A stretch of DNA of 33,764 nt from a virus, in IMG/VR virus record IMGVR_UViG_3300028114_000053, positions 1 to 33,764 of that record. One strand, 5' to 3'. A program made the translations under genes and the position numbers. The notes under the pieces are model-generated. The model was not told the DNA's origin. It worked only from the letters and a program-made list of their open reading frames with translations, and searched no databases. Positions 1 through 33,764 of this stretch are shown here, one piece after another (position 1 is the stretch's first letter; each line of letters starts with the position of its first letter).

Positions 1-1
1 C

Positions 2-23
2 TGTGGATACAGCCTGTGGATAA
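2..23. promoter_or_regulatory. Pair of DnaA-box-like sites
   Basis: TGTGGATAC (2-10) and TGTGGATAA (15-23) lie 13 bases apart in the same orientation. The second is an exact reverse complement of the classical DnaA box TTATCCACA and the first differs at one base. They lie at the extreme left of the window in a non-coding stretch next to a GAAC-N4-GTTC palindrome. They may mark a phage origin or a DnaA-responsive promoter region. Two boxes are too few to call an origin firmly. Confidence 0.4.
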
Positions 24-30
24 CTTTCTA

Positions 31-42
31 GAACAGATGTTC
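31..42. promoter_or_regulatory. GAAC-N4-GTTC palindrome, SOS-box-like
   Basis: The sequence GAACAGATGTTC matches the LexA/Cheo-box core GAAC-N4-GTTC used in Gram-positive and actinobacterial SOS promoters. It lies 8 bases after the second DnaA-box-like site, upstream of the plus-strand operon. If functional it would link early transcription or replication to host DNA damage. A 12-base match can occur by chance. The rest of 43-212 is CAAC-rich and I see no gene in it. Confidence 0.35.
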
Positions 43-356
43 GGGCGGACTCTACTTCGGGCAGGTCACAGGTATAGTCACCCAACAATTAAACAACCCA
101 ACCAACAGCCAACCCAACAGACCAGCAGCCACAACAACCGCCAGCATTCTCAGCAAGATCCAAAGTTACCAGGTCAGCTCGTCGAGTAACTTACAGCTGA
201 TGCATTGACATTATGCCCTCATCTGTCTACCGGTTGCCAGCCAAAAGCGTTACCAAATTGTTACCATTTTTGGTGTCCTATTGTTCCCAAATGGGGGAGG
301 CTCGTGTATTCTTTTCCTATCAACTCAATCCCGAGCTGATTATGAAAGGGTTACAA

Positions 357-611
357 ATGGATAAAACACTTAAGGAACTAGCAGCAGAATTAAACATAGA
401 TGAAAAGCATTTTGACCGCGATTTCCTAATGTTGGACAATCGTTTCGCGGTTATGCAAGATGCAAAAGGTTTACATCTAACCGACGTTTTTTCTTGGGCA
501 TCTTTCAACCCGATCAAAATCGGGCGCAAATCAAATGCCACAATCAAGGGTTTGCAATTCCAATTAGGACAATACAAGGTTTACATTAAGCAATTACAGG
601 AGGCAAAATAA
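357..611 (+). CDS. Small putative HTH-like protein
   Basis: First gene of the plus-strand operon, 84 aa from this start. The frame is open from ATG 213, but that start has no ribosome-binding site. The ATG at 357 is preceded by AAAGGG at 345-350 with a 6-base spacer, so I prefer it. Residues from about 4 to 28 (start TLKELAAELN) resemble the helix-turn-helix of DeoR-type regulators, with an acidic-aromatic stretch ending RDFLML. The C-terminal half is basic and polar. Its stop abuts the next start (TAA then ATG). A regulatory DNA-binding role is a guess. The family is not recognised. Confidence 0.6.
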   Translation: MDKTLKELAAELNIDEKHFDRDFLMLDNRFAVMQDAKGLHLTDVFSWASFNPIKIGRKSNATIKGLQFQLGQYKVYIKQLQEAK

Positions 612-941
612 ATGGAAACAATCAACAAAAAAGGCTTTTGGGATTTAATCGAAACACCTGCAGCAAATGTCGCTGAGGTAACCAACCTCATCCATTGGTC
701 TATGAATTACGACAACCGAACAGGTACGCCTTATTACATCTTTTTAGACCTTATCGGCTATTCACACGAGAACTACGGAGACAATCTATTCAAGGGCAAC
801 CCCCGCGATGTATTGGGATTTCTTGAGATTGATTACTTAGGCGATGCGCTCAAGGAATACGCGAACAATCCGCAAGCCGTAGAGGATTGGATTGCCCTAC
901 TTATGGAAGCAGAAACAATGGAAGCGGAGGCGAACAAATGA
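612..941 (+). CDS. Hypothetical phage protein, 109 aa
   Basis: Starts directly after the preceding stop codon, with a strong AGGAGG ribosome-binding site about 9 bases upstream, so the two are probably translationally coupled. The protein is acidic and rich in aromatic residues (FWDLIE near the N terminus, YYIFLDLIGYSHENYG in the middle), with an acidic helical C terminus. It has no membrane segment, signal peptide or recognisable catalytic motif. Compact phage proteins of this kind are common in early operons. Function unknown. Confidence 0.75.
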   Translation: METINKKGFWDLIETPAANVAEVTNLIHWSMNYDNRTGTPYYIFLDLIGYSHENYGDNLFKGNPRDVLGFLEIDYLGDALKEYANNPQAVEDWIALLMEAETMEAEANK

Positions 942-1147
942 AACAAGGATTTACATACACGCTCACGGCTGGCTTTATCGTAGACCATAAACTCACAGAA
1001 GGGGAGATTGCTGCCTTGATTCTACAGGTTGCCCCTCAACTAGAGGAACCGGTCACGGATGAGGGCGAGAGTGTTGAGTATGAGATAAAGCTCCTCAGCT
1101 GTGAAATTGAAACAGACCTACCAGGAGAGAGGTGTGAGTGCAAATGA
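938..1147 (+). CDS. Hypothetical phage protein, 69 aa
   Basis: The frame is open from further upstream, but ATG 938 overlaps the preceding TGA (ATGA) and has GGAGG at 926-930 with a 7-base spacer, so this start is chosen. The 69-residue protein is acidic, has no membrane segment, and ends in a Cys-x-Cys pair (CECK). It belongs to the overlapping chain of microgenes between 600 and 2900. No function can be assigned. Confidence 0.65.
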   Translation: MKQGFTYTLTAGFIVDHKLTEGEIAALILQVAPQLEEPVTDEGESVEYEIKLLSCEIETDLPGERCECK

Positions 1148-1293
1148 TTACCAAAAGAGGTTGGCTTGTGGTTGGGATCTTGATTGGGTTGGGTATTTGG
1201 GGGCTGTGGGAGGTGGCGAGCCACCTTCTGTGGACCGGTAGCGGCTGGGAGTGGTGTGAAAATATATTAACGTGCGAGGGAGAGGGTAAGTAA
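1144..1293 (+). CDS. Small single-pass membrane protein, 49 aa
   Basis: ATG 1144 overlaps the preceding stop (ATGA), with GAGAGG a few bases upstream. The 49-aa product has a basic N terminus (MITKRGW), then one hydrophobic segment at about residues 8-23 (LVVGILIGLGIWGLW), then a polar Trp/Cys-rich tail. The layout fits a one-pass inner-membrane protein with a short exterior tail, as seen in many phage accessory microproteins. It is not part of the lysis cassette, which lies at 12962-13881. Function unknown. Confidence 0.6.
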   Translation: MITKRGWLVVGILIGLGIWGLWEVASHLLWTGSGWEWCENILTCEGEGK

Positions 1294-1448
1294 TGGACAC
1301 ACTAGAGCAGCTAATCAATGAGATATATGAGGATAACTATTCTCACTTAGAGTTTAATGACAATATGGGAGGAGAGTGTGATTGCCATATTCACACAACA
1401 CTAAACACTATCGTTAAGTATAGAGATAAGGGAGAGAGTAATGATTAG
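1293..1448 (+). CDS. Acidic microprotein with CDCHIH motif, 51 aa
   Basis: Start and stop overlap by one base (TAATG) with the previous gene, preceded by GGGAGAGGG. The 51-aa product is acidic with a central CDCHIH motif at residues 29-34, which could bind metal. It ends GESND, encoded by the repeated GGGAGAGAGTAATGA junction that also serves as ribosome-binding site for the next gene. Family not recognised. Confidence 0.55.
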   Translation: MDTLEQLINEIYEDNYSHLEFNDNMGGECDCHIHTTLNTIVKYRDKGESND

Positions 1449-1599
1449 TTGCGAGTTGCAGGACTTAGAGGATCTTATGGGTAAAGCTGGTGTGTTATTA
1501 ACTGGTAATGCCTACGACAAGGCGCAAGATTATTTACAAGATAGTTGCTCTTGCGCTACCTATAACTATTTACTGGGCTACAAGATAGGGAGAGAGTAA
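1441..1599 (+). CDS. Small Cys-containing protein, 52 aa
   Basis: ATG 1441 overlaps the end of the preceding gene by 8 bases and has the cassette GGGAGAGAGTA immediately upstream. The 52-aa product is mostly helical-looking with three Cys residues (C4, C36, C38). It ends with the same junction cassette, giving the tail KIGRE. The C-terminal pattern (YNYLLGYKIGRE) looks like a real conserved terminus rather than noise. Function unknown. Confidence 0.55.
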   Translation: MISCELQDLEDLMGKAGVLLTGNAYDKAQDYLQDSCSCATYNYLLGYKIGRE

Positions 1600-1835
1600 T
1601 GAGTTATGACTACCGTGTTACTTTCGTAACCGATTACCTAACTATAACTACTAATGTTTGCTTAGAGTTTGATGAGACTACGGGTAATTGTAGTGATGAG
1701 GCGTACGAGCAAGCCACGATTAGCGGTGTAAATAACATAGTAGATGAGCTAGGCCATTTTGATGAGACACTTATCAACGACATAACGGTAACGCTATTAC
1801 TAGATGAGGAGGAGGTAGAGTTAAATGAAAGATAA
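1599..1835 (+). CDS. Acidic hypothetical protein, 78 aa
   Basis: Overlaps the preceding stop by one base (TAATG) and uses the repeated cassette GGGAGAGAGTAATGA as its ribosome-binding site. The 78-aa product alternates beta-like and acidic segments (VTFVTDYLTITT, LLLDEEEVE) and has no membrane segment. Frequent CTA, TTA and GTA codons are shared with its neighbours and differ from the structural genes. No family recognised. Confidence 0.6.
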   Translation: MSYDYRVTFVTDYLTITTNVCLEFDETTGNCSDEAYEQATISGVNNIVDELGHFDETLINDITVTLLLDEEEVELNER

Positions 1836-1968
1836 GTGTAGATATTGTGGCTTGAGAGGCTTAGTACTATCCACTATCAATGCAGACTATTCTTGCGAGC
1901 ACTGTGGAGAGTGGCAAAATGCGGTACTTAATAGCGCGTGGGAGGTAGCCGGTTATGAGCTACGGTAA
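1825..1968 (+). CDS. Zinc-ribbon microprotein, 47 aa
   Basis: Overlaps the previous gene by 11 bases, with GAGGAGGTAGAG upstream of ATG 1825. The 47-residue product has two CxxC knuckles, CRYC at 5-8 and CEHC at 24-27, separated by 15 residues. This is the spacing of a small zinc ribbon. Such proteins usually bind nucleic acid or protein partners. The binding partner here is unknown. It is followed immediately by a second zinc-ribbon gene. Confidence 0.6.
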   Translation: MKDKCRYCGLRGLVLSTINADYSCEHCGEWQNAVLNSAWEVAGYELR

Positions 1969-2074
1969 GTGTTGGGTATGCGGGTGCCTAATGAGTGGCG
2001 ATAGCCAGACAGTAGAGGGCAAGGTAACCTGCGATAGATGTGGGTGGAACTCCGGGAAAGATGGGAGCTACTAA
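1955..2074 (+). CDS. Second zinc-ribbon microprotein, 39 aa
   Basis: ATG 1955 lies inside the end of the previous gene, with GGAGG at 1941-1945 nine bases upstream. The 39-aa product has CWVC at 6-9 (plus Cys 11) and CDRC at 26-29, again a zinc-ribbon arrangement, followed by a Trp. With the previous and next genes it makes three consecutive Cys-rich microproteins. Function unknown. Confidence 0.55.
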   Translation: MSYGKCWVCGCLMSGDSQTVEGKVTCDRCGWNSGKDGSY

Positions 2075-2232
2075 TGAGCGAGCCTAGACTTAATGATCCT
2101 GTATCGGAGGAGCCTAGTTACTGGCGCTGTAATGGGTGTAATGAGTACTTTCACCCAGAGAAATACGATTGGCACGTGGACGAGGAATGCCCTGGTCCAT
2201 TAGGAGTGAGTGAGGGAGAGAGTAATGAGTAA
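2074..2232 (+). CDS. Zinc-finger-like microprotein, 52 aa
   Basis: The frame is open from 2038, but ATG 2074 overlaps the preceding stop (TAATG) and follows GGGAG, so it is the likely start. The product has CNGCNEYFHPEKYDWHVDEE followed by a final Cys, a C-x2-C...H...H/C pattern typical of small zinc fingers. The C terminus (GVSEGESNE) is encoded by the repeated junction cassette GGGAGAGAGTAATGA. Function unknown. Confidence 0.6.
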   Translation: MSEPRLNDPVSEEPSYWRCNGCNEYFHPEKYDWHVDEECPGPLGVSEGESNE

Positions 2233-2359
2233 ATGGACAGTATGGGTAGGCGGTAGTGAGATGAGTAGTAACCTACTAACTAAAGGGCAAGCGGTATCAA
2301 TAGCTAATGATTGGTTTAATCGTGGCTATAGTGATGTAGTAGTAGAGGAGGTAGCGTAA
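2225..2359 (+). CDS. Hypothetical microprotein, 44 aa
   Basis: Starts in the third copy of the GGGAGAGAGTAATGA cassette (2214-2228), overlapping the previous gene by 8 bases. The 44-aa product starts with a Trp-rich beta-like segment (SKWTVWVGG) and has one likely helix. It ends with an acidic tail encoded by GGAGGTAGCG, which also places a ribosome-binding site before the next gene. Function unknown. Confidence 0.5.
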   Translation: MSKWTVWVGGSEMSSNLLTKGQAVSIANDWFNRGYSDVVVEEVA

Positions 2360-2520
2360 TGAATAGAGAATACTTAGAAGCTAAGTTCGATCTATGTATC
2401 AATGAGGCTGAGAAGGACTTACAGCAGGAGGAGATAGCGCGAGCTATCGCTAACCTACGCAGGGCGAACTCTGCCCTGTCGCAGCTATTCGGTTTCGAGG
2501 AGGAGGAGGAGAATGAATAA
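2359..2520 (+). CDS. Charged helical microprotein, 53 aa
   Basis: Overlaps the preceding stop by one base (TAATG), with GAGGAGGTAGCG just upstream. The 53-aa product is almost entirely helical, with heptad-like hydrophobic spacing and a poly-Glu tail (FEEEEENE). That tail is encoded by GAGGAGGAGGAGGAG, which doubles as the ribosome-binding site of the next gene. It could form a small coiled coil. Function unknown. Confidence 0.5.
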   Translation: MNREYLEAKFDLCINEAEKDLQQEEIARAIANLRRANSALSQLFGFEEEEENE

Positions 2521-2818
2521 TTACCTTAGAGAACAGATTGACCGCAAGAAAAGAGAGATAGAATTACAAAAGCAATCAAGTAACATCTATACCATTCACC
2601 CGCCTAAGTCTGACCTGATCCTGTTCTATGAAGTGGTCGAGGCTGAGGGAGAGAATACTTGGGGAGGGGCTGATGCAGGACAAGCCATTCAATGGCTCAC
2701 TCACGCACCGGCAGGCTCACGCCTGTTGGTGAGTGCGTGGGATAGTGATGAGGAGGACGCTCACCTTGTAGGGCAGACGCTAGACATCACCGAGATAGTA
2801 AGGGCAGCGAGCTTATGA
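2513..2818 (+). CDS. Hypothetical phage protein, 101 aa
   Basis: Has a very strong GGAGGAGGAGG ribosome-binding site and overlaps the previous stop by 8 bases. It has a basic, coiled N terminus (LREQIDRKKREIELQKQ) and then a compact domain containing FYEVVEAEGENTWGG and LLVSAWDSDEEDAHLVG. It has no membrane segment. The C-terminal domain looks like a small alpha/beta fold found in actinophage accessory proteins, but I cannot name the family. Confidence 0.65.
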   Translation: MNNYLREQIDRKKREIELQKQSSNIYTIHPPKSDLILFYEVVEAEGENTWGGADAGQAIQWLTHAPAGSRLLVSAWDSDEEDAHLVGQTLDITEIVRAASL

Positions 2819-2895
2819 GCCTGGTACTAGGTCTAATCGTAGTAATGCTGGTAGTCTATGCCCTCATAGTGTGGGAGGACAAACTTAATGACTGA
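2815..2895 (+). CDS. Tiny membrane protein, 26 aa
   Basis: ATG 2815 overlaps the preceding TGA (ATGA), and its own TGA overlaps the next start by 8 bases. The 26-residue product is essentially one transmembrane helix (LVLGLIVVMLVVYALIVW) with a short charged tail. It is similar in style to tiny phage membrane microproteins. The position in a tightly overlapping chain supports it, but its size limits confidence. Confidence 0.45.
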   Translation: MSLVLGLIVVMLVVYALIVWEDKLND

Positions 2896-3187
2896 TGATG
2901 CCAAGCGGAGAATGGCTACAGCTAGCCGTAAGGCAGTCAGAGATCGTAACTACAGACGTGCAAGAGACAGGGCGTTGGTTCGCCTTGCTCATCTATACCC
3001 TGATACCTATAAGCAGTTGCTCGAAATGGAGAAGATAGAAGATGAAAAGCAAGGGAAAAATTGGATTAGCATTGACGGTACTACTGTTCTCAGCGTGGGC
3101 GTACACACACGAGCCACAGGTACAGACGATCTTGCATACGCCAGTAATGCAGGCCAGGACGAAGGCAACAATGGAGGAGAAGCGTGA
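2888..3187 (+). CDS. Basic actinophage-type protein, 99 aa
   Basis: Preceded by GGGAGGAC and overlapping the previous stop by 8 bases. Residues 1-60 are strongly basic and helical (NYRRARDRALVRLAHLYPDT, then LLEMEKIEDEKQGK). From memory this resembles small conserved actinophage proteins with an RARxRAL...YPDxYxxLLE pattern. The last 48 codons overlap, in another frame, the start and signal peptide of the lytic transglycosylase gene. It could be a nucleic-acid-associated protein, but function is unknown. Confidence 0.6.
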   Translation: MTDDAKRRMATASRKAVRDRNYRRARDRALVRLAHLYPDTYKQLLEMEKIEDEKQGKNWISIDGTTVLSVGVHTRATGTDDLAYASNAGQDEGNNGGEA

Positions 3188-3458
3188 GAACAAGGCGCTT
3201 ACGATTAGTTTCCTCAATGCCCTCGGATACAACGATAGCCAAATCAAATGTGCTATCACCTTATGGACCCGTGAGAGCAGGTTTGACCACCTCGCAGACA
3301 ACAAGCGATCAACAGCTTACGGAATTGCTCAACTCCTTGGAGAACGTAGTAGCCAGCCTGAATTACAAATCCTTCGAGGCGTACGATACGTTGAACATCG
3401 CTATCGAGGCAGTTTCTGCAGCAGTCTCCGCCACTCAGACCAAAAGGGTTGGTACTGA
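3042..3458 (+). CDS. Secreted lytic transglycosylase (SLT-like), 138 aa
   Basis: Likely cleaves peptidoglycan glycan strands outside the membrane. The N terminus has a Lys-rich start and a hydrophobic segment at about residues 5-20 (IGLALTVLLFSAWAYT), a signal peptide or anchor. The domain at about 50-138 carries WTRESRFDHLADN and STAYGIAQLLG, the ExS...AxGxxQ signature of the lysozyme-like SLT fold, with the Glu of RES as candidate catalytic acid. It ends in GWY, a typical terminus of this type. GGAGAAG lies 7 bases before ATG 3042. The first 146 bases overlap the upstream gene in another frame. It is separate from the late lysis cassette, so a role in entry or host-wall remodelling is possible. 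Confidence 0.7.
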   Translation: MKSKGKIGLALTVLLFSAWAYTHEPQVQTILHTPVMQARTKATMEEKRENKALTISFLNALGYNDSQIKCAITLWTRESRFDHLADNKRSTAYGIAQLLGERSSQPELQILRGVRYVEHRYRGSFCSSLRHSDQKGWY

Positions 3459-4655
3459 TGCTGACCGGTGTTAGTTTATTTGCTGGAGTCGGAGGCTTTG
3501 ACCTTGCTATGCAACGACAAGGAGTAAAGGTCGTAGCTAGCGTTGAGATAGATAAGAAGTGCAATGAGGTACTAGCTCAGCACTTCCCTGATGCAACACA
3601 ATTCACAGATGTAACTACAGTTAAGGGAGAGGACCTAATAAATGCAGGATTTAATCCAAGCACAGGAATTATTACAGGAGGATTTCCCTGCCAAGACCTC
3701 AGCGTCGCTGGCAAACGCGCTGGTCTTGCTGGCGCACGAAGCGGGTTATTCTGGGAGATTGCAAGACTTGTGGAAGAAACGCAAACAGAATACTTCATCA
3801 TTGAAAACGTACCTGGTTTGCTATCCAGTAACAAAGGAGCAGATTTTGGAGTCGTCATCGGGACGATGGCCGACATCGGGTATTCTGTCGGATGGCGTGT
3901 GCTTGATGCTCAACACTTCGGAGTACCCCAGCGCAGGCGTCGCGTCTTCATCGTTGGGAGACGTGCTACTAGCGGAGGCGTTGCCGAAATACTCTTTAAG
4001 TCAGAAGGCTTGCGAAGGGATCTTACGCAGGGCCAACAAGCGAGGCAAGACCTTGCCGGAGAAACTGCAAGCAGCTTTGGTCAGACAGGCTTCGCCAAGT
4101 ACACACCAGGAGTAACAACTCTTACAGCTACAACATACAAACGACCTGAAGATAATGTGGTTGTAACTGCATCATCTTTTGGTGGGTATACAGAAGGAGT
4201 AGGCACTCTTCGTGCCAATGGTGGAGATCTAGGTGGAGGAAGTGAGAACCTTGTGGTTCACCAAGAGTAGACGAGCACAGAATGTGGACGACTATGAAAC
4301 CTGGATTGAAGGAGGAGTAATGCCAACGCTAAACCAATTTGATAATGGTGATGTGCGAACGACAGTCATTGTCTTTCACCCTCACTACCACGATGGAGCT
4401 AGAGTACAAGGAGATACAATGAATACACTTACATCACGTATGGGTACAGGTGGGAACAATGTATCTGGTATTGCTACACCAACCAACGTGCGCCGCTTAA
4501 CACCAGTAGAGTGTGAAAGATTGCAGGGTTTCCCTGATGACTGGACTGCTGGACAGTCAGACTCTCATCGTTACAAGCAGATGGGTAATGCAGTAGCTGT
4601 ACCTGTAGTAGAGTGGATCGTGCAGAACATAGTAGATGTGGCTAAGGTTTCCTAA
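3458..4655 (+). CDS. DNA cytosine-C5 methyltransferase, frameshifted
   Basis: Methylates cytosine C5 in DNA. ATG 3458 overlaps the preceding TGA and follows AAAAGGG; a TTG nine bases upstream is less likely. Motifs in order: LFAGVGGFD (SAM binding), GGFPCQDLS with catalytic Cys 78, IIENVPG at 115-120, and VPQRRRRVF. After about codon 266 the frame is lost and stops at 4270. The remaining motifs (RRLTPVECERLQGFP and KQMGNAVAVPVVEWI) continue in the +1 frame to 4655. Skipping one G at 4255-4256 joins ENLV to FTKSRRAQN and gives a complete protein of about 398 aa. The cause may be a sequencing indel, a real inactivation or programmed +1 frameshifting. Probably a solitary phage methyltransferase that evades host restriction. 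Confidence 0.8.
3642..4115 (+). CDS. Overlapping ORF inside methyltransferase gene, 157 aa
   Basis: Lies wholly within the methyltransferase gene in the +1 frame. It has its own AAGGGAGAGG ribosome-binding site 9 bases before ATG 3642. The product contains WPTSGILSDG, CLMLNTSEYPSAG, SSLGDVL and then KYSLSQKACEGILRRANKRG. From memory these resemble a phage protein family with WPxSG...LNTSE...LSPKAxxGILRRAxxRGKxLP that is found with phage methyltransferases. If so, both frames are translated and conserved. It may instead be a frame artefact imposed by methyltransferase codons. No function is known to me. Confidence 0.4.
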   Translation: MQDLIQAQELLQEDFPAKTSASLANALVLLAHEAGYSGRLQDLWKKRKQNTSSLKTYLVCYPVTKEQILESSSGRWPTSGILSDGVCLMLNTSEYPSAGVASSSLGDVLLAEALPKYSLSQKACEGILRRANKRGKTLPEKLQAALVRQASPSTHQE

Positions 4656-4674
4656 CCCTTTTCCTTAGCACAAC

Positions 4675-4712
4675 AAAGCCCCATCAGTCCGTTCGCTGGT
4701 GGGGTTTTGCTT
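4675..4712. terminator. Bidirectional terminator between convergent operons
   Basis: CCCCATCAG (4679-4687) pairs with CTGGTGGGG (4696-4704), with one G-U pair and an 8-base loop. AAA lies before and TTTTGCTTT after the stem, giving A/U flanks on both strands. It lies between the end of the plus-strand operon (4655) and the end of the minus-strand operon (4712), exactly where a shared terminator is expected. Confidence 0.8.
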
Positions 4713-4885
4713 TACCCTCCAGTAGAGTAGAAGCCTTTACCCTTGAAGGTGATAGCGGGAGAGTCCCACTTACGGACCATTGGTATGTGGCAGTCAAAGC
4801 ACGAAGGCTCACGTGGTTCCTCGTGGATACTACGTTCAATAGTTAATACTGTGTTGCAATCAGGGCAACGATAGTCGTACTGCAT
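4712..4885 (-). CDS. FmdB-family zinc ribbon protein, 57 aa
   Basis: Last gene of the minus-strand replication operon. The ATG overlaps the upstream stop (TGATG). The N terminus YDYRCPDC and the second knuckle CFDC at 29-32 form a zinc ribbon. The end, ITFKGKGFYSTGG, is the hallmark C terminus of FmdB-type small regulatory proteins (VFKGxGFYxTD). The family's molecular role is poorly defined; it was named for a putative regulator. At 57 aa it is complete. A terminator hairpin follows at once. Confidence 0.75.
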   Translation of the reverse strand: MQYDYRCPDCNTVLTIERSIHEEPREPSCFDCHIPMVRKWDSPAITFKGKGFYSTGG

Positions 4886-5268
4886 CAGAGTTGCACGGCT
4901 TCATCAATCGGTAAGTAACCTACTAACTTGTCAACCTTTTCAACACGATCAAACTCTGTAGTCGCTGGCATCTGGTGATTAAACCATACTGGTTCTGGTA
5001 AATCTAATAGGTCAAAGGAAAAGATACCAGCAGGGGTAGAGTTGATGTAGTAGGGAACTAAGTCACGCTCTGCTGCTTGGGTTATCAGTTTGCGATACTT
5101 CATCTCTTCAATCAGTAGCGTGGGATAGTGAGTAGCCCTGCACTTTAACTCTATGTAGTGACCTGCTTGCCTAGAGATACAGTCGTAAGCATCGAAGATA
5201 CCCTCAGACTTTACTAGGTCTGGATACAAACTCTCACGCAAGAAGGTAAACAATAACTCTTCGTTCAT
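4885..5268 (-). CDS. Putative PD-(D/E)XK-fold nuclease, 127 aa
   Basis: The ATG overlaps the stop of the sigma-like gene by 4 bases. Residues 22-60 read EGIFDAYDCISR...GHYIELKCRATHYP...IEEMKY. This gives an Asp followed by E-x-K (E40, K42) and a downstream helix with Lys, the core of restriction-endonuclease-like folds. The remainder is a mixed alpha/beta tail. Its role is probably DNA processing, given neighbouring methyltransferase and primase genes. The assignment is by motif only. A non-nuclease member of the fold remains possible. Confidence 0.45.
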   Translation of the reverse strand: MNEELLFTFLRESLYPDLVKSEGIFDAYDCISRQAGHYIELKCRATHYPTLLIEEMKYRKLITQAAERDLVPYYINSTPAGIFSFDLLDLPEPVWFNHQMPATTEFDRVEKVDKLVGYLPIDEAVQL

Positions 5269-5897
5269 TGCCAGGGACTAACCCCGCCAAGATTATCCTG
5301 CAATCTACGCAAAGACTGAGCGCACCTACGATCTGCGGTAGAGATAGCACATTCTAGGACTTGTGCTATCTGTTGCAGGGTGAAGCTCTCGTGGTGGCGC
5401 ATACGAAGGATAGACTGGTCCTCTTGGTCTAGTTTAAGAAAGCCATTCTTGATGTCAATGAGGTTAGCAAGTAGGTTGCCACCTTCTGCTGGAGAGGATG
5501 AACCTTTAGGTTGCCCATCTCTAATCATCTCTTGTGCCTGCTCTAATACTGTGCCATCTATGACTGATGCAATAACAAAGGGTAGCAACTGACCAAGCGT
5601 TGCTGACTCGTAGTAAGCCTCATCATTAGTCTGATAGCCAGACTTAGCAGCCTTCTCTTTACGAGCATAGCGTTCTGCTACACGCCTCATCTGCCAGGCA
5701 ATGCGTTGCTCGTTGTGTTTGCGTCGCTCTTCGATAGGTTCCATTAGATCTATTATGTGATCTTCAACCCTAGTCATAGCCCAAGCCATTAACTCTTGCT
5801 TGATGTCATCCTTTTCAACATAGGCTTTATACCTACGATGAATAGTGTTAGCAACGCTAGGTACCAAGTCATAGATTACTGGGTGTAGTTCAGTCAT
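5265..5897 (-). CDS. Sigma-70-like / HTH transcription factor, 210 aa
   Basis: Residues 1-85 are helical and basic, as in region 2-like segments (VEKDDIKQELMAWAMTRVED). Residues 150-200 carry LDQEDQSILRMRHHESFTLQQIAQVL followed by a basic recognition helix (STADRRCAQSLRRL), typical of sigma region 4 or ECF-type HTH. It overlaps the methyltransferase upstream by 8 bases and the nuclease downstream by 4. It may redirect host RNA polymerase to late phage promoters. I see no consensus promoters to support a specific regulon. It might alternatively be a small-terminase-like HTH protein. Confidence 0.55.
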   Translation of the reverse strand: MTELHPVIYDLVPSVANTIHRRYKAYVEKDDIKQELMAWAMTRVEDHIIDLMEPIEERRKHNEQRIAWQMRRVAERYARKEKAAKSGYQTNDEAYYESATLGQLLPFVIASVIDGTVLEQAQEMIRDGQPKGSSSPAEGGNLLANLIDIKNGFLKLDQEDQSILRMRHHESFTLQQIAQVLECAISTADRRCAQSLRRLQDNLGGVSPWQ

Positions 5898-6561
5898 TTG
5901 TAATCCTCTGTTGAGCGATAGCGTGATACTCTGCGTCCATCTCTATACCTATAAAGTTACGATTTAATTCCTTACAAGCCAACGCTGTAGTTCCTGAACC
6001 CATAAATGGGTCTATTATTGTGTAATCAGGTGGCAAAATACCAACAATTCTCTTCATAACTTCTAAAGGCATTTGACAAGGGTGAGCAGTCTTGTCTTTA
6101 GATACGTTTTTAACTTGGTTTATTTCCCACCAATCATAAAGCCTTGCAGTTTTACCATCTGCAATTCTTTGCATAATTCTTTTATCTGTAGGGTTTTTAT
6201 ATGGTTGCCCATATTGTTTGAAGTCAGGCTTAATGCCAAAGAATGCTATGTCTCTGTGCTGCTTTGCAGTGTTGGAGTTATATACCCAACTGACAACTTT
6301 CTCAGGAAACTCACCAACCTGAAAAGCAATCTTGTAAATCTCTTCAGGATAATGAATAACTACAAATGGACCATATTGGAATACAGATGCAAGCATTTCG
6401 TAATACTCTGTTGAGTCCATATTATCTTTATAGCTGTTGTAATGGTAGCCCACGTTAAAAGGTGGGTCAGTAACAATTACAAACTTCTTTTCTTGTACAT
6501 TTATCTTAGGTAGTTCTTCTAAACAGTTACCTAATATCAATTTGCTTTTAAGTTCAGTCAC
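5890..6561 (-). CDS. DNA N6-adenine / N4-cytosine methyltransferase
   Basis: Transfers a methyl group to an exocyclic amine in DNA. The catalytic motif DPPF is at residues 32-35, followed by a variable region and HPCQMP at 160-165. The SAM-binding motif DPFMGSGTT is at 184-192, with FIGIEMD downstream. The catalytic motif precedes the SAM motif, which is the beta-class order. At 223 aa it is a complete small member. The ATG overlaps the preceding gene by 8 bases. No partner restriction enzyme is evident, although the putative nuclease two genes downstream could be considered. Confidence 0.85.
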   Translation of the reverse strand: MTELKSKLILGNCLEELPKINVQEKKFVIVTDPPFNVGYHYNSYKDNMDSTEYYEMLASVFQYGPFVVIHYPEEIYKIAFQVGEFPEKVVSWVYNSNTAKQHRDIAFFGIKPDFKQYGQPYKNPTDKRIMQRIADGKTARLYDWWEINQVKNVSKDKTAHPCQMPLEVMKRIVGILPPDYTIIDPFMGSGTTALACKELNRNFIGIEMDAEYHAIAQQRITND

Positions 6562-6967
6562 AGTCTGGTAGCACCTGATCTATAGTGTGCTGAATGTTCA
6601 GCAGCTTGATGGCAAGAAAATCTATGTAGTTACTAGCATCAGCTAACTCTTCAATCAACTCTCTTATGGTGTCTGATGTAGTAAATGACTCAAACTTCTG
6701 ACCCTTAGCGTGTGAGTACTGCTCGTGTCCTACACCTTTGACTCGCATAGCACGAAGAGATGCGAAGGACTCAATGAAAGATGTCAGGTCCTCAGTGCTT
6801 ACACCTAGCGCACGATACCCAGTAACAGCAGCGTGATCTACTAGCGGGTTGGTTGTGGGCGTATCAGTATTGTCTGGCTCATCCTGTCCTGGTGCAAGAT
6901 GTGAAAGCCCATATGCTGCAAAGTCTGTAACATTATGACCCACTCGTTTTCTGTCATTGTCATACAT
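6554..6967 (-). CDS. Possible MazG-like nucleotide pyrophosphohydrolase
   Basis: 137 aa. The C-terminal helix IRELIEELADASNYIDFLAI resembles the ExxE...ExxD metal-binding helices of MazG/dUTPase-like all-alpha NTP pyrophosphohydrolases. The preceding segment (FESFTTSDT) fits a loop joining two helices. The N-terminal 45 residues are polar and probably disordered. It overlaps both neighbours by 8 bases in the replication operon. A house-cleaning or nucleotide-pool role would suit the location, but only half of the expected motif set is visible. Confidence 0.4.
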   Translation of the reverse strand: MYDNDRKRVGHNVTDFAAYGLSHLAPGQDEPDNTDTPTTNPLVDHAAVTGYRALGVSTEDLTSFIESFASLRAMRVKGVGHEQYSHAKGQKFESFTTSDTIRELIEELADASNYIDFLAIKLLNIQHTIDQVLPDCD

Positions 6968-7613
6968 TCGACTCCCCTATCAGTAGTTTCCTTGTAGCAT
7001 CAATACCATTAGCCAAGTAATAATCATTGATGTCCATACCTGGTGGTAGTGTAACAATCTGTGAGTTCATTACCTCATTCGCCACGCGCTTAGCAAACTC
7101 AGCTCCAGGGTTAGACCCATCCTCTTTAACATCATTGTCGCCAACGACATAGATAGTTTCATAACCTGCAAAGAGCTTTGGAAAGTGTGGCTTCCACGCT
7201 GCAACGCCTGGTACTCCCACTGCTGGTATCCCAAGTTCTCCGCTAGTGACTATCGCATCTAGTTCACCTTCACATACAACGATGTGTGGTGAGTCAATGG
7301 TGATGTCACAAACATTAAACAGATGTGCCTTCTGCCCAGTAGGAGATCCGTACTTAGGCTTAGCCTCATCTAATCGTCTGAACTTAAAGCCAACACAACC
7401 ACCGGAAGCAGTGATGTATGGGATAGATAGCCACCCTTCATACATCTCGTGACCATTGATTGGGTTGGTAATAGTTCCTAAATGGAACAGTCCTGCTGTC
7501 TCTTCAGAGATCCCACGTGCGTTTAGTACGGCCAGTGCTTCTTGACTTATTGCTTGAGCGTATTGTTGCGCCGCTTCCAGTAGCAATTTCGACTGCGCGT
7601 TTGAGGCCATCAT
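6960..7613 (-). CDS. TOPRIM half of a split DNA primase, 217 aa
   Basis: Would provide RNA-primer synthesis chemistry with the CHC2 protein encoded just upstream. Residues 25-50 (ALAVLNARGISEETAGLFHL) match the link helix of DnaG-type primases. CEGELDA at 114-120 and VVGDNDV at 157-162 are the TOPRIM Glu and DxD metal-binding motifs, and GMDINDYY follows. GGAG lies 4 bases before ATG 7613, or 7 before ATG 7610. It overlaps the zinc-finger gene by 110 bases in the +1 frame, so the halves may be separate polypeptides or joined by frameshifting. Confidence 0.8.
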   Translation of the reverse strand: MMASNAQSKLLLEAAQQYAQAISQEALAVLNARGISEETAGLFHLGTITNPINGHEMYEGWLSIPYITASGGCVGFKFRRLDEAKPKYGSPTGQKAHLFNVCDITIDSPHIVVCEGELDAIVTSGELGIPAVGVPGVAAWKPHFPKLFAGYETIYVVGDNDVKEDGSNPGAEFAKRVANEVMNSQIVTLPPGMDINDYYLANGIDATRKLLIGESNV

Positions 7614-7881
7614 TAAACTCCAAGTTCTCTAGTATGCACACTAAGTTAGCTGCGTTGCCACCCTTACCGCAGGTATGGCAGAAGTACAGGTTGTCGTAGG
7701 TATTCATAACAGCAGACCTGCGACTGTCGCTATGTAGGCAGCATCGAACTGATGCGCTCTTACCTTCTCTTACTTCACCGCCAAAGTGCTGAACAATAGG
7801 AGCTATGGGGATTGAGTTTGCATCAACGGAACCTTTGTACCTGCCCGCTTTACGTACCCTGGACCAGTCTTGTGCTGGCAT
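7504..7881 (-). CDS. CHC2 zinc-finger half of a split DNA primase
   Basis: 125 aa from ATG 7881, chosen because AAGGGG lies 5 bases upstream; a GTG two codons earlier is possible. The DnaG-type CHC2 zinc finger is visible: CLHSD at 48-52, then YFCHTCGKGG at 66-75, giving C48, H50, C68 and C71. It binds single-stranded DNA template. After GLKRAVEIA the sequence becomes low-complexity and basic, which suggests the natural protein continues in the other frame as the TOPRIM gene. Confidence 0.75.
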   Translation of the reverse strand: MPAQDWSRVRKAGRYKGSVDANSIPIAPIVQHFGGEVREGKSASVRCCLHSDSRRSAVMNTYDNLYFCHTCGKGGNAANLVCILENLEFNDGLKRAVEIATGSGATIRSSNKSRSTGRTKRTWDL

Positions 7882-7982
7882 ACACACCCCTTATCATTGC
7901 ACTTGTCGTGCCATTGCGCTGAACGCTTGTAGTGGGTAAGAGTGTTCTCTTCCCCTGCCTTATGACAGTTCTGGCAAATCAT
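7803..7982 (-). CDS. Cys/His-rich small protein, 59 aa
   Basis: Too short for routine calling. ATG 7982 overlaps the preceding TGA (ATGA). Residues 3-36 have CQNCHKAGEENTLTHY then CNDKGCVCQHK, a C-x2-C...C-x4-C-x-C-x-H cluster likely to bind zinc. From memory similar Cys-rich microproteins occur near primase genes in actinophages. The C-terminal third overlaps the primase zinc-finger gene in another frame by 79 bases or more. Function unknown. Confidence 0.5.
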   Translation of the reverse strand: MICQNCHKAGEENTLTHYKRSAQWHDKCNDKGCVCQHKTGPGYVKRAGTKVPLMQTQSP

Positions 7983-8146
7983 TTAGGTCTGTGTTCCTTA
8001 ATAACATCTACCGAGACACCTTGCAATGCTCTTTGAGCATCAATTAAACCCCAGTTGTAGGCATTATGTTCTGGGTGTGGGTTTGATGGATCTTCTGGAT
8101 CAATCAGAAGGTCTGCAATAACGTGAGCAAACTCCTTCTCATTCAT
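7979..8146 (-). CDS. Hypothetical protein, 55 aa
   Basis: ATG 8146 follows a perfect GAGGAGG ribosome-binding site. The product (start MNEKEFAHVIADLLIDPEDP, end VDVIKEHRPK) is acidic and helical, and centres on HPEHNAYNWGLIDAQRALQ. It looks like a real globular microprotein. It overlaps its neighbours by 8 and 4 bases within the replication operon. Function unknown. Confidence 0.6.
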   Translation of the reverse strand: MNEKEFAHVIADLLIDPEDPSNPHPEHNAYNWGLIDAQRALQGVSVDVIKEHRPK

Positions 8147-8234
8147 TTACTTCCTCCTCTGTTGTTTCTTCTACTGGTACAACTTCTGGTACAAGTATCT
8201 CTGTTGTTGTGATTTCTCCACCTGGTACTGGCAT
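8139..8234 (-). CDS. Acidic tail-like microprotein, 31 aa
   Basis: ATG 8234 overlaps the stop of the nuclease gene (TAATG) and its end overlaps the next gene by 8 bases. The product is Val/Thr/Glu-rich (VPEVVPVEETTEEE) without a fold signature. It may be a spacer ORF whose GAGGAGGAAG codons supply the next gene's ribosome-binding site. The overlaps support translation, but the composition does not prove a protein function. Confidence 0.35.
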   Translation of the reverse strand: MPVPGGEITTTEILVPEVVPVEETTEEEVNE

Positions 8235-8584
8235 TACTGTTTCTCCTTTAACCATTGTGCTAGGTCGGAAATGACCCAGGCTTGATCTATTGATGCGTTG
8301 CGACGCTTAACTATTACATATGACAGAGGGACTTCCCCAAGACCCCTAGCCTTAGCATAGTTAAGCGCCTCAACTTGTGCTTCTCTCCAGAACTCAGGCA
8401 AGGATAGTGTTGCCCTGTTCTTGAGTTCAAGGATATAGGTTTCTCCCGCGATAACAGTAACGATGTCTCCCTCATCCTTTGCCCCAGCTTTAGTCAGACG
8501 CTCTGCTATGACTCCGCACTTGCGGAGCCACTTCATTACATCTGTCTCAAACTGAGAACCTTTAGTCTTGTTGTACTGACTCAT
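8234..8584 (-). CDS. Hjc-like Holliday-junction / structure-specific nuclease
   Basis: 116 aa, the normal length for an archaeal Hjc-like or VRR-type small nuclease. It shows the PD-(D/E)XK core: GSQFETDVMKWL with E13, GDIVTV with D40, and TYILELKNRA with E53 and K55. A basic, Trp-containing C-terminal half follows. It probably cleaves branched DNA during replication or before packaging. It overlaps the upstream gene by 23 bases. The exact substrate cannot be read from sequence. Confidence 0.65.
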   Translation of the reverse strand: MSQYNKTKGSQFETDVMKWLRKCGVIAERLTKAGAKDEGDIVTVIAGETYILELKNRATLSLPEFWREAQVEALNYAKARGLGEVPLSYVIVKRRNASIDQAWVISDLAQWLKEKQ

Positions 8585-8792
8585 CTACCAATACAACCTT
8601 GTTGATCTTATAGATGACATTGCCTTCTTCATCTTTAACTAATTCGACAACACCAGATTGCAGCAGCGCACCAACGAAGTTGGTTAGGTCTACCTTGATG
8701 GCATCAAGTTCTACACGTAGTGCATTACCAGCATCACGCACTGCATCAATCCTTAGATTATCTCTGTATTTATTTGATAACTGTTCAGACAT
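8562..8792 (-). CDS. Hypothetical protein, 76 aa
   Basis: The frame is open to 8816, but ATG 8792 has AAGGAGGG about 5 bases upstream and is the likely start. The product begins MSEQLSNKYRDNLRIDAVRD, with a central helix (LRVELDAIKVDLTNFVGALL) and a short beta tail (NVIYKINKVVLV). It sits between the helicase and nuclease genes. It could be a small DNA-metabolism accessory protein, but no family is recognised. Confidence 0.6.
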   Translation of the reverse strand: MSEQLSNKYRDNLRIDAVRDAGNALRVELDAIKVDLTNFVGALLQSGVVELVKDEEGNVIYKINKVVLVDESVQQD

Positions 8793-9633
8793 TATACCCT
8801 CCTTGGTATCCTGCAATCGTATCTTTCCTTAGCATCCAACCAAACTCGTTCTGGTCAGATATCTGTACTGCTGCGTAGTTTACCAGTAGCTGTGCGTATT
8901 TGCTTCCGTCTGCAGTGTGTGCTCCAAAGCGATTCTTAACTGGTGCCACTTTCAGTATTCCTTGCGTTGGGTCATAGCCCAGTGTAAGTATCAGTGCAGG
9001 TAACTGACTGACCTTTCCGTGAATTGCTCTGCGATGAGGTGGGTTACTAGGTGACCCATACTCTGACTGTTCTGATACGTGGTGGAGTACTAGTACACAG
9101 GCTTCAGTCTTACGTGCCATATCGTGTAGCTCCATCATAATTGCTCTCAGTCCTGCCCATTCGTTGTCTGTCTCAGCAGTAATATTCATTAAGTTATCAA
9201 TGACTATCAACTCAGGTGCTTGTCCAAAGAGTTCAACGTAGGCCCTGATCTCTAACTCCAAGTCGTCAATGTTTGGAGATGAATCAAAGACCCACTTGAT
9301 GTGTGAAAGTTTGTCTAAGTGTGCATTGTAGTACTTACTATCGTTAGAAAGGTTTGCCTCTACTGTCACTTGTGAGTGACCAGATAGATGCGATACAGAC
9401 CTCATCATTACAGTAGCGGTATCAGTATCTGCGGAGAAGAAAAGTGTAGGAACCTTAGCCTTGATTGCATAGATCAGAGCGAACATAGACTTACCAGCAT
9501 TAGGTGCTGCAGCTACCATACATACCTGGCCTCTGCGAAACTTAATACCTTCTGCCTTCAACCCATCCCACACATCAGGTAGTGGTGTTGCTTTGGTAAG
9601 CACTCCACTCCAAGCGCGGGAAAGATTAAGCAA
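8785..9633 (-). CDS. RecA/DnaB-like replicative ATPase (helicase)
   Basis: 282 aa. Walker A AAPNAGKS is at 42-49, SADTD at 67-71, Walker B LIVIDN at 142-147, and a later VLVLHH segment marks the RecA-fold sensor region. It resembles the C-terminal ATPase domain of DnaB/RadA-type helicases without an N-terminal primase-binding domain. It begins with TTG at 9633, preceded by AGGAG with a 7-base spacer, and overlaps the WhiB gene by 8 bases. With the downstream primase halves it probably forms the replisome core. A recombinase-like role is the alternative. Confidence 0.75.
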   Translation of the reverse strand: MLNLSRAWSGVLTKATPLPDVWDGLKAEGIKFRRGQVCMVAAAPNAGKSMFALIYAIKAKVPTLFFSADTDTATVMMRSVSHLSGHSQVTVEANLSNDSKYYNAHLDKLSHIKWVFDSSPNIDDLELEIRAYVELFGQAPELIVIDNLMNITAETDNEWAGLRAIMMELHDMARKTEACVLVLHHVSEQSEYGSPSNPPHRRAIHGKVSQLPALILTLGYDPTQGILKVAPVKNRFGAHTADGSKYAQLLVNYAAVQISDQNEFGWMLRKDTIAGYQGGYNV

Positions 9634-9901
9634 CGTCGTTCTCCTGATTCAATGTAAGGCCTCGTTGACTTCTGATCTGTTGGCGTTGTCTAATAGTTAG
9701 ACCACCCCAGATGCCGAAGTATTCTTTGGTTATTCCCCACTCAGCACATTCTCTGCGATGGGGACATCTATTACATATACCTACTGCAAATTTAGCATCA
9801 TCAACTGATACTTCTTTATTGCCAGTAGATACATCTGGAAACCAGAAGTCACCACCGATTGTTGCACAACTAGGAGCTTCGTATTGACTTGGCTCCCGCA
9901 T
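9626..9901 (-). CDS. WhiB-family iron-sulfur transcription factor
   Basis: 91 aa with the four cluster-ligand cysteines C12, C43, C46 and C52 and the GIWGG turn at 63-67, followed by a basic C terminus (RQRQQIRSQRG) for DNA contact. WhiB proteins are restricted to actinobacteria and their phages. They bind a 4Fe-4S cluster and act with the host sigma factor. In phage TM4 a WhiB protein affects host gene expression and superinfection. Here it lies inside the replication operon, 3 bases after the upstream gene, without an obvious ribosome-binding site, so it is probably translationally coupled. Confidence 0.9.
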   Translation of the reverse strand: MREPSQYEAPSCATIGGDFWFPDVSTGNKEVSVDDAKFAVGICNRCPHRRECAEWGITKEYFGIWGGLTIRQRQQIRSQRGLTLNQENDVA

Positions 9902-9904
9902 TTG

Positions 9905-10294
9905 TCATCGAACCCAGATAGTGTCGCACTTATCTGGCGCACCCTTGGGTGCTGCACACATATAACCTGACCACGGACCCTTTTGTCCTACACCTGAACG
10001 TAGTGACATCTGACCGTGCTTACATACATTACCGCCACCTGCTGGTGGATTAGCGCGATCATCTAATGAATGCACTGGTGTTGCATTAAAAGACTGTGCT
10101 ACTGCTGCAACTGTTGGTGCAGCTTGCGCTGGTACTCCACCTAGTTCTTTTCCCGTTGACTTAATAAGTGTTGCAACCATAGATAGATCTGTAAGACCAG
10201 TCTCTAGTTCCTTAACATCTGCTGCGTAAAGATTGATGAGTGTTCCATCATTCAACTTGTAGTTGATCTGATACTTAGTTCCTTCTGTAGCCAT
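9905..10294 (-). CDS. Phage protein with C-terminal Cys/His motif, 129 aa
   Basis: GGAGG precedes ATG 10294. The N-terminal 60 residues look like a small beta/alpha domain (YQINYKLNDGTLINLYAAD), followed by an Ala/Pro/Gly-rich linker. The C-terminal module is CKHGQM...GYMCAAPKGAPDKCDTIWVR, a C-x2-H...C...C set likely to bind zinc. From memory this tail recurs in actinophage proteins next to Cas4-like nucleases. A ssDNA-binding or nuclease-partner role is plausible but unproven. Confidence 0.6.
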   Translation of the reverse strand: MATEGTKYQINYKLNDGTLINLYAADVKELETGLTDLSMVATLIKSTGKELGGVPAQAAPTVAAVAQSFNATPVHSLDDRANPPAGGGNVCKHGQMSLRSGVGQKGPWSGYMCAAPKGAPDKCDTIWVR

Positions 10295-11242
10295 TTACTT
10301 GCCTCCACTTTGTTTTACGGATAGTCGCTGACTCTCAGCTCCTACCTTCTTAGGGACAAACCCTAATAGTTTTTCTACCTCGTCACTGTCAACTGACTCG
10401 CGCCCTTTAACAGTTGTCCAACTGAGTTCTATACCAGAATTAGTAGTACCCATTACTCCTTCAAAGGATGCCTTCAAAGAATCCTGTTGTGTTTCTAACT
10501 CTTTAATCTGTGCTGCTAACTGTAGATATAACAGTGCATTCTTGTCAACATCTGCATCTGTAATGATTACATCACTGACTGGTATACGTTCTTTTTTTAG
10601 ACCAACACATCCCATCTGCCCACTTGCGTCATAGAACTTGCAATAGAACTGACAGTAGCTTGCATCTTTTTCTGGTGCTGGTGCTTCCTTTGCTTCCTTA
10701 ACAGCCGCTAGCCAACCGAGTGCTTCTAGTGCAATGGACTCATTGTAGTCTTCGGTGTGAACCTTGACATCTCTTTCGTCCCCGTCCCTGGCAATTGCTA
10801 CCAGTGACACTCGGTTGACCGCATAGCCGTTGTTAGCTAGGAGGTAGCCGTATAGCTGCACCTGCCACCGTTGTTGATTGGTTGGAAAGTAAGAAAGGTT
10901 CCGGACCTTACTTGTCTTCCAGTCAATCACATCACCAGTACCAGGTACGAAACAGTCAATGTGTGCTTTCATTCCGTTGTATTCAACTTCTGTTTCAATC
11001 AGCACATCTGGATTATCTGCTAGTGCTCTTTCAATTTCTGCGTGGATAGCAGTACCCATAATCGCAGCGAGCTTTAGTTCGTTGTCATTAGTTTCAGGTT
11101 GATCGTTAAGTCGGTACCACACCTTACGACGACAGCCACCTACTTCTGATGGACCAATCTGTACTTGTGTAGATCGTGAACGCTTAGCATCACCTGCACG
11201 TAGTGCAGTTAGTAATAGTTCCTTTGGATCAGTTACTGTCAT
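10295..11242 (-). CDS. Cas4/RecB-like PD-(D/E)XK exonuclease with Fe-S cysteines
   Basis: 315 aa. The frame is open to 11299, but the TTG there lacks a ribosome-binding site and the upstream gene ends at 11229, so ATG 11242 is chosen. Motifs: G63TAIH67, IDCF with D96, DVIDWKT with D107 and K109, and QVQLYGYLL. Cysteines C37, C197, C201 and C212 fit the 4Fe-4S arrangement of Cas4/AddB nucleases. Likely a 5'-3' DNA end-processing exonuclease in phage recombination. No other CRISPR component is present, so it should not be read as an adaptation gene. Confidence 0.8.
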   Translation of the reverse strand: MTVTDPKELLLTALRAGDAKRSRSTQVQIGPSEVGGCRRKVWYRLNDQPETNDNELKLAAIMGTAIHAEIERALADNPDVLIETEVEYNGMKAHIDCFVPGTGDVIDWKTSKVRNLSYFPTNQQRWQVQLYGYLLANNGYAVNRVSLVAIARDGDERDVKVHTEDYNESIALEALGWLAAVKEAKEAPAPEKDASYCQFYCKFYDASGQMGCVGLKKERIPVSDVIITDADVDKNALLYLQLAAQIKELETQQDSLKASFEGVMGTTNSGIELSWTTVKGRESVDSDEVEKLLGFVPKKVGAESQRLSVKQSGGK

Positions 11243-11381
11243 TGTTAGCCCTGTCGTGTAATAGGAAAGCAAGTCTACACGCTTTCCATCCTTGTTCAAA
11301 CCAATAGTGTGCAGCGTATTCTCCAGTTGCTATAACATCTTTGAACTCTGGTGCTACATAATCGTATGTATTAAACTCCAT
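11229..11381 (-). CDS. Hypothetical protein, 50 aa
   Basis: ATG 11381 overlaps the preceding stop by one base (TAATG) and the end overlaps the nuclease start by 14 bases. The product contains EFNTYDYVAPEFKDVIATG and WFEQGWKACRLAFLLH, an aromatic-rich helix-like sequence that looks genuinely folded. No family is recognised. Confidence 0.5.
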   Translation of the reverse strand: MEFNTYDYVAPEFKDVIATGEYAAHYWFEQGWKACRLAFLLHDRANNDSN

Positions 11382-11485
11382 TAGAACTCCACCCCACACT
11401 CTAAGCAAACCACGGTAGCACTTATGCCATCAGCAAACCATACGTGACCCCAGATCCAGCAACGAATCTTCTTTAACAGTTTCAT
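11381..11485 (-). CDS. Trp/Cys-rich microprotein, 34 aa
   Basis: ATG 11485 overlaps the preceding stop (TAATG). The product has IRCWIWGHVW and then VVCLECGVEF, a C...H...C-x2-C arrangement compatible with a minimal zinc-binding fold. It is similar in style to short actinophage Cys-rich proteins. Translation is supported by the overlaps on both sides. Function unknown. Confidence 0.45.
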   Translation of the reverse strand: MKLLKKIRCWIWGHVWFADGISATVVCLECGVEF

Positions 11486-11616
11486 TAGTATTCAAATCCT
11501 ATGTACCAGAATCCTAGTGACAAATCACAATTCCAATTACTTATTTGGAAACCAATAGCAAAACCACAAACTCTGCCACAAGAAAACCAAACCTTCTTAA
11601 CTATCTTCTTTTCCAT
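11485..11616 (-). CDS. Hypothetical microprotein, 43 aa
   Basis: A strong AGGAGG ribosome-binding site ends 4 bases before ATG 11616. The gene follows the protease gene by 8 bases. The 43-aa product is basic at the N terminus (MEKKIVKKVW), then aromatic with Cys residues (FSCGRVCGFAIGFQISNW). It may be membrane-associated. Function unknown. Confidence 0.5.
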   Translation of the reverse strand: MEKKIVKKVWFSCGRVCGFAIGFQISNWNCDLSLGFWYIGFEY

Positions 11617-11624
11617 AGCTCCTC

Positions 11625-12182
11625 CTAGAACCGTTCTTGGACTACCAACTGTATAGGCTTACCCGTGTTAGCGTCAAGGACCGACGCTATCTCTACTGCC
11701 TTACGTGCGTGTCGCTTGGCATAGGCTAAGTCCATATCAGGTTTGCAGATTGAATACAGGTAGCCAAGAGCAAGCTGGCCCCCACTACCAATACCGTACG
11801 CTCCGTGATTTGCTTGGAAAAAAGAGAGATCACAAGCAATACGAAAGATATTACCGTTAAAAGCAATGAGATAATCGAAGCCACCATCTTTGTCCACCTT
11901 GTTGTAGTCGTAGTTGTTGTCTGTAAATGCTTGGTTAATACTGGGAATGATCTTCTTACCCATAAATTGTGCAGGGTCTTCACCACGATAGAGCGGTGGC
12001 TTCCAGTTGTAGGCAAGGATGTCACCTGGTCGTGTATCACCTGAGATACCGATGAGATACTTACCAACCTCAACGATCTTAGGTGTACTAGTTGCTAACG
12101 TCACGAGATTATCTTCTGTGATTTGAGAATCTGCGACGAGTACTGCATAGTCAATACCCTCAAGCGCTGCGATGGTTGTCAT
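11625..12182 (-). CDS. Proteasome beta-like / HslV-like Ntn-hydrolase peptidase
   Basis: 185 aa from ATG 12182. Removal of the initiator Met exposes Thr1 (TTIAALEG), the nucleophile of proteasome beta subunits. Asp17 (ADSQ), Lys34 (STPKIVEVG, canonical Lys33), GSGG at 131-134 and Asp169 (LDANTG) match the family's catalytic and structural residues. No alpha subunit or unfoldase is encoded nearby. It could self-assemble, or join or poison the host proteasome. A longer in-frame GTG start at 12230 would add a 16-residue prosegment ending in Met, not the usual Gly before Thr. A TAACAT -10 exactly 7 bases upstream of ATG 12182 favours a leaderless start. First gene of the replication operon. Confidence 0.8.
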   Translation of the reverse strand: MTTIAALEGIDYAVLVADSQITEDNLVTLATSTPKIVEVGKYLIGISGDTRPGDILAYNWKPPLYRGEDPAQFMGKKIIPSINQAFTDNNYDYNKVDKDGGFDYLIAFNGNIFRIACDLSFFQANHGAYGIGSGGQLALGYLYSICKPDMDLAYAKRHARKAVEIASVLDANTGKPIQLVVQERF

Positions 12183-12189
12183 AGGTGGA

Positions 12190-12254
12190 ATGTTATCACT
12201 GGGTATCGGCGTGTCGTCGCATAGCGACACATACTAGGCGCTATAATTCGAGCC
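12190..12254. promoter_or_regulatory. Divergent leaderless promoters with shared palindrome
   Basis: On the plus strand TATAAT (12242-12247) ends 7 bases before GTG 12255. On the minus strand TAACAT (12195-12190) ends 7 bases before ATG 12182, with ACGACA 16 bases upstream as a possible -35. Seven bases from -10 to start codon is the spacing of actinobacterial leaderless mRNAs, and neither gene has a ribosome-binding site. The inverted repeat GTGTCG-N8-CGACAC (12211-12230) covers the -35 area of both promoters and may be an operator. Confidence 0.6.
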
Positions 12255-12569
12255 GTGAGGCGAGATAAACAGGACAGGCGACCCTTTGGGGGTCGCAGCA
12301 GTAACCGTACAGTAACCCTGTCGGTCCGTCTACCAACCCTGCCATCGTTTAGATGGCGCAGGAATGCCCTTCCTAAGCCCTTTGGGACCGATCTGCGGGG
12401 TTTAGGACCACTTCACGTGTGTCCGTGTGGCTCTCAGGTTTTTAGCGTTATGGCCAGCTTTGAAGACTACGAGCTGGTTTGGTACTTCCTTGATGCTACC
12501 TGTGTCAACTGCGGTAATCTGGTAGTTGTCCCCTGTCCAGTAGATAAAGATGCAGCACAAACTCAGTAA
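12255..12569 (+). CDS. Zinc-ribbon phage protein, 104 aa
   Basis: Begins with GTG immediately downstream of a perfect TATAAT and is predicted to be leaderless. The N-terminal 45 residues are basic and Arg/Pro-rich. Residues about 54-95 form a zinc ribbon, HVCPCGSQVF...CVNCGNLV, with C-x-C and C-x2-C pairs around an acidic middle (SFEDYELVWYF). The module recurs, from memory, in actinophages. Possible nucleic-acid or RNA-polymerase binding is inferred only from the fold. Its end overlaps the HNH gene by 20 bases. Confidence 0.65.
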   Translation: MRRDKQDRRPFGGRSSNRTVTLSVRLPTLPSFRWRRNALPKPFGTDLRGLGPLHVCPCGSQVFSVMASFEDYELVWYFLDATCVNCGNLVVVPCPVDKDAAQTQ

Positions 12570-12900
12570 CTATAACGAAGAAGAACGCACTGCCACGTGC
12601 TCTATTTGTGGCCCCACTAAGATCAAGCTACGAGATAAGAACAACCCACTGACTAGTAGGTATCGCTGTCGCACAGTATGGAAGCGTAACTACAACAACA
12701 CTATCTATCCATACGCTAGACATAAAGGCACAGAATGTCAACAGTGTGGGTTTGTACCAGAACACATCTCTCAGTTAGATGTAGACCACATAGACGGTGA
12801 CCGGTGGAATAATGAGCCACACAATCTACAGACCTTGTGTGCTAACTGCCACCGGCTAAAGACTCACCTATCAGGGGACAGTAACTCTGGCATATTTTAG
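12550..12900 (+). CDS. HNH endonuclease, 116 aa
   Basis: A DNA endonuclease of the His-Cys/HNH type. After an N-terminal CSICG ribbon-like element, CQQCG at about 58-62 pairs with CANCH near residue 97 as structural zinc ligands. LDVDHIDGDRWNNEPHNLQT carries the catalytic His and Asn of the HNH core. It could be a free-standing homing endonuclease or a packaging-associated nuclease. It is not next to a visible terminase, so homing or replication use is equally possible. It overlaps the zinc-ribbon gene and ends just before a terminator. Confidence 0.8.
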   Translation: MQHKLSNYNEEERTATCSICGPTKIKLRDKNNPLTSRYRCRTVWKRNYNNTIYPYARHKGTECQQCGFVPEHISQLDVDHIDGDRWNNEPHNLQTLCANCHRLKTHLSGDSNSGIF

Positions 12901-12903
12901 GCA

Positions 12904-12945
12904 TAAAAAAAGAAGCCCACCCCTTTCGGGGTGAGCCTCTTTGTT
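12904..12945. terminator. Bidirectional terminator
   Basis: CACCCC (12919-12924) and GGGGTG (12928-12933) form the inner stem with a TTTC loop. AAAGA..GC and GC..CTCTTT extend the stem with mismatches. AAAAAAA lies upstream and TTTGTTT downstream. It separates the plus-strand HNH gene from the convergent minus-strand holin gene and can serve both. Confidence 0.75.
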
Positions 12946-12961
12946 TGCCTCGCGCTATCGG

Positions 12962-13153
12962 TTACTTAGAACCGCGACCAAACTCTGTAGCATTTGGGTC
13001 AATTGCCTTAAGCAATGGACCTGCAACTGCTGCAACTCCTGCCATAAGCAGGGCCTTTGGATCTGTCACACCTGCAAGGAACAGGGCCAGCACTGATGCC
13101 ACTCCTGCACGCAAGTATGTAACTGCGATTGCTTTCATTGTTTCTGTATTCAT
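12962..13153 (-). CDS. Holin-like protein, 63 aa
   Basis: AGGAGG precedes ATG 13153. The small protein has two hydrophobic segments, about 12-28 (RAGVASVLALFLAGV) and 34-48 (ALLMAGVAAVAGPLL), and a polar end NATEFGRGSK. From memory this resembles r1t-type holins of actinophages (NPxxxxFGRG). It would form membrane lesions that release the endolysin encoded just upstream. As the last gene of the late operon it is followed by the terminator. Confidence 0.7.
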   Translation of the reverse strand: MNTETMKAIAVTYLRAGVASVLALFLAGVTDPKALLMAGVAAVAGPLLKAIDPNATEFGRGSK

Positions 13154-13171
13154 TATTTCCTCCTAGGGGGA

Positions 13172-13675
13172 TTAGGCTTTTGCACCGTGCAATTTACAGC
13201 AGGTACAAACTTCTTCCTTTGGCAACTTCTTAATTGCTGCAGGAATTGTCTTTGCTCTGAGCTGGTTGACAATCTTTGGTTGATTCATCCACCAGAACCA
13301 GGGACTTGTATCGTTACCCATACCATCATTGATAGAGATATGAAGATGCTTGGTGTGCTTGTTACTACCAGTATAAATTCTATTGCCTTGCTTAGCCTTT
13401 TCTTTAGACCAGATCTTTCCCTGGAATATCAGGTACTTAACTCTCTTGTCTTCTTTTAACTTCTCAAAGATATCAACGCAATCAATCCCATTAACAGGAT
13501 CGTGCGTTAGGTCTACTGCATAACCTGTGTTGTGGTCTGAATCAGGATTCTGATTGATGTGAGCTGCCGATGGTAGTAATCCATCTGAGACTTTCTTCCG
13601 AGAAGGCGATATCGCTGTGGCTTGTCGAAGGACAGCAATAGCGGCAGGTGTGGCTTTCTTGACAAGTTTCTTCAT
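13172..13675 (-). CDS. Endolysin, M15-type peptidase, 167 aa
   Basis: Likely cleaves peptide cross-links in peptidoglycan. Residues about 36-56 carry SDHNTGYAVDLTHD and later TKHLHISIND, the H...D...H-x-H zinc ligands of M15/D-Ala-D-Ala peptidases. The C terminus CTCCKLHGAKA is Cys-rich and unusual and may bind metal. There is no signal peptide, so release needs a holin. It overlaps the small membrane gene upstream by 4 bases and precedes the holin by 18 bases. The typical phage enzyme is similar in length. Confidence 0.8.
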   Translation of the reverse strand: MKKLVKKATPAAIAVLRQATAISPSRKKVSDGLLPSAAHINQNPDSDHNTGYAVDLTHDPVNGIDCVDIFEKLKEDKRVKYLIFQGKIWSKEKAKQGNRIYTGSNKHTKHLHISINDGMGNDTSPWFWWMNQPKIVNQLRAKTIPAAIKKLPKEEVCTCCKLHGAKA

Positions 13676-13881
13676 TCATTCTTCCCCTTTTGTAGCATCA
13701 TCTGATAGAGAATTTCAACCTTGGTTTCTAATCTAGCAATAGAATCTTTCACACTTGAGCCACCATTAGGCTTGAGTTCATTAAGGTAATGCTTAACAAG
13801 CCAGCGTACTGCGCCTACAAAGCCACCGATAATTGTGCATACTGCAACAGCTACTGTTGCGTAGTCTTGTGCTGTCATCAT
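13672..13881 (-). CDS. Small membrane protein with coiled tail (lysis cassette)
   Basis: 69 aa. One transmembrane segment at about 8-28 (ATVAVAVCTIIGGFVGAVRW) is followed by a charged helical tail (SIARLETKVEILYQMMLQ) resembling XhlA-like or spanin/holin-helper proteins. It overlaps the tail gene and the endolysin gene by 4 bases each, which fixes it in the lysis module. A second holin or antiholin is possible. Confidence 0.65.
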   Translation of the reverse strand: MMTAQDYATVAVAVCTIIGGFVGAVRWLVKHYLNELKPNGGSSVKDSIARLETKVEILYQMMLQKGKNE

Positions 13882-16085
13882 ACCGTCCTGATTGTGACTA
13901 GTAGCAATCCACCATAACCAGTGAATCGCTTATCTGAAGGGGTAGCGTTTCTAAAGTCCATCTCTTCGATAAGTCCAATGAAAGACTCACCAGTTCTAAA
14001 GTCTTCGACACGAATGGTGTCACCAATGTTTTCAATGTTTTCTAACTGTGACATACGGAAGTAAGCTGAACCTTCATAGCCAACCTCAACACCAAAGTGA
14101 TCTGATTCGTGGTCATAGCAAGATAGTGGATACTGGATAAGTCTCTGACGTGGGATAGCAGGCAGAGCCTTAATCTGGTAACCAGTAAACAATGGTCCCT
14201 TAGTTACATCAGTAGATGAACGAGTCAGTGTGAACTGGAAGCCAAGGTACTCTTGAGATGCTTGAGGATAGTTGATGTTAATCTCTGGTACTAATGATTC
14301 CTGAGCAAAGGTACCAATGCGGTAGTAGTTATCTGCATAGTCAACAGAATCAATGTTAAGACCACCATTGGTTGTATCAATACGAGCCTGAAGTAACTTA
14401 AAGATCTTCAGCTCTAGTGTGTTGTAGCGTACATAACCTGTACGCAAGAAGCCTTCTGCTAACAGGGTAGATTCTGATTCAATGTAGATGGTGCCATCTG
14501 AACCATTGCCAGCGTTGCAGAATGCAAGGCGGTAGGTATCGCCCAGAAAAGCACAGGCTGTTGTGTGATGACCTAATGTATCTGCTGGGTCGTACAAGTC
14601 ATAGGCATAAGGGAACTGAAGGTTACCTAATGGTTGTCCCATATCTACACGAGTTACACCGACCTGACCATCAACACCAGATGCTGCCCAGATGTATCTG
14701 TCACGGAAAGCAAAGTCATAGACTGGCTGAGTTGATTCAAAGATTAAAGCGCCGTAGGTAATAGAACCATCTAACTGACTGGCATCTGCCATACGCATAC
14801 CTTGGCTAGTACCAATAGCCATATTGCCCAGGTAGTAAGAGATCTTAAATACAATTTCACCTACTGGTAGTTCTGCTGCTGTGATAGCAGAAGTCAGCGT
14901 AGGCATAGCACCTGCAGTAGACAGAGTAAACTTATAAATGTTGGACTGGATACCTGAGTAGCCTGAGACATAGATAGCAGCACCACTTGATGTGATGCTA
15001 GTAAATATGTGGTCTGGATCATTGTGTGAATAGACCGCTGTTGGCATAGCAGATGCAGTTGATGAAAACTCATAGACCTTATCGTTGACACACATTACGA
15101 TACGCTCTTTGGTGTACTCCATCACTGCGTTAGTAACAGTAATGCCGTTGTTGCTAAACATCAGCGTAGGTGATACTGAACTATCATCAGATAGCAGTTT
15201 CTTATACACACGAAGGCGTGGCGTACCGCTTGCTAGTACGTTAGTAACCCAGAAGGCAAAGACACCATCATCACAGATTGCGTGTACTGGGTAGTCTGTA
15301 CCTGAGATGTAGTCAATAAAGTGGATAACCTCTGCTACACCTGTACCTGCTGGACTTACCGCAGTAGATGCTACGTTGCTGGCAGTCTTGGCATAGGTAA
15401 AGGTAGTAGTTGTAGGTACAGATGTAATGCGGTACTCACCGTTAAAGGTTGCATCCACACCAGTAATAACAATCTGCATACCAGTAGACAGGCCGTGTGC
15501 TGCGCTGGTAGTCAGCGTTGCTACATTTGTAGTAAGGGCTTTGTTGGTAATAGAGACAGTAATTGCTGGGAAGATCTTATCTACATCGTACTCATCAGAT
15601 AGAAGCACACCGTTGTAGGTATTGCTGTCCTTGTCCCATTGGATAGAACGGGCATACTGCCACGGACGACCATTGGTTTGAATACCACCAGTGACTGTGT
15701 GCTGGCTAGCTACAGAGTTGAGCAGTGTTGCCTGTCCCTTGGTCCAGACGTTGATTCCTTTAGACTCTGTGTACTGGAAGCGTAGTGACTCATCCTGGAT
15801 AGGTTCAAAGAACTTGATACCTTGTCCATAGTGGAATGAGCTTTGGCTACGTACCCACCAACCAGTAAGCGTCTGCTCACCTGGTTCTCTGGACTGGTCA
15901 ATCTGTTGCTTACGATACTGGGCTGTGACGCGACGATAAGGTGCATCATCAGAGTTAAGCAAGAAGAACGGTAGGCCACCGATGGCTACATCGTATGCCT
16001 CACCAGTTGCTGAGTAGGCAGTAGATCCTGCAGGGTTAGACAAAACATACGGTATTCCCTCGGTAATATCGTCGCCGTATGGCAT
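13878..16085 (-). CDS. Large tail protein with inserted beta module, 735 aa
   Basis: A beta-rich virion protein. Residues 260-540 contain repeated short beta-strand and Gly/Asp-turn patterns (VHAICDDGVFAFWVTNVL, IYKFTLSTAG) that suggest a propeller-like fold. Residues about 174-257 hold a module ending AHGLSTGMQIVITGV and TSVPTTTTFTYAK that recurs in the major capsid protein. The C terminus (RLIQYPLSCYDHESDHFGV) is compact. It sits after the fibre genes and before lysis, consistent with a tail tube, hub or nozzle protein. The exact part is not determinable. Confidence 0.65.
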   Translation of the reverse strand: MPYGDDITEGIPYVLSNPAGSTAYSATGEAYDVAIGGLPFFLLNSDDAPYRRVTAQYRKQQIDQSREPGEQTLTGWWVRSQSSFHYGQGIKFFEPIQDESLRFQYTESKGINVWTKGQATLLNSVASQHTVTGGIQTNGRPWQYARSIQWDKDSNTYNGVLLSDEYDVDKIFPAITVSITNKALTTNVATLTTSAAHGLSTGMQIVITGVDATFNGEYRITSVPTTTTFTYAKTASNVASTAVSPAGTGVAEVIHFIDYISGTDYPVHAICDDGVFAFWVTNVLASGTPRLRVYKKLLSDDSSVSPTLMFSNNGITVTNAVMEYTKERIVMCVNDKVYEFSSTASAMPTAVYSHNDPDHIFTSITSSGAAIYVSGYSGIQSNIYKFTLSTAGAMPTLTSAITAAELPVGEIVFKISYYLGNMAIGTSQGMRMADASQLDGSITYGALIFESTQPVYDFAFRDRYIWAASGVDGQVGVTRVDMGQPLGNLQFPYAYDLYDPADTLGHHTTACAFLGDTYRLAFCNAGNGSDGTIYIESESTLLAEGFLRTGYVRYNTLELKIFKLLQARIDTTNGGLNIDSVDYADNYYRIGTFAQESLVPEININYPQASQEYLGFQFTLTRSSTDVTKGPLFTGYQIKALPAIPRQRLIQYPLSCYDHESDHFGVEVGYEGSAYFRMSQLENIENIGDTIRVEDFRTGESFIGLIEEMDFRNATPSDKRFTGYGGLLLVTIRTV

Positions 16086-16113
16086 CTATTCTCCTTCGTT
16101 AGTTTTGTGGCAC

Positions 16114-16143
16114 AAAAAGATGAGCAGTTTACCCACGTGCTCA
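16114..16143 (-). terminator. Possible intrinsic terminator/attenuator
   Basis: On the minus strand TGAGCA and TGCTCA (16143-16138 and 16126-16121) form a 6-bp stem with an 11-base loop, followed by TCTTTTTGTG. It lies between the 45-aa gene and the 735-aa tail gene in a 76-base gap. The stem is short, so it may only attenuate the late transcript. Confidence 0.35.
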
Positions 16144-16161
16144 GGTGGTCAGATCTAGCTG

Positions 16162-16299
16162 TTATTCAGCAGGTGGAGTAGGAATCTCCGTCAAATGTTC
16201 CACCTGTGCTTTTAATGCTGCCTCAATGTAAGGACAAGCGCAATAGGCATCGCCCACTTCCTCGCCTGTAGCAATAGGACAAAACTCGTTGTGTTCCAT
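16162..16299 (-). CDS. Small Cys-containing protein, 45 aa
   Basis: Short gene between fibre and tail genes. The product reads MEHNEFCPIATGEE, then CACPYIEAALKAQVEHL and a Pro-rich end. Cys at 7, 20 and 22 could bind metal. The segment VEHLTEIP resembles VEHLTSPL at the end of the upstream 55-aa protein, suggesting a shared C-terminal motif or a small duplication. Function unknown; the ribosome-binding site is weak. Confidence 0.45.
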   Translation of the reverse strand: MEHNEFCPIATGEEVGDAYCACPYIEAALKAQVEHLTEIPTPPAE

Positions 16300-16318
16300 A
16301 GCCTTATTAAACCATACC

Positions 16319-16486
16319 TTAAGCCGTAGGGTCGGTTAGTGGACTGGTCAAATGTTCCACTGGATTTAGCCAAGCCTGATACTCAGGATTTTCGGCAGTG
16401 CAAGTGACACGCATCAAACCATCATCATCAATGCGACCATAAAGCATCACGCCATAATCTGTCAGACCCAATTCAATGTATGTCAT
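16319..16486 (-). CDS. Hypothetical protein, 55 aa
   Basis: ATG 16486 has GGAG 9 bases upstream and overlaps the fibre stop by 4 bases, so it is preferred to an upstream ATG at 16501. The product begins MTYIELGLTDYGVMLYGRID and has an acidic beta-like N-terminal half, then NPEYQAWLNPVEHLTSPL. Possibly a fibre chaperone or accessory protein because of its location. Family unknown. Confidence 0.5.
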   Translation of the reverse strand: MTYIELGLTDYGVMLYGRIDDDGLMRVTCTAENPEYQAWLNPVEHLTSPLTDPTA

Positions 16487-17721
16487 AGTTCTGCACTCCA
16501 TCCAAGATAAGCCGTTGTGTTGTTATTTGAACCTGCGATTGCACCATTACCAGAAGTCAAACCACTTGCACAAATGAAGTCCACACGACCCATTGTTGGT
16601 GTTGCCACCTGATAAGTAGGAACCGATGAACAAGCGGTACGAGCAGCCGACCCGCCTGAAGCGTGCAGGATGTTGTAATTTGATGCAGTTCCTGACTGTT
16701 CCAATGCTGTTGGTGTTATTCGCATTGTTACTGGGAAAGAAATCATAAAACTTCCTTCAGTTGTGCTTTTGTTGTAACCACTTCCAAAATCTGAATAAGC
16801 CTGTGTTGCTGTTGTGCGGTAGTAGTAACGCTGACAAGCGGCTAATTCCCCTTGGATTGTTCCAGTTGCAGTTTGGAAAGCGGTAGCGACTGAACCTGCC
16901 TCAATTTGAATTGCAGTTAATTGAAAAGTATTTCCAACGGTTGCCATCCAGTTTGTTTGTGCTGAGGTTGTCACATCATTTGTTGCAGTCCAAGTATTAG
17001 TTGTAGCGGTTTGAAAATCAGTTCCCGCCGATAGACACCATTCAATTCTTGCAGCGCCTGTGTTGTCTTGCGGCCAAGTTCCCGAAGTATCACCATCAAA
17101 AGTAACTGTTTTCTTTTCCCAGGTGTTAGCAGCCAAAATTGTATAGGTTGAAACATTAGAACGATTGGCTACCATATTACGAATATCTACACCAAAAGTT
17201 CCAGTAATAGATGACTTAACCCAAAATGAAATAGTTACTTTTTGAGCAGACGCAGTGCCAAATTGGAAAGATGCAAAATTAAATCCTTCTATAATTTGAC
17301 CTAAAATGAACTGGTCACCTGCTGCAATGGAAGTATCTGCAGTTGTAACAACAGCCTTTAATGAATACTGTCCTGCATTAGCCGCTGCTGGAGCATCTAC
17401 TGTTTGCTCAACAGTAAAAACACCAACACCGCCTGATAACTGTCCATAGGTTCTATCAACACTAAAGAATCTTGCACCAGCACTAAGTGCTACTGGTGTT
17501 CCGCCTCTTTGAGCAATTGCCATATCTGCGTTAATTAATTTATTTTTACCTGCTGCAAAATTGCCTTGATAGCGCAAGCCTGTTGATGTGGAACTATCGG
17601 CTACGATTGTCTCGCCGTTGTTGCCGACAGCCAATCTTGCTGGTGCCGTAGAGTAGGTGAACAAGTCACCCTTTGCTGTTAACGGCGAGTTAGCCGTTGT
17701 AGGTACTCGACCTGTAGCCAT
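16483..17721 (-). CDS. Tail fibre / receptor-binding protein, 412 aa
   Basis: The N terminus (MATGRVPTTAN...KGDLFTYSTAPARLAVG) is a probable virion-attachment motif shared with the 208-aa protein upstream. Residues about 80-285 form a carbohydrate-binding-module-like beta sandwich with IEGFNFASFQFGTASAQKV and TISFWVKSSITGTFGVD. Residues about 300-412 are a Gly/Ser/Thr-rich tip. This is a common architecture of aquatic phage fibres and implies host-surface binding. The final WSAEL is typical of a trimer-end terminus. No chaperone or lysin motif is seen. Confidence 0.65.
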   Translation of the reverse strand: MATGRVPTTANSPLTAKGDLFTYSTAPARLAVGNNGETIVADSSTSTGLRYQGNFAAGKNKLINADMAIAQRGGTPVALSAGARFFSVDRTYGQLSGGVGVFTVEQTVDAPAAANAGQYSLKAVVTTADTSIAAGDQFILGQIIEGFNFASFQFGTASAQKVTISFWVKSSITGTFGVDIRNMVANRSNVSTYTILAANTWEKKTVTFDGDTSGTWPQDNTGAARIEWCLSAGTDFQTATTNTWTATNDVTTSAQTNWMATVGNTFQLTAIQIEAGSVATAFQTATGTIQGELAACQRYYYRTTATQAYSDFGSGYNKSTTEGSFMISFPVTMRITPTALEQSGTASNYNILHASGGSAARTACSSVPTYQVATPTMGRVDFICASGLTSGNGAIAGSNNNTTAYLGWSAEL

Positions 17722-17972
17722 TAGTTTCCTCCCAGTAGTGTCTTAAACTCATCGGCAGTAATGCCAAGTTTGGCTAGTAGGGCTGCCTTATCTGCCTCGG
17801 CTTTTGTAGCAGCAGCAAGGACATCGGAATCATAAGAATCAAATGCTTTTTGAAAGGCAGATTTGGTTATTGGCTTGGCTTCAATAAACACAATGTCCTC
17901 GTAAGAATCTCCATAAACCGCAAAGCCACCGTCTGGTAGCAAAGATTGCAAGACTTTAACAATTTTATTCAT
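17721..17972 (-). CDS. Small tail-associated protein, 83 aa
   Basis: Shares one base with the next gene start and with the previous stop. An N-terminal alpha/beta part (LPDGGFAVYGDSYEDIVFIE) is followed by an Ala/Lys helix that ends LLAKLGITADEFKTLLGG. From memory this C-terminal helix is common in phage fibre-region proteins such as XkdW-like and fibre-assembly proteins. Its place between two fibre genes supports a fibre or adaptor role. Confidence 0.55.
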   Translation of the reverse strand: MNKIVKVLQSLLPDGGFAVYGDSYEDIVFIEAKPITKSAFQKAFDSYDSDVLAAATKAEADKAALLAKLGITADEFKTLLGGN

Positions 17973-18598
17973 TATGCACCTATTTCAATGAGTGTGATTG
18001 TAGATTTTGAAGAGTTGTATTGTGCAGTAATTATACGAGTATTTAATGTCGATGAAACTGCAGCTTGTGTCTTGTAAGTTGTTGCAGCAGTTGTTGCTGG
18101 TGAATCTAAGTAAACCATTGAAATGTTTTGCCCTAGTTGTAAATCACTTTGGCCGCTGACTTGGATCGTGAAATACAAAGAATCCTTGTTTGCAGATTGC
18201 ACAAAAACAGCTGTTGAATTTCTTACGATTTGCGCTGATCCACCTACGCTTGAGCCTGAGCCGTAGCCAATGTAGGCAGGTTGTGAAACAATTACCAAAA
18301 CTTTGCTATTGCTTGCTGTTGGAGTAATTGACGCACTCAATCCCGTGTCAGTAAATGTAGTGCTTGCGATTACCGTAGTTGTGCTGTATTCGGCTTGCAC
18401 GACTTGTTTGACTTTACCACCACCTGCAGGCGTAGCCCAACTTGGAATACCACCAGCCACAGTCAGCACTTGGTCAGTAGAGCCAATACCAAGACGAGCA
18501 GGATTGGAAGCAGAACTAGCATACATAATGTCGCCAGTAGTGCTTAGTAGCGTGGGTTGAATACCACCTTCAATTACAGGTATGCGTCCAACTGTCAT
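17972..18598 (-). CDS. Fibre-like tail protein, 208 aa
   Basis: The start MTVGRIPVIEGG and the segment TTGDIMYASSASNPARLGIG match the N-terminal pattern of the 412-aa fibre. A beta-rich C-terminal domain of about 140 residues follows (VVQAEYSTTTVIASTTFTDT, LVIVSQPAYIGYG). It looks like a shorter fibre or a stalk collar component. It may share the same attachment site on the virion as its downstream paralogue. No catalytic motif. Confidence 0.55.
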   Translation of the reverse strand: MTVGRIPVIEGGIQPTLLSTTGDIMYASSASNPARLGIGSTDQVLTVAGGIPSWATPAGGGKVKQVVQAEYSTTTVIASTTFTDTGLSASITPTASNSKVLVIVSQPAYIGYGSGSSVGGSAQIVRNSTAVFVQSANKDSLYFTIQVSGQSDLQLGQNISMVYLDSPATTAATTYKTQAAVSSTLNTRIITAQYNSSKSTITLIEIGA

Positions 18599-18928
18599 TT
18601 ATGATAACTCGCTTCCGAATGCGTTGAATGAGAATGTTGCTGCTGATGCATAGACAGTAATCACATCTGTTGCTCCCAGAGTCACACCTAGAGTCAGGGT
18701 GTCTGTAGCGTTACCAGGTAGTGATACATCATAGGCTAGGTACTGCGCTGCAGCCAATGCCGCTCCTGCCACACGAACCGCGATGCGGTATGTGCCAGCA
18801 GTTGCTGTTTGATTGGTTACTGTCAGTGTAGATACGATTGCCTGAGTTGCAGCAGGCACTGTGTAGAGTGTTGTTGCTGTTGTGGCTGCTGGGTTCGATT
18901 GACCAAGCACCTTGTAATTTGTTGCCAT
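18599..18928 (-). CDS. Beta-sandwich virion protein, 109 aa
   Basis: Ala/Thr/Val-rich and predicted all-beta (TTLYTVPAATQAIVSTLTVT, RIAVRVAGAALAAAQYLAYD). This composition is typical of phage tail-fibre decorations or head-decoration proteins. It begins one base after the 208-aa fibre gene in transcription order. No Cys or membrane segment. Precise virion part unknown. Confidence 0.5.
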   Translation of the reverse strand: MATNYKVLGQSNPAATTATTLYTVPAATQAIVSTLTVTNQTATAGTYRIAVRVAGAALAAAQYLAYDVSLPGNATDTLTLGVTLGATDVITVYASAATFSFNAFGSELS

Positions 18929-18963
18929 TTATCTGTTTTCCTTTACTGTAGTGTTTTGGTTTC

Positions 18964-19341
18964 TTACCCACCCATAAGAAGTAGGCTGCTAACAGTTCCA
19001 CCTGAACCGCTATCTAGGCCTGCTTCAAAGGCGTTGAGATCTGCTGAGTTGAGTACGTGCTTAACTGATGCCCCTGCTGTGTGAGCTATAGCTGAGGTAC
19101 CAGATACACCTCTAACGATTGTGAAGGTATCGCCAGAGACTGCTGTGATATAAATGATTTCTTCGTTTTGGGTATCAACATCTAGTGCTATACCAAAGGT
19201 ATCTATGTTGCCTGGAGCAAGGGTTACACCACCCATAAGGGCAGATCCTGTACCAGTTGCAACAGTCATACTCGTTGCACTGTTTGAGATAGTTGATGCA
19301 AGTGTTGTCTCAACAGATATGCTGGAGAATTTGCGTGTCAT
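18964..19341 (-). CDS. Virion structural protein, 125 aa
   Basis: Thr/Ser/Gly-rich beta protein with strands such as STISNSATSMTVATGTGS and EIIYITAVSGDTFTIVRG, ending SGGTVSSLLLMGG. From memory, the EIIYIT...TFTIVRGVSGT pattern occurs in phage tail and fibre proteins. It lies between the tail adaptor-like gene and the 109-aa gene. Probably a tail or fibre stalk component. Confidence 0.5.
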   Translation of the reverse strand: MTRKFSSISVETTLASTISNSATSMTVATGTGSALMGGVTLAPGNIDTFGIALDVDTQNEEIIYITAVSGDTFTIVRGVSGTSAIAHTAGASVKHVLNSADLNAFEAGLDSGSGGTVSSLLLMGG

Positions 19342-19350
19342 TTATTTTCC

Positions 19351-20253
19351 TTAACGGGTATAGTGGATTCTTATCGGATACTTATCTGCCAACTTCAACG
19401 CTTCTTCATTAAGTCTCTGTTGGTAAAGAGCAAAGATGTAACGAGATGCTGCAGCACCTGCCGATGATGGCAACTTGGAATCGTTTAGATCGGCCTCAGC
19501 ACTAGAGAGATTGATTCGTCCAGCGTCAAGGTAAGACAGTAACTTGTATGATGCTCCGAGTACGACAACATCCTTACAAGAATCAGGTAGACCAGATACG
19601 TCAGCAAAATCATCTGTGTTGGCATCAAGGGTGTTTGGCGTGGCTGTGTACCAAACCTGAATAGTACGACCAGGTTGTACGTTCTCATAGATGTTAAGTG
19701 TATTGTTTGTGTTAAAGGTAGCAGCATTAGCCATACCATCTAAGCGCCAGCGATTTACTGGTAGCCATTCCTGGCTAGAACCTGTTGTCTGCCAAGAGAT
19801 AAATAGGACACCTTCAACATCATCTGGTAGTGGGTATGTAACTTGAGATGCGTTAAAGGTAAATGTGTAAGAGTTAATAATCCAGAGTTTAGGATAGAAA
19901 CTGTTGATCGTATCGTTGATAGCCTTCTTGATAGAGTTACGTGGGAAGGTTGGAGATAGAGTTACTGGTGCATACTGTGCGTGAGGCGATGCTGTAGTTC
20001 CCTGATATCCACGACCAAAGCCTGGAATAACGTTTAACTGATTGTTAGCCTTATCAAAGGAATCAATCCAGATAAGTTCATCATCAATTTCGATAATACC
20101 TTTGGCAAGGTTAGATGCAGAGCCAACGGTAATCTCTGTGCTAGTAGTGGTTAGTCCACTAGGGTTAGCAACAAATGTAATGCGGTCTTGACGCAACGCA
20201 TAACCTTGTAGGTTAGCCTTTACTTCATCAACCAGTTCGTTCAGTGTTGGCAT
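19351..20253 (-). CDS. Tail tube/adaptor-like protein, 300 aa
   Basis: The N terminus is helical (TLNELVDEVKANLQGYALRQ), followed by a beta module with EITVGSASNLAKGIIEID and DELIWIDSF, then NSIKKAINDTINSFYPKLWI. The C-terminal half is helical (LSSAEADLNDSKLPSSAGAA) and ends KYPIRIHYTR. The mixed layout after the capsid genes is like head-tail adaptors or tail-tube proteins of short-tailed phages. Identification is by context and is not firm. It shares its start with the end of the glycosyltransferase gene. Confidence 0.5.
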   Translation of the reverse strand: MPTLNELVDEVKANLQGYALRQDRITFVANPSGLTTTSTEITVGSASNLAKGIIEIDDELIWIDSFDKANNQLNVIPGFGRGYQGTTASPHAQYAPVTLSPTFPRNSIKKAINDTINSFYPKLWIINSYTFTFNASQVTYPLPDDVEGVLFISWQTTGSSQEWLPVNRWRLDGMANAATFNTNNTLNIYENVQPGRTIQVWYTATPNTLDANTDDFADVSGLPDSCKDVVVLGASYKLLSYLDAGRINLSSAEADLNDSKLPSSAGAAASRYIFALYQQRLNEEALKLADKYPIRIHYTR

Positions 20254-21314
20254 TATTTCCTCTCATACCAGCCATCTCCCCATAGAGTTAGCAGTCGTGC
20301 AAAGTACTGTTCATATTGTGGTGCTATAGCATCTAGTGAATACAGACCTACTGCCCTTTTATGTATTGCTACTGGGTCTAAACTCTTAACCCACTCTGTT
20401 GCTACTGCAAACTCCATTGCATTTCTGCAACGATACCCAGTAACACCCTGTGGATTAGTTTCTGTAAATGCTCCCCAGTCTGTGGTAATCGTTGGAGTAC
20501 CGCAGGCTTGTGCTTCGATAACAACGTTACCGAAAGGTTCTATGTATAGCGTTGGTGCAAATAAGGCGATAGCACCGCCCATTAACTTTGCTCGCTCTTT
20601 GGGACCAACTGGTCCTACCCATTCGCCATACTCAATCTTTGGGTCTTTACCAGGTCCTGCCATAATCAACTTCAAGCCCATCTCTTTACAGACGTGCTGA
20701 GCAATTCCAATACCTTTGCGATCTACCATACGTCCTACGTAGAGGTAGTAATCTTCTTTCTTTTCTTGCAATGGAAACATCTCAGGTTCTAAGTATCCTG
20801 GGATTACCGCATCATAGAAGTTACCATCTACTAGCGTTGGGTTCTTAAACATTGCATAGATACTGTGCATCCAAGCGTAAGATTCAAACACCTTAAACTT
20901 ACTAAATACTCCACCATAACCCACACCAAACTCTACGCTAATGTGGTTTGGGTAAGCCTTAGCAATAGGTTCTTGACTTGCTCCACCGATAAGACAGATA
21001 AAGTCTTTCTTCTCTAGGCGCTTGCCTAGTTCTTCGATAGCCTTACCATTAAAGATCTGCCAGTGAGGTAATGAGTTATTAAACTCAGCCTCTGTAAAGT
21101 GCTTACCAGCTAGAGCTTGCACTTGCTGTTCTTTAGTGATGCAGGTAATCAACTCATCACACGGTGCTTCGTTATCCTCGCTAGCATACAGATAGACCGT
21201 ATGCCCAAGGTTTTTCATCATTATACAAAAGCGTCTAACCTTTTCGGTATAGGCGCAGTTGACGTAATCTTTAGTTGTCTGTGTATGTGGCAGGCTAATA
21301 ACGTGGAATCTCAT
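20253..21314 (-). CDS. Glycosyltransferase (GT4-like), 353 aa
   Basis: A GT-B enzyme transferring a sugar from an activated nucleotide donor. The C-terminal half carries [26 protein letters not shown] and [18 protein letters not shown], the last with the E-x7-E motif of family GT4. The N-terminal half is a Rossmann-like acceptor domain. At 353 aa it is a normal length. It sits in the late structural operon 9 bases after the collagen-like gene. This suggests glycosylation of a virion protein rather than host-wall metabolism, but the acceptor is not known. Confidence 0.8.
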
Positions 21315-21323
21315 AGAAGGATT

Positions 21324-22557
<1,234 letters not shown>

Positions 22558-22561
<4 letters not shown>

Positions 22562-22842
22562 GATGACACCGCTCTGAGAGCTTGCGCTGCAGGTAGTTGA
22601 AAAGTACCAGCGATGAGGTTACATACACCATTGTAATCAAGACGATTAGTAGTAGACGTACCCGCAATCGCATTTAGAACTCCCACTGTGTCAGTTAAAT
22701 TTGTAGATACTGAGCGCTGTGCTGCCCATTGACGAGCAGCAAGGGCTTCGCCAACCATCGCTCCTGGTGCTCGATAGGTGCCACCGTTAGCCAAACGATT
22801 AAGTTCATCTAATAACGTTGTGCCGTATTCTCCTAGTGCCAC
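22558..22842 (-). CDS. Small virion-region protein, 94 aa
   Basis: Begins with GTG after GAGG. The product is helical and Ala-rich (TLLDELNRLANGGTYRAPG, ALAARQWAAQRSVSTNLTDT) and ends LPAAQALRAVSS. It is encoded between basic microproteins and the fibre cluster. From memory, short Ala-rich proteins of this pattern occur upstream of phage fibre genes. Its function in the virion is not known. Confidence 0.55.
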
Positions 22843-22851
22843 CTATTTACC

Positions 22852-23016
22852 TCACTTCTTCTTTTTACGAGATGCTGCTGCGTTATCTATTAGGTTTGGA
22901 TAAGGTCGTCCTGCTGCCTTAGCCCGTGCCTTTGCTGATGCCTTTTGCGCTGGCGTTAATGTCTTTGACTTCTCTTTAGGATTAGGCTTATCCCAGAATG
23001 CTGTCTTCTTTTTCAT
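22852..23016 (-). CDS. Lys-rich microprotein, 54 aa
   Basis: Too short for routine calling. ATG 23016 overlaps the preceding TGA (ATGA). The product is strongly basic (MKKKTAFWDKPNPKEKSK...KARAKAAGRPYPN, ending RKKKK) with a small helical segment. It may bind DNA or neutralise packaged genome, as basic microproteins in phage head regions do. Function is inferred from charge only. Confidence 0.55.
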   Translation of the reverse strand: MKKKTAFWDKPNPKEKSKTLTPAQKASAKARAKAAGRPYPNLIDNAAASRKKKK

Positions 23017-23291
23017 TTGCAACTACAATCCCAAGCACGTAGTGACTTGTTTATTCTTGAGTTCGGATCTTTGGCTGTCTTACTAGAAGTGTTCTTGGCT
23101 TTCATCCCACACATACGACCACAGAAAGACTTGCGCCTTGCTGCAGACTTAGGAGACTTAGCAGCCTCAGCCTTCTTAACTGGAGGCTTGAGATTCATAC
23201 CCGCAGCTTTGGCAGAGGCACGACCTTTTGCATTCAGGCCACCCTTGGGGTTCTTACCTTCTGCTCTCTGCCAGGCTGGAGACTTTGCCAT
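23013..23291 (-). CDS. Basic protein resembling DUF6321, 92 aa
   Basis: Begins AKSPAWQRAEGKNPKGGLNA, which I recognise from small phage proteins with an AWQRKEGKNPxGGLNAKGRAS pattern. It is strongly basic, with RRKSFCGRMCGMKAK in the middle and a Cys-containing tail (AWDCSCK). It belongs to a run of basic head-region genes (22852-23542), so it may be a DNA-associated virion protein. Confidence 0.7.
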   Translation of the reverse strand: MAKSPAWQRAEGKNPKGGLNAKGRASAKAAGMNLKPPVKKAEAAKSPKSAARRKSFCGRMCGMKAKNTSSKTAKDPNSRINKSLRAWDCSCK

Positions 23292-23414
23292 TTACTTAGC
23301 AGACTTTCCCATTGCACCTGTCTGGATTGATTCGTAGGTGCAGTACTTCATAGCACCCTCGTATTGCTTATCAGGTGTTGGGTACTTTGTGATGTACTCT
23401 TCGTAGTTTTCCAT
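23292..23414 (-). CDS. Hypothetical microprotein, 40 aa
   Basis: ATG 23414 overlaps the preceding stop by one base (TAATG), with GGGGAAGAAGAAG upstream. The product is aromatic-rich at the start (MENYEEYITKYPTPDKQYEG) and ends GKSAK. Its size and place suggest a head-region accessory protein. Function unknown. Confidence 0.5.
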   Translation of the reverse strand: MENYEEYITKYPTPDKQYEGAMKYCTYESIQTGAMGKSAK

Positions 23415-23542
23415 TACTTCTTCTTCCCCATCTTCTTAGTCTGCTTCTTAATCATTTTCTTGCCAGTCTTCTTGGCTTCCATCTTTGCCATTGCCATACC
23501 TTTTGCTGTGTATGGGAATTCTTTTCCGTTTACGTTTGGCAT
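23414..23542 (-). CDS. Lys-rich microprotein, 42 aa
   Basis: AAGGAG precedes ATG 23542. The product starts PNVNGKEFPYTAKGMAMAKM and continues as an almost pure Lys/Met/Thr helix ending KMGKKK. A near-identical pattern (GKxFPYTxxGMxxAKK) occurs, from memory, in marine and actinobacterial phages. It is likely DNA- or capsid-interior-binding from charge. Confidence 0.6.
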   Translation of the reverse strand: MPNVNGKEFPYTAKGMAMAKMEAKKTGKKMIKKQTKKMGKKK

Positions 23543-23544
23543 TA

Positions 23545-23817
23545 CTACTCCTTAAATGTCATTGAGATTCCATCGAATGCTTTACCAGCCTCGTTGGAAA
23601 GTTGGACTGCTGCATCTATATCTTTACTCTTTGTTGAACGTGGTTCTATACCTTGCCTTGTTGCATCGTAATAGGACTGTAGTTCCCTATCGTGTTGCTT
23701 AGCAGTAGGTATTCCTCTGTGGTTTGCCACACCTACGCTCAACTCTAGTTCGCCTATCTTGCAGCCAAAGCAATCTTCAACATACTCTGGGTGCGTTGTT
23801 CGTCTATGTAAACTCAT
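23545..23817 (-). CDS. Conserved phage protein, 90 aa
   Basis: Begins MSLHRRTTHPEYVEDCFGCK, a Cys-x-x-Cys terminus that I recognise from small conserved actinophage proteins. A helical part, KQHDRELQSYYDATRQGIEP, follows. No catalytic motif. The ATG overlaps the preceding stop by 4 bases. Probably a virion-assembly protein by location. Function unknown. Confidence 0.6.
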   Translation of the reverse strand: MSLHRRTTHPEYVEDCFGCKIGELELSVGVANHRGIPTAKQHDRELQSYYDATRQGIEPRSTKSKDIDAAVQLSNEAGKAFDGISMTFKE

Positions 23818-24140
23818 ACTATCGGTGTCACATAATCGCCGTAGCCAGCGTCAATAAGAACCTGTGCTTGGTAGTCACTGATCTCGTACTCGTGTCCACC
23901 AAGGAAGTAGTAACTAGCAGCAGCTAGTTCATCTTGGCTTGGAGTCAATGTCAAAGTCACGTTAGTTCCATTAACAATGATTGTTTGACCACGTGCTACA
24001 TCTGTCATACTAGGTGCGATAGGACCATCAATAGTTCCACCGATAAAGCGACGACCTGCAAGGCGTGAGTATGGAGTGAACTCGTTATAGCCTGCGCCCC
24101 AGGTTTGCCACTGGTACGGAGTTATTAGTGTGTATGCCAT
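23814..24140 (-). CDS. Head/connector-region protein, 108 aa
   Basis: Starts at ATG 24140, preceded by AGGAAAGG with a 6-base spacer; an in-frame TTG two codons upstream is less likely. The product has AYTLITPYQWQTWGAGYNEF and TNVTLTLTPSQDELAAASYY and ends YGDYVTPIV. It is the first gene after the major capsid gene, where head-completion or decoration proteins usually sit. Family not identified. Confidence 0.55.
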   Translation of the reverse strand: MAYTLITPYQWQTWGAGYNEFTPYSRLAGRRFIGGTIDGPIAPSMTDVARGQTIIVNGTNVTLTLTPSQDELAAASYYFLGGHEYEISDYQAQVLIDAGYGDYVTPIV

Positions 24141-24160
24141 ATCCAACCTTTCCTAAGTGA

Positions 24161-24186
24161 CAGGAGGCGGGTTTCCCCACCCCCTG
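24161..24186. other. GC-rich hairpin after the capsid gene
   Basis: CAGGAGGCGGG (24161-24171) pairs with CCCACCCCCTG (24176-24186) around a TTTC loop, with nine base pairs and two mismatches. It lies in the 63-base gap between the capsid and the next late gene. There is no T-run on the minus strand, so it more probably stabilises or processes the capsid mRNA than terminates it. Confidence 0.45.
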
Positions 24187-24203
24187 CCGTTGCACTAGCG
24201 GAA

Positions 24204-25385
24204 TTATCCGTTTGTTGCGGCTGACTCAATACGGAAGAGAGCAGCTTCACGAAGGCGTGCAAAGCCTCCGAAGTAGTACCAACCGATTGTGCGGAAACGA
24301 CGAAGTGCATCAATCTCTGGACCGATAACGGTTGAGATGTCTGCAGCCTGTGCTTCAGCCAATGCTTCACGACCTGCGATGATCGCACGGTAGTTGTTGG
24401 TGAATGTAACAGTACCTGTATCAGCAACAGAAGTGATAGCACTTCCTGCTAGAGAATAGGTAAATGTTGTTGTTGATGGTGTAGATGCAATGGTGTATGT
24501 GCCATTGACCGCTGTGTTAGTTGTAGCAGCAACTGTTACAACCTGACCTGTTCCAAGGCCGTGAGCAACTGCTGTAGTAACTGTCACTACTGTAGTTGTT
24601 GCAGCGATGTTTGTGATTGACACTGTAGGTGTGATACCTGCAGCTAGCTTTAGACCGTTTAGGACACGTGGTGTCTCAACGATGAATGCGCCTTCGATAA
24701 CGCCTACTGCACCAGCAACGAACGGTGTACGCTCAACGTACTTTGTTAGCTCCTGGAATCCACCTGTACCAGTTTCAGCGCGAAGATCGGCTGACTGACG
24801 TGGGTGTAGGTATGCAGCATATAGTTCGCCCATACGAGGCAATGCCTTGTTTGTGCGTAGTGATACAACAGCGTTGCGGATATCTGCAACTGTCATTGTG
24901 TCAACAGGAAGGATACCTGATGATGCAGTTGGAGTAGTTCCTGATGGACCGTTTGAGTAGATCACGTTGGTACCTGCTGAGAGGACCTGACCTACTACGT
25001 TGTCAATAGAATCTGCTGCGTTGTACGCGATGATGTCAGCAAGTGCTGAGTCAACATCGTTGAATGAAGTTAGGTTTAACTTCTTTGTTGTTGTAACTGC
25101 TGAACCGTATTCGTTCAGTGTTACTGTAACCTGTGATGGGTTACCTAGTGCGATGCTTGAAACATCTGAAGTTTCTGTCAATGTAGAAGTAGCTTGTGCC
25201 AAATCTGAGTAGATTGAGAAAACAACTGATGATCCTGGCATCGCCTGTTGCACGGGCTTAACATCTGCAAGTGAACGCATAACAGGAATGGAGCGAAGCG
25301 CCATTCTTACATACTGATCGTATGCTGCTTGTACGAGGTTGCTGATGCTAGACGTGGTTGTGGGGGTACCTGTTGGAATTGCCAT
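24204..25385 (-). CDS. Major capsid protein, N4-gp56-like, 393 aa
   Basis: The shell subunit. Residues 15-145 have the family pattern: VRMALRSIPVMRSLAD, GSSVVFSIYSDLAQATSTLT, LNEYGSAVTTTKKLNLT, and a helix ending VGQVLSAGTNVIYS. A mid-region VETPRVLNGLKL and the final GREALAEAQ...GWYYFGGFARLREAAL complete the fold. Residues about 254-331 hold an inserted Thr-rich beta module (AHGLGTGQVVTV, STPSTTTFTYSLAG) that also occurs in the 735-aa tail protein. It could be a surface-exposed decoration. A scaffold-like gene precedes it. The highest expected expression fits the following hairpin. Confidence 0.75.
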   Translation of the reverse strand: MAIPTGTPTTTSSISNLVQAAYDQYVRMALRSIPVMRSLADVKPVQQAMPGSSVVFSIYSDLAQATSTLTETSDVSSIALGNPSQVTVTLNEYGSAVTTTKKLNLTSFNDVDSALADIIAYNAADSIDNVVGQVLSAGTNVIYSNGPSGTTPTASSGILPVDTMTVADIRNAVVSLRTNKALPRMGELYAAYLHPRQSADLRAETGTGGFQELTKYVERTPFVAGAVGVIEGAFIVETPRVLNGLKLAAGITPTVSITNIAATTTVVTVTTAVAHGLGTGQVVTVAATTNTAVNGTYTIASTPSTTTFTYSLAGSAITSVADTGTVTFTNNYRAIIAGREALAEAQAADISTVIGPEIDALRRFRTIGWYYFGGFARLREAALFRIESAATNG

Positions 25386-25415
25386 TAGGTCTAGCCTTTC
25401 TTGTTTAGGATCGGA

Positions 25416-25886
25416 TTAGAGTCCAGACAATCTAATAACTTCATCCAATTCTTCTCTGCTATTTGCATTCATTAGTTTTTGCATAATATCTCCGTTGTGT
25501 TCTGGTGAAGTACCAGAGTCTGCGGAGTTAGTCATACGCTTATATGCTGCAGCATCGTTTGGATTTACATTAGGTGTTGCCTGGGTTTGGCTTGTTTCAA
25601 TACCGAAAACATCGGCATAGTCTTCAAGCCATTTAGATACAGACTCTTCAGTTGGGTCTATATCCTGTGGGATAAATGAAGCAATTTTGCTGTTTACCCC
25701 GCGACTTGCGAGGGCATCCTTTATTGCTCGTTCGCGCTGCGACTTGTTCAAAGACTCAAACTGAGCCTTAAGCTCATTTAGTTCTTTGTCTTTTTGCTTA
25801 GACGCTTTGCGTAGTTGCTTTACTAGATCGTTTGATGAGTCATTCGTATCGAAGTCGTCATCATCCTCGTAGTCGTAATTGGACAT
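25416..25886 (-). CDS. Capsid scaffold-like protein, 156 aa
   Basis: Immediately upstream of the capsid gene, the standard place for a scaffold. The product has an acidic N terminus (YDYEDDDDFDTND), a long charged coiled helix (LVKQLRKASKQKDKELNELK and onward to about residue 60), and an acidic C-terminal helix (IMQKLMNANSREELDEVIRL). It has no membrane segment. This architecture is typical of phage scaffolds, which assist shell assembly and then leave. No protease motif is seen. Confidence 0.65.
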   Translation of the reverse strand: MSNYDYEDDDDFDTNDSSNDLVKQLRKASKQKDKELNELKAQFESLNKSQRERAIKDALASRGVNSKIASFIPQDIDPTEESVSKWLEDYADVFGIETSQTQATPNVNPNDAAAYKRMTNSADSGTSPEHNGDIMQKLMNANSREELDEVIRLSGL

Positions 25887-25975
25887 AGTGGTCCTTCTCC
25901 CTATTAGTTGTTGGCGCAGGCCTCATATTCGTTTGGGGAAACGGTATGGCTCCTACTACTGGTCTTGTTGTCGCT

Positions 25976-25999
25976 CCACTAGGCCAGTCGTTCTAGTGG
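25976..25999. repeat. Perfect inverted repeat upstream of scaffold gene
   Basis: CCACTAG (25976-25982) and CTAGTGG (25993-25999) are exact inverted copies with a 10-base loop. It lies in the 119-base gap between the 432-aa gene and the scaffold gene, the largest gap in this part of the late operon. It could be an mRNA processing hairpin or an operator. It has no T-run. Confidence 0.4.
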
Positions 26000-26005
26000 C
26001 AGGCT

Positions 26006-27304
26006 TTATAGTACTCCGGCTCTGTCTCGTGCTATTGCACCAGCACCGGCACTACCGCTAAATGCGGCAGTTTCTAGTTGTGTTAACTTCTTACGTTGCT
26101 TTGCAGCATCTACTGAACCAGCAAGTCCAAAGACTTCAGCTTCTGCTGTTGTCTGTGTGTATGGAGATTGCTTGTAAATCTCTGCTAGTTGTCCACCGCG
26201 AGGGGCAACTTCTGCAACTGTCTGGAAACCTGTCTGTGCTTGTTGCTTAGTAATACCAGCAGCAGCTAGTTCTTCTGCACGTGTCATACCAGTCTTGAGT
26301 CCTGCTTGCATAGCAGCACCACCGATTTCAGCAGAAGTTACCTTACGCTTAATATTTTCAATAGCATTCTTTGGATCAAGTGTATATGCCAAGATATCTG
26401 CATTGCTAATATCAGGGTAAAATTCTTTAAGAGATGCAAGAACTTCTGGGTTAGCGTTTAGTACACGCTTCTGGGCTGTAGAGATTCGGTCCTCTAGTTC
26501 AACAGGACTAACATCGCCTTCTAGAAACTTGTTGAATCCTTCTTGGATTCCCATTTCACCACGTGAGTAATAAGTGTCAGGTAGTCCATAGCGACGCATA
26601 ACATCTTGGTATTGATCTTCTAGCTGGATGTACTCAGCCTCTGACAAGGAACGTAGTCCCTTAGCGATGCGTTGAGCATTGGCAGAAAAGCGCTTCTTGT
26701 AAGCATCTGAGTCACGCAACTTAATAGTAAATTCAGAAGGTGAAGCACCGCTGGTAATCAAACCCTTTAATGGTTCAACCAGTGATTCAAGGCCATACAA
26801 CTTAAACTGTGAATAAAGTAAATCATAAGCAGATTGACGACCTGCTTTATCTTCTGCTGCTTTTGTTTCTGTTGCAATTTGTGCTGCTGTTTTTAATGTT
26901 GCAGTATTAGTTGACGTAGTTGTTGTTTGTGTTGGAACTTGTGTTGTAGTTTGTGTAGGAATTGGCACAGGAGTTGGTACAATACCCTTGGCCATAGTAA
27001 CAACTTTGCCAGTCTTTGGATCTACATAAGCAGATTTGTTTGTTGAAGTTTCACGAATAGTTGCTGCTGTATCAAGAGCATTCTTGAAAGCATCACGCTG
27101 TGCTTGAGTTTTTCCTTGTGAATCTTTCTTTGTATAGTAAGAATCATCTATTGCAACTTTAGGCGCAACTTGTGCTGCGCGAGCAGCAGCGTCTGCTGCA
27201 TTTTGCTCAGCAATAGTTTTTCCTTTTTCGCCTTCTTGCCCCAGACCAGTATAAAATCCTAGATCTCCACCACCGTCTGGCATATCTCTATCGTATCTAG
27301 CCAT
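26006..27304 (-). CDS. Candidate internal virion protein, 432 aa
   Basis: The N terminus is disordered and Ala/Thr/Gln-rich (about residues 20-140, including TQTTTQVPTQTTTT). The C-terminal 290 residues are helical, with YDLLYSQFKLYGLESLVEPL, YYSRGEMGIQEGFNKFLEG, ILAYTLDPKNAIENIKR and AEELAAAGITKQQAQTGFQ. I recall similar helical segments in actinophage virion proteins encoded before the capsid. It is a candidate ejection or portal-associated protein. It is not an enzyme by motif. Confidence 0.5.
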   Translation of the reverse strand: MARYDRDMPDGGGDLGFYTGLGQEGEKGKTIAEQNAADAAARAAQVAPKVAIDDSYYTKKDSQGKTQAQRDAFKNALDTAATIRETSTNKSAYVDPKTGKVVTMAKGIVPTPVPIPTQTTTQVPTQTTTTSTNTATLKTAAQIATETKAAEDKAGRQSAYDLLYSQFKLYGLESLVEPLKGLITSGASPSEFTIKLRDSDAYKKRFSANAQRIAKGLRSLSEAEYIQLEDQYQDVMRRYGLPDTYYSRGEMGIQEGFNKFLEGDVSPVELEDRISTAQKRVLNANPEVLASLKEFYPDISNADILAYTLDPKNAIENIKRKVTSAEIGGAAMQAGLKTGMTRAEELAAAGITKQQAQTGFQTVAEVAPRGGQLAEIYKQSPYTQTTAEAEVFGLAGSVDAAKQRKKLTQLETAAFSGSAGAGAIARDRAGVL

Positions 27305-27307
27305 CTG

Positions 27308-28999
27308 TTACCCCTGGAATCCAAAGTCTTGAAGGACTTTAAGTGCTGCATTAGAAACTGATTCTTTTGCCTGACCTGTGTACTGCCAACGACTATCTTG
27401 ACGCAAAGCCTTCTTGTAGTCATAGATATTCATATCGCCTTTTTCGTTAATAGCCATACGCAGTGAATTGTCATTAAGATCAATTTGGTCTGGGTTAATT
27501 TCAAGAACAGTTGCCATAGTTTGCTTGTATGGTGCATAGATATCTTCTAGGTTGTAACCGCTGCCTAGTAAGTTACGTACGTACTCTGGTTGTCCCTGAG
27601 CTGCAATCTGACGAGCATTAGATAGGACTGTATTAAGATCAATGTTTCCAGATAGAATCTCTTGGATGGTTGTTTGCTCAGCATCTTTGCCAAGTACGCC
27701 GCCACCTAGTTTTGGTAGGATGTCTGCCATAGATAGACCATTTGCTTTAGCAATAGCTGCAAGGCTTTGCTGAACCTGCAGTGCTTCTCCACCAAATCCA
27801 GTAACAGCACCCTTGCCGTATAGGTTTGTTGTCTTGGATACGTAAGGAATGATAAGACGATCAATAGCCAATGGGTCATTGTCTAGGAATCCATTGTAGA
27901 TATCTTCAACAATTTTTTGAGCAGTAGCATCATCTAGTGTGATTCCAGCTAACGCCTTTGCACGAGCCTTGACCTGACGCATCTTGTCAGTTTGGTACAT
28001 ACCAAAGTCTGACTTGCTTACATCGAGTCCCTTTTTCTGCAACTCTTTGTACTTGTTAAGATCAATAATTCGTTCACGGACTGAACCAGCATTGCTCTGC
28101 CACCAGTCAGTAAGCATTGCTTCATCTAAGAATCTTTGTTTGTCATACCCTTGTTCAACAGCTTTAAGTAGTAGTTTACCTAGTTGTCCTAGTTCGCCAG
28201 TCTTCTTATCGCGGTCTACTGTAAAGATATAATCAGGTAGGCCAAAGTTAAACTCTGCTTTATCAATTAACTCTTGGAATGCAGGCTCTGCTCGTCCTGG
28301 AATCTTGAGTGCATCTCGTACGCCAACGCCTGGGCCTTGGATTCCGGTTGTTTTTCCTGGAGTTGTTAATGGTCCAGTAACTGTAGGTGTGGCAGTGCCA
28401 TCACCAGATGCCTTGGCTGCGGCATCTGCCTTAGCCTTGTCAATCTTTGCCTTGTCTTCTGCATCTACCTTAGCCTTAGCGTCTGTTCCTTCTTGAGTTG
28501 CAGCAGCTTCTTCTTCAGTTAGGCTGGTATCAATTCCATCTTTGTATTTACGATTATTGTATGTACCAGTAAATGGCTTGCCATTTTGTAGGAATAGGTT
28601 TTCCTTTGTGCCACGACCTGTGTAGTACTTGGCTCCAAGTTCTGCCTTAGTCTCTGGTGTTGTTCCTCTAATAGCCTTATCAACAGCAGATGCCTTATCA
28701 GGATTTAACTTCTTGAGGATCTGAACTGTATTCTGGTATGTCTTAAATACAGCCTCTGCTTCTCTCTGTGAAACAGCGCCTCTTTGAACTCCATTGATAA
28801 CACGTAATAGTTCTGACGCAGCAGTGCTTGCATCAAGAAATGCTTTTAATTCAGCATCTTTTTGTTGCTCAGTTTTAGCACGAGACTTACTTGCTTTAGC
28901 TGCTGCTAGTGCTTGGTTGATGCGCTTTGTACGCTCTGCTGCTGTTTCTTTAGATGTGGTTGTTTTATAGTCATTTACGTAGTCGTTAAACGTAGCCAT
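27308..28999 (-). CDS. Candidate internal virion protein, 563 aa
   Basis: A largely helical protein with a charged, coiled N terminus (residues 1-80), a Lys/Ala/Asp linker (residues about 165-205) and a long helical region. Notable segments are FNFGLPDYIFTVDRDKK, MLTDWWQSNAGSVRERIIDL and NIYDYKKALRQDSRWQYTGQ near the C terminus. The last segment resembles a motif that I recall from conserved virion proteins of podovirus-like actinophages. No portal or protease motif is seen. It overlaps the upstream gene by one base. Confidence 0.5.
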   Translation of the reverse strand: MATFNDYVNDYKTTTSKETAAERTKRINQALAAAKASKSRAKTEQQKDAELKAFLDASTAASELLRVINGVQRGAVSQREAEAVFKTYQNTVQILKKLNPDKASAVDKAIRGTTPETKAELGAKYYTGRGTKENLFLQNGKPFTGTYNNRKYKDGIDTSLTEEEAAATQEGTDAKAKVDAEDKAKIDKAKADAAAKASGDGTATPTVTGPLTTPGKTTGIQGPGVGVRDALKIPGRAEPAFQELIDKAEFNFGLPDYIFTVDRDKKTGELGQLGKLLLKAVEQGYDKQRFLDEAMLTDWWQSNAGSVRERIIDLNKYKELQKKGLDVSKSDFGMYQTDKMRQVKARAKALAGITLDDATAQKIVEDIYNGFLDNDPLAIDRLIIPYVSKTTNLYGKGAVTGFGGEALQVQQSLAAIAKANGLSMADILPKLGGGVLGKDAEQTTIQEILSGNIDLNTVLSNARQIAAQGQPEYVRNLLGSGYNLEDIYAPYKQTMATVLEINPDQIDLNDNSLRMAINEKGDMNIYDYKKALRQDSRWQYTGQAKESVSNAALKVLQDFGFQG

Positions 29000-29682
29000 T
29001 ACTTACCACCTAGCGCATCCATAAATGTCTTATAGTATCCAAGAACCTGATTGGTCTTAGCCTCATCGGTTCCTGCAATCTGATCGATCAAGTATTGTTG
29101 CTCGTTAATGCCACCAGTAGTTGTTGAAGTTGTTGTGCCACCAGATGTTGCGTAGGTAGTAATAGTAGGCGCTGCTTTTTGGGCTGCTTGAAGATTCTTT
29201 GTATACTTCAGGATCTCTTTACCAGATGCCTTACGTCCTAGTGTGTCTTGGAAGATTGCATCAATTAAAGCCTTGGCTGTAGTTTGATCTGAAATACGTA
29301 CTTCTTTACGAACAGATGGACCACCAGTACCGCCTTCTGCTATACGAGCAGCAGCTTCTTGGTCTAGGTATTGTCCTACAGTAAATGCTTGTCCTACCAT
29401 TTGGCTTTGTAGCGCAGCCTTCATAGAGGCAGTTGAGTATGCAGAAAGCAACTTATCTGAGTACTTACCAGTTACTGCTACCTTGTAGCCTGCGTTCTTT
29501 AGTCTTTGTGCAAGGATCTTACGATCAGGCTCAGACATATTGTAAAGAATGTTTGCATCTTGGTTAGCAGTAACAACACCGCTTTGGTAACCACCAGTTC
29601 CGCTGACTGCTGTATTAGATACTGTAGAACCGGTTGGGACTATGGGAGTCTTATAGTTGTAATCAAAAAGATTATCTGCCAC
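28999..29682 (-). CDS. Candidate virion protein, 227 aa
   Basis: A GTG start follows the 1356-aa gene by one base. The N-terminal 45 residues are polar (LFDYNYKTPIVPTGSTVSNT). Then come helices with YNMSEPDRKILAQRLKNAGY, LDQEAAARIAEG, FQDTLGRKASGKEILKYTKN and QAAQKAAPTITTYATSGG. The helix DTLGRKASGKEILKYTKNL resembles an EF-hand-like or small DNA-entry segment, but no metal loop is complete. Probably part of the ejection-protein set. Confidence 0.45.
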   Translation of the reverse strand: MADNLFDYNYKTPIVPTGSTVSNTAVSGTGGYQSGVVTANQDANILYNMSEPDRKILAQRLKNAGYKVAVTGKYSDKLLSAYSTASMKAALQSQMVGQAFTVGQYLDQEAAARIAEGGTGGPSVRKEVRISDQTTAKALIDAIFQDTLGRKASGKEILKYTKNLQAAQKAAPTITTYATSGGTTTSTTTGGINEQQYLIDQIAGTDEAKTNQVLGYYKTFMDALGGK

Positions 29683-32600
29683 TTAGTCACCAATCAATCG
29701 TGAGAATAGTACATCGTATGCTGATTTAGCATTAGGGTTTTTTCCTGCAATCTCTTGCAATTTTATTTTAATGCTCTGACGTAACAAGTCCTTGTAGTTC
29801 TGCTGTGTATCACCGTTTCCGGTAATAGAATCACGTGCAGTTCTATATGCCTCAAACTCATTAACCATCTTTGTAAGTAGTCCACGAGTCTTAGGCTGTG
29901 TAGTAATTGTCTTGTCTTGTAGCATATTTACAAGGTCTTGATAGGCACGCTGGCGCTGGATCTGACGACCTGCACCACCTGTTCCTAACTCTTCCTGTAA
30001 TACTGGACGTGTGCTCTTAAACTGGTCTGCCCAGGTAGTCCATTGTAAACGAATCTGGCGCTTACCCTCATCTGAAGGTGTAGACGCAAGATCTGCTTCG
30101 TATAATTCTTTTTGGCTGTAATAGAACTGAATGTCCTTTGCAGCTCCTACTTCCTTTAGGTAGTCATCAAGAGTCTTGCTCTTTTTTAGACCTGCTTGGA
30201 AGATAATCTTGTAAGCATCAAAGTTAAAGTCACCCTTTGTTGGGATAAGGAAAGGAGCACCTTCCTTGTACTTCTCAATCAAGCCTTTGTTCTCTTGAAT
30301 CCAAGTATCAGCACCTTCTACAGCACGTACAATTGCTACTGTATTACGTTCTGATTCAGATATAGTAAATGGCATCTGATTAGGATAGAGCTTGATCCAC
30401 TCTTGTGTGGTTCTATCAATGTCACCATTATATGTTTGTAGCAAGTTGTTAAATACTTGCTTAAAGTTTGTGCGTTCGTTGTCACGTACCCACTTAGCCA
30501 TATCAGACTTGAGTGTCACCTGTGGTGATGCTGGAGCAATGAAGCCAAACACTGCACGAAGTGCTAGAACACTCAGGGTTGCAGACTGCAACTTGTCCTT
30601 GTATGCCTGTAGTTCACCAGGCGTTGGTGGAACTTCAACTTCTTGTCCGTTAATAATCTGAATAGTAGGCTTTGGGCTATAGCCTGCAGCCTCTAGGTAA
30701 GTTACACCCTTACGGAACGCAGATGCGTACTGTGATGAACGCTCATCCTTGTTTAATGCACCCAATATACGGTTAACGTGGGCAGGCATAAGTGCGTTAA
30801 TCATTGGAGCATCTTCACCATACTCGCCTAAGAAGGCTCGTTCTAGTTCACCAAATTGAGGTATCAGGTTGCCCATTACCTTGATAGGAAACGCTGCTAA
30901 TGGACCTGCAAATGTAGGAAATAATGAATCAGGGTTCATAGAAGGTGTAATCATTTTCAACTTACCTGAGAACTCTACTGGCATTGGGATCTGGAATGCA
31001 GTCTCTACACCAAATGCCTTCATTACGCCATTGACAGCCTTGTATACAGGGTTTAATCCTGGATAGAAGAAGTATTGTTCACCATTATCGTCTGTTTGTA
31101 CAAAGCCAGAGTGTGCAATACCCTCATAAGTAAGAGATGCACGTACAACTGCCTCTGGGTTGTACCTTACGGTACGTCCAATACGACGATAGAAGTCCTC
31201 AGTAGCACGATAGAAGCGTGCAAAGTTACGTCCTGACATAGCCAACTGGCTACGTACTGCAGGATTGTCCACAAATGCTAGGACTCTCTCACGAGCAAGG
31301 TCTTCTGCAATGTCAACTAAGTGGCGAGTAGCTCTATCCTTAGCTTCAGCAAGTGCATCATCTGTTAGACCCTTAGTGAACTGGTCCATAATGCGCTTTT
31401 CAAAGCCTGTAGCACGCATATCCTTGCGGATTTGTGTTAACTGGTAGATAACTAATGGCTCACGTGAGAATCTGGCGTTAGCCTCTCCCATATAGCCCCA
31501 TAGTTTCTCGCTAATACCGGCAGCAAACTGGTTTCCCTCTGTTACTGGAACCAATACTGGGCCTGCAATCCACTTAGGAGCGAGAGCAAAGTCTTCAGCA
31601 TCTGGCAAATCATCTAAACCAAGGTTACGTGCAGATACTTTTACTCTACCAGTACCATCAACAAAGCGGATCTTGCTTAGTAGTTCTTGGTTTATTTCGC
31701 CATTTTCTTTAGCCAAGAGATTCCTTGTTGCGTCAAATGCACGTTTTGCGTGAGTATCTACTGTTTCTCCAGGAACACTGTACAACTGAAAACGCTCACG
31801 CTGTTGTTCCGTTAAGCCTCTAAGGTATGTAGCAATTTCATCTATTGCTTTACCTTCATCATTAAGGTTAGCAACAGCGATGCTACCAATCTCATCATTT
31901 GCTATACGACTAATCTGTACAAGCCAACCAAGACGAGCCTCTGTACTTGCTACTGGACTAAACATACCAAACTGGCGCTTGCCATATGTTTGCTTGTATT
32001 TAACGCCATCATAAGTAATAGCTGCCATTTCACCAAAGCGTTCAACATCATCAGTTGCAGCCATAAACTGGTCTGCTCCACGAAGGCCATTTTTGCCACC
32101 TTCACCAATGATACGCATAGTATCTCTTAGGCGACCAAATTGAGCAAACTCTGCTAAAAACTCTGCAGCTTCTTTGTCAAGAAACTTGCCAACCATTGAA
32201 TCCATCAATGCTTCAGCCATAATAGTTTGCACTGCGTTAACGTCACCAGCCTCAGATGCTTTAGCAATCCTAGCGTTGTAGGCGTTAACTTCTTTTTTGC
32301 GTACAATCTTGTTAATAAAACCTAAGTTACCTTCACCTGATGCCATACGTAGACGTGTTGATAGGAAACGTCCTTTGACAAGTCCCCAAGGTGAGTCACC
32401 TACTGCAAGGTGTAGCATTAAATCTTCTGCTGCGTTACGTACTGGAAACTTTGGTCCTGCTAGAGTTCCTAAAGTCCACGCGCTAGTTAGATCATCTGCC
32501 CATTGCTTCTGTGAAGCACCGACTACGTTATCAATAATTCCTGAACGAGCAGCAAGACGGTCTACGTCTTGGATACTAGGAGTAGAGATAGATTCAGATA

Positions 32601-33764
32601 GTTGGTAATCAAACAACGCAGAACGCTGTCCATTTTCTAACATATCTGGATTTACAATCTTGGCAATCTCAATACCGTTCTCATCAAGCTCACGAGTAAT
32701 AGTAGGAGTTGCGTAAGCCTTTGGAACACCCTTGCTACCGAAGTTGCGTAGGAATGTCTTACCAGCTTCTGACTTATCTACACCACGAATAGTTGCAATC
32801 GTGTACCAGACACCTTCGTAGATCTGCTTGCGCTGACCTTCATTACCTGCAGTAAATGCTTCTGCGATAATCTTTGAGTGGTAACGAGAGTTAGCAAGTC
32901 GAGCCAAACGGTACACCTGTGTTGGTGCATCATCTGCTAGTACATTAAAACGGTTATCACGAAAGAATGGGATAGTTGCAAACTTACGTGCAAAGCGGTC
33001 TAAACGTCCTTGGATCTGGTTAAGTGACATACGCACTGAACCATCTGCACCCTTGAGACGACCTACTTGACGTTCTCCAGCAGCAAGTTCTGTAACATCA
33101 TCTGTTAAACCTGCTGCGATATCTTCAAACTGAATCTTGTCTGTACCATAAAAGGTATCAACAATCTTCTGTCCTACTTTGTCAATATTAAATACTTTGT
33201 TTGCAGTACGAAGAGTATTGATGCGTGCTTTACGAGCAGCATCTAAAGTTGGGATAAGTGGAACCTGTCGTCCAGGTTGTCCCTTAATAATGTTTCTAAC
33301 GTCTACGGTATTTTGTAGGTAGTTCTTAGCAGTTGCTGCGTCTTTAACACCAGCTTTAATAAACTCATCTATTGCTGCAGGACCAAACTCTGGTGCTATA
33401 CGGCGTAACTCATCAGACAAAGCAACTTGAGCGCGTAGGTCTTTACTTGTTTTACGAATGGTAGATAGTTCATCTAGCTTAGAACCGTATAGATTAAAGA
33501 AATCTACTACACCTTTTTGTGCAAAAACTCTATCTAGGTTCTCTGTATTACCAGCAGTTGCTAAAAGGTTACGTCCGTAACTAAACTTTTCTTTGTTAAG
33601 AACATTAAATAGTAGGAAGTCTCCAGCATCGTATGCCTTCTTAGCCTTACCTAATACTAGGAATGGATCTGCAAAGATACGATATGAGGCATCAACGAAT
33701 CCTGAGATTCCCTTGTACAGAAAGCCTGAACCTTCTTGAGATCCTGGAAGCAAGTTAGCAATCT
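29683..33764 (-). CDS. Giant virion protein, N terminus outside window (1360+ aa)
   Basis: The open frame runs to the window edge; the TTG at 33753 has no ribosome-binding site and upstream codons are open, so the true start is outside. It is helical throughout, without a recognisable enzyme core. Segments include IRGVDKSEAGKTFLRNFGSK, FPVRNAAEDLMLHLAVGDSP, FARFYRATEDFYRRIGRTVR and SESERNTVAIVRAVEGADTW. Several hydrophobic helices near residues 840-960 could contact a membrane. Size and location suggest an ejected internal or polyvalent protein. It is probably not a tape measure because it precedes the capsid gene. Confidence 0.55.
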   Translation of the reverse strand, partial: IANLLPGSQEGSGFLYKGISGFVDASYRIFADPFLVLGKAKKAYDAGDFLLFNVLNKEKFSYGRNLLATAGNTENLDRVFAQKGVVDFFNLYGSKLDELSTIRKTSKDLRAQVALSDELRRIAPEFGPAAIDEFIKAGVKDAATAKNYLQNTVDVRNIIKGQPGRQVPLIPTLDAARKARINTLRTANKVFNIDKVGQKIVDTFYGTDKIQFEDIAAGLTDDVTELAAGERQVGRLKGADGSVRMSLNQIQGRLDRFARKFATIPFFRDNRFNVLADDAPTQVYRLARLANSRYHSKIIAEAFTAGNEGQRKQIYEGVWYTIATIRGVDKSEAGKTFLRNFGSKGVPKAYATPTITRELDENGIEIAKIVNPDMLENGQRSALFDYQLSESISTPSIQDVDRLAARSGIIDNVVGASQKQWADDLTSAWTLGTLAGPKFPVRNAAEDLMLHLAVGDSPWGLVKGRFLSTRLRMASGEGNLGFINKIVRKKEVNAYNARIAKASEAGDVNAVQTIMAEALMDSMVGKFLDKEAAEFLAEFAQFGRLRDTMRIIGEGGKNGLRGADQFMAATDDVERFGEMAAITYDGVKYKQTYGKRQFGMFSPVASTEARLGWLVQISRIANDEIGSIAVANLNDEGKAIDEIATYLRGLTEQQRERFQLYSVPGETVDTHAKRAFDATRNLLAKENGEINQELLSKIRFVDGTGRVKVSARNLGLDDLPDAEDFALAPKWIAGPVLVPVTEGNQFAAGISEKLWGYMGEANARFSREPLVIYQLTQIRKDMRATGFEKRIMDQFTKGLTDDALAEAKDRATRHLVDIAEDLARERVLAFVDNPAVRSQLAMSGRNFARFYRATEDFYRRIGRTVRYNPEAVVRASLTYEGIAHSGFVQTDDNGEQYFFYPGLNPVYKAVNGVMKAFGVETAFQIPMPVEFSGKLKMITPSMNPDSLFPTFAGPLAAFPIKVMGNLIPQFGELERAFLGEYGEDAPMINALMPAHVNRILGALNKDERSSQYASAFRKGVTYLEAAGYSPKPTIQIINGQEVEVPPTPGELQAYKDKLQSATLSVLALRAVFGFIAPASPQVTLKSDMAKWVRDNERTNFKQVFNNLLQTYNGDIDRTTQEWIKLYPNQMPFTISESERNTVAIVRAVEGADTWIQENKGLIEKYKEGAPFLIPTKGDFNFDAYKIIFQAGLKKSKTLDDYLKEVGAAKDIQFYYSQKELYEADLASTPSDEGKRQIRLQWTTWADQFKSTRPVLQEELGTGGAGRQIQRQRAYQDLVNMLQDKTITTQPKTRGLLTKMVNEFEAYRTARDSITGNGDTQQNYKDLLRQSIKIKLQEIAGKNPNAKSAYDVLFSRLIGD

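Follow-up and report, generated by a model that had tools for sequence, protein, structure and literature searches.

A predicted proteasome-type threonine peptidase of freshwater actinophages from a phage-restricted branch

Organization of the locus and predicted promoter

The stretch of viral DNA analyzed here (33,764 nucleotides, referred to as the window) carries on its minus strand a single intact ORF at 12182–11625, with its start codon at 12182–12180 and its stop codon at 11627–11625. The encoded protein has 185 residues (184 once Met is removed) and is assigned as an N-terminal threonine peptidase of the proteasome type, based on profile matches, fold, and catalytic residues. Downstream and on the same strand, short coupled ORFs (11300–11614), the first of which has a Shine–Dalgarno sequence (GGAGG) that overlaps the peptidase stop codon, bridge the gap to the operon's next gene, which encodes a Cas4/PD-(D/E)XK nuclease (10295–11299); in some relatives, the nuclease gene directly abuts the peptidase gene. 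These are followed, also on the minus strand, by genes for a mycobacteriophage L5 gp49-like protein (9905–10294), a WhiB regulator (9626–9901), which is a marker of an actinobacterial host (PMC6802176, PMC10202952), and a DnaB-like helicase (8785–9633). No terminator-like site was found between positions 11200 and 12400. Upstream of the peptidase gene, a 104-residue ORF and an HNH endonuclease gene are transcribed divergently (12255–12900, plus strand).

A sequence-only reading of the window had described the peptidase gene as the promoter-proximal gene of a replication operon without an α-subunit or an unfoldase nearby, and both parts of this description hold. The gene is found at the head of the operon in all 39 loci of the window's phage lineage that are anchored by DnaB and have enough sequence, and neither an α-subunit nor a protein unfoldase was recognized among the scanned genes of the window, which is a genome fragment. 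The early operon also contains an N6/N4 DNA methylase gene (5890–6561), which relatives such as G002 and G005 do not have at that position. Elsewhere in the window, a C5-cytosine methyltransferase-like ORF (3449–4655) is seemingly split into overlapping frames (3449–4270 and 4233–4655), and a collagen-like protein with Gly-X-Y repeats is encoded in the tail region (21324–22223), adjoining a glycosyltransferase-like gene (20253–21314).

The region directly upstream of the peptidase gene (12183–12260, minus strand) is a conserved predicted promoter, as judged from consensus and conservation. A −10-like TANNNT motif is found 12–13 nt before the ATG in 63 of 64 distinct upstream regions, a Shine–Dalgarno-like motif is seen in only 15 of the 64, and the ATG–ACN start is kept across all of them. 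From these features and the lack of a prosegment, we infer a leaderless transcript and a first Met that would be removed by methionine aminopeptidase, thereby exposing Thr1. An alternative GTG start, which would add 16 residues (201 residues in total), was rejected; the extension is closed in 48 of the upstream regions and open in 16. The preference of the sequence-only reading for the ATG, with Thr1 exposed without a prosegment, is thus supported by the promoter motif and by the mostly closed extension. Between the divergent genes and upstream of the predicted promoter, there is a conserved inverted repeat (GTGTCGC..GCGACGACAC), whose arms GTCGC and GCGAC show paired changes to GTTGC and GCAAC, and which is likely an operator or a regulatory hairpin.

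Family, predicted fold, and catalytic residues

The window peptidase matches the Pfam Proteasome family (PF00227) with 43.5 bits (E 3.7e-11; cut-off 22.4) and PHROG 1040, annotated as “peptidase HslV family,” with 97 bits (E 2e-27). Scores against curated models of specific subfamilies are far under the respective cut-offs, being 17.6 and 18.8 bits for HslV (equivalog cut-offs 157.75 and 137) and 29.9 bits for the archaeal-type proteasome β-subunit model TIGR03634 (curated cut-off 224). A profile of relatives from which the window's clade had been left out gave 169 bits for the window peptidase; the highest score among 2000 shuffled sequences was 10 bits. When the relatives' profile was compared with the PDB, the β-proteobacterial proteasome homologue (BPH) came first (E 3.9e-13), followed by HslV (E ~4e-12) and, later, by archaeal and eukaryotic β-subunits.

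An AlphaFold model based on the aligned sequences of 35 relatives from phages reached a pLDDT of 91.3 and a pTM of 0.87. The model shows the four-layer αββα fold of the Ntn superfamily, with helices at residues 50–58, 70–88, 135–145, and 152–169 of the 185-residue protein. In a Foldseek search, the top solved structure was BPH (E 6e-12, TM 0.77), followed by HslV and 20S β-subunits, and a second structural comparison (VIA) yielded Z values of about 20 for both 20S β and BPH. The predicted monomer hence lies inside, and not outside, the Ntn superfamily, and the proteasome-β-like peptidase that had been proposed from the letters of the window is borne out by PF00227, PHROG 1040, and the fold matches. 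A viral structure library also contains annotated relatives of the protein.

The residues that the sequence-only reading had named (Thr1, Asp17, Lys34, the GSGG loop, and Asp169) are all located where it had placed them, as shown by a residue check and by the alignment of 35 diverse phage relatives. In Thr1 numbering, the window peptidase has Thr1, Thr2, Asp17, Ser18, Lys34, Gly47, G131–S132–G133–G134, Asp169, and Thr172, meaning that the Thr1/Asp17/Lys33-equivalent triad and the oxyanion Gly47 are all in place. Asp17, Ser18, Lys34, Gly47, Gly131, and Gly133 are found in 35/35 relatives and Thr1 in 34/35, the remaining one having Ser1; Thr or Ser occupies position 172 in 33/35, and Asp169 is present in 26/35. 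Down to ~30% identity, relatives show practically no variation in the triad, Ser18, Gly47, or the two loop glycines, and the peptidase gene has a dN/dS of ~0.05 (versus 79 homologues). Because the catalytic positions are kept and dN/dS is low, the pattern looks like that of an enzyme rather than a decoy. At the level of sequence comparison, the gene is confirmed as a complete and actively maintained gene for a proteasome-type Ntn peptidase. Some relatives (L155–L157) have an MST start, in which Ser1 would replace Thr1 as the nucleophile.

Relation to known proteasome homologues and the host

Phage proteasome homologues, namely PPH (the homologue of phages and their hosts) and AAH, were described in 2021 by Fuchs et al. 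(PMC8665760), and a protein of this general kind is therefore already known. Beyond that study, our search of the literature on phage proteasomes found nothing useful and no biochemical data for any phage member; recognition of virus-encoded proteasome homologues dates back only to 2021, and our search found none that has been characterized.

Relatives of the window peptidase are encoded on >580 viral contig stretches and form well-supported groups, comprising the window's own group, a group from Planktophila-type phages, a group from actinophages of 60–170 kb, in which the gene often lies between metallophosphoesterase and WhiB genes, and smaller ones. In trees, the actinophage-type groups are jointly apart from PPH-like proteins with an MTC start and from cellular BPH and HslV proteins, and their joining has a support of 98/96 in one tree and 87/81 in the other. 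Cellular homologues appear to be distant. Bacterial genomes gave distant matches only, with a single strong match among 84,980 species (L269, in a gammaproteobacterial MAG), which we rejected as a mis-binned actinophage contig carrying WhiB, metallophosphoesterase, and the same phage neighbors; among 299 Pseudomonadota genomes, the best match (62 bits) was BPH-like. Sequence comparison thus places the window peptidase in a branch that appears to be restricted to phages and that occurs in freshwater actinophages.

BPH (PDB 5OVS/5OVU) is the best match by both profile and Foldseek and shares with the window peptidase the Thr1 type, the H1–H4 core, and the absence of a known unfoldase partner. 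However, the identity is only ~23–25%, BPH includes cellular proteins and its double ring has been solved whereas the window peptidase is phage-borne, and BPH groups with cellular proteins opposite the phage sequences (support 100/98), which puts the window peptidase outside the BPH clade. HslV (ClpQ), the second-best profile match, shares the fold, catalytic triad, and GSGG motif, but the window peptidase is phage-encoded, scores far under the HslV cut-offs, and has no HslU nearby. PPH is likewise phage-borne, belongs to group I, lacks a propeptide, and occupies a neighboring branch of the tree, yet the two branches are separate (support 99/96). PPH-like members have an MTC start, lack the Asp169 position, and are at most ~27% identical to the window peptidase; PPH also lacks helix H2 and has about 140 residues (PMC8665760), whereas the window peptidase, as predicted, has H2 and 185 residues. 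AAH, which we compared by its description only, belongs to group I and is reported in many phages, but Fuchs et al. found no Actinobacteria-specific phage with AAH (PMC8665760), whereas the window's branch occurs in actinophages. This branch may either represent such AAH-bearing actinophages or be a further branch of group I.

Members of the same branch occur in isolated actinophages, namely Actinomycetia phage DSL-LC01 (WJZ48484.1) and Planktophila phages E7 and F5, with 32–34% identity and with the gene either next to WhiB or following the portal gene. The latter two phages (LanE43AprE7 and AprF5; OX376640/OX376641) were the first phages to be isolated on “Ca. Nanopelagicales” (PMC10202952). 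The virion set of the window's lineage is shared with E7 and F5 (portal 51% and major capsid protein (MCP) 43% identity) and the window has a WhiB gene, so that the host is likely an actinobacterium, probably of the Nanopelagicales.

Such a host bears on one proposal of the sequence-only reading, namely that the peptidase could cap, replace, or poison the host 20S proteasome, where replacement would concern its β-subunits. The 20S proteasome occurs in the phylum to which WhiB and the isolation of related phages on “Ca. Planktophila” point; for proteasomes of Nanopelagicales themselves, no literature was found. Actinobacterial PrcB resembles the window peptidase in fold and Thr1 chemistry. PrcB pairs with PrcA and carries a propeptide, which the window peptidase lacks. 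The best 60 chains matched by the relatives' profile, which ranks BPH and HslV at the top, do not include actinobacterial PrcB. These nearest solved relatives do not pair with α-subunits, and the catalytic site is fully conserved under purifying selection, which would be needless in a poison. Moreover, sister proteins occur in phages of Vibrio, Pseudoalteromonas, and Psychrobacter, hosts that are not known to have a 20S proteasome. Poisoning thus finds no support, and we regard any action on the host 20S proteasome as very improbable.

Position of the gene in related phages and proposed function

In the window's lineage, each of ten contigs (up to 41.9 kb) has one copy of the peptidase gene, and a second copy at the portal slot was looked for but not seen there. 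In Planktophila-type phages, including E7 and F5, a homologue is located 17–96 nt behind the portal gene. This is the classical place for a prohead protease, and a role in capsid maturation, in which the enzyme would cut the scaffold or a precursor of the capsid within the prohead, could explain why the portal slot is occupied in 55 of 64 loci, why three separate peptidase lineages in the tree fill it (including L083/L084 and L562–L569), and why no other protease was recognized among the virion genes scanned. However, the slot is empty in the other nine loci, and the gene lies away from the portal in the window's lineage, so that membership of the head module is seen in the related group only. 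No copy is present in genome G332, which is complete as judged by a 127-bp end repeat, despite portal, MCP, and scaffold proteins that are 86%, 80%, and 65% identical, respectively, and no other protease was recognized among ten of its proteins that were scanned; the peptidase does not, therefore, always accompany this type of capsid. The same virion genes occur in Streptomyces phage Immanuel3, which also lacks the peptidase. Finally, the giant actinophages G023 and G022 have a second, orphan copy (L378:8721–9251 and L379:8794–9327) that is related to the portal-slot lineage and lies away from the head genes, between ThyX/HNH-like and thioredoxin-like genes. A 38.4-kb contig (G013) was not counted as a case of absence because it breaks exactly at the peptidase locus.

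Presence, absence, and relocation among near-identical virions argue against the capsid-protease explanation, and since the slot may be empty, G332 and Immanuel3 have no copy, and orphan copies lie elsewhere, the peptidase is probably not an obligatory prohead protease; we consider this role quite improbable for the window peptidase. Gene distribution instead points to an accessory enzyme whose gene is now core in the window's lineage. Replacement of genes at a fixed place behind the portal is reminiscent of an accessory or counter-defense slot.

We consider it moderately probable that the window gene encodes an active, stand-alone, self-assembling proteasome-type threonine peptidase that is used as an aid to infection; it would not be indispensable for virion assembly because related phages carry the gene elsewhere or not at all. 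Based on the fold and closest relatives, the subunits would assemble into a single or double homo-oligomeric ring of the HslV/BPH type that contains no α-subunits; by this analogy, a ring of its own, which the sequence-only reading had also listed, is likely. Thr1, Asp17, and Lys34 would then cleave unfolded or small proteins during infection, with or without a host AAA+ factor that feeds them in. Because the window's lineage makes the peptidase from the first gene of its replication operon, the substrates would most likely be host or early-phase proteins. For the window peptidase, both proteolysis and its timing are inferred, the latter from operon position only. Two observations weigh against this overall picture: there is no apparent unfoldase partner, and one related group has the gene in a late structural operon. 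The latter is at odds with an exclusively early role, meaning that the earlier suggestion of early action agrees with the gene's position in the window's lineage but not with its position in these relatives.

By itself, the predicted Ntn fold would also be compatible with a non-protease activity, such as that of the ligase connectase, which proves that the fold is capable of it (PMC8665760). The window peptidase could accordingly be a processing enzyme or connectase-like ligase with narrow specificity for one host or phage target, for example in defeating a defense or maturing a phage protein, and the exchange of three lineages in one slot and loss from some genomes look accessory or counter-defense-like. 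We nevertheless think this unlikely, as the two-helix insertion over the active site of connectase is not evident among the elements of the model and there is no candidate substrate.

A broader reading, which we put forward only tentatively, is that the phage-only branch forms a self-sufficient ring that remakes or disarms the host proteome, with a counter-defense-like exchange of lineages in one slot. If true, a phage-only branch of peptidase rings, distinct from PPH and AAH, would serve actinophages of dominant freshwater bacteria. The branch is abundant in freshwater actinophages, and the virus probably infects the commonest lake bacteria. The function is directly testable because relatives of the window peptidase occur in two phages that were isolated on “Ca. 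Planktophila.”
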